Shown here piece by piece: positions 1 through 46,649 of a stretch of DNA of 46,649 bases. Source of the stretch: Candidatus Moranbacteria bacterium CG_4_9_14_3_um_filter_44_28. GTDB taxonomy: Bacteria > Patescibacteriota > Minisyncoccia > Moranbacterales > UBA11712. Location of the stretch: the NCBI GenBank assembly GCA_002790655.1, contig PFVO01000024.1, forward strand, positions 433 through 47,081. The letters run 5' to 3'. Under the pieces are notes generated by a model that did no database searches, was not told the DNA's origin, and saw only the letters and a list, made by a program, of their open reading frames with translations. Numbering within the stretch: the first letter of the stretch is position 1; every line of letters begins with the position of its first letter. The translations under genes were made by a program, and so were the position numbers.

Positions 1-240
1 GAAGCCCAGGGTATGGGAATGAAGATGATTGAATTCGCCAATTCCATTCCGGAAATTGTGAGCGAAATGGTCGTCCAGACTCTCACCAATCTCATTAACT
101 ACGGCATCAAGCAAATCACCGATCCGATTGACCGCTCCATCATGCAGTTCCACAATCAGGTCGGCACCCAAATCTGGAACGCCCAAAACCAAGTTCAGCA
201 GGGGGCGCGGGAGAATATATATTTCAACAAAAAGAGATAG
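1..240 (+). CDS. 3' end of an unknown gene (partial)
   Basis: The reading frame is open from the first base and stops at the TAG at 238-240, so this is the C-terminal ~79 residues of a gene that begins before the window. Internal ATGs at 13 and 19 could serve as starts, but no convincing ribosome binding site precedes them. The peptide is a mixed amphipathic and polar segment without a membrane-length hydrophobic run; it ends in a basic NKKR. I do not recognise a family. It points towards the T4SS-like cluster and may belong to it, but a terminator and a separate promoter follow, so it is probably the last gene of a different transcript. Confidence 0.5.
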   Translation, partial: EAQGMGMKMIEFANSIPEIVSEMVVQTLTNLINYGIKQITDPIDRSIMQFHNQVGTQIWNAQNQVQQGARENIYFNKKR

Positions 241-299
241 TCCGTCATTTATTGTCAGCTCAAATGCCTAAAAACCGCTTTTTTAAGCAATTTTTTCCC

Positions 300-324
300 A
301 AAGCCACTTCTAGTGTGGCTTTTT
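300..324 (+). terminator. Rho-independent terminator
   Basis: An 8-bp stem, AAAGCCAC pairing with GTGGCTTT around a 7-base loop, is followed by a T-run. It lies about 60 bases after the stop of the first partial gene and just before the next promoter. Confidence 0.7.
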
Positions 325-329
325 AGCTC

Positions 330-373
330 TTGACAATTTCTTTTAAAATACTAAAATAGGGATACAAATCCCT
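330..373 (+). promoter_or_regulatory. Promoter with adjacent inverted repeat
   Basis: TTGACA at 330-335 is separated by 16 bases from TAAAAT at 352-357, a good sigma-70-type promoter. Immediately downstream, AGGGAT-ACAA-ATCCCT (358-373) is a perfect 6-bp inverted repeat placed where an operator would sit. The nonamer TACTAAAAT occurs twice (349-357 and 380-388), the second copy running into the ATG at 388. This suggests regulated, possibly autoregulated, expression of the downstream ATPase. Confidence 0.6.
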
Positions 374-387
374 AAATTAGTACTAAA

Positions 388-1518
388 ATGTTCAGTCGAA
401 TCCCAAAACTAAAGATTAAGCGTGATTTTTTCAAAGGCAAGGCAATTATTATCGCTGGAGCCAGACAGACGGGAAAAACGACTTTAGCCGAAGAAATCAT
501 CGATGAGTTTGAACTCAAAACAAAGTACTTCAACTGCGATAACCCTGACGAGCGCAGTCTTTTGTCTAACAAGAATTTGGAGTTTCTGAAAAATATTGTC
601 GGGAACGCAAAGATCGTTTTTATTGACGAGGGGCAGAAAGTACCGACTATCGGACAAACCTTGAAACTGCTTGTTGACCACTATGGCAAAACAAAACAAA
701 TCCTTGTCACCGGATCATCGGGTTTTAATTTGCTCTATAAAACTGAAGAAACGCTAACAGGCAGAAAAATCGTTTATTTTCTTTATCCCTTGAGCCTCGA
801 GGAGCTGCATCCGGACAAAGATCTTCTTGGAGCCATAAAAACAATGGAGCAACGCCTTATATTCGGCGGCTACCCCGAAATTGCGAGTCTGTCTTCCGCT
901 GAAGAAAAAACAAACCGGCTGAAACAGCTTGCTTCCAGCTATTTATATCAAGATATTCTTGAATTTCAGCAAGTGAAAAATTCTTCAGTGATTCTCAATC
1001 TCCTGAAAGCTTTGGCTTTTCAAATCGGATCCGAAGTTTCCTACGTGGAATTGGGCAATCTCATCGGCGCCGACAAAAGAACCGCCGAGCGCTATGTGGA
1101 TCTTTTGGAAAAAAACTTCATAATTTTCAAGCTGGGACCTTATTTCACCAACAAGCGCAAAGAAATTTCCAAAATGAAAAAAATATATTTCTGGGACTTG
1201 GGGATTCGAAACACAGTTATTAATAATCTTAATTTCCTCGAAAATCGAAACGACGTCGGTCTTCTTTGGGAAAATTTTGCCGTTTCCGAACGGCTAAAGT
1301 TCCAGAGCTATCACCGGATTTACGCCAATAATTATTTTTTCCGGACTTATGGCGGTTCGGAAGTGGATCTGGTCGAAGAACGGGAAGGAAAATTATTTGG
1401 CTTTGAATTTAAATGGAGCGAGAAAAAACGGGAGAAAGCGCCCGCTCCGTGGGCAAAATACCCGAACAGCCGTTATCAGCTGATTACTCCTCAAAAAATA
1501 TCCGGTTTTATACTTTGA
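388..1518 (+). CDS. AAA ATPase with DUF4143 C-terminal domain
   Basis: This 376-residue protein has the AAA_14 plus DUF4143 layout. The P-loop GARQTGKT is at residues 24-31, the Walker B motif VFIDE ends at about D80-E81, and a sensor-like LVTGSS lies near residue 106. The C-terminal part (from about 180) carries a winged-helix-like region and then an SEVDLV...GFEFKW segment (D327, E340, K342) that resembles the PD-(D/E)XK-type core of DUF4143 proteins. The family is widespread in archaea and candidate phyla; its role is unknown, though defence or mobile-element links are often proposed. It is a single-gene unit with its own promoter, and the next gene has a separate promoter. ATPase family certain, nuclease-like reading plausible, function unknown. 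Confidence 0.85.
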   Translation: MFSRIPKLKIKRDFFKGKAIIIAGARQTGKTTLAEEIIDEFELKTKYFNCDNPDERSLLSNKNLEFLKNIVGNAKIVFIDEGQKVPTIGQTLKLLVDHYGKTKQILVTGSSGFNLLYKTEETLTGRKIVYFLYPLSLEELHPDKDLLGAIKTMEQRLIFGGYPEIASLSSAEEKTNRLKQLASSYLYQDILEFQQVKNSSVILNLLKALAFQIGSEVSYVELGNLIGADKRTAERYVDLLEKNFIIFKLGPYFTNKRKEISKMKKIYFWDLGIRNTVINNLNFLENRNDVGLLWENFAVSERLKFQSYHRIYANNYFFRTYGGSEVDLVEEREGKLFGFEFKWSEKKREKAPAPWAKYPNSRYQLITPQKISGFIL

Positions 1519-1522
1519 AAGC

Positions 1523-1552
1523 TTGGGTAGCCTGGCTATTTTATGGTATAAT
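1523..1552 (+). promoter_or_regulatory. Likely promoter of the T4SS-like cluster
   Basis: TATAAT at 1547-1552 is a perfect -10 box; TTGGGT at 1523-1528 with an 18-base spacer is a weak -35. It leaves a leader of roughly 80 bases before the GTG at 1641. It is the only good promoter seen ahead of the long run of plus-strand genes to 15044. Confidence 0.5.
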
Positions 1553-1640
1553 TCGGTCAACCAAACCAGCGGGGCGGATGCCAGTCGCCGATTTTGGTAT
1601 ATTGGCGTAAATAAAACGCGGAAAGCATAAAAAACAAAAC

Positions 1641-4025
1641 GTGATTAATCAAAAATCATCTTCAAAAATCTTTGGATTTTCAAAAACAAAACCGCTTGCC
1701 CGAAACGCTTTTCGCCATAGGCGGAAGAGATGGGTGGGGGTTTTAGTGATATGTCTTTTCGTGTTTCCTTGTACCTCTTGTTTTGCAAAATTTACGATGA
1801 CACCAGAGCAGAAAATTACTTTTAGTCAGGCTCTACAACAGCAGAACGAAAACAGTGGTTTATCTCCCTATACATCTCAAAAATTAGATAAAATTATACA
1901 GAATTACGAAAATAGCTCTCAATTTTCTTCCTTCGATGCAGCTTTGAAGGCAGTAAATGATAATAGCGCGGCAGAAAGATTGGTTAATAGCGCCAATGTG
2001 GGAGCATACGCGGCAAGATCACAAGGTGAAAACTGGGCTGTTTCTACTTTTTTCGCTCCGATAATAGCCGCATTATATGTAATTGCAACGTTTCTAAAAT
2101 ATTTCGTGGGCTTTGCCGGCAATGTTCTCGACCTCACGCTGAATCCGGCTCTTTATAACTTCACGGGGAGTAAAATGATTACTGTCGGCTGGTCAGCCGT
2201 GCGGGACGTCTGCAATCTTTTTTTCCTTCTGGCCCTTCTTTTCATCGCTTTCTGCACCATTCTTCAAATCCCCAAATATCACGCCCGAAAAACGCTTCTG
2301 ACGCTCATTATAATGGCTCTTCTTATCAACTTTTCAAAACCTATTGCCGTCTTCATTTTCGATGGCTCTCAACTCCTTATGAATTTCTTCTTAAGTAAAA
2401 TGAGTGCGGGCGGAAATCAAAACCCTTCAATAATGTATAACAGGGCCACTCAGATCGCTGATATACTATATAACAACGTCCAAACATATGCTGGATCGGA
2501 AAGTAGCATTAATCTTGCTGTCCAATATCTCTTCGCGATTGTTTTCCTTTTTATGCTGATGGTAGCATATATCGTGATCGGCATATTTTTGTTAATAAGA
2601 ATTGTCGCTATTATGCTACTTATAATCGTCTCTCCTTTTGCTTTCTTTGCTTCAATAATTCCGGATTTCAAAAAAATGTCCTCGAGCTGGTGGGACGCTC
2701 TTTTTAAATATTCCTACTTCGGTCCTGCCGCCGCTTTTTTCCTATACCTAGCAACCGGACTAGCCCAATATCTGCCCGAAATTACAAAACAGGCAGGAGT
2801 AGGTGCATCTCTTGACATATTAACTAAGAATTTCCTTCACTATTCTCTTGTAATTGTCTTCCTCTACGCCTCCATCATTATGGCCAATAAATTCAGCCTG
2901 CAGTTTTCGCAGGCGATTATAAATCGGGCAAATAAGATTATGAAGTACGGAACTGGACTTGCCGGCCTCCAATGGAGCGGGCGCAAACTATGGGAAGGTG
3001 CAAAATACACTGGAAGAGCCGCAGCAAGAGTGACTGATTATAAAGTTCTTGCTCCGCTCGGCGTAAGTCCTAGAGCCCTGTGGCGAGGCTGGAAAAAGGG
3101 CGCCGAAGAAGCGGAAAGGGAGGCTATGGAGCCGGCGGAAGTAGCGGCTCGAGACAGATGGAATAAACTGCTCGGCAGAAAAAAACCACCGGACTATCAC
3201 AAAAACGTTCAGTTTGAATCCGATGTTGATAAGTATATGAAAGAACAAAGAACTATCTCCACTGAAGATAAAGCCTTAATCGGAGTTATTGAAAAACTCA
3301 AAGATGACAAATCCCCAGAGGCTCGAAAAAGAGTGGCCGCGGCGCTCCGCCTCATGTTTGAAAACAACGACCAAAATGAATTCATGAAACAGTATGCGCT
3401 GATAGATAAGGATTTTAAAGAGCTTGGTCTGAAATCAAACAACCCTGAAGATCTTCGAAAGGCACTAGAGTTTATTCTTGGAAGAGCTGGCATGGATAAA
3501 GATCAAACAGGCAGACAATTGCATCAACTCGGAACAATCGCTCTTGGAAAAGGAAACTTGGCAAATTTTGGAATGGCCAGCTTCAACGCAACAACAGGAA
3601 AATATGAAATAAATGACGGAAGAGATGAAAAACACCAACAACTTACGTTTTCAAGAGCAAGGGCGAGAAATATCGATGTTCAAGAAAAAATGAGGCGTAT
3701 GCACTGGAATGCAATCCTTGAAGAAAACGCCGATGGAAGTAGCGGAGGTATCCATCAAACGGGTATGGCTCTTCTTTCTGATATGAAACAGGCAGAAATT
3801 TCCCAACTTAACAGGGCCCGTTCCGACTTCATTGAAAGGATGTATGGAAGCAGACAAAAGATACGAGATTTTGCTGCAGCAAATAAAGAATTATCAGATG
3901 AACAAAGAAAAAATCTTGATAGTTTCGTGAAAAGGATTGAGATCGAATTTAGAGGAACGACAGAAAAAAAAGGGGGGGGTGAAGGTAAACAAACTGCATA
4001 CGACCGCGAGTATTATAATCTTTAG
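1641..4025 (+). CDS. VirB6/TrbL-like polytopic T4SS protein
   Basis: A 794-residue membrane protein read from a GTG start. This start is preferred because it keeps an N-terminal signal-peptide-like segment (basic RHRRKRW, then a hydrophobic run ending near Cys-Phe-Ala-Lys). Residues ~130-450 contain about seven to eight membrane segments. One stretch, with RIVAIMLLIIVSPFAF followed by a conserved-looking SSWWDALFKY, matches the VirB6/TrbL hallmark region of type IV secretion inner-membrane channels. The last ~330 residues are charged, mostly helical and probably cytoplasmic. An A8-G8 homopolymer (3964-3979) lies close to the stop. It heads the cluster with PrgI and VirB4, which supports a role in the inner-membrane translocation pore. 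Family assignment is by architecture and context rather than by a diagnostic motif. Confidence 0.65.
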   Translation: MINQKSSSKIFGFSKTKPLARNAFRHRRKRWVGVLVICLFVFPCTSCFAKFTMTPEQKITFSQALQQQNENSGLSPYTSQKLDKIIQNYENSSQFSSFDAALKAVNDNSAAERLVNSANVGAYAARSQGENWAVSTFFAPIIAALYVIATFLKYFVGFAGNVLDLTLNPALYNFTGSKMITVGWSAVRDVCNLFFLLALLFIAFCTILQIPKYHARKTLLTLIIMALLINFSKPIAVFIFDGSQLLMNFFLSKMSAGGNQNPSIMYNRATQIADILYNNVQTYAGSESSINLAVQYLFAIVFLFMLMVAYIVIGIFLLIRIVAIMLLIIVSPFAFFASIIPDFKKMSSSWWDALFKYSYFGPAAAFFLYLATGLAQYLPEITKQAGVGASLDILTKNFLHYSLVIVFLYASIIMANKFSLQFSQAIINRANKIMKYGTGLAGLQWSGRKLWEGAKYTGRAAARVTDYKVLAPLGVSPRALWRGWKKGAEEAEREAMEPAEVAARDRWNKLLGRKKPPDYHKNVQFESDVDKYMKEQRTISTEDKALIGVIEKLKDDKSPEARKRVAAALRLMFENNDQNEFMKQYALIDKDFKELGLKSNNPEDLRKALEFILGRAGMDKDQTGRQLHQLGTIALGKGNLANFGMASFNATTGKYEINDGRDEKHQQLTFSRARARNIDVQEKMRRMHWNAILEENADGSSGGIHQTGMALLSDMKQAEISQLNRARSDFIERMYGSRQKIRDFAAANKELSDEQRKNLDSFVKRIEIEFRGTTEKKGGGEGKQTAYDREYYNL

Positions 4026-4063
4026 GCCCTAATTTCTTCGTTAGACCGCAAAAAATATTGGAT

Positions 4064-5314
4064 ATGTTCCAGCAAGACATAAGCAAAAAAATTGAAAACT
4101 TTTCTTCGCTTTCCGACACGGAATGCGCTTTGATTTTGCAAAACCATTTCGTTGAAGCTCTTGAGAATGAAGATTCCTATTTTGAATGGGAACTCGTATC
4201 GAAAATAATGGCGATCGGATATGAATTAAGGGAATTCCTCACAAATCTTCTTCAAAAAGCAACTGAAAGAAATATGCAGATAATCGCAAACGCCCCTATC
4301 AGCAATTGGATCAGAGAATACAACCTGAAATTTCCATTGGCGACCAGAAAACCGGATTCTTTTTTCGAATTTGCGACACATGACCCAAGAGTCAGAAATA
4401 TGAACGACAAGGACAGAATTTCACTTATGCGCATTTTACGGATATATGATTATCTTCTCATTTCTCCGCCTTTCGATATGGAAGACAACGCTGTTTCAGC
4501 TATACTTAAATACCGTTTAAGTCCCGAAAAATCACTGGTGGAAATCAAAAAGGAAATCATGAGTTTGATATCTGATTATTCTAGCGATCAGATATCCGCT
4601 TCACGCGTTGGTTCGACAAGAAAAATCGACTTAAAATCTGCTTTGCAACAATTTCCTAAAATTGGCGAACAAACAATTTCGTCATCGCCCTTAAATATCA
4701 AGAGCTTTGATCGCCCCGTCCGCCCCTCGATCCGAAATTGGCTTTATGATTATACTTCCCATCTGGGACAGACCGGGCACAGCTCAATGGATCGGACCAG
4801 TTATCTTTTCCGAAGCGAAAATACACGGAGTCTTGACTCGCCGGAAAGGGAAAAATTGGGTATAATACTGAAGTCGTTTGACGAAAACACTCCGCTTCCG
4901 GTGGACGCAAGCCGGAATGAGGTTGTATTTGAGGATTTGGAGACAAGAAGTAAGAAACTAGAGGGGGAAAATAAGAGGCCTCCTGTTTCCTTGACGCAAC
5001 AGATTGTTCAACAGCCGAAAATGCCGCGAGAGACGTTTATCAAACCATACCCAAAGCCCGGCGCCCAAGAACCGCGAGCTGAAAAACCCGCCGAAAACAT
5101 CTCAAACGTCCGTTTCGCCGAAGGCCTGCCAAAGCCGAAAAGGCCCGTGTCTCAACCAAGTCTTCCTCCTCAACCCCAGACAAAAAGCGCTATCCCCCAA
5201 AAAATAAGTTTCGCCCGCCCGCGGAAGAACATTATCCAGCCAATCGGCCGCAGGCCGCGACCGGAGCCGAAAATAGAAGGAAACGTCGTTGATTTAAGCG
5301 ATAAGAATTCGTAG
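4064..5314 (+). CDS. Unknown Pro-rich soluble protein of the T4SS-like cluster
   Basis: About 416 residues from the ATG at 4064; an in-frame TTG at 4058 would add two residues. No signal peptide or membrane segment is visible. The first ~200 residues are helical and charged. The C-terminal ~150 residues are rich in Pro, Lys and Arg with repeated KP/RP pairs, looking disordered and likely to bind partners or nucleic acid. It sits 38 bases after the VirB6-like gene and before prgI, so it is presumably a cytoplasmic partner of that machine. I do not recognise a family and assign no function. Confidence 0.6.
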   Translation: MFQQDISKKIENFSSLSDTECALILQNHFVEALENEDSYFEWELVSKIMAIGYELREFLTNLLQKATERNMQIIANAPISNWIREYNLKFPLATRKPDSFFEFATHDPRVRNMNDKDRISLMRILRIYDYLLISPPFDMEDNAVSAILKYRLSPEKSLVEIKKEIMSLISDYSSDQISASRVGSTRKIDLKSALQQFPKIGEQTISSSPLNIKSFDRPVRPSIRNWLYDYTSHLGQTGHSSMDRTSYLFRSENTRSLDSPEREKLGIILKSFDENTPLPVDASRNEVVFEDLETRSKKLEGENKRPPVSLTQQIVQQPKMPRETFIKPYPKPGAQEPRAEKPAENISNVRFAEGLPKPKRPVSQPSLPPQPQTKSAIPQKISFARPRKNIIQPIGRRPRPEPKIEGNVVDLSDKNS

Positions 5315-5318
5315 ATTC

Positions 5319-5340
5319 GCCTGCCTGCCGGCAGGCAGGC
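5319..5340. repeat. 22-bp perfect GC-rich palindrome
   Basis: GCCTGCCTGCC followed by its exact reverse complement, five bases after the preceding stop codon. The rest of the 174-base gap before prgI is AT-rich and shows no clear promoter. A related GCCTG word recurs near 5344 and 5456. It may act as a terminator-like hairpin or be a REP-like repeat; there is no T-run. Confidence 0.7.
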
Positions 5341-5488
5341 AATTAGTTGATTAGCCCGCCTGCTTTGAAATGCCTCTGTCCACGTTTGTTATTCCTCGAT
5401 AAACTTATTAGCTTGTTATTTTGTAATCGCTTAGATAATAATCAAAGCATTTCGGGCAGGCATTTATTAGTAGATTAGCATCACACCT

Positions 5489-5902
5489 ATGCACGCAAAC
5501 GTTCCTCAATACGTAGACATCGAAGACAAAATTGCCTTTGGCCTCACCGCGAAACAGCTTCTTTGGATGGGAGCGATGATTGCCGTTCTCGTTGCCGCCT
5601 ACAGCCTTTTTGACCGCCAGTTGTTTTTCATCGTCGCGGTTTTTATCATACTCATTTTTGGGACTCTTACCTTTTTCCGGCCGCAGGGCGTGCCGTTCTT
5701 GACTTTCCTCGGGTACGTTTTGCTGTTTTTCACGAAACCCAGAAATTATGTCTGGAAAAGAATTTTTGAGAAGCCAGGCACCGACATAAAAAAAGCTCGA
5801 GAGCTCCAGCGCAAAAAAATGGAAGTACCGCGATCCAAAAAGAAGCTGCCAACTCAAAGCCAGCTTCGGAAAATCGCGTGGATATTGGATACCAAAAAGT
5901 GA
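5489..5902 (+). CDS. PrgI family protein (VirB3-like T4SS component)
   Basis: A 137-residue protein whose first ~95 residues fit the PrgI family: an N-terminal VPQYVDIEDKI segment, two adjacent membrane helices (about residues 27-46 and 48-65), then an FRPQG motif and a short amphipathic region. The tail is Lys/Arg rich and cytoplasmic. PrgI proteins are the Gram-positive and CPR counterparts of VirB3, which partners the VirB4 ATPase, and VirB4 lies two genes downstream. The ATG at 5489 is followed at once by the family N-terminus, which fixes the start. Confidence 0.85.
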   Translation: MHANVPQYVDIEDKIAFGLTAKQLLWMGAMIAVLVAAYSLFDRQLFFIVAVFIILIFGTLTFFRPQGVPFLTFLGYVLLFFTKPRNYVWKRIFEKPGTDIKKARELQRKKMEVPRSKKKLPTQSQLRKIAWILDTKK

Positions 5903-5975
5903 CAAAGACCAATGACCAAAAAACAATGAACAACAATTATTGATCTTTGATCCTTAGTCATTGACCATTGAAACT
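5903..5975. repeat. Spacer with TGACCA/CAATGA word repeats
   Basis: The gap between prgI and the next gene repeats short words (AATGACCA, AACAATGAACAA, then TTGATC, TTTGATC, TAGTCATTGACCATTG) on both strands, so the two halves can pair imperfectly. A similar TGACCAGTGATCAGTG word pattern occupies the gap at 40669-40718. Intergenic repeats of this style may be mobile or may form mRNA hairpins. Confidence 0.4.
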
Positions 5976-6671
5976 ATGGAATTTCTACATTCAAAAACTT
6001 TAACGAAAAACGAATCTCTCGGCAAGTCCACCCAGGAGTTTGTTGACATTGCGGAGATAAAAGATAATGTCGTAATCCTCAAAAACGGGACTCTTCGGGC
6101 AGTACTTATGGTGTCTTCAATCAACTTTGACCTGAAGTCCACCCAGGAGCAGGAAGCCATTATTGCCGCCTATCAGGGATTTTTGAATTCCCTCGATTTT
6201 CCGATCCAAATACTGGTGAGCACGAGGAAAATAGATATCGATCCCTACCTTGAAATGCTTGGCGAGAAAGAAAAAACGCAAGCCAACGAACTTCTGCGCT
6301 TTCAGATAAGCGAATATCGGGGCTTCATCAAAAATCTCGTGGGTACCGCCAACATCATGACGAAATCATTCTATCTCATCGTTCCTTTCTCTCTCACTGA
6401 AGCGAAAAAGGAAGGATTTTTCAGCCGGATTCAGATCGCTCTCAATCCCAAACAGGCCATGCTGGAACGGCAGATGGAATTTGAAAACTATAAAAATCAG
6501 CTTTGGCAGAGAGTTGACCACATTATGGCGGGACTGGCCAGAACCGGGATTAGAATGGAACCTCTCAAAACAGAAGAGTTGATAGAGCTTTTCTATAATG
6601 CCTATAACCCCAGGGTTTCCGAATCAGCGGAGAAAATCGAGACGGAAAAGCTGGAGCTAAGCAGGGTATAG
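5976..6671 (+). CDS. TraC-like / VirB4 N-terminal-like protein
   Basis: 231 residues from the ATG at 5976; a TTG at 5961 in the repeat-like spacer is less likely. No signal or membrane segment is present. The pattern of a short N-terminal region, then beta-rich ...DNVVILKNGTLRAVLMV... and a helix-rich second half ending in an acidic tail fits the small TraC-like proteins that sit between PrgI and VirB4 in CPR genomes. These resemble the N-terminal domain of VirB4/TraC ATPases. It precedes the VirB4 gene by 26 bases. It likely supplies the N-terminal part of a split VirB4 or docks it to the membrane (inference). Confidence 0.6.
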   Translation: MEFLHSKTLTKNESLGKSTQEFVDIAEIKDNVVILKNGTLRAVLMVSSINFDLKSTQEQEAIIAAYQGFLNSLDFPIQILVSTRKIDIDPYLEMLGEKEKTQANELLRFQISEYRGFIKNLVGTANIMTKSFYLIVPFSLTEAKKEGFFSRIQIALNPKQAMLERQMEFENYKNQLWQRVDHIMAGLARTGIRMEPLKTEELIELFYNAYNPRVSESAEKIETEKLELSRV

Positions 6672-6697
6672 TCTCTACGAACCACGCTAAAACCACT

Positions 6698-8509
6698 ATG
6701 TTTAATCTATTCTCTAAAAAGAAATCGGAATCCCCACCCCCAGATATATCTTCCCCCGATGTCGATAAAGTCTTCCAGGAGGGTGTTGCCACCGTTACCG
6801 ATCTCATCGCGCCTGCGGCTCTCAAAATGAACACCAATTTCATCCAGGTTGGCGAGACTTTCGCCAAGACAATTTTTGTGACCACCTATCCGCGATATCT
6901 TCAAACTGCCTGGTTTTCTCCGATCATCAATCTCGATGTTCCCATAGACATATCCATGTTTGTTCATCCTATGGAAACGGCCGAAGTGATGAAAAGTCTT
7001 CGCCGCTCAATCACTCAAGTGGAATCCCAAATACATCTCGAGGCTGAAGCGGGAAAAGTGCGCGATCCGATTCTCGAAACAGCTCTCCGGGATATTGAAG
7101 ACCTGCGCGATAAACTTCAGCAAGGGACAGAAAGGTTCTTTAAGTACGGGCTTTACATAACCGTTTACGGGAACAGCAAGGAAGAAATGGAGAAGTCAAC
7201 CCAATTTATTGAATCGCTTCTTGAATCAAGATTGGTTTACGTTAAAGAAGCCGTCTTCCGATCGGAACAGGGTCTTGTTTCCACTTTGCCTTTGGCCAAT
7301 GACGAGCTTGGCGTTTCAAACAACATGAACAGCCAGCCGCTTTCAACGACTTTTCCTTTTGTTTCATCGGACCTTTCTTCGGGAAGGGGCGTGCTCTATG
7401 GAATCAACCGGCACAACAACAGCCTTATTCTCTTCGACCGCTTCGAGATGGAAAATGCCAATATGGTCATTTTCGCCAAATCCGGCGCCGGAAAAAGCTA
7501 CGCCGTGAAGCTGGAAATTCTGCGCTCGCTGATGATGGGAACGGAAGTAATCATCATCGATCCGGAAAACGAATACCAATATTTATGCGAAGCCGTCGGC
7601 GGAAGCTTTATTAACATATCCCTCAGTTCTGATTACCGCCTCAATCCATTCGACCTCCCCAAAATTCCGGAAGACGAAGATCCGCAGGATGTTTTCCGGA
7701 ACAATATCGCGAGTCTCATTGGTCTTCTTCGCATAATGCTCGGAAACATCACTCCCGAAGAAGACGCCATTTTGGACCGGGCCATCCACGAAACTTACGC
7801 CGTGAAAGACATTACTCCCGACGCCAATCTGCGCTCTCTTGCCCATGACCGGTTTCCGATTATGTCGGACCTCTACGAAGTTTTGCGAAGTATGGAGGGA
7901 GCCGAGGATTTGGCCACTCGTCTGGAAAAATATACCCAGGGAATTTTCGCCGGTTTCATAAACAACCCTTCCAACATAAGCCTTGAAAATCAGATGGTTG
8001 TCTTCAATATCCGGGATATGGAGGAGGAACTTCGCCCGGTTGCCATGTACGTCGTTTTGCACTTTATCTGGAATGAAATAAGGTCAAAACTCAAGAAGCG
8101 CCTGATCGTCGTTGATGAAGCCTGGGTAATGATGCAGCACGAGGATGCCGGCTCTTTTATGTTCGGAATTGCCAAGCGCTGCCGAAAATATTACGCGGGC
8201 CTGACCACAATTACCCAGGACATCACCGATTTTCTGGCTTCACGGTACGGAAAACCGATCGTCACCAACTCCTCAATTCAGCTGCTCCTCAAGCAGTCTC
8301 CGGCCGCAATAGACGTCGTTGGAGACACGTTTTATCTCACCGACCAGGAGAGATTTATGCTGCTGGAATCAAACGTCGGGGAAGGAATATTTTTCGCGGG
8401 AACAAAGCACGTCGCCATTCAGATCGTCGCGTCGTATTCCGAAGACCAGCTGGTTACCTCGAACCCGGCGGAGATTTTGGAGAGGAAAGAGGAAAGAAAG
8501 AATCAATAA
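6698..8509 (+). CDS. VirB4/TraC family T4SS ATPase
   Basis: 603 residues. The ATPase domain shows a P-loop KSGAGKS (K266, S267), a DPENEY motif shortly after it, and Walker B LIVVDEAW (D/E near 473-474), followed by a TTITQD sensor-type motif and a late QS region with a conserved arginine-finger-like stretch. This is the HerA/VirB4 pattern. The N-terminal ~250 residues are alpha/beta and may contact the TraC-like partner and the membrane. VirB4 powers assembly or substrate transfer in T4SS. Start ATG at 6698 lies 26 bases after the previous stop. Confident family assignment; whether it moves DNA, protein or pilin is unknown. Confidence 0.9.
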   Translation: MFNLFSKKKSESPPPDISSPDVDKVFQEGVATVTDLIAPAALKMNTNFIQVGETFAKTIFVTTYPRYLQTAWFSPIINLDVPIDISMFVHPMETAEVMKSLRRSITQVESQIHLEAEAGKVRDPILETALRDIEDLRDKLQQGTERFFKYGLYITVYGNSKEEMEKSTQFIESLLESRLVYVKEAVFRSEQGLVSTLPLANDELGVSNNMNSQPLSTTFPFVSSDLSSGRGVLYGINRHNNSLILFDRFEMENANMVIFAKSGAGKSYAVKLEILRSLMMGTEVIIIDPENEYQYLCEAVGGSFINISLSSDYRLNPFDLPKIPEDEDPQDVFRNNIASLIGLLRIMLGNITPEEDAILDRAIHETYAVKDITPDANLRSLAHDRFPIMSDLYEVLRSMEGAEDLATRLEKYTQGIFAGFINNPSNISLENQMVVFNIRDMEEELRPVAMYVVLHFIWNEIRSKLKKRLIVVDEAWVMMQHEDAGSFMFGIAKRCRKYYAGLTTITQDITDFLASRYGKPIVTNSSIQLLLKQSPAAIDVVGDTFYLTDQERFMLLESNVGEGIFFAGTKHVAIQIVASYSEDQLVTSNPAEILERKEERKNQ

Positions 8510-8513
8510 ATTT

Positions 8514-9245
8514 ATGCCTTCGGAAAATTATTACAATAATCCAATTGCAGTCCCGCTACAAGCGAATGAAGTTTCGCCGAGTTTTAGGCAAAGAGCAAGC
8601 GATGCCGCTTCTCGCGTTCCCGGAAGAGCCATGTCCGCCTATAACCAAATGTTGCCTCAACATCAAAAAGAAATGCAAAGAAAACTCGGGAATCTTCAAA
8701 AAAGCGCGCCGAAACTCGCCAAAAATCTGGCCAAAGGAAAACCAAGCGCCCTTGTGGGCCTCGCCGGCAATATGCTCCGAAAAATCGACTGGTCGCAGGA
8801 TTGGATGTTTATTCCCTTTCTGGCTTCATTCGCCCTTCTCAAAGATATTTTCGACATCGCCTTTGCCGCTGTTGGCACCGCAACGTCCTTGATACCGGTT
8901 CTTGGCCAAGCTACCGTCGCCGTGGGAATGATTGTCACTTTCGTTGGAGAAATATTGTTGCTGATACTGACCGTCACAGTTCTGGTTCTCACTGGCTCGT
9001 CGCTCAAAAACAGGGGAATGGCCAAATATTTCATCGGTCTATCGGTCGCTTTTATTTCCGAAGCTCTTCCCGGAATCGGGTGGCTGCCGCTAGCTTTCGT
9101 TGAAGTTTTTATCCTGTATGGCTTCGTTCTTTTTGACCGCGCGTTCGAGCAGCCGGCCGCGCAAGCCAGTCAAAGCCAAGCCCCAAGCGCGCCTGCCTAC
9201 GCCGCGGCTGACAGTTATTACAGAGACGAAAAAGCGGCCGCCTGA
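8514..9245 (+). CDS. Unknown multi-pass membrane protein of the T4SS-like cluster
   Basis: 243 residues from the ATG at 8514, four bases after the VirB4 stop. The same frame is open further upstream inside VirB4 but does not encode plausible protein there. The first ~100 residues are hydrophilic, basic and Gln/Lys-rich. Residues ~105-215 carry three to four membrane helices, one with a GTATSLIPVLGQ glycine-rich motif. The tail is Ala/Gln/Pro-rich and ends in KAAA. I do not recognise a family. The position right after virB4 suggests a membrane partner of that ATPase. Confidence 0.6.
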   Translation: MPSENYYNNPIAVPLQANEVSPSFRQRASDAASRVPGRAMSAYNQMLPQHQKEMQRKLGNLQKSAPKLAKNLAKGKPSALVGLAGNMLRKIDWSQDWMFIPFLASFALLKDIFDIAFAAVGTATSLIPVLGQATVAVGMIVTFVGEILLLILTVTVLVLTGSSLKNRGMAKYFIGLSVAFISEALPGIGWLPLAFVEVFILYGFVLFDRAFEQPAAQASQSQAPSAPAYAAADSYYRDEKAAA

Positions 9246-9270
9246 ATAACTTCACTAACGATTGACAATA

Positions 9271-9939
9271 ATGATTGAAATTTTGGAAAAAAAATCAGCC
9301 CTCGTGCAAAAACATAACCGCGAACTTTTGATCGGCTTTTGCGCCTTGCTGGCAATCGCGATTCGTCTTCTTTTTCCGGCCAAGATGAACGGGGAAATTT
9401 TTCTGATAAACCTCTTTTTGTTTCTCCTTTTCCCCTGGCTTGTTATCCGATATCTTCTCAAAGAAAACGCAAAAAATTTCGGGATCTCTCGGGGAAATCA
9501 CAAAAGGGGACTTGTTTTCTCCGCAATCTTCATCGTCGCCTTTTGTCTGATAAATTATTTTATCGTTCATAAATTCAACCTAAGAAACCACCTGCAAATT
9601 TCTCCGGATATAGTCAGGAGTTTTTGGGTTTTTCTCTGGTTTCAGCTCGCTATATCGCTTCCGGCCCATTTTTCCTGGGAATTTTTCTTCCGGGGATTTC
9701 TCCAACTGGGACTGGAAAAGAAAATCGGGAAATACGCGATAATTCTTCAGGCGCTGGCTCAAACCGCGCTTTACGCAAGAAGTTCCTGGGTAATCATTGC
9801 TCTGATCGGCCTTTCGTCTCTTGCGGCCGGCGTGATTGCCGGGCAAAGCCGCTCGATTTTTTATTCATTTTTATCCATGTGGCTTATTTCTGTCAGTCTC
9901 GATATAATGATCATAAGATATATTCATCAGGCGATATAA
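9271..9939 (+). CDS. CPBP (CAAX/Abi) family membrane protein, probably catalytically dead
   Basis: 222 residues from ATG 9271 (a TTG at 9262 is possible). It has about six to seven hydrophobic segments and the CPBP-type layout. The motif that is normally EExxxR reads WEFFFRG here, keeping one Glu and the Arg. The expected FxxxH motif is replaced by a LAQTALYARSS stretch, and the last motif (usually a His in helix 'ilaHalnN') reads YSFLSMWLISVS. With the metal-binding His residues apparently missing, it may be a scaffold, immunity-type or pseudo-enzyme. It sits inside the T4SS-like cluster, which suggests co-expression with it. Confidence 0.55.
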   Translation: MIEILEKKSALVQKHNRELLIGFCALLAIAIRLLFPAKMNGEIFLINLFLFLLFPWLVIRYLLKENAKNFGISRGNHKRGLVFSAIFIVAFCLINYFIVHKFNLRNHLQISPDIVRSFWVFLWFQLAISLPAHFSWEFFFRGFLQLGLEKKIGKYAIILQALAQTALYARSSWVIIALIGLSSLAAGVIAGQSRSIFYSFLSMWLISVSLDIMIIRYIHQAI

Positions 9940-9945
9940 AAACAT

Positions 9946-12900
9946 ATGAAAATAAATAAAAAGACAATATCCATCGCTTCCATTACGGCTCTTGTCTTGA
10001 ACCTTTTTCTTCCCGCTTTCGCTTGGGCCTATACTTTCTCGATTCCCAGTTTGCTTTACGGCGGAAGCGTCAATATTGACGTCAACAAAATCATACAAGA
10101 AGCAAATCTCACCTCCATATCCTCCATCACCGGAATGGCCTCCCAGTCTTCTGAACAGCGCTACGGAATCAATGAAGATATCTGGCGCACCGCCAAACGC
10201 AAAGTGCCCGGTCCCCGCGTCGAAATATTTTTTGACAACACCAATCCAAAACCGGGCGAGAAAGTTACCGCTCACGTCCTGCCCGAATTTTTCAAAAATG
10301 ATCCGCAAAACCTCTATTACACCTGGTATTTGATTCACACGAAAGACGGAACCATACAATCGGCCACCAACAGCATCCGTGACGGGAAAATCGAAGCTTC
10401 CCGCAATATGGCCCGGGGTGATTACGATCCGGATCTCGACGGAGAAAACTACGCTGATTTAGATGAAGATCCCGACAAAGACGGCTGGCCATCGGTCGAC
10501 GCCAATAGTTATGATGAAGACAAAACAGTTGCTCCTATGGGAGGCGCCGACGGCGTGGGAGGCCTTCCCGAAGAAACCGTTGAGGCCTATAGCTCCGCCT
10601 CCGAATGGTGCGACTCGCTGGGAGATCATTCCTGGAGCGACTGCTCCCTGTACGACGGATCTGACTACAGGCCGTTAGTCTCCTATTATACACCTCAAAC
10701 AAGCCAAAACAACCATTATTGCAACCTCTGCAAGGACTATTTCACCGGAGACGGCGCGACGTCATATTCAAGCGCTCAATCCGCACGAAATACCTGCTGC
10801 TACAACGCCACGCCGGAGTCATCCCTTCAGTGCTCTTCAACCGATCCCGACACCGGCGAGACGACTTATTATAAATGCGCTTACGACAGCAATCTCAATT
10901 ACTGCGGCGTCACTTACAATAGCCTCTTCGACAGCTGTTACAACGCGTTTCGAGAAGCAAACAAAAGCAACCTGACAACTTGTCTTGATGGCCAATACAG
11001 TTCCTGCAAGACGGATTGGGCTACCGTCCATGAAGACGCCGATGGCGACGGGTTTTCTGATTATAGCGAGGAAGATACTACCCGGGTGTCCCGCTGTTAC
11101 AAGCACAATGCCGGTACAAACTACAATGCCGGCATATTTCGGGAAAACGAATTGTCGGACAGCACCACTAGCGAATCATCTGGTTTAGATTTCTCCGTTT
11201 CTTGCAAACATAAATGGTTAAATGCGTCCGGATATAAATCCGGTTCAGGAAAGTTTCCGACAGGAGAGGAAAAATACTGGAAAACCGATCCGAATGATCC
11301 GGATACAGATGGCGACGGTTTCGTTGACGAGGCAGACGTGATCGGGCTGGGCCAGCAGGACTTCACCTGGACCTACCAAGAGGGAGACCGGGTGGGAGTC
11401 GCCGTTGAAGGAACGTCTATGCTCCCAACGGATGAGAGGACCGCCTATTATAAAATTATGTGGGGCCATCTTGATGTCTGTGACGGAACAAAAACCGGCT
11501 TGATGGCCAACGATGACTGCGACGATTCCGGCGATTATGGTTTTGGATTTCTGGCTACGAAATCACCGCACGAAAAGGGGGAGGAAAAAATAAAAGTCTC
11601 GCTTGTTTTTTCCCCGGACAACCCTGTTGCCGACCCGAGCAGCGAAAACAGCGACAATATAGCCGACGACGGAACAATCCTGGACGCCGACCAGATTACC
11701 GTTCTTTCTTCAATCGACAACGCCGATTCTAATCCAAACGATCTTTATTATACGTGGCAAATTTTAAAAGGAAGCCTCGAAGAAGATGACTGGGAGGAAA
11801 TAACCGATTTGGAGGATAACTTCAGCATAAACACTCCTTCCTCGGGAATAGGCTTAACTCAATTCAGCTTCGTGCCTAAAAAAGACGCGCTAAGCGGAGA
11901 TGAAGACATAATATATTTCAAGGTTTCCCTGACGGTCAGCCAGGCTTCCGAAACAACTTCCGGACGCGGAAGGTCCGGTGTCGTTGTGCCGGTCAATAAA
12001 AACGGAGTAAGAATCTCCCTTCACAAGGTTGACGTAAAAAACGGCCAGGCCACTCTTGGCGACGAAGTCTGCAACGAGGGACTTTATGTCTCCCTGTGTC
12101 CGGCTGTCCGAGGTCAGATGCTCGCCGCAAAAATTTCCGGAGGAAAATACAAAGCAAGCAATGCGGAATTTGCCTGGAAGGTAAACGGCAATTCTCTCTA
12201 TCCGCCGCCCGACGCTTCCTCTCTTTTCGACGGCTGGAGCAGCAATGTCTCCTTTTTCCCAGTTACCAAACAGGAACAGGAAATCGAGGAAATCAGCGTG
12301 ACGGCCACTCCCCAGGACAAGCTTCAGGCCGTTATCGGATCCCGGCTGATAACCGTCGCGTATCCGGCCGTGTTTATAAAATCATCCGACACAAGCATTG
12401 CCTGGCCCTTGACTTACACGACGCCAGATCCAAACCAGAAACAATCTTATCTCACCGTTGAAAGCTCCCGTATGTTCAACGCGCTGACTGCCTCTTCTGC
12501 CCCGTTTTATCTCGACTTTGTGCCTTATTATCTTCTCGGCAGCGATCCCAACACGCAAATCGACTGGCTGGTGAACGGCACCAGTATTCACGATATTGAT
12601 TTTTACGAAAATAATCCGGGTCTTGGCTTGGTCGAGCTGGAAAACAACGACCGGGGCATAAAAATCCCGACCAGCGAAAGCGAAGGGGTGTATTATGATA
12701 TTGCGGCGGAGATAAAGAAATACTGGAGCGACGAAGAGAGAGGAATTGCCTACACCGCCTGGGGGGTAGCGCCTCAAACTCTTGACGGAAAAGGCTCCGT
12801 TACTATTGCCACCACCGCTTTTTCGCCGTATGCCGGCGAGGAAATCGGTTTGAAAAATCCGAGGCAGATTCTGGCTGCCATTGGAACGAATCTGCCTCAT

Positions 12901-13011
12901 TATTTTATGTACCTCTTGCGACTTACCCTCACTATGATGATTATGTTTTTCGCGAGCGCAGTTCTCTATGGATTAACTCGACGCTTACCCATTGGTTATG
13001 AAGAAAAATAA
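9946..13011 (+). CDS. Large secreted Cys-rich surface protein with calcium-loop repeats
   Basis: 1021 residues. A clear signal peptide (basic MKINKK, hydrophobic core, cleavage likely after AFAWA near residue 28). Three Asp-rich segments of the TSP3/dockerin type (DPDLDGENYADLDEDPDKDG near 165, DADGDGFSDYSEED near 365, DPNDPDTDGDGFVDEADV near 450) look like calcium-binding loops. Residues ~220-350 are unusually rich in Cys, suggesting disulfides or metal. Several beta-sandwich-like regions follow, and a C-terminal membrane helix (~985-1005) ends in a short positive tail. It starts 6 bases after the previous gene and overlaps the next by 14 bases. It is likely a surface-exposed adhesin or structural part of the T4SS-like apparatus. 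Confidence 0.6.
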   Translation: MKINKKTISIASITALVLNLFLPAFAWAYTFSIPSLLYGGSVNIDVNKIIQEANLTSISSITGMASQSSEQRYGINEDIWRTAKRKVPGPRVEIFFDNTNPKPGEKVTAHVLPEFFKNDPQNLYYTWYLIHTKDGTIQSATNSIRDGKIEASRNMARGDYDPDLDGENYADLDEDPDKDGWPSVDANSYDEDKTVAPMGGADGVGGLPEETVEAYSSASEWCDSLGDHSWSDCSLYDGSDYRPLVSYYTPQTSQNNHYCNLCKDYFTGDGATSYSSAQSARNTCCYNATPESSLQCSSTDPDTGETTYYKCAYDSNLNYCGVTYNSLFDSCYNAFREANKSNLTTCLDGQYSSCKTDWATVHEDADGDGFSDYSEEDTTRVSRCYKHNAGTNYNAGIFRENELSDSTTSESSGLDFSVSCKHKWLNASGYKSGSGKFPTGEEKYWKTDPNDPDTDGDGFVDEADVIGLGQQDFTWTYQEGDRVGVAVEGTSMLPTDERTAYYKIMWGHLDVCDGTKTGLMANDDCDDSGDYGFGFLATKSPHEKGEEKIKVSLVFSPDNPVADPSSENSDNIADDGTILDADQITVLSSIDNADSNPNDLYYTWQILKGSLEEDDWEEITDLEDNFSINTPSSGIGLTQFSFVPKKDALSGDEDIIYFKVSLTVSQASETTSGRGRSGVVVPVNKNGVRISLHKVDVKNGQATLGDEVCNEGLYVSLCPAVRGQMLAAKISGGKYKASNAEFAWKVNGNSLYPPPDASSLFDGWSSNVSFFPVTKQEQEIEEISVTATPQDKLQAVIGSRLITVAYPAVFIKSSDTSIAWPLTYTTPDPNQKQSYLTVESSRMFNALTASSAPFYLDFVPYYLLGSDPNTQIDWLVNGTSIHDIDFYENNPGLGLVELENNDRGIKIPTSESEGVYYDIAAEIKKYWSDEERGIAYTAWGVAPQTLDGKGSVTIATTAFSPYAGEEIGLKNPRQILAAIGTNLPHYFMYLLRLTLTMMIMFFASAVLYGLTRRLPIGYEEK

Positions 13012-13855
13012 AAAGAAAATGTTTCTGGCAGCCGTTGTGCTTACATCCATCCTTGTCTTCAGCTGGTCGCCTGCTTTCGCGCAATACAAAAACCAAGAGA
13101 AAATTCCCGGCCCCGGCGGCGAGCAGACCTCTGACTTTCCGACTTACTTGAAACAAATAATAAATTTCGGCTTCGCCACCATTGGAATTCTGGCTCTTTG
13201 GATGATCGTCATTGGAGCCTATCAGTACTTGATGGCCGCCGGAAACATCGGAAAAGTGGATTCGGCCAAAGAAACAATCGGCTCCGCGCTTCTCGGATTG
13301 ATTCTGGGTCTTTGCGCCTGGATAATCCTTTATAAAATCAACCCGGATCTGGTGAAGATGGACTTGTCGCGGATACAGGGGTTGGGAGGAGAAGTTGGCG
13401 CAGGCATATTGCCCGGCTCCCTGCCTCGTTCAATCGCGGGGAAAGTAATCGCAAGCGAAGATGAGATGAGAAAATTATACGATCCGCTCATTGAAAAATA
13501 CGCGAAGCAAGAGGGAGTTGACCCAAACGCCATCCGCGCATTGATTGCTCATGAAAGCAAGTGGAATCGCGAAGCAATCAGTCCTACGAACGATTACGGC
13601 TTAATGCAAATAAACCAATCTTCTCACTCGTCCTTTTTTTCTAACGGAAACTGGAAAGATCCTGAATATAATATTAGCTATGGAACAAAGTATTTTGCCC
13701 AGCGCCTCAATTGGGCAAAAAGTCAGACTAGCGATCCAAATGAACAGTACTATCTTGCTTTCGCGGCCTACAATCGTCCGGCTAACCCGAATCTGGGATA
13801 TGCTTCGCTTGTCAATTGGCAATTCCAAAGGTTTTCCAATCAAAAAACAGGCTGA
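12998..13855 (+). CDS. VirB2/TrbC-like pilin fused to a VirB1-like lytic transglycosylase
   Basis: 285 residues from ATG 12998, overlapping the preceding gene by 14 bases (TTG 12992 is less likely). A signal peptide (cleaved near AFA-QY, ~28) is followed by two membrane helices (~52-80 and ~93-113) separated by a short GNIGKVDSAKE loop, the pattern of VirB2/TrbC-type pilins. From about 155 comes an SLT lytic transglycosylase domain: AHESKWN with catalytic E186, then GLMQIN at ~201, and AFAAYNRP near the end. VirB1 enzymes open peptidoglycan for pilus assembly; here the enzyme seems tethered to the pilin-like segment. Domain calls are firm; 'pilin' is inferred from topology. Confidence 0.75.
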   Translation: MKKNKKKMFLAAVVLTSILVFSWSPAFAQYKNQEKIPGPGGEQTSDFPTYLKQIINFGFATIGILALWMIVIGAYQYLMAAGNIGKVDSAKETIGSALLGLILGLCAWIILYKINPDLVKMDLSRIQGLGGEVGAGILPGSLPRSIAGKVIASEDEMRKLYDPLIEKYAKQEGVDPNAIRALIAHESKWNREAISPTNDYGLMQINQSSHSSFFSNGNWKDPEYNISYGTKYFAQRLNWAKSQTSDPNEQYYLAFAAYNRPANPNLGYASLVNWQFQRFSNQKTG

Positions 13856-13868
13856 AATAATATTATTT

Positions 13869-15044
13869 ATGACCAAAAAGATATTCGCTATTTCCACGCT
13901 TATTTTAGTGCTCGTTGTTGGAGCTATTTTTGTTTATAATTTCGCTTTCAAAAAATCTTCGTCCCAGAAAACAGCCGAAAGTACCGGAAACGGGCAAAAA
14001 ACAAGCGTGGAAGGAAAAACATCGACGCCCGAAAAAGAAAAAACGGATTCTTCAAAAGAAACTCCGATCGTTTCAGTCACGGATGAGTCTGTTTTCGGTG
14101 CGACACTCTCGCCCGATGGGGAATATATCTACTTGTTTCTTGGAAGCAACGGTCAGCTTAATCAAATTGACCTCGACGGCAAACTGGAAAAGGTTCTCTC
14201 CACTGAAAAATTCCAAAACTTGAAAAAAATTATCTGGAATAAATCAAAAGACCGGGTGATTATCGAAACAAAAGACGCTTCCGGAAAATTTTCCAAGCTC
14301 CTCTATTATGATTTGACAAACAAATCCGTGATCACCCTAAAAAACAACATTGACTCGGTCGCCTGGTCGAACTTGGGAGACAAAATAATTTATAAATACT
14401 ACGATTCGAAAACGAAGAAGCGCACCGTCAGCCTTTCCGACCCCAACGGGAAAAACTGGCGCGATCTCGCAAACTTTGATTACTACAACACTGAAATAAG
14501 CCCCCTGCCCGTGTCGTCTGACATTTCCTACTGGCCAAGTCCCAACGCCTTCACGGCTACGTCGGTCAATTTGGTCTCCTTTTCGGGAAAAGATAAAAAA
14601 GAAATTCTAAAGGACCGCTTCGGCGTAAATATTCTCTGGTCTCCGAACGGCCAATGGGGAGTAGTAAGTTATACCGACCAAAAAGGCGGCCACAAAACCG
14701 ATTTGGCTCTTATGAGCCCTCGAGACGGTCAATCTCAATCATTGGGTTTCCCGTCCTTTGCCTCAAAATGCGTCTGGTCAGCTGATTCAAAATTTATCTT
14801 TTGCGCCATGCCGGGAAACATTCCCGAATCAGCCGTTCTCCCCAATGACTGGCAGGAAGAAAAAATCGAAACCAGCGACACTTTTTGGAAAATCGAAGCA
14901 GTCAGCGGGAAAAAAACGCGCCTGATTGACGCAGAGAAAATCTCCGGCTCATTCGATGTTCTCAATCCGTTCTTGTCTAAAGATGAAAAAACCTTGTTCT
15001 TTGTGAACAAGGCCGACGGGAAACTTTACAAACTGACGCTTTAG
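13869..15044 (+). CDS. Membrane-anchored beta-propeller (TolB/WD40-like) protein
   Basis: 391 residues from ATG 13869, 13 bases after the previous stop. One N-terminal membrane helix (~5-25) is followed by a Ser/Lys/Glu-rich linker and then repeated blades with 'LSPDGEYIYLF', 'SKDRVIIET', 'WSNLGDKIIYKY', 'WSPNGQWGVVSY', 'WSADSKFIFCAMPG' and 'LSKDEKTLFFVNK'. These are typical WD40/TolB-type repeats. It is probably displayed outside the membrane as a binding platform. It is the last gene of the plus-strand cluster and converges on the polysaccharide operon; only two bases separate its stop from that of the opposing gene. Confidence 0.75.
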   Translation: MTKKIFAISTLILVLVVGAIFVYNFAFKKSSSQKTAESTGNGQKTSVEGKTSTPEKEKTDSSKETPIVSVTDESVFGATLSPDGEYIYLFLGSNGQLNQIDLDGKLEKVLSTEKFQNLKKIIWNKSKDRVIIETKDASGKFSKLLYYDLTNKSVITLKNNIDSVAWSNLGDKIIYKYYDSKTKKRTVSLSDPNGKNWRDLANFDYYNTEISPLPVSSDISYWPSPNAFTATSVNLVSFSGKDKKEILKDRFGVNILWSPNGQWGVVSYTDQKGGHKTDLALMSPRDGQSQSLGFPSFASKCVWSADSKFIFCAMPGNIPESAVLPNDWQEEKIETSDTFWKIEAVSGKKTRLIDAEKISGSFDVLNPFLSKDEKTLFFVNKADGKLYKLTL

Positions 15045-15046
15045 CG

Positions 15047-16312
15047 TCATCCCGAGCGACGCAAAGCAGAGCCGAGGGATCCCGCCAGATAAAAATTCAC
15101 CGCAATTATCACCCAAAACATTGTGGATAAGTCGTTCCTCCAATACGTCGTATCAACGAGCCCGTGAATGAGAAAATAGAGCATAATGACGAGACATAAA
15201 GTTCCATACAAGCGGTTATTTTCAATCGCTTTTTTGTTATCGCGGAAAAATTGGGCTAGCAACAAAATAAATCCGGCGAAACCAACGATTCCCGCCTCGA
15301 GCCAGAAGGCTAAAAACAAATTATGCGGTTGAGGAACCGCCCATTCGGGATAGGGCGGGAAATATTTCTGGTATTCAAGATATTTGTTCTGGAAATTTCC
15401 CGGTCCGATTCCAAAAACAGGATTTTTTTGAATCATCAGCCCGGCTGATTTCCAAATAATTTCCCGAGAGGCTAAAGAGGAGCGATTACCAAGGTTTTTT
15501 ATGTTTTCGAATTTTCCAAAATCCGCGATACCAGCCAAGATTATAAGAATTATAATCATTATAAAAAGATATTTTTTTAACCATATTTCCCTATATTTAA
15601 GCCATAATATGGCAATAAGCGTCAGGCCAATCGCCAGCCAAGCCCCGTAGGATTTTGTTAGAAAAAGATTAAGTGAAATTAAGATTATCCCAACAGTCGT
15701 TAATAATAATTTCCAGCTGCTCTTCAAGGTTCGACCTTTTCCTTCCCCGACTTCTCGTCGGGGAATTCCCCAAGGTCGAACCTTGTACAGTCCGATCAAA
15801 AAAATTGGCGCGAGAAACATCGCCAGTTGATTGGGAGAGTCATAAAATATCGTGAGTCTTCCGTCATAAGTCAAAAGGCCGGAAATCCAATAGTAAATCC
15901 CTTCGATTGATACAAAAACACCGGAACAAAAAAGCGCCGCAAGCGACCAATCAAGAAGTTTTTTGTCCCTTTTGAGATTATCGTAAAAAATCAGAGCAAA
16001 TATTATTGGTAAAACAAACCAGCCTTTGAGGATGCCCAGGCCGACGTAATAATTTTTATTCACCAAAAGCGAGGAAGCTATCCCGATTAAAATTAAAATT
16101 ATCGGCAACCAATACTTTCTCCAACTTCCCCAATTAACCCAATCGCCTCTATTTCCCAACTTTTTAAAAAACCAAATAATCACCAAAGCCAAAATTAAAA
16201 TTTCAACTAAATTCAAAGAAATCCAGCCATATTTAAATTTGATAAAATAAAAGGGCAGAAAGAACAAAATTATCAGAATTAAAAATTGTTGAAATCGCTT
16301 TAAAACAAGCAT
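15047..16312 (-). CDS. O-antigen ligase/polymerase-like membrane protein
   Basis: 421 residues from the ATG at 16312; a TTG at 16327 would add five. Ten or more membrane helices. The conserved large-loop segment GIGPGNFQNKY followed by PQPHNLFLAFWLEAGI is the signature of the WaaL/Wzy (PF04932) family, which joins or polymerises surface glycans on the outer face of the membrane. It is last in the flippase-GT2-ligase operon. Two repeat-derived insertions are visible: a 59-base palindrome inside the gene (15726-15784), encoding an RPWGIPRREVGEGKGR loop, and the last residues (LGSALRRSG), which come from a separate repeat word. WaaL and Wzy cannot be told apart from sequence alone. Confidence 0.8.
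   Translation of the reverse strand: MLVLKRFQQFLILIILFFLPFYFIKFKYGWISLNLVEILILALVIIWFFKKLGNRGDWVNWGSWRKYWLPIILILIGIASSLLVNKNYYVGLGILKGWFVLPIIFALIFYDNLKRDKKLLDWSLAALFCSGVFVSIEGIYYWISGLLTYDGRLTIFYDSPNQLAMFLAPIFLIGLYKVRPWGIPRREVGEGKGRTLKSSWKLLLTTVGIILISLNLFLTKSYGAWLAIGLTLIAILWLKYREIWLKKYLFIMIIILIILAGIADFGKFENIKNLGNRSSLASREIIWKSAGLMIQKNPVFGIGPGNFQNKYLEYQKYFPPYPEWAVPQPHNLFLAFWLEAGIVGFAGFILLLAQFFRDNKKAIENNRLYGTLCLVIMLYFLIHGLVDTTYWRNDLSTMFWVIIAVNFYLAGSLGSALRRSG
15048..15083. repeat. Dispersed CATCCCGAGCGA-type repeat at convergent gene ends
   Basis: The stretch from CGTCATCCCGAGCGACGC to CGAGGGATCCCG is of a type seen scattered through many bacterial genomes (recalled, not checked here). It forms the last codons of the minus-strand ligase gene and lies immediately after the TAG of the beta-propeller gene. 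CATCCCGAG and CGAGGGATC can pair imperfectly, so it may also serve as a bidirectional hairpin. Confidence 0.45.
15726..15784. repeat. In-frame palindromic element inside an O-antigen ligase gene
   Basis: Outer arms AAGGTTCGACCTT and AAGGTCGAACCTT are exact reverse complements. They enclose an inner hairpin CCCCGAC-TTCTC-GTCGGGG. The whole element keeps the ligase frame open and encodes a hydrophilic loop between membrane helices. Confidence 0.75.
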
Positions 16313-16341
16313 ATAGTTTTTTCGCAAGTTTTTAATTTTTC

Positions 16342-16385
16342 GCTGCCCGCCCGCATGACTAGCGTCAGCGTGTCGGGCGGGTAGC
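16342..16385. repeat. GC-rich hairpin between the two ligase-like genes
   Basis: GCTGCCCGCCCG at 16342-16353 pairs with CGGGCGGGTAGC at 16374-16385, one mismatch in 12. The loop contains the further pairable words GACTAGCGTC and GCGTGTC. It is related in composition to the CCCGCC element at 33191 and may be a REP-like repeat or an mRNA processing hairpin. Confidence 0.6.
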
Positions 16386-16394
16386 TTTTCGTTT

Positions 16395-17678
16395 TTAGAT
16401 TTTAGATTTTAGCTTAACCTTTTCATTCTTTCGAGTATATAATCCCAAGGCCAGTAAGATTAAAAAAATCACCATCACCTGCGGTGACCAGATTGGAGTA
16501 TCGAAAATCCCATGAACAAAGAAATAAACAAATCCGGAAGCTGTGCCCAAGCCCAAAAAATCTCCCGCGGCAACACCCTGCCAGATACCGACTGCCAGCA
16601 GAGCCAAAAAAACAATCCCGTTCAAAATTCCTGTCTCTGCCGCAATGTCCAGAAACAAATTATGGGCGTAAATTGACGATCGTTCGCCAGCTGTCGGGTC
16701 AACGCGTGCAGAATAATTCCCCAAGCCAACCCCGAAAAGAGGATAGTCCTGAATCATATCAGCGGCCTGACGCCAATTCTGGAGTCTTTCAATGTTGGAA
16801 CCTTCTTTGAAATTAAAAGCGGAAACCAGCCTCTGAAAAATTGCCTGCTGATATATGATCAAAACAGCGGCCAGCACAACCGCGCCGGCAATTACAACCT
16901 TCCCCAAAACATTTTTTCTTTTCAAAAGAAGCACTAAAAAGAACAATGTCCCAGAAGCAGCGCCGAGATACGCCCCTCGGGAAAATGAAAAGCCAATCGC
17001 CAAGACCATAAGCAGGCTTCCAGCTAGATACATTATCTTCAAAAAATTATTCCTTTCGCGCAACAACAAACCGAGCCCCGTAAAAAAACACAGGCTGACA
17101 AAAAAAGAAAAAATATGCGGATCGGCGAATACGCCAAAGGCCCGCATCCAGGTCTCACCGGAAACATTCACCAGCCAGCTGGGATTGGTCGCCACGAGTT
17201 TTCCAAAGGAACTCCCCAGGAAAAAAACGGCCAATTTTTTCCAGATTTTTAAGGTTGCCTCGAGTCCCAAAACAAACGGCAAGGCAAACTGAACGAGTCC
17301 TGTAACCGCCGCTAAAACTCCGCTTGCCCAAATTATCCTGGCCGTTTTTGCCCGGAATTTTTCATTCCGCGCCAAATCGGTGGCGACAAAATAAACCGGC
17401 ACGATCGAAAACAAATATAAAATTTTTCTTACTCCTTTTGTCCAATCAAGCCCTCCCCAAAGAGAAACGAGCGACAAAAACAGGAAAGAAAGAAGGAGCC
17501 AGGTTTGGGCCTGATTGGCAACCCGGACTTTTTTTTGGGCCAAACTCCGAACAAGCCACAGAAAAAAAACAGCCGGAACGAGAACCCGGGTTATGACGAG
17601 ATCAATATTATCACCTATATTAAGCGCGAATTGAAAGGGGAGGATAAAAACCAATCCCAAAAAAAGATATTCTATCAT
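16395..17678 (-). CDS. O-antigen ligase/polymerase-like membrane protein (second paralogue)
   Basis: 427 residues from ATG 17678; a GTG sits one codon upstream. Twelve or so membrane helices, with the family loop GVGLGNYSARVDP...AHNLFLDIAAETGIL, parallel to the loop of the neighbouring gene at 15047. Its ATG shares one base with the TGA of the preceding glycosyltransferase (TGATG), so translation is coupled. Two ligase-type genes side by side suggest that one polymerises and the other attaches a glycan, or that two glycan types exist (inference). Confidence 0.8.
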   Translation of the reverse strand: MIEYLFLGLVFILPFQFALNIGDNIDLVITRVLVPAVFFLWLVRSLAQKKVRVANQAQTWLLLSFLFLSLVSLWGGLDWTKGVRKILYLFSIVPVYFVATDLARNEKFRAKTARIIWASGVLAAVTGLVQFALPFVLGLEATLKIWKKLAVFFLGSSFGKLVATNPSWLVNVSGETWMRAFGVFADPHIFSFFVSLCFFTGLGLLLRERNNFLKIMYLAGSLLMVLAIGFSFSRGAYLGAASGTLFFLVLLLKRKNVLGKVVIAGAVVLAAVLIIYQQAIFQRLVSAFNFKEGSNIERLQNWRQAADMIQDYPLFGVGLGNYSARVDPTAGERSSIYAHNLFLDIAAETGILNGIVFLALLAVGIWQGVAAGDFLGLGTASGFVYFFVHGIFDTPIWSPQVMVIFLILLALGLYTRKNEKVKLKSKI

Positions 17679-18466
17679 CACTTACTAAAATACACATTCT
17701 TCATATAAAAGGGAAATCGGAGTAGCTTTGCCGCTCTCGCCTGCCAGGGACCAAAATTCTTTTGGAGATAATAGTCCTGCGAAGCGTAGTAGTATTTTTT
17801 CTTGAGCCGATTGTCTGAAAAACTCTGTCCGCCCTTGTGAAATATCCTGGATTTCGGATTCACAATGACGCGATAACCCTTTCTCTTCGCCTGAAGACAC
17901 AAATCAACGTCTTCGAAGTACATAAAAAATTTCTCGTCAAACCCGCCGAGTTTTTCGAAAAGATTCCTTCTAATCATCATTGCCCCGCCGCTTATCCAGT
18001 CAACTTCCAAAGGCTTTGCAAAATTATTCGCGCCGCGGAATATTTTTGATTTCACCAAAGAGAATGGGTTTTTTTGAAATCCGCAGTGTTCTTCTTCAGC
18101 GTTCCCGCTCTCCTCGACAAGAAGAGGACCAACGACCCCGATTTTTTCATCCAGGCTAAAAATATCAATCATCTGCGCAATCGAACCTGGCAAAATTCTG
18201 GTGTCCGGATTGAGAAAAAGAATGAATTCCCCCCGGGCTCTTTTTACCCCCAAATTATGCGCCCGTCCAAATCCCAGATTCTCCTTTGCTTCAATCACTT
18301 CAGCGTTCGGAGAGAAGCCCAAATCGCCGCCAATGCCTTCGGGTTCGTTATTCACGACAATTATTTGCGGCTTCAGGTTTTCCGGCACGTTTTTCCGAAT
18401 TGAATTGAGGCAGCTCAAAAGATCCTTCCGGCTGTTGTAATTTACAATTTGAATAGTAAGAAGCAT
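17678..18466 (-). CDS. Family 2 glycosyltransferase
   Basis: 262 residues. A GT-A fold is evident: IQIVNYNS at the N-terminus, ENLGFGRAHNLGVKRA near 70-90, then the metal-binding FLNPDTRIL (DxD-equivalent) and the later GGFDEKFFMYFEDVDLCLQAKRKG block (written here as motif groups around residue 180), typical of rhamnosyl-type GT2 enzymes. It is cytoplasmic or membrane-associated with no clear transmembrane segment. It lies 11 bases after the flippase stop and overlaps the next gene by one base. It adds one sugar to the lipid-linked surface glycan; donor and acceptor are unknown. Confidence 0.9.
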   Translation of the reverse strand: MLLTIQIVNYNSRKDLLSCLNSIRKNVPENLKPQIIVVNNEPEGIGGDLGFSPNAEVIEAKENLGFGRAHNLGVKRARGEFILFLNPDTRILPGSIAQMIDIFSLDEKIGVVGPLLVEESGNAEEEHCGFQKNPFSLVKSKIFRGANNFAKPLEVDWISGGAMMIRRNLFEKLGGFDEKFFMYFEDVDLCLQAKRKGYRVIVNPKSRIFHKGGQSFSDNRLKKKYYYASQDYYLQKNFGPWQARAAKLLRFPFYMKNVYFSK

Positions 18467-18477
18467 ATTAATTTTCT

Positions 18478-19941
18478 CTATGCCATCGGCTCATATTCCC
18501 GCATTTCCGGACCTTTTCTGCTGATGAGGCTCAAAATTTCCTCCGCGCTTATCGCCCGAAAAATCCAAAGGAGAACAAAATAAATTGCCGCGCCCGCAAG
18601 CGCTCGCACTAAAAAATTAAGATTTGCGAAAACGTACAAAAAGCCGCCCATCGCGAGCCCCGAGAACAAAATGGCAAACAGCTTTTCAAAAGAAGGAACG
18701 TATTTGAGCAGTCTCCAGCAGGCAACGCCCGACAAAAGAACGACCAGAAATTCAGTAAGGCTCGACGTCACCGCCGCCCCGTTATAAGAAAACCTTGGAA
18801 TAAGAACGAGGTTGAGGGAAATATTGAACACGGCGCAAAAGGACAAAATAGCGATCAGTTTTCTTTGCTGGTTTCCGGCGATTATCACGTTGATGAAAAA
18901 ATTTCCAAAAAACAAAAAGGCCATCGCGAAAGCAAGAATCCGGAGAACCAGCACTGATTCCTCAAATCCCGCCCCGCCGATAAGACCAACGATATTTTTG
19001 GCAAGAAAAATCGTCCCCACAACCAGCGGCGCGGCGAGAATCAAAAAAACCTTGAAAGTTTTGTTGGCCACTTTTTCAAATTTTTGGCGTTCCTCGAATA
19101 TATAGCGGGACATTATCGGCATAACGAGTCCCACAAACATCGCCGGAAAAAAAGCCACATTCTCAACGACCTTGTAAGCCGCGTTATAAATCCCCACGTC
19201 GGCGTTTGTCTTCAAAATGGAGAGCAGAATAGTATCAAGTTTGAAATAAGCAAAAACAACAATCGCCGAAATCCCAACCGGGTAAGATTCTTTCAAAAAC
19301 TTTTTCCAGGCCAGCCAGTCGAAGCGAAGACTAAAGACAATATATTTTCGCGACCAAAGATAAACGACAGCAAAACTGACCAGCATATTGAAAAACAGGG
19401 AGCTCACGATAGCCAGAAATCCAAAATTGCTTTTCACTGCCAGAACCACTGTCGCAAGCTGAACGACTTTCCCGACAAATTCTCCGATAGCCACCTTGTC
19501 CATCGCCAGCCTCTTTTGGAAAAGACCGATGAGTACCGAGTAGCTCGAGGCGAAAAGATAGGCCAGCGCGGCGACGATTATACCCGCCTTGACCCCGCCA
19601 GAATAGGGGAAAAAATAAATCAAAACCGGCGACAGCGCCAGGATCAAGAGAGAGGCCGTAATCCGGATAGCCAAAACATTCCCGAGAATGTTTTTTTCGT
19701 CGCTTTCCGGCCGCGAAATTTCTCTGGTCGAGATGGCATAAAGCCCCAAATCGGCAATGGCTGAAAAGAGAGCAAAAAAAGCAAGCACGGTTGAATAATC
19801 ACCAAAACCTTCTTTCCCTAAATAACGGGTGATAAAACCAATACTCACCAAGGCCAAAACCGTGCCCAGAATCTTGGCAGCAGAAGTGAAAACGACGTTA
19901 TAGGCAATGCGACGGGGAAGAGACACTTGGATAAATTTCAA
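18478..19941 (-). CDS. Wzx-type oligosaccharide flippase
   Basis: 487 residues from a TTG at 19941; a GTG at 19926 is an alternative, and neither has a clear ribosome binding site. Fourteen or so membrane helices. The first helix pair reads ...ITRYLGKEGFGDYSTVLAF, the typical polysaccharide biosynthesis protein (MATE/MVF-related) N-terminus. It moves undecaprenyl-linked glycan units across the membrane for the downstream ligases. It is the first gene of the glycan operon; the AAATTTCAAATTT repeat region upstream contains a TTGACA-like word but no clear -10. Confidence 0.85.
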   Translation of the reverse strand: MKFIQVSLPRRIAYNVVFTSAAKILGTVLALVSIGFITRYLGKEGFGDYSTVLAFFALFSAIADLGLYAISTREISRPESDEKNILGNVLAIRITASLLILALSPVLIYFFPYSGGVKAGIIVAALAYLFASSYSVLIGLFQKRLAMDKVAIGEFVGKVVQLATVVLAVKSNFGFLAIVSSLFFNMLVSFAVVYLWSRKYIVFSLRFDWLAWKKFLKESYPVGISAIVVFAYFKLDTILLSILKTNADVGIYNAAYKVVENVAFFPAMFVGLVMPIMSRYIFEERQKFEKVANKTFKVFLILAAPLVVGTIFLAKNIVGLIGGAGFEESVLVLRILAFAMAFLFFGNFFINVIIAGNQQRKLIAILSFCAVFNISLNLVLIPRFSYNGAAVTSSLTEFLVVLLSGVACWRLLKYVPSFEKLFAILFSGLAMGGFLYVFANLNFLVRALAGAAIYFVLLWIFRAISAEEILSLISRKGPEMREYEPMA

Positions 19942-19947
19942 ATTCTA

Positions 19948-20011
19948 AATTTCAAATTTCAAAATATTTTGACATTCTACCATTTGATCACTCATTTGAA
20001 ATTTGAAATTT
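19948..20011. repeat. 17-bp perfect AT-rich inverted repeat
   Basis: AAATTTCAAATTTCAAA at 19948-19964 is the exact reverse complement of the 17 bases at 19995-20011, with a 30-base loop. It fills the gap between the glycan operon and the jag-yidC-rnpA-rpmH block. Both blocks run on the minus strand, so it may be a terminator-like or repeat-derived spacer. Confidence 0.65.
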
Positions 20012-20053
20012 GTCATTTGAAATTCTGGCAAAAATTGCTCTCCCCGTAAAAGA

Positions 20054-20548
20054 TTATAGCTCCTTACTCTCTTCAATGCTCCCAATTGGTTTTATAACTA
20101 CCTTCCTCTCTTCTCCTTCCCCCACGCTTTCTGTTTTCACCTGCTCGTTTTCGGCCAGCTCCAAATGGACAATCCGCCGTTCGTAAGCACTCATCGGACG
20201 AAGAATAACCGGCCGCCGGTCGGCGATGGCTTGGCGGGCAAGACTTCTTGCCAGCTCCGCAAGCGATCCCAGTTTCTCGCGACGGTAATCATTCACATCA
20301 ACCGAAAATCTCAATTTTTCTTCTGAAATTCTTCTCGCCATCGCCCGCAAAATGTGCTGGAGAGATTGCAGATTAGTTCCATACTGACCAATAAGAAGAT
20401 CCGACTCATTCGTCCCGATATTGAAAACTATGTTTTCTCCGTCTGGCCCCGCTTCTTCCCTCGTTCCCAAAGTGAAATCAGAAAAAGTCATCTTTTCAAG
20501 AGTTTCGCTGATCAGTTTTTTGAGCATTTCTACGTTTTCTGGTTTCAT
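20054..20548 (-). CDS. jag: Jag/KhpB-type KH-R3H RNA-binding protein
   Basis: 164 residues. A KH-like domain shows LLIGQYGTNLQSLQHI (GxxG loop near residue 55-58), followed by an R3H domain with RRPVILRPMSAYERRIVH near 110-130. Jag/KhpB proteins bind RNA and act in cell-envelope growth. Position directly after yidC is the standard order (rpmH-rnpA-yidC-jag). The Jag-N domain seen in Firmicutes is missing; the protein is at the short end for the family. Confidence 0.9.
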   Translation of the reverse strand: MKPENVEMLKKLISETLEKMTFSDFTLGTREEAGPDGENIVFNIGTNESDLLIGQYGTNLQSLQHILRAMARRISEEKLRFSVDVNDYRREKLGSLAELARSLARQAIADRRPVILRPMSAYERRIVHLELAENEQVKTESVGEGEERKVVIKPIGSIEESKEL

Positions 20549-20571
20549 AATTATATTATTCCAAAAAGTTA

Positions 20572-21291
20572 TTAGCTAGCGGCACTCTTCTCTTCCGGTT
20601 TTTTCATAATTAGGTACTGCTGGCCAATGGCAAACAAAGTATTCACAATCCAATAAACCGCCAGTCCCGCCGGAAATTTGAGCCCGATGAAAAGAGTAAG
20701 CAGCGGACCGATGAAAAGCATCTGTTTGTTCATAACGGCCGCGAAATCATCTTTTTTGGAGACAACGGGCGTCTTGGTCATCATCATTTTTGTCTGGACA
20801 AATTGCCCGGCGGCCGCAATTACCGCCAAAATTACGTTCGGCTTTGAAAGATTAAGGAAGCCAAAAAAATTCACATTAATTTGACTGGGACAGGAAACAA
20901 AGCCGTAAAGATCCTTGCAACCGGAATCAAAATTCAGCCCGGCAATAAAAGCCCGGTAAAGGGCGATAAAGAAAATTATCTGGATGACAAGGGGAAGACA
21001 ACCTGAAGCCGGATTCACTTTTTTTTCTTTATAGAATTCCATCAGCGCCCGGCCCTGTTTTTCCTTGTCGCCCTTGTACTTATCCTGGATTCTTTTTATC
21101 TCCGGCTGAAGCTCCTGAAGTCTTTTTTGCGATTCAATTTGTTTTTGGGCCACCGGATACAAAAGAAAACGGATGAAAAGAGTCAGAAAAATAATCGCTA
21201 CCCCCAAGTCGTGGCCGGGGATGACGTTATAGAGAAAAATCAAAGCGTTATAAATCGGCTGATATACGAAAGCGTGAAAAATCTGGCTCAT
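20572..21291 (-). CDS. yidC: YidC/Oxa1 membrane protein insertase
   Basis: 239 residues. It has the YidC core: an N-terminal helix, then LGVAIIFLTLFIRFLLYPV with the conserved Arg in the hydrophilic groove, a charged two-helix cytoplasmic loop (QKQIESQKRLQELQPEIKRI), and further helices ending in GLAVYWIVNTLF. It lacks the large periplasmic domain of proteobacterial YidC. Its ATG overlaps the rnpA stop by four bases (ATGA). It inserts membrane proteins, with or without SecYEG. Confidence 0.95.
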   Translation of the reverse strand: MSQIFHAFVYQPIYNALIFLYNVIPGHDLGVAIIFLTLFIRFLLYPVAQKQIESQKRLQELQPEIKRIQDKYKGDKEKQGRALMEFYKEKKVNPASGCLPLVIQIIFFIALYRAFIAGLNFDSGCKDLYGFVSCPSQINVNFFGFLNLSKPNVILAVIAAAGQFVQTKMMMTKTPVVSKKDDFAAVMNKQMLFIGPLLTLFIGLKFPAGLAVYWIVNTLFAIGQQYLIMKKPEEKSAAS

Positions 21292-21635
21292 TTCAATAAC
21301 TTTGCTTTCCCAAGCAGATCCTTGAGCCTTTCCTGAATCAAAGCGTAACTCATCTGCTCGTATGGAAATTTCGAATTAATCAAAAATATAATCTGCCAGC
21401 CGGGCTGAATATTTCCAATCATTTCCCGCGTCGCTTCGCGCATCCATCTCTTCACCCTGTTTCTTTTGGAAGATTTTTTGGAAAACTTCACTCCCACCGA
21501 AAACCCAATTTTCAATTCCTTGATTCCCGAATCTTTATATTTCAGCAATAAAACGTCATTTGAAACTGTCTTTCCCCGGCGAAAAATGTCATTAAAAACT
21601 TTTTTGTTTTTTAAACGATATTCGACTGACAACAT
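21288..21635 (-). CDS. rnpA: Ribonuclease P protein component
   Basis: 115 residues. The family signature SSKRNRVKRWMREATRE (the RNxxKRxxR motif) is at about residues 55-70, preceded by VGVKFSKK. The protein binds the RNase P RNA and helps position precursor tRNA. The start ATG lies two bases beyond the rpmH TAA. The RNA subunit was not found in this window. Confidence 0.95.
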   Translation of the reverse strand: MLSVEYRLKNKKVFNDIFRRGKTVSNDVLLLKYKDSGIKELKIGFSVGVKFSKKSSKRNRVKRWMREATREMIGNIQPGWQIIFLINSKFPYEQMSYALIQERLKDLLGKAKLLK

Positions 21636-21637
21636 TT

Positions 21638-21778
21638 TTAAACGCTTAATTTCCTCCGCTTCTTTTTCCTTCTCCTCGCCAAAACCGCCCGGCCATTTTT
21701 GGCGCGCATTCTTTTCCGAAAACCATGTCTTCTGGCTCTCCTTCGTTTTTTGGGCTGATAAGTTCTTTTCATCGACAT
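21638..21778 (-). CDS. rpmH: Ribosomal protein L34
   Basis: 46 residues by direct reading: [20 protein letters not shown] followed by [19 protein letters not shown] and a KRRKLSV end, the full L34 pattern. An ATG at 21772 would give the more usual MKRTYQP start (44 residues); both are possible. It lies immediately before rnpA and divergent from dnaA, as in most bacteria. Confidence 0.95.
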
Positions 21779-21859
21779 CGGGCTAAAAAATTACTCCTAA
21801 AGCATACCAGCAAAAATCGTTTCGGGCAAGCCTTGATTTTCCATTCATTCCCCGTTACC

Positions 21860-21891
21860 ATATCAACAGGTTATCAACATAATTATCAACA
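21860..21891. other. DnaA-box-like array upstream of dnaA (oriC component)
   Basis: Three 9-mers of the TTATNNACA type occur at helical-turn spacing: ATATCAACA at 21860, TTATCAACA at 21871 and TTATCAACA at 21883. They lie in the rpmH-dnaA gap. This is either the origin's upstream box cluster or the dnaA autoregulatory site. Confidence 0.6.
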
Positions 21892-21921
21892 GAAGTAAAA
21901 ACAGCCAATTTTCTCCCGTGC

Positions 21922-21927
21922 TATAAT
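21922..21927 (+). promoter_or_regulatory. Likely dnaA -10 box
   Basis: TATAAT lies 23 bases before the dnaA ATG; no good -35 is present at 17 bases. The DnaA-box-like array lies just upstream, which would permit autorepression. Confidence 0.45.
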
Positions 21928-21950
21928 AAAATTCGAAAGTAAAAAGTATT

Positions 21951-23351
21951 ATGAAAAAAATGTCTCATGAAGAAATCTGGCAAGCCGTTTTAGGGGAAGT
22001 GGAACTGGCTATCTCCCCAGCCAGTTTTGTTACCTGGTTCCGGGACACATTTATCATCGACTTTGAAAACGAGCAGGTTGTCGTGAGCGTTCCCAACGGT
22101 TTTGCCAAAGAGTGGCTTGAGAACAAATATAACCGCTTCATCCTCCAGGCCATCAAAAAATTCCGCGAAAATGTCCGGGCAATTCGCTGCGTTGTTTCAG
22201 TGGCCGGCCAAAAACAGCCGCGGCTTACAAAAAAAGATGTTGACTCGGTTCTTACGGGAAAGGAAAGTTTGATTGACCTTCGCGGAACAGAAACGCCCGC
22301 CCAACAGGCCGACGGCGGCCACATTGGCCTCCTTTCCCGCTATACCTTCGAAAATTTCATTGTCGGGCCGAACAACGAGCTGGCTCATGCAGCCTGTCTC
22401 GCTATTTCGAAAAATCCCGGCCGGGTGTATAATCCGCTCTTTATCTACGGGGGAGTGGGACTTGGAAAAACTCATCTTTTGCAATCTGTTGGAAACGCGC
22501 TTTTTGCCCAGAATCCAAAAACGCAGATAATTTATTCCACTTCCGAATTCTTCACCAACCGCTACATTGACATGGTGAAAAACCAGCAGGCCCGCGAATT
22601 CAAAAAATCCTATCTCGATGCCGACCTTCTCATTATCGATGATATTCAGTTTATCGCCGGAAAAGAAAAAACCCAGGACGAATTTTTTCACATATTCAAT
22701 ACCCTCTATCAGCTTGGAAAGCAAATCGTTCTTTCCAGCGACCGCCCGCCCAAAGCCATCGCTCCCATTGAAGACCGGCTGCGCTCGCGCTTTGAAGGGG
22801 GGATGATTGCCGATGTCTCGCGGCCGGATCTCGAAACCAGAATTGCCATTCTCCAGCACAAGGCGGCCCAGCAGGATTTTGAAATAGAAAATGAGGTTTT
22901 GCAGTATATCGCCTCAAACATTCAGCATAACATCCGCGAACTGGAGGGCGCCTTGAGCCGGGTAATTGTAACCTGCGAGTTAAAGCAAGCCGAGCCAAAT
23001 TTGGGAAACGTAAAAAAAATCTTGGCTGACATCATCCACTCCGGGCGCAAAAAAGGAATTGGGTTCAAGCAAATTCTTCAGGCTGTGGCTGATTTTCATG
23101 ATGTTAATTTGCAGGACCTCGCTAACCGCTCCCGCCGCAAAGACATTGTCCGGCCCCGTCAAATCGCCATGTATCTTATGCGCGAAGAATTGCAGGCCTC
23201 TTTTCCGGGAATCGGAGAGCAATTGGGGGGACGGGATCACTCCACCGCAATGCATGCCTACAAAAAAATTAACAAAGAAATCGAGCAGGACGAAAACCTA
23301 GAGCAGAATATTAATAGTATAAAAAGCAGGATTTATGCCCAAAATGACTGA
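21951..23351 (+). CDS. dnaA: Chromosomal replication initiator DnaA
   Basis: 466 residues. Domain I (WQAVLGEVELAISPASFVTW), a linker, AAA+ domain III with GGVGLGKTHL (Walker A near 170) and LLIIDDIQFI (Walker B), and domain IV with GGRDHSTAMHAYKKI, the DnaA signature that contacts DnaA boxes. It opens oriC and loads the helicase. The start is fixed by the domain I N-terminus; MKKMSHEEIW begins at 21951. Confidence 0.98.
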   Translation: MKKMSHEEIWQAVLGEVELAISPASFVTWFRDTFIIDFENEQVVVSVPNGFAKEWLENKYNRFILQAIKKFRENVRAIRCVVSVAGQKQPRLTKKDVDSVLTGKESLIDLRGTETPAQQADGGHIGLLSRYTFENFIVGPNNELAHAACLAISKNPGRVYNPLFIYGGVGLGKTHLLQSVGNALFAQNPKTQIIYSTSEFFTNRYIDMVKNQQAREFKKSYLDADLLIIDDIQFIAGKEKTQDEFFHIFNTLYQLGKQIVLSSDRPPKAIAPIEDRLRSRFEGGMIADVSRPDLETRIAILQHKAAQQDFEIENEVLQYIASNIQHNIRELEGALSRVIVTCELKQAEPNLGNVKKILADIIHSGRKKGIGFKQILQAVADFHDVNLQDLANRSRRKDIVRPRQIAMYLMREELQASFPGIGEQLGGRDHSTAMHAYKKINKEIEQDENLEQNINSIKSRIYAQND

Positions 23352-23613
23352 TAAGCTGTGAATAAGTCAAATATATATTCCAATAACCAGCAATTAATAA
23401 TGAGGATAAACGCTGTATAAAAACAGGAAAAATTGGGGAAAATAAACCCCAATCAAACAATAACCAGTTTATCCCCAGCCATCCCCAATTTATTCAACAA
23501 CCAAATCGTCCAAAATAAGGCTTATTTACAGCAAAAAATAACTCTTTGCCCATATCTATCACGCTAATATAAAATAACTAATTAATAATATTAACTTAAT
23601 AACATTAATAATT
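23352..23613. other. Probable oriC core between dnaA and dnaN
   Basis: 262 non-coding bases. DnaA-box matches include TGTGAATAA at 23357 (reverse of TTATTCACA), TTATCCCCA at 23469 and TTATTCAAC at 23490, plus a TTATTTACA near 23522. The last ~55 bases (23560-23613) are almost purely A/T and could be the unwinding element. The related words GGGGAAAATAAACCCC and CATCCCCAA may form hairpins. With the upstream array this fits a bipartite origin. Confidence 0.65.
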
Positions 23614-24765
23614 ATGAAAATTCAATCACTGGCTGAAAATTTTAAGAAGGGAATTTTAATTGCCGAAAAGATAATTGGAAAAAATCTGACTTTGCCGATT
23701 CTTTCCAATATCCTCATTGAGGCAGAAAAAGGACGCCTTAAAGTAACAGCGACAAACCTGGAAATTGGAGTAGTTTGTCTCTTACGGGCGAAAATTGAAA
23801 AAGAAGGAAAAATTGCCGTTCCAGGAAGGGTGATTGGCGGATATCTGAACAATATTCCCGATCAAGCGAAATTGAACATCGAAATAAAAAATCAAGCCCT
23901 CCATATGACTAGTGAGGGAGGAAAAGCAGTGATAAAAGGGGTTGATGCCAAGGATTTCCCCATAATTCCCAAGCCACAGTCAGCTCACCTTTTGGAGGTC
24001 AGAAGCCAGAAATTTCAGGAAAGCGCCCTTAAGGTTTTGGCCTGCGCCGCGCTTTCTGAAACAAGACAAGAGCTCACTGGAGTATTTTTTAGTTTTGAAA
24101 AAGACAAGCTGACTTTGGCGGCGACCGACAGTTTTCGCCTGGCGGAAGCCATAATCAACTTTTCAAAAGATGATTTGGGCGGCGATTATCAAAAGTTTAT
24201 CGCTAAAAATCCGTCGGTCATTATTCCGGCGAGAACTTTACAGGAAGTGGCCCGGAGCATCACCCCTGAAAGCGAAAAAGTGAAGATTTTTATCGGCGAA
24301 AGCCAGATCTTTTTTGAAGTGAATGATATTATGTTTGTTTCGAGGCTTATCGACGGAAAATATCCGGAGTACAAACAGGTGATTCCCAAGGAATTCTCTT
24401 CAAGTATTTTTGTGGGGCGCGAGGATCTTTTAAGGGCTACGCGGGTGGCCAGCATTTTTTCCGACACAAAAAGCCGGGAGGTGAAACTGAAGACCAAGGG
24501 CGGGGAAGGGAAAATAAAAATGGAATCGCAGTCGGTGGAAACGGGAGAAAACATCACCGAAGTAAAGGCCCAAGTTAGTCTCAAGGGGGAAAGTGTAATT
24601 GCCTTCAACAACCGCTATCTTATTGACGCCCTCAACACTCTCACGAGCGAAAATGTTTATGTCGGCTTCAACGACTCTTTTGGTCCGGTGATATTGCGCG
24701 AAGTCGCCGACAAAAACAAACTCAATGAGAACTATCTTCACATCGTAATGCCGATAAGAAGTTAA
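23614..24765 (+). CDS. dnaN: DNA polymerase III beta subunit (sliding clamp)
   Basis: 383 residues, usual length for the family, read as three clamp domains. Diagnostic pieces: LPILSNILIEAEKGRLKVTATNLE-type N-terminal block, LAATDSFRLAEA (middle domain) and the C-terminal HIVMPIRS end that resembles the canonical MPMRL tail of the hydrophobic pocket. It tethers DNA polymerase to the template. Position after dnaA is standard. Confidence 0.97.
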   Translation: MKIQSLAENFKKGILIAEKIIGKNLTLPILSNILIEAEKGRLKVTATNLEIGVVCLLRAKIEKEGKIAVPGRVIGGYLNNIPDQAKLNIEIKNQALHMTSEGGKAVIKGVDAKDFPIIPKPQSAHLLEVRSQKFQESALKVLACAALSETRQELTGVFFSFEKDKLTLAATDSFRLAEAIINFSKDDLGGDYQKFIAKNPSVIIPARTLQEVARSITPESEKVKIFIGESQIFFEVNDIMFVSRLIDGKYPEYKQVIPKEFSSSIFVGREDLLRATRVASIFSDTKSREVKLKTKGGEGKIKMESQSVETGENITEVKAQVSLKGESVIAFNNRYLIDALNTLTSENVYVGFNDSFGPVILREVADKNKLNENYLHIVMPIRS

Positions 24766-25062
24766 AATAATTTTTCTATTGAATATCAAAGATGTAAAAA
24801 CGGCAATTAAGGTTGGTGATTTCAGGTTAAGACAAAATCGCAGAAACAAAGTAGATATTAAATTTTTGGCGGGCAGAAAATAATTATTTCGTGAGATTCT
24901 TTTACGTGGTTACCATTGCCGTTTCTTCTGTTTAATCCTATCCTTGTTTCTCCCTGGCCCATGGTGTATTGCCAGCTGGGGAAGAGCTACTGAAATTCTC
25001 TGTAGTATTCTCTTATCGTCGGGCAGTTATTATACGAAAGAAGAACCCCCCTTTGGTGACTT
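24766..25062. other. Intergenic region with a short ORF remnant
   Basis: 297 bases between convergent genes. A TTG-started plus-strand frame near 24780 (about 35 codons, NIKDVKTAIKVGDF... ending AGRK) could be a fragment, but no start or ribosome binding site supports it. Nothing else recognisable is seen. Confidence 0.3.
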
Positions 25063-26097
25063 TTAACTCCTTGCGCTTATTAATTTGATTGAACGATTTA
25101 ATTGAAAAATCAAAATTGCTTGTATCCCTTTAGGAGTTAAAAATAAATCATTTCTTATTCTCTGAATAAATCCTAATTCTTCCGCATAGTTTGCAAAATG
25201 ATAGGTGCCCGTTAATTGTGCCTGCGGTTGTTTCCATGTTTTATGCTTTCCTAATGACCTTACAAAAAAATCTTGAAATGTTTTATAATTAACTGGATAC
25301 CCTGCTTTTGACAAAATAAAAATTGTATCTACGACTGACATTATACTAAATGTTATCTGAGAATAGAATGGATTTTCTTTTACAAATTCAGACAACATTT
25401 CAAATTGAGTTTCACTAAATCTATCTTCTACTGTTTTACTTTCCGCAGCAATAATTCTTTTCCCGAATTCAGTAAGAGTATAAATTTTTTTATTTTTCTC
25501 TACTAAATTTAATAAACCAGCAACAGCCAAACGATTGAAAATAGTATTGTGTGCCATTTTTTCAATCCCGCATATTTCCTCAAAAGAATATCTTTTGTTT
25601 AATAAACTTAGTGTTGATTTCAATAAATATAATCTTGTAACGCCACGAGCACTTGGTTCAATATTCAAAAATACAGATAACTCTTTAAAGTTTTGGTAGT
25701 GTTGATTTAATACATCTTCTAAATTAAACTCAATGAGTTTTATTTTTTCCGTTTCACATTGTTTGTAATTATCTTTATTTGCTCGTGTTACTAATATGAT
25801 TTTATTAATGTTGCCTTGAATTAATTTTGATTGCGATTGTAATTTGAGAAGTTCGTTATAATAATCATTGATCTGATTGACTATGTCTTGGTAAAAAGGA
25901 ACTGCTTTGAGTTCTATTAATAATAATTCATGTTGATAGAGATACAATAAATCTAGCTTCTTTCTGCTATCAAATTTTTTCTGTCTAGCAATTTGACTTA
26001 AATCACCCGGATTAACCGAAAGAACATCTGCTAACAACGATTTATCAGAGGAAAAAATGTCTTCGATAACTTTTTCAGTTATATCAAATGGTTGCAT
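25063..26097 (-). CDS. PD-(D/E)XK nuclease-like protein with winged-helix C-terminus
   Basis: 344 residues. The N-terminal ~130 residues look like a NucS/RecB-type nuclease core: E12 in the first helix, D49 in KKLDLLY, E62-x-K64 in LLLIELKA and then a QINDY element (Q75...Y79), which matches the QxxxY motif of RecB/Cas4-type nucleases. Residues ~150-340 look like two winged-helix DNA-binding domains (KRYSFEEICGIEKMAHNTIF... and the later KNPFYSQITF...). The start codon lies inside the 3' end of lexA (19-base overlap), so expression should be tied to LexA control. Possible roles: SOS-induced DNA repair or restriction. No methyltransferase neighbours it. Confidence 0.6.
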   Translation of the reverse strand: MQPFDITEKVIEDIFSSDKSLLADVLSVNPGDLSQIARQKKFDSRKKLDLLYLYQHELLLIELKAVPFYQDIVNQINDYYNELLKLQSQSKLIQGNINKIILVTRANKDNYKQCETEKIKLIEFNLEDVLNQHYQNFKELSVFLNIEPSARGVTRLYLLKSTLSLLNKRYSFEEICGIEKMAHNTIFNRLAVAGLLNLVEKNKKIYTLTEFGKRIIAAESKTVEDRFSETQFEMLSEFVKENPFYSQITFSIMSVVDTIFILSKAGYPVNYKTFQDFFVRSLGKHKTWKQPQAQLTGTYHFANYAEELGFIQRIRNDLFLTPKGIQAILIFQLNRSIKLISARS

Positions 26098-26756
26098 GTT
26101 TTATTTTCCTTAATGATATGTTTTACAAGCCCGTTACGAGATGCCACGCCGTTTTCCAGATTTCTTACAATTTTGACTACAACACCACGTACTTCTACCT
26201 CTTTACGGAAAATTGGCAACATTGCCTGGTTTGCCGGTTGCAGTTTAATGCGTTTCTTTTCTCGAAAAATCTTTTTAAGAGTAGCCTCATTATCATCAAT
26301 AATCGCCACAACCGTTTGGCCGTCGTCAACATTTTCTTGTTTGCGAATCACGACAATATCACCGTCAAATATACCTTCATCAACCATGCTGTTGCCCTTA
26401 ACTTTTAGAGCATAGTGCTGACCAGGCACGCCCATTTCATTTCTTGCCAGTGTTATGGTCTCGCCATAATTTTCAATTGCCTCAATTGGCTGGCCAGCGG
26501 CAATTGTTCCCAGAAGTGGGATTTGTATAAGATCAAATTTTTTGTTATTAACTATTTCAATACTTCTGGCGCCGTATCCATTTTTGATTACAAAACCTTT
26601 ATCAACAAGCTCCTCGATATGTTCTGAAATTGTAGAAAGAGCTTTCAAGCGTAAATGCTTTTTTATTTCCGCAAAAGTAGGGGATATGCCATTTTTGCGA
26701 ATGTATTTTTTAAGGTAGTCGTATATTTGTTTTTGTTTTTTAGTTAGGGTTGCCAT
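26079..26756 (-). CDS. lexA: LexA SOS repressor
   Basis: 225 residues from the ATG at 26756; an upstream in-frame start at 26837 would lie before the promoter. N-terminal winged helix (MATLTKKQKQIYDYLKKYI...), self-cleavage site AAG (A87-G88), catalytic S123 in VKGNSMVDE and K161 in ATLKK. The spacings equal those of E. coli LexA within one or two residues. The C-terminal extension of ~25 residues (after KIVRNL) overlaps the next gene. LexA represses DNA-damage genes until RecA triggers cleavage. Confidence 0.95.
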   Translation of the reverse strand: MATLTKKQKQIYDYLKKYIRKNGISPTFAEIKKHLRLKALSTISEHIEELVDKGFVIKNGYGARSIEIVNNKKFDLIQIPLLGTIAAGQPIEAIENYGETITLARNEMGVPGQHYALKVKGNSMVDEGIFDGDIVVIRKQENVDDGQTVVAIIDDNEATLKKIFREKKRIKLQPANQAMLPIFRKEVEVRGVVVKIVRNLENGVASRNGLVKHIIKENKTCNHLI

Positions 26757-26770
26757 AATGATTGACAAAT

Positions 26771-26821
26771 AATGTTCGAGTGTTATATTTATATTATACC
26801 CGAACATTACCCGAAGGTCAA
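26771..26821 (-). promoter_or_regulatory. lexA promoter with inverted half-sites (likely SOS operator)
   Basis: On the minus strand, TTGACC (26816-26821) and TATAAT (26793-26798) are separated by exactly 17 bases. AATGTTCG occurs in the spacer and CGAACATT (its reverse complement) downstream of the -10, with 22 bases between them. The spacer also holds a direct repeat, TTCGGGTA followed by GTTCGGGTA. The 8-mers resemble halves of the CGAAC/GTTCG operator of Gram-positive LexA but are spread apart, so this could be an unusual operator for an autoregulated lexA. Confidence 0.65.
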
Positions 26822-26829
26822 AAGGGGAG

Positions 26830-26838
26830 TTATCCACA
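26830..26838. promoter_or_regulatory. Perfect DnaA box upstream of lexA
   Basis: TTATCCACA is an exact DnaA-box consensus, eight bases upstream of the lexA -35. It is the only exact copy noticed outside the origin region. It could be chance, a DnaA-binding control site or a datA-like titration site. Confidence 0.45.
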
Positions 26839-26943
26839 GTTATATAACCCTAAGCTCGAAGGAACTGGTTTTTGTTTGTGTTTAAGATATAATTAGGGTG
26901 ATCCGCCCCAACATTCAACATCAGGGTAAAATTTTTACACATA

Positions 26944-27225
26944 ATGAAATCCTTAAGAGACTTGCTGAACAAAAAAAATGTCGGCAAGGCCGCGGAAGCC
27001 GACGCAAAAACCATTGAAAGCGTTTTTTTTGACGTTTTGGGGAAAGAGTTGAAGAATGTTGAACGCTCCGACGTCCGGGAAGTGAAAGTAAAAGACAAGA
27101 AAATTCTGGTGCGGACAATTCACCCGGCGGTGGCGAGTGAAATCTGGAGAAAGAGAGAGAAGATAAAAAACAAAATCAACGAAGAACTGGGCAAAGAAAC
27201 AGTAGAGGTGATAAAGGCAAAATAA
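26944..27225 (+). CDS. DciA/DUF721-like small protein (candidate helicase loader)
   Basis: 93 residues. The second half (ILVRTIHPAVASEIWRKREK then INEELGKETVEVIKAK) matches the DciA/DUF721 pattern: a hydrophobic strand followed by a 'swa.eL.....ll..iN..lg...v..i' helix-strand unit. The N-terminal 45 residues are helical and basic/acidic. DciA loads the replicative helicase in bacteria lacking DnaC/DnaI, and the locus is close to dnaA and dnaN. No strong promoter is seen ahead of it, and a good terminator follows. Moderately sure of family, since it is short and divergent. Confidence 0.6.
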   Translation: MKSLRDLLNKKNVGKAAEADAKTIESVFFDVLGKELKNVERSDVREVKVKDKKILVRTIHPAVASEIWRKREKIKNKINEELGKETVEVIKAK

Positions 27226-27255
27226 ATTTTTCAAGATAAAGCCGGACTTTTTCCG

Positions 27256-27276
27256 CCCCGACAAAAATTGTCGGGG
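27256..27276. terminator. Bidirectional terminator hairpin
   Basis: CCCCGACAA and TTGTCGGGG form a 9-bp perfect stem with a three-base AAA loop between the DciA-like gene (+) and the convergent PBP gene (-). T-rich bases follow on both strands. Confidence 0.75.
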
Positions 27277-27293
27277 CTCTTTGAAACCAAGCC

Positions 27294-29525
27294 TTAAAAA
27301 TCACTCGACTTGCATTCCTCCATGTTTTCCTGAACATCAAACTCTTTGCCTTCCGCCCATTTAACGACCCCTTTTTCCCAAGCCGTGAACAAAGGGTCTT
27401 TCTGGGGCTGTTTGGGAACGTCGCCGCGGGGATTGTCTTTGTCCACCCAGTAGAGAATGGAATGAGCCGAAAAAAACTTTTTCTTGCGCTTCTTTTTTTC
27501 GCTTGGGCAGTTGTCGTTGGCCAGGCAATATTTCCCGTCCCCGATTTTGCAAACCGTCACTTCTTTTTCCTCGCCCTGAATTGTTCCGTCAAGCACCGCT
27601 TTTCCTGTTTTGATTTCCTTGGCTTCGGGAAATCTTTCAATGGCCATATTGGCAAGAGCTTTATCCATAAATTCCCGCCAGATCGGGGCGGCGACATAGA
27701 CTCCGTCGGCGCCGGCCGCCATGGGAGCGTTGTTGTTGTTCCCCGCCCAGACGCCGGCAACAAGATTGGGGGTATAGCCGACCGTCCAGGCATCCCGCCA
27801 TTCGTTGGTTGTTCCGGTTTTCACGGCTACCGGGCGGCTGTCAAAGCGAAGCGGGGAATTTGATCCGAAAACGGGAGAGCGGAGGCTATTGTCGGAAAGA
27901 ATAGCGTCAATCTGGGCGCAAATGTCCTGATCCAAAACCTTTTCGCCGGGCGAACTTTTGTATTCTTCCAAAACATTGTTTCGCGAGTCGGTGATTTTGA
28001 GAATGGCGGTCTTGTCATGGCGGATTCCATTGGTAGCGAAGGTCCCAAAAGCGCTCACGTGATCAATTAGTTTCACCTCTCCTCCGCCGAGCACAAGGGC
28101 CAAGCCGTACCTGCCACGGTTTTTGAGCGTAGTGATTCCCATTGATTGGGCGGTGTTGATGGAATTGTCCACGCCGGCCAGATAAAGCGTTTTCACGGCG
28201 GGAATATTGAGCGATCGGGCCAGCGCCTCTCTCATTTTCACCGGTCCGCTGAATTTATTGGAATAGTTTTGGGGAGTATAGGGCTGGTCTTTGGTTCCGA
28301 AATTTGTCTCAACGTCAAAAATGACCGTGTTGGGCGTATAGCCCTTTTTAAAGGCGGTGGCGTAAACATAGGGTTTAAAGGAAGAGCCTGGCTGGCGGTC
28401 GCGGACGGCTACGTTCACGTTCCCGTCAATGGATTTGTCAAAATAATCCCGCGAGCCGACCATAGCCAGAATCTGTCCCGTTTTGGGGTCAATGGCAGTG
28501 AGCGCCGCGTTTGTCGCCCGGTATTTTGTATTCGCGGCTACGCCTTTTTTTACCGTTTCCTCGGCAATTTGCTGTTTTCCCCAATCAAGGGTGGTATAAA
28601 CTTTCATCCCTCCCTCTTCAACTTGTTTTTCGCCGTATTTATTCACCAGTTGCTCTTTGACGTACATAACAAAATGCGGAGCCTGAATGCTCTCCTGAAA
28701 AGGTTTTATTTCTGCCAAAACGTCAAATTCTTTGGCGGACGCGGCCTGATTGGAGGTGATATACCCCATTTTTTGCATCTGATCGAGAACATATTCCTGC
28801 CGACCCTTGAGTTCATCAAGATGCGACCCGTAGGGGGAATAATAGGTCGGCGCTTTGGGAAGCGAAGCGAGAAGCGCCGATTCGGCCAGCTTCAGGTCTT
28901 TGGCGTCTTTTCCGAAAAAAGTTTGGGCCGCCGCCTGAATTCCGTAGGCGTTTGAACCGTAGGGAATTTCATTAAGATACATCTCAAGAATTTCATCTTT
29001 GGAAAACCTTTGTTCAAGTTCAACTGAGAGAATCACTTCTTTCACTTTGCGGGTAAAAGTTCGCTCGGGGGTGAGAACCGTATTTTTAATCAGCTGCTGG
29101 GTAATGGTCGAGCCGCCCTGGCTCACTTTTCGTCCCAGAAGATCATAAATTGCGGCCCGGGCAATGGCTTTGAATTGAACCCCATAATGCTGGTAGAAAG
29201 TCTGGTCTTCGGCGGCAATGGTCGCGGCCCGGACAATTTCACTCATATCCTTCAAAGGAATCGAGGTTCTTTTTTCTTCGCCGTGAATTTCATAAAGGAG
29301 ATACTCTCCCGTGCGGTCGTAGATTTTTGTTGATTCCACCACTTGTCTTTTGTTGAGCTTTCCCGGGCTCGGCAGGTCTTTGGCGTAATAGGCAAAAATG
29401 CCGATGGCAAAAAGCAGCCCAGCAACGGCGCACCAGATAAAAAATTTCAAAATTCTCCTCGGCCAGGATCTCTTTTTTTTGCCTTTCTTAAGGGCTTCTT
29501 TGGTGTTGTCGACGAGGTTTTTCAT
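27294..29525 (-). CDS. mrcA: Class A penicillin-binding protein (PBP1A type)
   Basis: 743 residues. A basic cytoplasmic start (KKGKKKRSWPRRI) and one membrane helix (~25-48) are followed by a GT51 glycosyltransferase domain with catalytic Glu in IAAEDQTFYQHYG and the STITQQLIKN motif. The transpeptidase domain has the active Ser in GSSFKPY, an SLN motif in ARSLNIPAVK and KTG in VKTGTTNEWRDA. It polymerises and crosslinks peptidoglycan outside the membrane. The C-terminal ~90 residues are a Cys-containing charged extension (VCKIGDGKYCLANDNCPSEK), possibly disulfide-bearing. A decayed copy of its 5' end lies 0.8 kb upstream. Confidence 0.95.
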   Translation of the reverse strand: MKNLVDNTKEALKKGKKKRSWPRRILKFFIWCAVAGLLFAIGIFAYYAKDLPSPGKLNKRQVVESTKIYDRTGEYLLYEIHGEEKRTSIPLKDMSEIVRAATIAAEDQTFYQHYGVQFKAIARAAIYDLLGRKVSQGGSTITQQLIKNTVLTPERTFTRKVKEVILSVELEQRFSKDEILEMYLNEIPYGSNAYGIQAAAQTFFGKDAKDLKLAESALLASLPKAPTYYSPYGSHLDELKGRQEYVLDQMQKMGYITSNQAASAKEFDVLAEIKPFQESIQAPHFVMYVKEQLVNKYGEKQVEEGGMKVYTTLDWGKQQIAEETVKKGVAANTKYRATNAALTAIDPKTGQILAMVGSRDYFDKSIDGNVNVAVRDRQPGSSFKPYVYATAFKKGYTPNTVIFDVETNFGTKDQPYTPQNYSNKFSGPVKMREALARSLNIPAVKTLYLAGVDNSINTAQSMGITTLKNRGRYGLALVLGGGEVKLIDHVSAFGTFATNGIRHDKTAILKITDSRNNVLEEYKSSPGEKVLDQDICAQIDAILSDNSLRSPVFGSNSPLRFDSRPVAVKTGTTNEWRDAWTVGYTPNLVAGVWAGNNNNAPMAAGADGVYVAAPIWREFMDKALANMAIERFPEAKEIKTGKAVLDGTIQGEEKEVTVCKIGDGKYCLANDNCPSEKKKRKKKFFSAHSILYWVDKDNPRGDVPKQPQKDPLFTAWEKGVVKWAEGKEFDVQENMEECKSSDF

Positions 29526-29577
29526 CTGATTGTTTTACGCAACGGTCAAGTTGGTATTTTCTATTTTCTTTACACTT

Positions 29578-30168
29578 TTATTTAAAAATAACTATTGTAA
29601 AATCTTTTTCGTGATAATGATTCCGCAGAACTATTTTCTTGGAAAGTTTCACGCAATATGCTAATAAATCCATAGAATTAGCGTAATAGATAGTCGAACC
29701 CTTCTTGTTATTCGGCGATATGCCTCCCGCCATATTAAAGGCGACTGCTTCTTTGCAATGATTAAACATTGTCTTAATTGCCCTTTTTCTAAAACTCATA
29801 GTTTTTTTTCCATAATTGCTGTTTAAAGCTCCGCAACAAATTATGATATCAAATTTTTTCTTCAGCGGATTTTTAAAATAATTTCCCGTGACAAAATCAT
29901 ATTCTGGGTATCTTTTTTTAGCTTCTTGAATAAACTCCTTCATAATGTCAATGCCGGTATATTTGAATGAGGTGCTTTTACTGAATATAAAGGGAATAAT
30001 ATCTCCAAATCCGCATCCGACGTCAAGTATCGATTTATTACTGAAATTCAAATCCTTAACCAATTCTTTATATCTTATTGCAGCCGAATCATACGAATTA
30101 TACATCAACGATTTTATTGAACCTTTGTATTTTTTGAAAGCTTTCTTGTATGCCCTTTTTTTCTCCAT
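29578..30168 (-). CDS. SAM-dependent class I methyltransferase
   Basis: 196 residues. A Rossmann-type SAM site, ILDVGCGFGDIIPFI (motif I, ~47-61), with the following GIDIMKEFI (motif II) and FDIIICCGALN (motif IV). It is a small methyltransferase with an alpha-helical basic start; the substrate cannot be inferred. It lies between the two copies of the PBP 5' region, so it probably arrived with the rearrangement that duplicated them. Confidence 0.85.
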   Translation of the reverse strand: MEKKRAYKKAFKKYKGSIKSLMYNSYDSAAIRYKELVKDLNFSNKSILDVGCGFGDIIPFIFSKSTSFKYTGIDIMKEFIQEAKKRYPEYDFVTGNYFKNPLKKKFDIIICCGALNSNYGKKTMSFRKRAIKTMFNHCKEAVAFNMAGGISPNNKKGSTIYYANSMDLLAYCVKLSKKIVLRNHYHEKDFTIVIFK

Positions 30169-30209
30169 ATTAACAAATTCAATGTTTATTTATTATCTTA
30201 TCTTTCTCT

Positions 30210-30320
30210 CTATTCTTTCAGATAATCGGCAAGCTGGCTAAGCTCGTCAGATATTTTATCATCTAAAGTGAAGGAAGGAAAAAAATTTACTTCTATAACA
30301 TATAGTTTTCCTCCCTGTTT
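30210..30320 (-). pseudogene. C-terminal remnant of an ATP-grasp enzyme
   Basis: An open minus-strand frame with no start codon, reading GGKLYVIEVNFFPSF then TLDDKISDELSQLADYLKE and a TAG at 30210-30212. 'VIEVN.FPSF' fits the Mg-binding ExN strand at the C-terminal end of D-Ala-D-Ala-ligase/ATP-grasp proteins. A TGA at 30321-30323 ends the frame on the upstream side. It directly abuts the decayed PBP 5' copy, giving a fused relic of two unrelated genes. Two intact ATP-grasp genes lie 1-3 kb upstream. Confidence 0.55.
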
Positions 30321-30442
30321 TCAAAATTCTCCTTAGCTAGGATTTCCTTTTTTGCCTTTCTTAGGGGCTTCTTTGGTGTTGTCTATGAGGGTTTTCATTG
30401 GGTTATATTACAAAATTGGCAAGTTATTATTTTCTCTTACCT
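30318..30442 (-). pseudogene. Decayed duplicate of the 5' end and leader of the PBP gene
   Basis: This stretch aligns base by base with 29445-29575, covering the first ~28 codons of the PBP gene and the leader before it. The shared words include CAAAATTCTCCT, GCCTTTCTTA and GGGCTTCTTTGGTGTTGTC. From an ATG at 30398 it reads MKTLIDNTKEAPKKGKKG compared with MKNLVDNTKEALKKGKKK in the intact gene, and then stops at TAG (frameshift and stop). It is not expressed as a protein. Confidence 0.8.
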
Positions 30443-30453
30443 TATAGTATATG

Positions 30454-31103
30454 TCAACCTCTATTTGCAAGTAAATATTTATCTTTTTCTTTTTCCCAAA
30501 TTTTCAAAACATGATATTTGGGAATTTGCATTTGGCTTATGTCTAACAAGCTTAACTTAAGAAGGGTAATGATATCTTGTAAATTTCCAGCTCCAAAAAA
30601 GAGTAATTTTTCTAGGCCGGCCTCTCTTAGTTTTTCTGATAAAATATATTGCTCCAAATAAGCCGTATCCTTGCTGTGGGTCAAAAATTTTTTTCGAGCA
30701 AAGCGCTTATAAAAACTCTTTAAGTTTTTGTTAGAATCTCGAAAGCGGAGATAGATTATCTGCAAGGAAGGAATTTTTACCGCCGACTTGAAAAATTCTC
30801 TCATTAAAATTTCTCCCCAGCCTCTTCCTCGATATCGGCGGGAGACCAGAAGAGCCGCTAGATTCAGCTTTGATTTATTAATAGGGGAAAGTCTGCCTAG
30901 CCTATTATCAAGCCAGTGAGTTTATTCTTATTTCCGATTGTTATGCAAAGGGGTCGTCGCTTCTTATCAGAGAAGTATTTTTTAAGGGATTTTTCATTCC
31001 ATCTTGATTTTGGAAAGTTTTGATTATGCAGGGAAAGGAGAGACAGCCTTTGCTCCCCTGAAGGCCGACACAGCAAGCCTAATTTAGTACTTCGATCAGC
31101 CAT
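30454..31103 (-). pseudogene. GNAT acetyltransferase-like gene split by a frameshift
   Basis: Two open pieces lie in one orientation. The first (ATG 31103 to TAG 30897) ends ...NKLTGLIIG; the second continues in another frame as RLSPINKSKLNLAALLVSRRYRGRGWGEILMREFF. RRYRGRGWGEIL is the GNAT motif A (RxxGxG) that binds acetyl-CoA. At the junction the DNA reads ATAATAGGCTAGGCAGA: removing one TAGGC copy restores a continuous ~215-residue protein, so a 5-base duplication is the simplest cause. The intact part beyond residue ~110 has an unusual hydrophobic extension. It follows the ATP-grasp operon by 15 bases and was probably part of it. Confidence 0.65.
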
Positions 31104-31118
31104 ATTTCTGATTGATAG

Positions 31119-32072
31119 CTACTCTATATTTTTCAATTTTAAGATAAAACTAATTATATCTTTAACAACATTTCTGGTTTTTCCGCGAGTAGGATTATAG
31201 TGAAGATATATATCAGTCTTTCCATTTATTTCGATGATGTTGAAATTCTGTTTTTTAGGATCTCTTGTTATGTCATCGCACATAACATCTATTCCTACTA
31301 AGTATTTCCAAGTTGCTTTTGCCGCTTGAACGCAGATGCGAACAGTTTCTTTATGCACGCTGCTAGTTACATCTTCAGTTTCTCCTCCTTCATTAAGAGA
31401 CGAATTTTTTCTTAAGTAGACTATCTCTCCATTTTTAGGAATGCTTCTCAGAGCATGTCCTTGCTCTTTTAACAATTTTATCAAGTTAGCATCGAAAGGA
31501 GTTTTTCTGGGAGTTTTTCTTTGCTTTTTTTTAATCAATTCCTCGACGTTATTCTTTCCATCTCCAAATACACGCGGAGGAATCAGCCTTAGCGCCCCAA
31601 GGACTTTATTTCCCAGAACTGTTAGCCGGTATTCTTTTCCACTTACCATTTCTTGAGCGATAAGTTTTGGTATTTTTTTTATCTCTCTCTTTAAAATTTT
31701 TTTCGCCTCTTTTTTTAAACTAATATCGGGGAAGATACCGATGCTTTGTGATCCCTCTGCATCTTTTATGATAATTGGATATTTTAATGAGCCTAGTTTT
31801 TTGTTCAGTTCTTTCTCGGCAATTTTTCGATAAAAGCAAACAGTTTTGGGAGTCGGAAGATTGTGTTTTTTAAGAAGAAGATAAGTTAAATCTTTAAACT
31901 TGGTTGTTTCTTCTCCTACTATTAAATTGCTGGCAATTTTGAATTTTCTAGTAGTTAAAATTCTTTTACCTTTTATTTTTATATAAAAATATCCTCTTTC
32001 AGGAATAACTTTCTCAATTTCTCCTCCCATTTGCTTGACAACTTTCTTAATAATTGGTGGATTTTTTATCAT
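31119..32072 (-). CDS. Cyanophycin-synthetase-like ATP-grasp ligase
   Basis: 317 residues. It shows the ATP-grasp fold: KYPIIIKDAEGSQSIGIF (nucleotide loop), GKEYRLTVLGNKVLGALR, a VFGDGKNNVEELIKKK segment and SLNEGGETEDVT, both typical of cyanophycin synthetase and GshAB-like ligases, and a final FNIIEINGKTDIYLHYNP with Mg-binding E and N. It lacks the Mur-ligase half of cyanophycin synthetase. Such enzymes join an amino acid to a carboxylate through an acyl phosphate. Its ATG overlaps the stop of the upstream gene by four bases (ATGA), so it is co-translated with the ligase/protease fusion. Confidence 0.85.
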   Translation of the reverse strand: MIKNPPIIKKVVKQMGGEIEKVIPERGYFYIKIKGKRILTTRKFKIASNLIVGEETTKFKDLTYLLLKKHNLPTPKTVCFYRKIAEKELNKKLGSLKYPIIIKDAEGSQSIGIFPDISLKKEAKKILKREIKKIPKLIAQEMVSGKEYRLTVLGNKVLGALRLIPPRVFGDGKNNVEELIKKKQRKTPRKTPFDANLIKLLKEQGHALRSIPKNGEIVYLRKNSSLNEGGETEDVTSSVHKETVRICVQAAKATWKYLVGIDVMCDDITRDPKKQNFNIIEINGKTDIYLHYNPTRGKTRNVVKDIISFILKLKNIE

Positions 32073-33523
32073 TTTTCTTGCGCTGGATTAATTAAAAAAT
32101 TTTTGAGGTCTCGGCGGCCGATTAGAAGAGGATATTTCAAACCGGTTCGATTGGCTATGGCAATTTTGGAAACAATGGGGATGTCGCTTAAGGCCAGATT
32201 AAGCTTAATCTCAATCCTATAAGTGGCGCCGTGCGAGGAGTAGGTTTTGGCTACTCCAATAATATCAGAATGTTGTTCAAGCCTTTTCCATGTTTCGTTA
32301 GCGCTTAAAGTCTTTATCTCCTCGTTGCTTAATGTACGATCGAGATGAAAATCTTCCCAGTATTTTACTGCCTCTTCAAAGCCTAATTTTTTAGCCAACT
32401 CTTTGTCTATTGAAGAAATTCCAGCTCCAGTATCAATTCGGGCTTCGGCTTCGATTTCCTTTTCGTCTTTGCCAGTTATTTTTACTTTCTCAATTGTTCC
32501 GATTAACTTCTTTCCCGAAATATCCTCGATTTCCTCCTCGATTTCTCCGCCGAAAAGATTCATTCCGACCGCCACGCCTTTTTCGATTGTTTTGATTTTT
32601 AGATCTTCAACTCTTCGCAATCTTCCCAAAAGCCCGTCGAGATTGGCAAGCTGAATGGAAAGTCCCGGGCGGGCGTTGAGTTCCAAAAATACCGGACCCC
32701 GGTCGCGGTCAATGGCAACGTCGGCCCCCAAAAAACCGAGTTTTGAAATTTCCTGCGCCCGGACGGCCAGAGTCAAAATATCCTTCCAGTAGGGAATTCT
32801 TATTCCCGAAAGCAAAAGTCTTGTGCCGGGGAGATATTCGATGACTTTGTTTTTTCCCTGAACGGCAGTGGTTGTGACGCCGGTTGCCAGGTCAATTCCC
32901 ACGCCGATGGCTCCCTGCTGGAGATTGGCTTTCCCGTCCGATTCGCGGGTGGGAAGCCGCAGCATTGCCATTACTGGCACTTTGTTATAAACAATTATCC
33001 TGATATCGGGAACTCCTTTGAAAGAATACGGCTTGAAAAGCTTGAGGAGCTTGAGTCTTTCTTCGAAAAAAGCAATATCGGGAACGCCGGCCAAAGAAAA
33101 GCTTCCATCGAGAATATTCTGGACATGAGTTTTAATATCCTCAATGGTGACAAGCGAACTGTCAGCTTTGATCCAGGTATCGGGCAGACTCCCGCCTGCA
33201 TCCCGCCCAAGGCGGGAAGCATCTCGGGCGGGTTTCTTCTTTCCATAAACAACCAAAATTCCCTCACCCCCGAATCCGCGATTGGGTTTCAGCACCCAGG
33301 AATCCGGAAGCGCGCCCCAGTCGAAATTTTCAAGTTCTTCGAAGCTTTTTATCTTTGCAATAACATTGGGAACGGGAAGTTCGGCTTTTTTCAAGACGCG
33401 CTTGCTGAAAAGCTTGTCGTCGGCAAGACGTCTTGCGCGGCGCAAGTTGTTGGGACGGATAAACTGAAGATTCCGGGCATTCATCCCCAAAATTTTCCGG
33501 CTGCTCTTTAAGAATGAGATCAT
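32069..33523 (-). CDS. ATP-grasp glutamate-ligase-like domain fused to a RimB-type retropepsin domain
   Basis: 484 residues. Residues ~1-310 form an 'alpha-L-glutamate ligase-like' ATP-grasp domain: VLKPNRGFGGEGIL (78-90), QQGAIGVGIDLATG (~202-214) and FLELNARPG with E281 and N283. Residues ~335-484 are a RimB/'ATP-dependent zinc protease' domain (PF05618): ARIDTGAGISS with catalytic-type D364, and NRTGLKYPLLIGRRDL near the end. In other bacteria these are separate neighbouring genes. RimB is a retropepsin that trims glutamate tails added by RimK. A GC-rich palindrome (33191-33232) adds a KKPARDASRLGRDAGGSLPD loop to the ligase domain. Confidence 0.85.
   Translation of the reverse strand: MISFLKSSRKILGMNARNLQFIRPNNLRRARRLADDKLFSKRVLKKAELPVPNVIAKIKSFEELENFDWGALPDSWVLKPNRGFGGEGILVVYGKKKPARDASRLGRDAGGSLPDTWIKADSSLVTIEDIKTHVQNILDGSFSLAGVPDIAFFEERLKLLKLFKPYSFKGVPDIRIIVYNKVPVMAMLRLPTRESDGKANLQQGAIGVGIDLATGVTTTAVQGKNKVIEYLPGTRLLLSGIRIPYWKDILTLAVRAQEISKLGFLGADVAIDRDRGPVFLELNARPGLSIQLANLDGLLGRLRRVEDLKIKTIEKGVAVGMNLFGGEIEEEIEDISGKKLIGTIEKVKITGKDEKEIEAEARIDTGAGISSIDKELAKKLGFEEAVKYWEDFHLDRTLSNEEIKTLSANETWKRLEQHSDIIGVAKTYSSHGATYRIEIKLNLALSDIPIVSKIAIANRTGLKYPLLIGRRDLKNFLINPAQEK
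33191..33232. repeat. In-frame CCCGCC palindromic element in the ligase gene
   Basis: CCCGCC-TGCAT-CCCGCC-CAA-GGCGGG-AAGCATCTC-GGGCGGG gives nested stems. The insertion keeps the frame and adds roughly 20 hydrophilic residues where related ATP-grasp proteins would run straight through (from memory of the family). Confidence 0.65.
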
Positions 33524-34164
33524 CGGGGTTTCAATATTTGCCTAAAGCGAAAGTATTCGGAAATGCGAAGCCCGGTCCATTTGCCAAGAAAGATGTTTAT
33601 CGGGATGGTTAGCAGGCTTATCCAAGGATATTGGAGAATAGCGCTGATGAGAAAATGCCAGCTGGCGATGTAATAACCAATGATGGAAATGAGGAGCGTT
33701 TCAAAAGCGAGAATCACCGCGGCCCGGCCGCCCTTTTCAATCTGAACGGCGACAAACTTTTCAACGAGCGTTATCATGATGAGAATCGGAAAAATGCTGA
33801 CGCTTGCAAGCCCCGTGCGATTGAAAGTCCCGCCGACGAAAAGCAAAAGAAGAATCGAAAAGCCGACAATGGTAATCATTATGGCGACGCGGGGGAGATA
33901 AAGGAGGCGGGCCCGCTTCAGAATGAAGCGTGTTAGTGTCCCGACAACAATTACGGTGACGAAAATGGTAATTCCGTATTTGATTTGATTGGTGGCCAGA
34001 AGCGCGAAAGTGATTATGGCCGGGGTATAAATTCCGAAAGCTTTTATTCCGATAACTTGCCGGAAAAAAGCGATGACAGTAACGATAATCGGCAAGATTA
34101 AAACCAGAACGAGCGTGTCGAGGGGAATCCCGTTGGCAAGAGCGAGAGTTATAAATTGATTCAT
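33520..34164 (-). CDS. 7-TM protein of the inactive-transglutaminase-associated family
   Basis: 214 residues, nearly all membrane: about seven helices, starting MNQFITLALANGIPLDTLVLVLILPI and with the family-typical FGIYTPAIITFAL, ARLLYLPRVAIMITIV and RISEYFRF segments. In other bacteria this 7-TM module (PF14402) is usually fused to an inactive transglutaminase domain and encoded beside an alpha-L-glutamate-ligase-like and a RimB-like gene. Here the soluble domain is gone. It overlaps the ligase/protease gene by four bases (ATGA). It probably anchors that enzyme at the membrane (inference). Confidence 0.8.
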   Translation of the reverse strand: MNQFITLALANGIPLDTLVLVLILPIIVTVIAFFRQVIGIKAFGIYTPAIITFALLATNQIKYGITIFVTVIVVGTLTRFILKRARLLYLPRVAIMITIVGFSILLLLFVGGTFNRTGLASVSIFPILIMITLVEKFVAVQIEKGGRAAVILAFETLLISIIGYYIASWHFLISAILQYPWISLLTIPINIFLGKWTGLRISEYFRFRQILKPR

Positions 34165-34249
34165 AGGTTTTGATAATTAGTAAAAAATAAAAAAAGCCCC
34201 TTTTCGCCTAAATAGTACCGAATTTCAGGGGGTTTGTCAATGGAAAATC

Positions 34250-34286
34250 AAGACTAAGCCCTAGGAAATTACTAAGACTTAGTCTT
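34250..34286. terminator. Inverted repeat at the 3' end of ruvC
   Basis: AAGACTAAG and CTTAGTCTT form a perfect 9-bp stem around a 19-base loop, overlapping the last codons of ruvC on the minus strand; TTGATTTT follows on that strand. Terminator or attenuator; the gap to the 7-TM gene holds nothing else clear. Confidence 0.5.
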
Positions 34287-34760
34287 GGGAAAGCGGCGCG
34301 AATTAATATGGCATATCGCTATCGCCGTTGCGTCAGCTGCGTCATCCGGTTTGAGAGTATTTTTCAGTTTCAAAACATTTTTCACCATTATCTGGATTTG
34401 TCTTTTGTCCGCCCGCCCGTAGCCGGTGAGAGCCTGTTTCACCTGAAGAGGAGTGTAGGAAAAAAGAGGCAGTTTATTTTTCTTGATTTTGTACAAAATT
34501 ACCCCCCGGGATTGAGCGACCGTTATAGCGGTTTTCAGGTTCTTGAAAAAAAATAAATCCTCAACAGCGACTTCCCGCGGTTTATGTTTTTTAATTAACG
34601 TGGCGATGTCTTCTCCAATCTCAACCAGCCGGTCAGCATCGGATTTCAATTTGCTCGTGTTAATACAGCCGCAGGCGATAAGCCGCGGCTCTCCCTTTTT
34701 TTCTTCAACCACCGCCCAGCCAGTGATGGCTGTGCCGGGATCGATTCCTAGAATTTTCAT
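34272..34760 (-). CDS. ruvC: Holliday junction resolvase RuvC
   Basis: 162 residues from ATG 34760 (an ATG three codons upstream at 34769 gives the same frame). Catalytic acidic residues: D7 in ILGIDPG, E in VAVEDLFFFKN, and the DAADATAIAICH end. It cuts Holliday junctions made by RuvAB branch migration. ruvB lies ~6 kb away in the window; ruvA was not seen. No partner is next to it, and it precedes the 7-TM operon on the same strand. Confidence 0.95.
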   Translation of the reverse strand: MKILGIDPGTAITGWAVVEEKKGEPRLIACGCINTSKLKSDADRLVEIGEDIATLIKKHKPREVAVEDLFFFKNLKTAITVAQSRGVILYKIKKNKLPLFSYTPLQVKQALTGYGRADKRQIQIMVKNVLKLKNTLKPDDAADATAIAICHINSRRFPKTKS

Positions 34761-34829
34761 AAATTGCAATTAGTATTGCTTTTAGCTTAGTATAATACTA
34801 GCTTCTCTAGGGGCTTATTTCAAGGAAAT

Positions 34830-35171
34830 ATGAAAACCAGCATTTCCGGAAAAGTTATCCAAGGAAGAGGAAAAGGAAAAAAACTGGGTTTTCCTACTAT
34901 TAATATTGAACTTAATGAAAAAATTGGAAGCGGGGTTTATGCGGGTAAAGTAAATATTGATAATAAGGAATACAAAGCCGGCGTATTTATAAATAATAGA
35001 GGAACATTGCTAGGGGCCCATATAATTGGATTTTCGGGAGATTTGTATGGTGAAGAGATAGAAATAGAGATTGGAGAAAAAATAAGGGAGGTTATGAAAT
35101 TTGATAGCGATCAAGATTTAAGACAACAGATTAAGAGCGATATTGAAAAAATATGTTTACGGGGATTATAA
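34830..35171 (+). CDS. Stand-alone riboflavin kinase domain (RibF C-terminal half)
   Basis: 113 residues. GKVIQGRGKGKKLGFPTINIEL is the flavokinase motif (written here as groups: GKVIQGRGKG, then KLGFPT), with VYAGKVNI and the FSGDLYGEEIEIEI segment. It phosphorylates riboflavin to FMN. The FAD-synthetase half of bacterial RibF is absent. The ATG is preceded by AAGGAAA at good distance, and TATAAT at 34791 is a plausible -10. It overlaps ribE by 19 bases, heading a ribF'-ribE-ribH operon. Confidence 0.85.
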   Translation: MKTSISGKVIQGRGKGKKLGFPTINIELNEKIGSGVYAGKVNIDNKEYKAGVFINNRGTLLGAHIIGFSGDLYGEEIEIEIGEKIREVMKFDSDQDLRQQIKSDIEKICLRGL

Positions 35172-35746
35172 AAAGAGTTAGTAAGGTTTTTAAAGTCTGT
35201 AAAGAAAAAGGCAACCTTTTTGTTGAAATTGAAATTCCAAGCGGTTGGAAAATTAAAACCGGAGAAAGTATTTCTGTGAACGGCGTTTGCTCAACGGTTA
35301 AAAATGTCGGCGAAAAGAGTTTCACGGTTGAATATATGCCCGAAACAATGAAAAAAGCAACAGTCGGGGATTTTAAAAAAGGCACAGAGGTAAATTTGGA
35401 AAGAAGTTTGCGCGTGGGCGACTTGATGGATGGGCATATTGTTCAGGGTCATGTGGATTGCGTGGGAAAAATTACCGAGATTAAAAGAGTAAAGCAGTCC
35501 AAAGTCATAAAGATAAAAGCCCCTAAGGCGTTTATGAAATTTTTTCCATCGAAAGGTTCGGTTTCGGTTGATGGGATCAGTTTGACGATAGTTGATTCAA
35601 AAAAAGATTGGTTCACTGTTTCACTTGTCAGCTACACTTTGGAAAATACAAATCTCGGAAAAATTAGAGTTAGGGGAAAAGTGAATATCGAAGTAGATAT
35701 AATTGCAAAATATTTAGAGAAATTATTAAAAAATCATAACAATTAA
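35153..35746 (+). CDS. ribE: Riboflavin synthase alpha chain
   Basis: 197 residues with two lumazine-binding repeats: MFTGII at the start and SVNGVCSTV, then DLMDGHIVQGHVD (second-domain motif) and SVDGISLTIV. It dismutates two 6,7-dimethyl-8-ribityllumazine molecules to riboflavin. The start is fixed by the canonical MFTGII N-terminus. Confidence 0.95.
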   Translation: MFTGIIKRVSKVFKVCKEKGNLFVEIEIPSGWKIKTGESISVNGVCSTVKNVGEKSFTVEYMPETMKKATVGDFKKGTEVNLERSLRVGDLMDGHIVQGHVDCVGKITEIKRVKQSKVIKIKAPKAFMKFFPSKGSVSVDGISLTIVDSKKDWFTVSLVSYTLENTNLGKIRVRGKVNIEVDIIAKYLEKLLKNHNN

Positions 35747-35752
35747 CCTGTT

Positions 35753-35772
35753 ACAGTAAACTAGTTTACTGT
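35753..35772. promoter_or_regulatory. 20-bp perfect palindrome between ribE and ribH
   Basis: ACAGTAAACTAGTTTACTGT lies 6 bases after the ribE stop and 14 bases before the ribH ATG. It could be a protein-binding site or a hairpin that controls ribH translation; no T-run follows. Confidence 0.55.
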
Positions 35773-35786
35773 GATGAAAAAATATC

Positions 35787-36254
35787 ATGCAAAATGCTAA
35801 AAAGGGAAAATTGAAAGTAATAAACAGGGCTAAATTAAAGATCGGAATAGTTGTTTCCCAATTTAATGAAGGTATAACTGGCAAAATGATTGAAGGGGCA
35901 TTGGACGTATTGATCAAAAATAAAGTGAAGAAAAGTAATATAAAAATAGTCAGAGTTCCGGGCTCATTTGAAATTCCCATCGCCTGTCAGCGGTTGGCGC
36001 AAATGGAGAAATACGATGCTCTTATTGCATTAGGTTGCGTTATAAAAGGTGAAACGGATCATTTCTATTATATTGCCGGCGAAGCCTCGCGGGGGATTAT
36101 GAATGTGATGCTCAAATTCGATATCCCGATAGGATTCGGGGTTATTACTACAAATAATCTCAAGCAAGCCCAGGCCCGCTCCCGAGGCCGCCATGACAAG
36201 GGCCGCGAAGCCGCCGAAGCGGCGCTTGCAATGGTATGGCAAGAAGAGAGTTAA
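35787..36254 (+). CDS. ribH: 6,7-Dimethyl-8-ribityllumazine synthase
   Basis: 155 residues. Typical pieces: VVSQFNEGITGKMIEGA, VPGSFEIPIACQRL and IALGCVIKGETDHFYYI (active-site region with His), then FGVITTNNLKQAQARS. It builds the lumazine substrate of RibE. It is the last gene of the riboflavin operon and ends five bases before the convergent lamin-tail gene. Upstream genes ribA, ribB and ribD are not in the window. Confidence 0.95.
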   Translation: MQNAKKGKLKVINRAKLKIGIVVSQFNEGITGKMIEGALDVLIKNKVKKSNIKIVRVPGSFEIPIACQRLAQMEKYDALIALGCVIKGETDHFYYIAGEASRGIMNVMLKFDIPIGFGVITTNNLKQAQARSRGRHDKGREAAEAALAMVWQEES

Positions 36255-36259
36255 AGCAA

Positions 36260-38650
36260 TTAGATTGACAGGAGATAAGAAGGATTAGGATAAGGCTTTC
36301 TTATTTTACAGCAATTTTCTTCTTCTATATTTTGGAAAAATCCAAACACACTTAGCATTATGAAAGCATCTTCGGAGGTATAGCCAGTTTTTGCCGGTGT
36401 GTAGAGGATCCGTTTTTCAGCTGTTATGCCTAAAACTTCTCCTTCGTTGTCTTTATTTTCGTTTTGATTTGAAACTTCTTTTTCAACGTCATTTTCCTTT
36501 TCCGGCGGAGTGATCCATTGCCATTTGCCGTCGGCTTTGGCATAAGCTTCGTCGTCGGCGATTTTTTCTTTCTCATATTCCGCTTCGTCAATAATTTTTC
36601 CGTCGGGGGAGATTAGCCGGACTTTTCCGGCTTTGTTGTTGAGGGAAAATTTGCAGATTTCCCGGGTAACGGTTTTAGTTTCGCCCGGGGCGAGAGCCAA
36701 TTCGCTATTGATCGGATGGTTATACATTTTTTCACCCGACCCGGTCGCAATTTTCCAGCCCTCAAGATCAACTTTCTTCCCCGAGTTGTTTTTTATATCA
36801 ATTGTTTCTCCATCCGAATCATTTCCGGCGGGGTTAGGGACGATTTTCACGATTTCAAGATCCGGCCGGGGATATTTTTTCACCGCAAGGACGAAACTTT
36901 TCTCTACGGTCTGTGATTCGTCGCTGACGGAAAGCGTCACCGTGTATTTTCCGGTCGCAAGATACTTGTGCGAAGCGACTCGCAAATAGCTTTTCTTCCC
37001 GTCGCCGAAATCCCAAGTATATTTCAGCTTTTTTGTTTCTTTGTCCTTGGCTTTGGCGGAAAATTCGGTGTAGAGATCTTTGTAGGCGTGTTTTATTTTT
37101 TTGATTTTCACTGTCGGCAAGGAATCAAACTTGTTTTCTTTTCCGGGAGTGAGATATTTGCTCCATTTCCAATCTTTCCCGTCGAAACTGTACGAGGCGT
37201 TTTTTTGGGATTTGCCATATGAAACATTTGAAGTGATTTTTCCCTGAGCATTATACAAATATATCGATTCTTCCGAATTGTTGAGTGCAATCTTGGATTG
37301 CGGGCGGTAGATCACAAGATATTCGTCAGGGTTTATAAGGACGTGTTCTTTGAATTTATATCCTTTGCCCTTTGAGGCGTCCTTCAGCGTCCAGCCCATC
37401 AAATCCACCGGTACGCTTTCACCATTCACGATTTCGATGTATTCATCATCCGAACCACCTTTGGGATTGGGAAGAATTTCGTTAAGATATACGTTTTCGG
37501 CGGAAGAGGGGTGATTATCCCCGACATCGGCGTCTCCAGAGCCGGAATTTTCCGCCGCGATCACATTCGCATATCCCGGAGTAGGAACGGACGTCCAGAG
37601 CCAATTTCCTTTGTCGAAACCGAAAGAAAAATCTTTTTTGGCTTTTTCATATTGGACATTATCCAGCGCTTCACTCTTTGCATCTACGTCCGCAGCCAAA
37701 AGATAAACGGCATCAGAATCATTGTTGAGATAAAGATTCCCCTCCAGGAAAAAATATTCTCCTGGTCCTATTATTGAATTTTCGGGAAATTCCTTTTTAT
37801 GGCTGGCTTCATCCATTATTTTCCATCCGGAAACATCCACACAGCTTTCGCCGGTATTTATAATTTCGACAAATTCGTTGCCGCTTTTCGGATAGGGAAA
37901 AATTTCGTTGAGCTTGATATCTTCTGAAGAGGCGGTGCATTTTTCCGGCGAATTTGTGGTATCTTCGTCAGAGTCGGTTGCATTGTTATCCTCGTCCGCA
38001 GAAACAGTTTCTGTCTCGCATATTTTTGGCTCTTCGCCGGGCGTACCGCCATCTTTGCAGCTTGGTTCCCAACTATTTTCATCCGTCAAGATTTTTTTCT
38101 CCAAGCTTTTTCCTAAATCATTTTCACCCCGAGAAGGCGAGTAGGTTGTTTCTGCAAACCAATGTTGACCATAGTCGTTGCTTAATGCAATGGTAGTTTC
38201 TTGATAGTCGCCGGACAGGGCAAAGCATGAAGATGCCTTAAAAGTTTTGATGGATTCATCGAGGCTGAGACTTTCCGGTTTTGTCGATATGATTAAAAAT
38301 TCGTTTGGCGTAAGTGATGCGGTTTTTGCATCTGTAAATGTGCAATTGTTTTCTTTTGGTATTCCGAGTTTGTCTATGTCTATATAATATTTAATTTTCA
38401 TTTTCCAGCTTATGGGTGCAGTTTTAGATCGCTGACCGGGGACAAGATCAATGTTTTGATTAGTTGGATTATATAGTTCAATCCAATTTATTTTTTCTCC
38501 AGACAAATTTTTCACTGGATCGTACATCACCTCCGTGATAATGAGATTACTGTCTGCCGCGTGGGCAAAATTCGCGCAGCAAAAAATTCCGATTGCGTTC
38601 GCGGACAAAAGAACAAAAACAAAGAGAATATTTTTCATGGAATTTTTCAT
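36260..38650 (-). CDS. Secreted lamin-tail-domain and PKD surface protein
   Basis: 796 residues from ATG 38650, or ATG 38638, which gives a tidier signal peptide (cleavage near AHAAD). About four lamin-tail-domain units: LIITEVMYDP...NWIELYNPT, LNEIFPYPKSGNEFVEIINTGE, LNEILPNPKGGSDDEYIEIVN and IVKIVPNPAGNDSDGETIDIKN. A PKD domain (YTWDFGDG ... GKYTVTLSVSD) lies between the third and fourth. Such proteins are common on CPR cell surfaces; they likely bind extracellular ligands or DNA. The C-terminus, AFIMLSVFGFF then a polar tail, may be frameshifted: in another frame it reads a short basic PKYRRRKLL ending. Confidence 0.8.
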   Translation of the reverse strand: MKNSMKNILFVFVLLSANAIGIFCCANFAHAADSNLIITEVMYDPVKNLSGEKINWIELYNPTNQNIDLVPGQRSKTAPISWKMKIKYYIDIDKLGIPKENNCTFTDAKTASLTPNEFLIISTKPESLSLDESIKTFKASSCFALSGDYQETTIALSNDYGQHWFAETTYSPSRGENDLGKSLEKKILTDENSWEPSCKDGGTPGEEPKICETETVSADEDNNATDSDEDTTNSPEKCTASSEDIKLNEIFPYPKSGNEFVEIINTGESCVDVSGWKIMDEASHKKEFPENSIIGPGEYFFLEGNLYLNNDSDAVYLLAADVDAKSEALDNVQYEKAKKDFSFGFDKGNWLWTSVPTPGYANVIAAENSGSGDADVGDNHPSSAENVYLNEILPNPKGGSDDEYIEIVNGESVPVDLMGWTLKDASKGKGYKFKEHVLINPDEYLVIYRPQSKIALNNSEESIYLYNAQGKITSNVSYGKSQKNASYSFDGKDWKWSKYLTPGKENKFDSLPTVKIKKIKHAYKDLYTEFSAKAKDKETKKLKYTWDFGDGKKSYLRVASHKYLATGKYTVTLSVSDESQTVEKSFVLAVKKYPRPDLEIVKIVPNPAGNDSDGETIDIKNNSGKKVDLEGWKIATGSGEKMYNHPINSELALAPGETKTVTREICKFSLNNKAGKVRLISPDGKIIDEAEYEKEKIADDEAYAKADGKWQWITPPEKENDVEKEVSNQNENKDNEGEVLGITAEKRILYTPAKTGYTSEDAFIMLSVFGFFQNIEEENCCKIRKPYPNPSYLLSI

Positions 38651-38674
38651 TAAAAATTAGTTCCATGCACAATT

Positions 38675-38710
38675 TAACAAAAAAGACCGTAATAAATCCG
38701 TAATACGGTC
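38675..38710 (-). terminator. Terminator of the CadC-like regulator gene
   Basis: On the minus strand, GACCGTA and TACGGTC form a 7-bp stem around a 12-base loop followed by TTTTTTGTT. It separates the regulator gene from the lamin-tail gene on the same strand. Confidence 0.6.
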
Positions 38711-38744
38711 CAAAATGATTTGTATAAAGTAATATTAAAGCGTA

Positions 38745-40109
38745 TTACTTGTTTTTCGTGCAACGGAAACCAATATCAACATCCTTATAATCCTTTTGAT
38801 AGCCGACTCTTGAAGCCGGGCGTTGTTCGCTTTGTCCGTCGGTATAGGCTCCGCCTTTGAAAACTTTGAATCCTTTGTTGAAATCTTGCTGGGTGTATTT
38901 GTCATTTCCCGGATAAGCGTTGAAATCATCTTCCACCCATTCATAGACGTTGCCCGCCATATTCAGAACTCCATAGGGGCTGACACCAAGTTCACTGCCA
39001 ACAGGCGCGGTGTATTTGTAACCGTCGCTTTCGTCAAAGCCGTATTCAGTGCCATTGCCGTGATTGCCCTTTGTCGGATTCCAAGCATTTCCCCAAGGCC
39101 AAATTCTTCCGTCTGTTCCGCGAGCGGCTTTTTCCCATTCGGCTTCGGTGGGCAATCTTTTCCCAAGCCATCGGCAATAGGCATCGGCATCGCTCCAATC
39201 GACTCCGACGACGGGAAAGTTCGGTGAATTGAGAGTTTGATCGCTCCAAAGCGCGGGAGCGATGTGGTTTGTCGCGTCGACGAACATTTTGTAATCGCTG
39301 TTGGATACTTCTTTTTTGTCAATATAAAAATTTCCAAGCATTATTTTTCGCCGGGGATATTCCGCGAGATAGCCTTCCTTGTCGTAACCGCCGTCGTTTT
39401 TTTGCCAGGCTTCGATAGCCTGCTGTTCGGTGCTTCCCATGAAAAATTCCCCGGCCGGAATCAATGTCATATCATTTTGAGACTTCGGGCTGGAATTTGC
39501 CGTTGTCTCGTCGGCTGAATTTGATTTTGTGGCCACGCTGGCATTTTTGTTTTTGTTTCCAAGAACAACCGCGCTAAAAATTACCAATAGAACTATTAGG
39601 GACGGAATAACCAGTTTTTCTTTGTTGGATAATTTATTTCTTTTTCGTTGAGATGTTTCAACTGCATTTTTACCTATCTCTTCCTTAGTCTGATTTTTTT
39701 CAGATTCCTGTGTTTTTGGAGCCGTTGACTCCAAATCCGCATTACTTTCATATTTTGAAATTGTTCCATTTATTGAGTAGATATTGTTTTTATATGCAGC
39801 TATACTATGGCCTATAATGGAATTTATTTTGTACCGATATTGCCGGACATGGTTTTCGGTGTAATCTTTGGCTCCCGCAGGGTCGAAATAGTCGTTAATA
39901 TCGGTTAAGGTGGCATTATTTTTGCCGCACAAGAAAACAAGCAAGCGATAAGCATTGCCTGTTAGCGCCAGCTCTTTGTCGTTTTCGTCAAAGACTTTTT
40001 TGCTTTCGGTATCCAGTTTGAAATACGGATGTTTGTATATCATTGTATAATCAAAAACAATCAAAAACAGCTCAAAAATACTTAAATGAGAAAGTTTGGA
40101 CTTATCCAT
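38745..40109 (-). CDS. CadC-like one-component regulator with FGE/SUMF1-type outer domain
   Basis: 454 residues from ATG 40109; a start at the Met at 40043 would give 432 residues and begin just before the DNA-binding domain. The first ~120 residues look like an OmpR/PhoB-type winged helix (YFKLDTESKKVFDE... LTGNAYRLLVFL... HVRQYRYKINSI... NNIYSI). A single membrane helix (~173-193, VIPSLIVLLVIFSAVVL) follows. The rest (~220-454) is an FGE-sulfatase/SUMF1 domain: MTLIPAGEFFMGS, YCRWLGKRLPTEAEWEKAARG, GNVYEWVEDDF and GFRCTKNK. The Cys pair of catalytic FGE (around the SYC..R motif) is missing, so it probably binds rather than oxidises a ligand. Confidence 0.75.
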   Translation of the reverse strand: MDKSKLSHLSIFELFLIVFDYTMIYKHPYFKLDTESKKVFDENDKELALTGNAYRLLVFLCGKNNATLTDINDYFDPAGAKDYTENHVRQYRYKINSIIGHSIAAYKNNIYSINGTISKYESNADLESTAPKTQESEKNQTKEEIGKNAVETSQRKRNKLSNKEKLVIPSLIVLLVIFSAVVLGNKNKNASVATKSNSADETTANSSPKSQNDMTLIPAGEFFMGSTEQQAIEAWQKNDGGYDKEGYLAEYPRRKIMLGNFYIDKKEVSNSDYKMFVDATNHIAPALWSDQTLNSPNFPVVGVDWSDADAYCRWLGKRLPTEAEWEKAARGTDGRIWPWGNAWNPTKGNHGNGTEYGFDESDGYKYTAPVGSELGVSPYGVLNMAGNVYEWVEDDFNAYPGNDKYTQQDFNKGFKVFKGGAYTDGQSEQRPASRVGYQKDYKDVDIGFRCTKNK

Positions 40110-40668
40110 TTCCCCTTATTATCTTCCCCAGCTCTCTTTCCTCTTCTTTTTCTTCCTTCTCCTGCAACTGGACGATTGCGTTTTTGACCCGATTGGGGCG
40201 GGGAATTTGATAGAAAGTGAAGCGCTCCTTTTCGGCGGCAGTCTGGACGTATATATTGCCGTAATCAAGAAGCGTGGGGATGACGCCGATAATTTCCGAG
40301 GTAACGTCCTGAATTTTGGTAAGTTTCAGTTCAGATATGTTTCTCACGAAGAATCCCCTTTGCTCGATGTTAATAATTCTCTCGTTGGTAACAATCCAGG
40401 CGTCGAGATAATAGTCCAGCCAAAGAATGAAGAAAAAATTCCAAATGAAAAGAGTTGCCAGACTCTCGCCAAAGAGAAGGAGGTTATAGTACTCGCTTTC
40501 TTGGAAATTGCTGTTTAAAAATATAAAGAGATAATAAATGGTGATCAGACCGATAACGGAGACGATTATAAGCAAAAGACGCATGAAAAAAATGAACCAG
40601 TGGCGGCGCAGGAAAAGGATAATTGTCTCGCCTTCGCGTTGGCCGGGGAAATTTATTTCTTCATACAT
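40102..40668 (-). CDS. bPH-domain (YdbS-type) membrane protein
   Basis: 188 residues. Two membrane helices (~27-52 and ~66-90) follow a short start, MYEEINFPGQREGE. The second half is the bacterial PH/DUF304 pattern: AWIVTNERIINIEQRGFFVRNISELKL with the typical IQDV stretch, and a FYQIPRPNRV end. Function of the family is unsettled (membrane stress or transport). Its stop overlaps the start of the CadC-like regulator by eight bases, so the two may be co-expressed. Confidence 0.75.
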   Translation of the reverse strand: MYEEINFPGQREGETIILFLRRHWFIFFMRLLLIIVSVIGLITIYYLFIFLNSNFQESEYYNLLLFGESLATLFIWNFFFILWLDYYLDAWIVTNERIINIEQRGFFVRNISELKLTKIQDVTSEIIGVIPTLLDYGNIYVQTAAEKERFTFYQIPRPNRVKNAIVQLQEKEEKEEERELGKIIRGNG

Positions 40669-40718
40669 ATATTTATCAGTGACCAGTGATCAGTGAGCAA
40701 TGATCAATATATTATCGC

Positions 40719-40937
40719 TTAAAATCTAAGATTAGAAATTATTTGATACCAGTTTACGGAGAAAAACAGCGAAATGCTGGAAATCAGAAGAAGAATTCCG
40801 CCGCCAAGATAAATGAGGCACATAATCGCCGCGACGCGACGGTTGATTTTGTAGCGAAGCATATGGAAAACGATGGCGGCGCCGATTGCGATATAAACCA
40901 GAATGAAAATTAGATAGAGCAGGGAGATCAAGGACAT
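40719..40937 (-). CDS. Small two-helix membrane protein
   Basis: 72 residues from the ATG at 40937 (a TTG at 40949 would overlap the ruvB stop by four bases and add four residues). Two hydrophobic helices (MSLISLLYLIFILVYIAIG and IMCLIYLGGGILLLISSISL) with a basic YKINRR turn between. No family recognised. The coupled position after ruvB is probably accidental packing. Confidence 0.55.
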   Translation of the reverse strand: MSLISLLYLIFILVYIAIGAAIVFHMLRYKINRRVAAIMCLIYLGGGILLLISSISLFFSVNWYQIISNLRF

Positions 40938-40945
40938 AAGTTGTA

Positions 40946-41956
40946 TCAAAACAATTTATCCTGATTTTCTTTATTATATTCAATTCCCAAGTGCTTGTAA
41001 GCAGACTCCGTGGCCACTCTGCCTCTCGGGGTGCGGGCGAGAAAGCCGATTTGGATAAGATACGGTTCGTAGACGCCCTCGATTGTCTCAATTTCTTCCA
41101 TGGTGGCGGTAGCGATGGTCTGAATGCCGACCGGCCCGCCGCTGAATTTTTCTATTATCGTTTTAAGTATGAATCTGTCAGTAGGCTCGAGCCCCAGTTC
41201 ATCAATTTCGAGGTTGGCCAGAGTTTGACGAGAAAGTTCTTCGGTGATTGTGTCGCAATTTTCGACTTGGGTGAAATCGCGAGCTCTTTTCAAAAGCCGG
41301 TTGGCAACGCGCGGGGTGCGGCGGCTGGAACGGGAAATTGTTTTTGCCCCGGCGCTCTCAATAGGAATGGAGAGAATTTTCGATGAACGGTGAAGTATTT
41401 TTTCGATATCCTCGTTTTCATAAAAATCGAGGCGGTGTATAACTCCGAAGCGGTTGCGAAGGGGGGAGGAAATAGCGCCCAGGCGGGTGGTCGCGCCGAT
41501 CAGGGTAAAGCGGGGAAGATCGAGCTCGAGAGTTTTGGCGGAAGGACCCTTGCCGATTATTATATCCAGTTTGAACTCCTCCATGGCCGGGTACAAAACT
41601 TCTTCAATCAATTTGTTGAGGCGGTGAATTTCGTCAATGAAAAGAATATCACCGTCATTTAAATTGGTGAGAATCGAGCCAAGATCGCCCACTTTTTCAA
41701 TGGCTGGACCGGAGGTGGCGCGGATATTGGCGCCCATTTCCCTGGCGATAATGTGGGCGAGAGTCGTTTTCCCGAGTCCCGCCGGGCCGTAAAGAAGAAC
41801 ATGCTCAATGGGTTCCCCCCGTTTTTGGGCGGCTTTGATGAGGATATTGAGGTTTTTTTTAACTTTGTTCTGACCGACATACTCCGAAAAACTCTGCGGC
41901 CGCAGAGTGATGTCGAGTTTTGTGTCTTCGGTTTGCTCGTCAGAGGAAGTAATCAT
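40946..41956 (-). CDS. ruvB: Holliday junction helicase RuvB
   Basis: 336 residues. Walker [11 protein letters not shown], Walker [10 protein letters not shown], sensor [10 protein letters not shown], and the C-terminal winged helix with [16 protein letters not shown]. The family starts with a [12 protein letters not shown] block as here. It drives branch migration with RuvA. Confidence 0.98.
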
Positions 41957-42010
41957 TTTTGATATCTCGTGTAAAGTATTTCGTATTTAGTATAAGCCAT
42001 TTTAGCTTGC

Positions 42011-42039
42011 TTGACAAAAAAATCGGCCTGTGCTAAACT
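42011..42039 (+). promoter_or_regulatory. Strong promoter of the candidate ncRNA
   Basis: TTGACA at 42011-42016 and TAAACT at 42034-42039 are separated by exactly 17 bases. A transcript would begin near 42046. No open reading frame of size follows on this strand. Confidence 0.75.
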
Positions 42040-42045
42040 GGTCTG

Positions 42046-42339
42046 TTCGGCAGATTTGTGATATGAAAGGCAATAATCAGAATTTTTCAAGTAGGCTAGC
42101 CTGTCCTGCGGAGCAGTCCAGAACGCAATACTTTCAAAACTCTGATTATTGCCTTAAATGAGAGAAAAATATAAAGTTCTCTAGCTTGCAGGCAATAAGG
42201 GGAGCTCGTAACTTTCCTACCGGGAACTTTCTTGCCCAGACATGGATTGTTCGGTTTCGGCTGAACTTTTCCTCGGCACTGTTCCTACCCCGCGATTCCC
42301 TAGTTGCGGGATTTTGCCTGCAGATTAGAGAATTTTTTT
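42046..42339 (+). ncRNA. Structured non-coding RNA of unknown class (candidate)
   Basis: About 290 bases with no supportable protein. Near the 5' end a small TCTG-TTCGG-CAGA hairpin forms. Domain 1: AAGGCAATAATCAGA (42067-42081) pairs perfectly over 15 bp with 42141-42155, enclosing a region with a CTGC-GGA-GCAG hairpin. Domain 2: TTCTCTA/TGCAGGCAA (42177-42195) pairs with 42314-42332 (16 of 19 bp), enclosing a GTTCGG-TTTCGG-CTGAAC hairpin and a CCGC-rich hairpin. A T7 run (42333-42339) follows, making the closing stem a terminator. No RNase P, tmRNA, SRP or 6S signature was found. Evidence is structural only; no homologue was compared. Confidence 0.65.
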
Positions 42340-42362
42340 GTATTATACTTGTATTTATGCTC

Positions 42363-42389
42363 GTAGAGACGCGATTCATCGCGTCTTTT
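42363..42389. repeat. REP palindrome at the 3' side of the RAYT gene
   Basis: AGACGCGAT-TC-ATCGCGTCT, preceded by GTAG; same GTAGAGACGC core as the other copies. Confidence 0.75.
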
Positions 42390-42390
42390 G

Positions 42391-42969
42391 TCAATAAAAA
42401 ATATTTTCCACTTTATTTTTGTCTTCGTCCCAAAACTTTGGGTTGCGCTCGATATATTCCCGAATTTTTCCGAGGCTATTTTCATCACGAATGATGCGGT
42501 CGTAAAATCGAGGTTGCCATTGAAAATTAGGAAATATTTCGCTAATTCTTTTTGTAGACGCGCCTTTGAAGCCGCGGATTATGGCAGATAAATTATTTGA
42601 TTGCGAACCGAACTTATTCTTATAATTTTTATCCGTAGAGACGCCTTGAAGGCGTCTCGATTGTGGCGCAGACTGAGACACATGCGATGCGTCTCTACTA
42701 TTTTCGATCACAATTATTCCATGCAAGTGGTTGGGCATTACAATAAATTGATCAACTTTTACGTTGTCCCTGATTTTATCTGTATTTAGCCACTCACTTT
42801 CAACGATTTTACCAATTTCGTTCAATACCATTTTTCCATCCTCAACCTCCCCGAAAAACTTTTGCATATCCTTCGTGCAAATCGTAACGAAATAATATCC
42901 GTTTTGCGAATAATCCCAATTTTTGTGTCGCACGGATTGGATTTTGTATTTGTTTTGATAGAGTGGCAT
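42391..42969 (-). CDS. REP-associated tyrosine transposase (RAYT)
   Basis: 192 residues of the Y1/IS200-type HUH family. The HUH motif reads MPNHLHGIIV (the two His residues near 80), and the catalytic Tyr is in QPRFYDRIIRDE, followed by IREYIERNPKFW. RAYT enzymes nick single strands at REP palindromes. The middle of the protein (SRDASHVSQSAPQSRRLQGVS) is encoded by two REP-like palindromes (42638-42695) without breaking the frame. The gene is intact, so recently active or maintained. Confidence 0.85.
   Translation of the reverse strand: MPLYQNKYKIQSVRHKNWDYSQNGYYFVTICTKDMQKFFGEVEDGKMVLNEIGKIVESEWLNTDKIRDNVKVDQFIVMPNHLHGIIVIENSRDASHVSQSAPQSRRLQGVSTDKNYKNKFGSQSNNLSAIIRGFKGASTKRISEIFPNFQWQPRFYDRIIRDENSLGKIREYIERNPKFWDEDKNKVENIFY
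42638..42695. repeat. Two REP palindromes inside the RAYT coding sequence
   Basis: GAGACGCCTT-G-AAGGCGTCTC (42638-42658, perfect) and GAGACACAT-GCG-ATGCGTCTC (42675-42695, one mismatch). Both belong to the GTAGAGACGC family seen on either side of the gene, and both are read in frame. Confidence 0.75.
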
Positions 42970-42985
42970 ATGTTTCGCGCTATCC

Positions 42986-43006
42986 GAGACGCATTCGATG
43001 CGTCTC
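42986..43006. repeat. REP palindrome at the 5' side of the RAYT gene
   Basis: GAGACGCAT-TCG-ATGCGTCTC, a perfect 9-bp stem, followed by TACGG. Confidence 0.75.
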
Positions 43007-43028
43007 TACGGCCATTATATCAAAAAGT

Positions 43029-43051
43029 AGAGGCGCTTTGAAAGCGCCTCT
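43029..43051. repeat. Second upstream REP palindrome
   Basis: AGAGGCGCTTT-G-AAAGCGCCTCT, a perfect 11-bp stem, a diverged member of the same family. Confidence 0.7.
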
Positions 43052-43065
43052 TAAATTCGCGCGAT

Positions 43066-43095
43066 TTGACAACAAGCGTCGGGGGGGGGTATTCT
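43066..43095 (+). promoter_or_regulatory. Promoter with a G9 tract in the spacer
   Basis: TTGACA (43066-43071) and TATTCT (43090-43095) are 18 bases apart; the spacer ends in nine consecutive G (43081-43089). AGGGGAG follows. Slippage in the G run would change spacer length and so promoter strength. Confidence 0.55.
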
Positions 43096-43126
43096 AAGGG
43101 GAGAAATAAAAAGTAATTGAAAATTT

Positions 43127-43534
43127 ATGGAAAGAGAAAAACCATATCAACCAAGTGAAGAGGAAATGCAAAAAGCGGAGGAGATTATGGATGACAATCA
43201 AAAAGAGATGAGAGATATGCGAGAGATGACCATGGGAAGTGAAGGTGGGGAGGATTCTATTTATTTTGCAAGGTATGGAGATAAAACGGGCATACGAATA
43301 TTAGAGGACGGATCAATAGAGTTCAGGAGAAGTGATGTACATCGTGATAGGGGTGGGCCTGATACATGGAAAATAACTCCTCAGCAAGCGCTTGAAGATC
43401 TAAAAGGGCAATTAACAGAGTGTGATAGAGATATAAAAGACCGTGAAAAGCGCCTAGAACTAGCGAAGCTTAGAAAAGATAAAATTGGAATTATGATGGG
43501 TAAAATTGAAAAGATGAGGGATGATCAAAAGTAA
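43127..43534 (+). CDS. Small acidic/basic coiled-coil protein of unknown function
   Basis: 135 residues. No signal or membrane segment. The first 40 residues are very acidic and Met/Glu-rich; residues ~90-135 form a long helix (LKGQLTECDRDIKDREKRL then ELAKLRKDKIG) with coiled-coil heptads. A central short region (YFARYGDKTGIRILEDGSIEF) looks like a beta hairpin. No family recognised. It has its own promoter and terminator, so it is an independent unit. Confidence 0.6.
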   Translation: MEREKPYQPSEEEMQKAEEIMDDNQKEMRDMREMTMGSEGGEDSIYFARYGDKTGIRILEDGSIEFRRSDVHRDRGGPDTWKITPQQALEDLKGQLTECDRDIKDREKRLELAKLRKDKIGIMMGKIEKMRDDQK

Positions 43535-43560
43535 TACTAAGAACATACAAAGGCATTAAA

Positions 43561-43588
43561 AAGAGCAGATTCGTGCCTGCTCTTTTTT
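43561..43588 (+). terminator. Rho-independent terminator
   Basis: AAGAGCAG pairs with CTGCTCTT around an 8-base loop and is followed by a T-run. Confidence 0.8.
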
Positions 43589-43638
43589 CGTAGAAAAAAT
43601 TTGTATATTCGTATAGATTCGTAATTCGTAGAGATATC

Positions 43639-46600
43639 CTATTCTTCCGTTACTCTTTCCACTTCTTCCATTGTCGTAACACCTTCCAAAACTTTCAAAA
43701 TTCCGTCTTGGGCCATAGTGAGCATTCCTTGCTCGATGGCGAGACTCTCAACTTGCGAGGCAGTGGGGCTTTCGTTGATCAATTTTTCCATCTCTTTTGT
43801 CATTTCCAAAATCTCGCTTACCGTGGTTCGTTCTTTGTATCCGATATTATTGCAAATCGGACAGCCGGCGGCTTCGAAAACATATTCAACTTTTTTTGGA
43901 ATCTCGATGCCGGATCTTTCGGAAATTGTTTTGAGAACTTTTTCAATATGATTTTTCACTTCCGAATTTACTTTCGTTTTCTTTTTGCATTCGGGACAAA
44001 GAATTCGGATCAGTCTTTGGGCCATAAAAGCGTTGACTGACGAAGCGATGTCGGTCGGCGAGACGCCCATATTCACGAGGCGCTGGACCGAACCAGCGGC
44101 GTTGTTCGTATGAAGTGTTGACAAGACTAAATGACCGGTGAGCGAGGCTTGCACCGCAATTCGGGCCGTTTCGTCGTCCCGGATTTCCCCGATCATCAGG
44201 ATATCCGGATTTTGGCGAAGAAGGGCGCGCAGGGCTTTTGGGAAAGTATAATCTTTTTTGTCGTCGGTTTGGGTTTGGAGAATTCCTTTGAGGCGGTATT
44301 CAATAGGATCTTCAACGGTGATTATTTTCACACCGGGTTTGTTGAGAATGGATAATAAAGAATAAAGAGTTGTTGTTTTTCCGGATCCGGTCGGGCCGGT
44401 GTTCAAAATTATTCCGTTCGGCTTTTTGACTTGTTCAAGAAGTGCGTCGAGATTTTGTTTTCTGATTCCCAATTCTTCTAGTTTTAAGGATTGGGCGCCT
44501 TGGTTGAGGAGACGCATCACCACCGTTTCGCCATAGCCGCCCAAAATAATCGAAACGCGAATGTCAATTTCGCGGTCTTTGATTTCGTGCAAAACTCCTT
44601 CTTCCAGTTTGATTCCAAACCGGCTGTCTTTCACGCCCCCTTCGACGTCAGTTGCCTTAAAACCGCTCAAAATTTTCACATTTCCCAAAAGATGAGGATA
44701 TTCATTCATGGGAATATGAACAACATCCTGGAGAATTCCGTCAATTCGATACCGAATTTTCACGGTGTTCTCTTCTGGCTCAATATGAATGTCTCCGGCG
44801 GAAAGTGACAGAGCCATAGCCATAATCAAATCGAGAATTTTCTCGGGCGGAGAATCGCTGATGACCTTCTGAAATACGGCGAATTTTTTTTTCGCTTCGG
44901 CTATTTTTTCTTCTGTGTCTTTATTGATTGTAATTGACCGGAGCAGAAGCTGGGTAATAATTTTCTCGTAAAGTTCTTCAAGAAATTTCCCTTCCCCGGT
45001 TACTCTTTGCACTTCTTCAATCGAAGTGATTCCCTCGAGAGATTTCAAAATCCCGTCCTGGAGCATAGTTACCATGCCGGCTTCAAGAGCCAGAGCAAGA
45101 ATTTCCGATTCGGGGGACATCCCGGTTACTTTTTGGGCAATTTCTTCGTTGATGGTGAAAATTTCAAAGATTCCAATCCGTCCTTTGTAACCAAGACCAT
45201 TGCATTTTGGACAGCCTTTAGCGCGGTAGAAAAAATCTATTTCTTTAGGTATAGCGAGTTTTGCTTTTGGAGAAATAACGGCCAGAATTTTTTTGACACT
45301 TTCAATTGTTTCCCGGGCCGGGGCGTATTTTTCCTTGCAGTGGGAACAAAGCCGCCGGACGAGGCGCTGGGCGATGATGGCGTTGACTGACGCTGGAATG
45401 AGCGAGGGCTTGATTCCCATGTCTATGAGCCGCGGTGTGGTTTCCACGGCGCTGTTGGTATGAAGGGTTGAGAGCACGAGATGTCCGGTAAGTGAGGCGT
45501 GAACGGCGATCGAGGCTGTTTCGTCATCACGGATTTCGCCGACTAGAATAATATCCGGATCTTGGCGGACAATGGAGCGGAGAGCGTTGGCGAAGGTATA
45601 TCCGCGGGATTTCGAAACTTGGGTCTGGGAAATCCCCTTGATTTTGTATTCAATCGGATCCTCAACCGTGATTATTTTCACTTCCGGCGTGTTGAGCTGG
45701 CTGACGATGGCATAAAGCGTCGTTGTTTTTCCTGAACCGGTGGGACCAGTGTTCAGAATCATTCCATTGGGATTTCCCATTTCTTCTTGCAATTGATCGT
45801 AGGCCAGTCCCCGAAGGCCTAAATCGTCGAACTTGAGGGCGATTGTTTGCTGATTGAGAAGTCGCATGACGATATTTTCTCCGAAGTTTCCGGGGAGGAT
45901 TGAAACACGAATGTCAATATCGTTTCCTTCAATTTGAATGGAGAAATGTCCGTCTTGAGCAATGTCGCGGATATTGATTTTCATTCCGGAAAGGACTTTC
46001 ACGCGCGATAAGATGTAGTGATAGGTTTGGATGGGAAGAACGGTTATGTTTTGCAATATCCCGTCAAGGCGGTAGCGGAGACGGATTCCGTCCTGCTGGG
46101 GTTCGAAATGGATATCGCTCGCATCCATCTTAATGGCACCGGCCATAACAATATTAATCACTTCTGTCGTTGGAATCTCGGTTATTCTTTTTCGAAGATC
46201 AATGACGTCTTTGAGTTTTTTTTCGAATTCATCGAGGTCGGCCCCGGTTAGAGTGAGGCGCAGTTCTTCAAGACTTTCAATAAGAGCGATGTGTTTGTAT
46301 TTTTCAATTGTTTTTTTGAGACCGGTTTGAGAGCAGAAAAAAAATTTCAGTTTGTATCCCTCTTCTTTTTCAAGTTTTTTGAGATATTCGGCGAGGTCCG
46401 GATTGGCAATATCTGCGAGCGCGAGGGCTACATTTTTCCCGGATCTCTGAATGCAGACCAGCTCATATTTTTCAGCGTCGGATTTTGAGATGGTGCGCAA
46501 AGTCTCCGGATCAACGGGAAAAATATTGAGGTCAATATAGGGTAATTTCAAAACGGCGGCTATGGCGGCGGCCTGCTGTTCCTCGGATTCGTGCTTCATT

Positions 46601-46649
46601 TTCGCCAAAATCCGCCGGACATCTTCCTCATGAGCTCCGTGAATTTCGT
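43639..46649 (-). CDS. Tandem double PilB/GspE (T2SSE) ATPase, 5' end beyond the window
   Basis: At least 1003 residues; the frame stays open to the window edge (an in-frame TTG at 46608 is not needed as a start). An MshEN-like N-terminal domain is followed by two complete PilB/GspE ATPase units. Each has P-loop GPTGSGKTTTLY (residues 288-299 and 738-749 counted from 46608), VEDPIEY, GEIRDDETA and a Cys4 zinc site (CSHC plus CPKC; CPEC plus CPIC). The two P-loops are exactly 450 residues apart. Assembly ATPases of type IV pili and type II secretion are normally single units forming hexamers; here one chain could form a trimer of dimers. Confidence 0.9.
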   Translation of the reverse strand, partial: EIHGAHEEDVRRILAKMKHESEEQQAAAIAAVLKLPYIDLNIFPVDPETLRTISKSDAEKYELVCIQRSGKNVALALADIANPDLAEYLKKLEKEEGYKLKFFFCSQTGLKKTIEKYKHIALIESLEELRLTLTGADLDEFEKKLKDVIDLRKRITEIPTTEVINIVMAGAIKMDASDIHFEPQQDGIRLRYRLDGILQNITVLPIQTYHYILSRVKVLSGMKINIRDIAQDGHFSIQIEGNDIDIRVSILPGNFGENIVMRLLNQQTIALKFDDLGLRGLAYDQLQEEMGNPNGMILNTGPTGSGKTTTLYAIVSQLNTPEVKIITVEDPIEYKIKGISQTQVSKSRGYTFANALRSIVRQDPDIILVGEIRDDETASIAVHASLTGHLVLSTLHTNSAVETTPRLIDMGIKPSLIPASVNAIIAQRLVRRLCSHCKEKYAPARETIESVKKILAVISPKAKLAIPKEIDFFYRAKGCPKCNGLGYKGRIGIFEIFTINEEIAQKVTGMSPESEILALALEAGMVTMLQDGILKSLEGITSIEEVQRVTGEGKFLEELYEKIITQLLLRSITINKDTEEKIAEAKKKFAVFQKVISDSPPEKILDLIMAMALSLSAGDIHIEPEENTVKIRYRIDGILQDVVHIPMNEYPHLLGNVKILSGFKATDVEGGVKDSRFGIKLEEGVLHEIKDREIDIRVSIILGGYGETVVMRLLNQGAQSLKLEELGIRKQNLDALLEQVKKPNGIILNTGPTGSGKTTTLYSLLSILNKPGVKIITVEDPIEYRLKGILQTQTDDKKDYTFPKALRALLRQNPDILMIGEIRDDETARIAVQASLTGHLVLSTLHTNNAAGSVQRLVNMGVSPTDIASSVNAFMAQRLIRILCPECKKKTKVNSEVKNHIEKVLKTISERSGIEIPKKVEYVFEAAGCPICNNIGYKERTTVSEILEMTKEMEKLINESPTASQVESLAIEQGMLTMAQDGILKVLEGVTTMEEVERVTEE

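Follow-up and report, generated by a model that had tools for sequence, protein, structure and literature searches.

A compact operon on the minus strand of the window (the whole stretch of 46,649 nucleotides that was analysed, from an ultra-small bacterium) encodes a 7TM protein, an RloC-type ATP-grasp ligase fused in one chain to an RloA-type retropepsin, and a second ATP-grasp ligase. We regard its anatomy and its homology to the Rlo proteins as nearly certain. Since the fusion and its membrane partner recur across lineages together with swappable helper enzymes, the whole appears to be a widespread, hitherto undescribed peptide-tail system of the Patescibacteria (CPR), which might help to explain how envelope or tail peptides are made in CPR cells and which could be approached by a direct biochemical test in one polypeptide.

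Locus anatomy and conserved residues

The features of the locus are collected in Table 1. The first-pass annotation of this DNA had described a 7TM gene, a ligase-protease fusion and a second ATP-grasp gene with four-base overlaps at 31119-34164, and these coordinates proved to be exact, the overlaps lying at 33520-33523 and 32069-32072. The frameshifted GNAT-like gene that it placed 15 bases further downstream (at 31103) was also recovered: in tblastn with intact relatives the alignment to residues 1-67 lies in one frame and that to residues 64-153 in another, the break being near 30895-30900, and an intact relative matches TIGR01575 at 52.6 bits. The terminator-like stem and the promoter-like site between ruvC and the 7TM gene are consistent with a separate transcription unit. 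The arrangement of the locus is far beyond chance, since related genomes throughout show the genes in this order.

Table 1. Features of the operon and its flanks (positions in the window)
Feature	Positions	Strand	Evidence
Candidate terminator of upstream ruvC, between ruvC and operon	34249..34287	-	16-pair stem with T-rich tail
Candidate promoter TTGACA-17-TACTAT, ahead of 7TM gene	34212..34240	-	consensus match 10/12, alone no evidence of function
7TM protein, RloB-like membrane domain (PF14402), 214 aa, without transglutaminase domain	33520..34164	-	PF14402 100.7 bits
Ligase-retropepsin fusion (RloC-RloA type), 484 aa	32069..33523	-	Pfam and NCBIfam matches; kept in 93/96 relatives
ATP-grasp ligase domain of fusion, aa 8-309; K79, D268, E281, N283	32597..33502	-	TIGR02291 275.8 bits
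Retropepsin domain of fusion, aa 341-476; catalytic D364, R362, R436, R459	32096..32503	-	PF05618 36.3 bits
Second ATP-grasp ligase (cluster AG7), cyanophycin-synthetase/GshAB-like, 317 aa	31119..32072	-	cya_phycin_syn 173 bits
Frameshifted GNAT acetyltransferase remnant; RimI-like relatives intact in other loci	30637..31103	-	tblastn split between two frames
C-terminal remnant of ~640-aa cassette protein, cluster c19	30463..30687	-	39-54% identity to last ~75 residues of c19 proteins in other loci
SAM methyltransferase, cassette gene	29578..30168	-	Methyltransf_31 44.7 bits

In Pfam the fusion is matched by PF14397 (220.9 bits, aa 17-306) and then by PF05618 (36.3 bits, aa 341-476), the RimK profile reaching only 33 bits. 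The NCBIfam score of the ligase with TIGR02291 lies below the curated cut-off of 314.2, hence its specificity for Glu stays putative; for the protease domain, RloA3 (35.0 bits) is a better match than RimB (15.3 bits). The ligase is 41% identical to an alpha-L-glutamate ligase-like protein of Legionella, and the retropepsin aligns with its Legionella plasmid counterpart at a probability of 96.7%. In structural comparison RimK and cyanophycin synthetase came out as the best matches. The AF2 model of the fusion has a pLDDT of 86. The earlier reading as an ATP-grasp ligase fused to a RimB-type retropepsin was correct about the fusion itself, the types being refined to an RloC rather than a RimK ligase and to a protease nearer to RloA3 than to RimB.

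It was seen in the alignment that K79, D268, E281 and N283 of the ligase are invariant or nearly so (intact in 88 of the 89 phylum members). R362, R436 and R459 of the retropepsin stand at the positions of RloA K46, R114 and R137 (alignment to 9g58/9g59), and the spacing of 23 between R436 and R459 is identical to that of R114-R137; R362 is Lys in most relatives. The full retropepsin motif including R436 and R459 was found in 78 of 81 close homologues. In the three exceptions (L101-L103, Dojkabacteria/Patescibacteria) both substrate arginines were lost together, in two of them with the Asp. The domain carries no export signal, and in one lineage (L149) a second ATP-grasp follows the intact retropepsin on the same chain. 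D364 and E281/N283, the residues named at first pass, are intact in the alignment, and the system idea passes the check for inactive remnants, the catalytic residues being conserved.

The 7TM protein had been noted for lacking its usual soluble transglutaminase domain, and this agrees both with its length of 214 aa and with its match to the NCBIfam RloB model, which starts at position 305 of 508. It aligns with an RloB-type protein of Legionella (hhalign 99.3%, 27% identity over 197 columns) and its AF2 model is all helical (pLDDT 87); the best matches in a structure search for its fold were NqrD/RnfA with E about 0.6, which are not usable. In several lineages the protein bears a signal-like segment and a PKD domain, which would place the N-terminus of the 7TM protein outside the cell.

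Distribution, cassettes and peptidase replacement

The fusion was detected in 93 of 96 genomes of the window's order, where it is near-universal and most full-length copies are 57-73% identical. In a phylum sample of 287 genomes drawn evenly across the Patescibacteria, strong ligase matches were obtained in 89 (~31%) and the PF14402 7TM protein in 88, all 88 having the ligase as well, with the ligase and 7TM genes adjacent. The distribution is patchy: the sampled genomes of the window's class outside its own order gave no strong ligase match, and named fusion loci come from Moranbacteria, Falkowbacteria, Kerfeldbacteria, Woesebacteria, Shapirobacteria, Woykebacteria and Dojkabacteria. Outside the CPR the plasmid search returned only stand-alone ligases; the single scan of the genome collection used patterns of close relatives, so that a confinement of the fusion to the CPR would be tentative. 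The expectation of co-occurrence attached to the earlier proposal was borne out: the same gene order recurs across related CPR genomes and the co-occurrence of the homologues is near-perfect (88 of the 89 ligase genomes also carry the 7TM protein).

The second ligase (AG7) is matched in Pfam by RimK and Dala_Dala_lig_C, and its match to the cyanophycin synthetase model covers positions 205-471 of 862 only, the 173 bits remaining under the NCBIfam cut-off of 850. It resembles the central domain of cyanophycin synthetase and GshAB (Pfam/NCBIfam), its profile hits cyanophycin synthetase structures with E 5e-86, and K60, K103, R149, E281 and N283 are invariant in 29 homologues. The N-acetylglutaminylglutamine synthetase profile TIGR03103 gave 99.6 bits against a cut-off of 569, on the ATP-grasp part only; in place of the fused GNAT-ATP-grasp of that type, the GNAT is here a separate, broken gene.

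Downstream of the fusion up to five ATP-grasp genes were found, belonging to at least four clusters (RimK-like, YheCD/GshB-like, CphA/GshAB-like and biotin-carboxylase-like), and some loci also contain MATCAP, YdjC, GT4, RimI-like GNAT, FemAB-like GNAT, C45-type AAT or methyltransferase genes. With 37 gene orders among 44 complete fusion-to-PBP intervals these cassettes are hypervariable. The second ligase described at first pass as an addition to the system is present; it is not a fixed part, however, and represents one choice from the cassette. Cassette turnover is visible in the window itself: the GNAT is broken, the c19 gene is truncated (Pfam gave no match to the full-length c19 protein), the methyltransferase has relatives with 43-51% identity after the ligases in the Woesebacteria loci L105, L106 and L108, and a decayed second copy of the 5' end of the PBP gene is retained.

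In about ten families a MATCAP domain (PF08014) is fused after a decayed retropepsin, the ligase chain being mostly 770-840 aa long, and the HExxxH zinc motif is kept in all 22 MATCAP-fused proteins examined. Retropepsin residues are degraded in 24/24 MATCAP-fused and 13/20 MATCAP-adjacent cases (the other 7/20 having an intact retropepsin), and in only 2/41 with no MATCAP fused or nearby; both of these come from one family, in the rest of which MATCAP is adjacent. MATCAP occurs in 52 of the 89 ligase-positive genomes versus 10 of the 198 others. On the ligase tree the loss of the retropepsin amounts to only 3-4 independent events, all on MATCAP-bearing lineages, and independent pairs gave 2-3 concordant and 0 discordant of 7, an underpowered comparison that did not reach formal significance once corrected. 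Placing all degraded retropepsins in a single clade was only marginally rejected (p-AU 0.04). The idea of two separate MATCAP fusions was dropped, since a single origin was not rejected (p-AU 0.71).

Human TMCP/MATCAP enzymes remove C-terminal tubulin residues and shorten post-translational glutamate chains (PMC10499314). Judged by the experimentally studied homologues, the retropepsin and MATCAP are two unrelated folds with one shared activity, poly-Glu trimming. A writer and a putative eraser in one chain had been proposed for the window; the architecture holds, and the fusion of this ligase elsewhere to a second, unrelated tail-trimming peptidase strengthens the idea, the trimming itself remaining a predicted step.

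Proposed function and alternative explanations

The reading to which we give somewhat better than even chances is that of a CPR variant of Rlo in which the RloC-type ATP-grasp would attach amino acids (glutamate most likely) to a cytoplasmic peptide or protein at its C-terminal carboxylate, and the fused retropepsin, or the fused MATCAP metallocarboxypeptidase in other lineages, would cut the tail back, so that the tail length could be set by one chain. In the membrane the obligate partner would be the 7TM protein, whose task is probably to anchor the product, to export it or to sense it, and species-specific extra ATP-grasp ligases with other enzymes might then cap or extend this product. A cytoplasmic, membrane-partnered writer and eraser of Glu tails is suggested because both RloA/RimB and the eukaryotic MATCAP trim poly-glutamate experimentally, and fusion together with peptidase replacement points to a glutamate-type tail whose length must be trimmed. 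The first-pass annotation had arrived at a membrane-tethered system that adds and possibly trims amino acids; it is partly supported, with co-occurrence and conserved residues in its favour, whereas its activity, an acceptor and a surface product stay putative, and the Rim/Rlo-like working mode, glutamate, C-terminal addition, trimming, membrane tethering and cassette diversification are what we infer.

For glutamate as the amino acid added we would accept an even bet, and export or surface display of the product is a tentative suggestion that we lean against. More doubtful still is the wider scheme, in which a ligase joined to its eraser, an eraser swapped for a non-homologous equal and a 7TM-ligase core feeding species-specific ligases would provide each species with different peptide tails or surface peptides, perhaps for host contact. 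No acceptor emerged. Ribosomal protein S6 ends in ...EETPG in this genome and not in Glu; a role in RimK/S6 modification was rejected, the only RimK-family matches of the genome being the two operon ligases. Further points that count against the main reading are the sub-cut-off TIGR02291 score, the RpsF result with the RimBK hybrid (see below), the 7/20 loci in which an intact retropepsin has MATCAP beside it, the small number of independent retropepsin losses, the want of a confident fold match for the 7TM protein, and the export of RloA in Pseudomonas as against a peptidase that bears no export signal here.

Alternatively, a lipid-linked muropeptide or glycopolymer might receive its side chain or cross-bridge from the ligases, with the 7TM protein handling the lipid-linked product. 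The Moranbacteria cassette abuts a PBP gene (45 loci) and holds glycosyltransferases and YdjC deacetylases, joined by FemAB-like GNATs in one lineage, and loss of RloA in Pseudomonas leads to cell-shape and beta-lactam phenotypes (PMC12239564), all of which would suit a wall or surface polymer. Nevertheless, the PBP is absent from the locus in Woesebacteria and others, so that its link is local; the module there adjoins ribosomal protein genes, and the known substrates of both peptidases are Glu tails rather than muropeptides, and we consider this explanation rather improbable. A soluble product, such as an N-acetylated dipeptide osmolyte or a glutathione-like thiol acetylated by the GNAT, would agree with the matches of AG7 to the GshAB and N-acetylglutaminylglutamine synthetase profiles, with the GNAT that follows in some loci, and with the effect of rlo genes on hypo-osmotic tolerance, where cells without RloA show a growth defect that disappears when RloB or RloC is lost (PMC12239564). 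It is unlikely in view of the invariant partner, a membrane protein in 88 of the 89 ligase genomes, and of the GNAT being found in only 6/80 loci and broken here; a retropepsin or carboxypeptidase for Glu tails would also be unexpected in such a pathway.

Since RimB also stimulates RimK (PMC11957791), the retropepsin could serve the ligase chiefly as a subunit for allostery or dimerisation and not as an eraser, and the degraded domain is indeed kept between ligase and MATCAP instead of being deleted. The catalytic Asp and the substrate arginines are, however, conserved in 39/41 genomes without fused or nearby MATCAP, which calls for selection on catalysis, and we consider this possibility distinctly unlikely. 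Lastly, the operon might be a graspetide/RiPP gene cluster with ATP-grasp maturases, graspetide clusters having been reported in CPR bacteria (PMC8939145). We hold such an origin to be very improbable, since none of 354 candidate small ORFs in 81 loci is a conserved, precursor-like companion of the operon and the ligases score best with the RloC, RimK, CphA and GshAB families.

Comparison with known systems

Peptide-modification roles for such neighbour genes were reportedly predicted by Iyer et al. in 2009; a description of the CPR version of an rlo-like system was not found in the literature searched, preprints and the 2009 paper being outside that search. The RimK/RimB system of S6 glutamylation shares with it a writer and an eraser of Glu tails and the peptidase superfamily, but there the proteins are separate, the ATP-grasp family is different and no membrane partner is involved. 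Another writer-eraser fusion, the RimBK hybrid of Desulfotalea psychrophila reported in 2025, cut poly-Glu but left RpsF unglutamylated (PMC11957791). It also joins a glutamate-ligase-type ATP-grasp to a retropepsin in one chain; there, however, RimB is N-terminal to a RimK ligase and no 7TM partner is described, whereas here the retropepsin is C-terminal, the ligase is of the RloC/ATPgrasp_ST type and a 7TM partner is present. TTLL glutamylases and TMCP (MATCAP) deglutamylases likewise set ATP-grasp tail writers against a PF08014 carboxypeptidase (PMC10499314), but they are separate eukaryotic proteins acting on tubulin, a likeness of logic and not of membership. The second ligase has an ATP-grasp domain homologous to that of cyanophycin synthetase CphA, which is multidomain with a Mur-ligase-like domain, whereas the 317-aa AG7 consists of the ATP-grasp domain only.

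The rlo operon (RloA-RloB-RloC) was reported in 2025 from Pseudomonas aeruginosa and other Gammaproteobacteria. Proteobacteria accounted for 96% of RloB matches, and the operon was taken to be almost restricted to them; its RloB has an inactive transglutaminase domain, RloA is exported in Pseudomonas, and mutagenesis shows the importance of RloA R114 and R137 for poly-Glu cleavage (PMC12239564). Cleavage of poly-Glu was demonstrated experimentally for both RimB and RloA. Both operons encode a homologous ligase, a 7TM domain and a retropepsin together and keep the catalytic Asp and the poly-Glu-binding residues. In rlo the peptidase is a separate RloA with a signal peptide (on a Legionella plasmid rloA, rloB and rloC are separate adjacent genes), whereas in the CPR ligase and retropepsin are fused in the order C-A; the peptidase is cytoplasmic here and secreted there; the 7TM protein is without the transglutaminase domain, having a PKD domain or nothing instead; and extra ATP-grasp ligases and, in some lineages, the MATCAP swap are added. 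A transglutaminase domain and a separate secreted peptidase were looked for and are lacking, so the system is to be taken as a variant of the Rlo kind and not as the rlo operon proper. RloA-RloB-RloC, which the first-pass annotation had not named, is the closest known system and the CPR one is not unprecedented; with a compact rlo-like version in ~31% of the sampled CPR genomes, near-universal in one reduced-genome order, the range of rlo is widened.

Ligase chains and their peptidase domains

The fusion protein of the window (RloC-type ATP-grasp ligase with a C-terminal RloA-like retropepsin) carries at about residues 105-117 a lineage-specific, low-confidence insert, the coding DNA of which lies around a perfect palindromic CCCGCCCAAGGCGGG; unrelated-looking inserts occupy the same position in the relatives L040, L058 and L075. 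An RloC-type ligase, a retropepsin and, at the C-terminal end, a second ATP-grasp domain form one 921-aa chain in L149, where a MATCAP gene adjoins. In L101, L102 and L103 (Dojkabacteria/Patescibacteria) the retropepsin domain was kept, its poly-Glu-binding arginines are gone and in L101 and L102 the catalytic Asp is also missing; by these sequence losses it is a predicted pseudo-peptidase, joined to an intact ligase.

Coordinates of the features in the window and in homologous CPR loci
Feature	Locus	Coordinates
Insert region of the fusion gene	window	33165-33250
Ligase-retropepsin-ATP-grasp chain	L149	4411-7173
PBP-start copies (~126 bases)	window	29445-29570, 30319-30443
c19 protein (~640 aa)	L067	8411-10336
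Excisionase/MerR-like DNA-binding small ORF	L100	4817-5026
	L104	4828-5055
	L105	4551-4763
	L110	4803-5021
RloB-like 7TM protein, N-terminal PKD	L093	4424-5977
	L142	5905-7443
	L154	6885-8459

Downstream cassette

Two copies of the region across the penicillin-binding-protein (PBP) gene start, 80-86% identical, flank the methyltransferase gene on both sides, and this duplication looks like a scar from cassette insertion beside the PBP gene. The cassette protein cluster c19 was present in 8 loci (window remnant included), and its protein had no match in Pfam and NCBIfam.

Membrane protein

In the Woesebacteria loci L100, L104, L105 and L110 the small excisionase/MerR-like ORF is conserved directly upstream of the 7TM gene. 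The RloB-like 7TM proteins of the CPR loci L093, L142 and L154 carry a PKD domain at the N-terminus, where RloB has its inactive transglutaminase.

Follow-up and report, generated by a model that had tools for sequence, protein, structure and literature searches.

The window analysed here is a stretch of 46,649 nucleotides from a reduced genome assembly (794 kb). Its segment 42011-42339 raises the question of whether an RNA gene lies there and, if so, which RNA it encodes. The initial annotation described an unidentified but structured RNA that has a promoter and a terminator of its own. This description is borne out by homologues in more than 100 genomes, covariation, a conserved promoter and the lack of an Rfam match, and the evidence that an unannotated structured RNA gene exists is very strong. 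Matches with named records put the closest relatives in Candidatus Moranbacteria (Moraniibacteriota), class Paceibacteria (Parcubacteria).

The transcription unit and its conserved core

The features of the locus and its neighbours are as follows.

40946-41956, minus strand: ruvB, divergent neighbour conserved class-wide (Pfam RuvB_N/RuvB_C; tblastn and positions in relatives)
42011-42039, plus strand: sigma70-type promoter TTGACA-17-TAAACT with an upstream (extended) TG, conserved in relatives; -35 element at 42011-42016, -10 element at 42034-42039
42046-42176, plus strand: 5' leader, variable among relatives; start inferred from the -10 position, without TSS mapping
42067-42155, plus strand: copy of an interspersed hairpin repeat of ~89 nt, inserted in the leader (other genomic copies, covarying outer stems)
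42177-42332, plus strand: conserved RNA core, four-way junction P1-P2-P3-P4 (covariance model match, fold, covariation)
42178-42195, plus strand: 5' strand of P1, pairing with 42314-42331; junction-proximal CUGYAGRC conserved
42198-42218, plus strand: P2 hairpin (fold and covariation), present in 85/97 homologues
42222-42286, plus strand: P3 arm with a conserved internal loop AGnnnnGG / CCUCGG (fold and covariation)
42289-42310, plus strand: P4 hairpin (fold and covariation), present in 96/97 homologues
42314-42331, plus strand: 3' strand of P1 (fold and covariation)
42333-42339, plus strand: T7 run after P1, presumed intrinsic terminator (from sequence)
43639-46608, minus strand: PilB/GspE-type ATPase (T2SSE), convergent neighbour in most relatives (Pfam, relatives' loci)

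The exact 17-base promoter spacing and the terminal T7 run are present as initially annotated. Comparison with the homologues establishes the promoter. An exact TTGACA occurs at the best site in 88 of the 102 homologues with enough upstream sequence, and the spacer is 17 nt long in 86 of the 100 homologue promoter sites scoring 9 or more. Promoter scores of at least 10 of 12 were reached by 86/102 upstream regions, compared with 12/102 shuffled and 3/98 downstream regions. The distance between the -10 element and P1 ranges from roughly 8 to 170 nt in relatives. High expression is inferred only, without RNA-seq data. The outer helix P1 and the T7 run form the 3' end of the RNA at the window locus; in 87/138 relatives a T-rich run follows P1 within 45 nt on the 3' side, compared with 61/139 on the 5' side. 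The minimum free energy of the region is -106.7 kcal/mol (z = -5.6), and none of 200 shuffles was as stable. The segment had also been described as lacking an ORF. Mechanical ORFs do overlap it; a conserved ORF is disfavoured because of the compensatory substitutions and length differences among relatives (coding potential was not separately tested).

A covariance model of the RNA (R1) matches the window at 42174-42334 with 144 bits. The core is 85-94% identical within the same family, and many members of the order still show 71-81% identity. A MAFFT alignment of 19 sequences, made without structural information, yielded the four-way junction; compensatory changes occur in 32 of its 53 pairs. 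Later alignments, unlike this first one (A1), were fitted to the structure of the model and are hence biased towards it. With 79 sequences from across the class, 93.7% of the cells are paired, compared with 72.1% after shuffling and 41-48% when the sequences were slid. One row of this alignment, a weak second match in L052, is spurious and was excluded from later models. The compensatory base changes that the initial annotation had proposed to look for in the stems were found, with changes on both sides in 47 of the 53 pairs of the 79-sequence alignment, including 18 of the 19 pairs of P1. In an APC-corrected G-test on 97 sequences, structure pairs fill 28 of the top 29 ranks, and the only other pair adjoins the end of P1; 45 of the 53 structure pairs lie within the top 75 column pairs. 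These results demonstrate the structure. GU cells exceed AC cells by 653 to 48, which shows that the plus strand is the RNA. The sequence also suggested a pseudoknot in which the loop of P2 would pair with the internal loop of P3 (UAUCU/AGAUA); this was rejected for want of covariation support in the G-test.

Conservation differs among the helices. It is highest in the junction-proximal part of P1 and in the internal loop of P3, which is asymmetric, and the sequences of P2 and P4 are variable across homologues. A UNCG-type tetraloop caps P3 at 42256-42259, and such a tip is usual in the homologues. Both long-range stems of the initial annotation are present, and their conservation was examined in related genomes. 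Stem 2 (arms 42173-42195/42314-42336, 83%) is kept there. Stem 1 is not; it is a repeat copy and lies outside the RNA family.

Distribution and position beside ruvB

Homologues of the RNA were found in its own family, order and class. A sequence-pattern search across genomes matched 64 contigs. With strict filters applied, model R1 found one copy of the RNA per genome in 153 of the 383 class genomes, and among the R1 matches listed, each matching genome has one match only. Because few candidates per genome were scored in the model scan, RuvB was located in a sample of 133 class genomes, and was found in 126 of them. The upstream flank of ruvB was read in 71 genomes that the scan had left unmatched, and the RNA was present in 61, always divergent from ruvB. 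The sense strand outscores the antisense strand in every case at these loci. In the other 10 of the 71 flanks fetched, the RNA was not found; thus loss, relocation or divergence does occur. Altogether, the RNA is present in 114 of the 124 genomes that have RuvB and could be tested (53 by genome scans and 61 by ruvB flanks), and in 4 of the 7 genomes without a RuvB match. The RNA is therefore documented in at least 118 of the 133 Paceibacteria genomes sampled.

The initial annotation had placed the RNA at the 3' flank of ruvB. This has to be corrected: ruvB is on the minus strand and starts at 41956, and therefore the RNA is on its 5' side, in divergent orientation. The usual gene downstream of the RNA, pilB, is convergent, and so the RNA is neither the leader of a downstream gene nor a cis-regulatory element. 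Two contigs titled Micavibrio and Elulimicrobium (L142 and L168) also carry the RNA motif. They are probably misbinned, since Paceibacteria-like pilB (both) and ruvB (L168) accompany it.

Outside the class, model R2 gave eight weaker matches (E values from 6e-10 to 8e-5), mostly without P2 and P4. In four of the eight genomes (L189, L192, L197, and L200), ruvB adjoins or is near the match. Homology beyond the class is likely for the matches with ruvB; the remaining matches are left open. One out-of-class locus (L199) possibly has two tandem copies of a reduced RNA, at 1501-1610 and 1286-1395 on the minus strand.

Comparison with known RNAs and possible function

The covariance model search against Rfam found no known family. 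At the gathering threshold, Rfam 15 gave no matches for the window and 12 homologous loci, and relaxed thresholds gave chance-level matches only. No description of the RNA was found in the open-licence PMC literature. The novelty of the RNA is judged against Rfam 15 and this body of literature.

RNase P RNA (RF00010) and tmRNA (RF00023), universal structured RNAs of bacteria, resemble the new RNA in being single copy, but they have their own loci. Both were found elsewhere in 12/12 genomes, and in the genome of the window they are at G000:C11:19094-19650 (RNase P RNA) and G000:C36:14291-14691 (tmRNA). ARAGORN detected no tmRNA in the window. The locus was therefore rejected as RNase P RNA and as tmRNA, and the question of a highly diverged version of either, which the initial annotation had left as possible but unsupported, is resolved. 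The SRP RNA (RF00169) is also a small structured RNA, with a housekeeping role; the new RNA differs in lacking the domain IV motif. SRP RNA was not detected in any of 12 genomes (G000 and 11 relatives), and its core motif gave only sporadic matches among 54 relatives. The Ffh M domain (PF02978) was found in 0/12 genomes, with 14/14 controls positive. This agrees with an earlier report that neither ffh nor ffs was found in Parcubacteria (Nelson and Stegen 2015, PMC4508563). SRP RNA was likewise rejected as the identity of the locus, as there is no family match, no domain IV motif and no detected Ffh M domain.

A further comparison is with 6S RNA (RF00013). The 6S RNAs, including the Patescibacterial members, resemble the new RNA in being single copy with their own promoter, a long closing stem and an internal arm. 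The hairpin 3' of the junction (P4) corresponds in position to the 3'-CB hairpin of 6S RNA, and the order of closing stem, arm and 3' hairpin (P1-P3-P4) is common to both. However, the new RNA forms a four-way junction, whereas 6S RNA is a rod. An open central bubble with an unpaired 5' strand defines 6S RNA (PMC8876501), but the 5' bubble of the new RNA is closed: it has a median of 3 unpaired nt and is closed by P2 in 85/97 members, and 8 of the 12 members without P2 have no more than 4 unpaired nt. A covariance model of the Patescibacterial 6S RNAs (R3) gave nothing significant against the new RNAs, and model R2 of the new RNA gave nothing significant against the 6S loci. Because the cross-model searches fail and the 5' bubble is closed, the new RNA was not filed under 6S; with the family search also against it, membership was rejected. 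Searches with RF00013 were positive for 29 of 380 Patescibacteria genomes, all outside the class Paceibacteria, and for 0/12 relatives; 6S RNA is present in sister classes that gave no match to the new RNA. The 6S candidates from other Patescibacteria classes (L203-L217) are mostly below the Rfam threshold and have conserved CCGUGGU and CCCACCU...AGG segments.

The Ms1 RNA of mycobacteria turned up in searches for 6S homologues, yet proved distinct from 6S RNA (PMC4191392). It binds the core enzyme of RNA polymerase, and this binding is favoured by its single-stranded central bubble (PMC4191392). Ms1 and the new RNA are alike as lineage-restricted RNAs with a presumed global role, but the new RNA has no central bubble.

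Taken together, these analyses suggest that the locus probably encodes a new class-wide, free-standing and trans-acting structural RNA, single copy, which on our reading works as the core of a ribonucleoprotein; its partner and function are inferred. No binding data exist: action in trans is inferred, and protein binding is inferred from conservation alone. Its promoter, which points away from ruvB, is of the housekeeping type and close to consensus, and the RNA folds into a compact four-way junction (P1-P4). The junction-proximal P1 and the P3 internal loop would form the docking site for an unidentified protein or large complex, and the outer P1, P2, P4 and the tip of P3 would be free to vary provided that pairing is kept. 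We tentatively propose, as a possibility that falls somewhat short of an even chance, that this is an undescribed housekeeping ribonucleoprotein RNA, ancestral to the Paceibacteria and perhaps to a wider part of the Patescibacteria, with a core role ranking with those of 6S RNA and SRP, neither of which was detected in these cells.

The main rival is that the RNA replaces 6S in the Paceibacteria, binding RNA polymerase in a 6S- or Ms1-like manner and adjusting transcription. Canonical 6S RNA was not found in the class, Ms1 provides a precedent (PMC4191392), and the single copy, strong promoter, closing stem and position of P4 would all fit. We consider this replacement unlikely, though not negligible, since the promoter-mimicking open 5' bubble is missing and the covariance models of the two RNAs do not find each other. 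The absence of any 6S genome among the 23 of 380 with the new RNA is only weakly informative, because an overlap with the 29 6S genomes of about 1.8 was expected. Rather more doubtful is a trans-acting role as a ribozyme (catalytic RNA) or as an RNA that binds a small molecule; the compact junction and the conserved asymmetric internal loop resemble those of ribozymes and aptamers, but no Rfam ribozyme or riboswitch matches, and most relatives have no regulated same-strand gene downstream.

Two other explanations have far less to support them. A highly diverged standard housekeeping RNA (SRP RNA, RNase P RNA, or tmRNA) is very improbable. The undetected SRP RNA does leave a gap in the clade, but PF02978 is missing from the same genomes, the domain IV motif is lacking, and RNase P RNA and tmRNA are accounted for elsewhere. 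That a four-way junction adjoins the gene of a Holliday-junction helicase might also point to a conserved DNA structure, such as a cruciform or a protein-binding palindrome near ruvB, instead of an RNA. This can scarcely be maintained, since the excess of GU over AC cells indicates selection of one strand as RNA, the promoter lies on that strand, and the sense strand always outscores the antisense.

Few bacterial structured RNAs are both near-universal and single-copy. The Paceibacteria are among the largest groups of uncultured bacteria, and almost all of the genomes tested have the RNA next to ruvB, a gene of DNA repair. Its conservation resembles that of a core cellular component. Its class-wide occurrence in the Candidate Phyla Radiation, with a fixed position and a near-consensus promoter, points to an unknown basic process in reduced cells, and the RNA may provide a handle on how the Paceibacteria manage without SRP and, as far as tested, 6S RNA. 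It gives metatranscriptomics and pull-down experiments a clearly delimited target, for which the sequence, the structure and a covariance model are available.

The leader repeat and other features near the locus

Stem 1 of the leader is perfect over 15 bp and extends to 27 nt at 89% (arms 42067-42093/42129-42155). It is the repeat copy, which has 8 matches in its own genome, counting the element and its palindromic self-match, and is missing between the promoter and the RNA in sister genomes. The outer stem of the repeat varies in sequence with the pairing kept, and double changes were found in 18/33 predicted pairs among seven copies. Hardly any variation is seen among copies in the internal loop (GUAGGCUAACCUG/CAGAACGCRAUAC), which is also written as GTAGGCTAACCTG / CAGAACGCRATAC (window 42067-42155; L002-L006 and L008). 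Judged from ORF starts, copies are located upstream of rplJ, serS, and gatC, between rplJ and rplL and between trx and trxB, and beside mreB. The window copy has no Rfam match, and its core was not found in the viral contigs searched. The repeat may act between cistrons in RNA processing or regulation; alternatively, it may be a mobile hairpin.

In the genome of the window, an IS200-like Y1 transposase (Pfam Y1_Tnp; 42391-42969, minus strand) lies between the RNA and pilB. Palindromes (GTAGAGACGC...) at 42364-42385, 42633-42698, and 42985-43015 flank the transposase, as in REP-associated tyrosine transposases. The PilB/GspE-type protein (43639-46608, minus strand) has 989 amino acids and two T2SSE stretches, and is apparently a tandem fusion.
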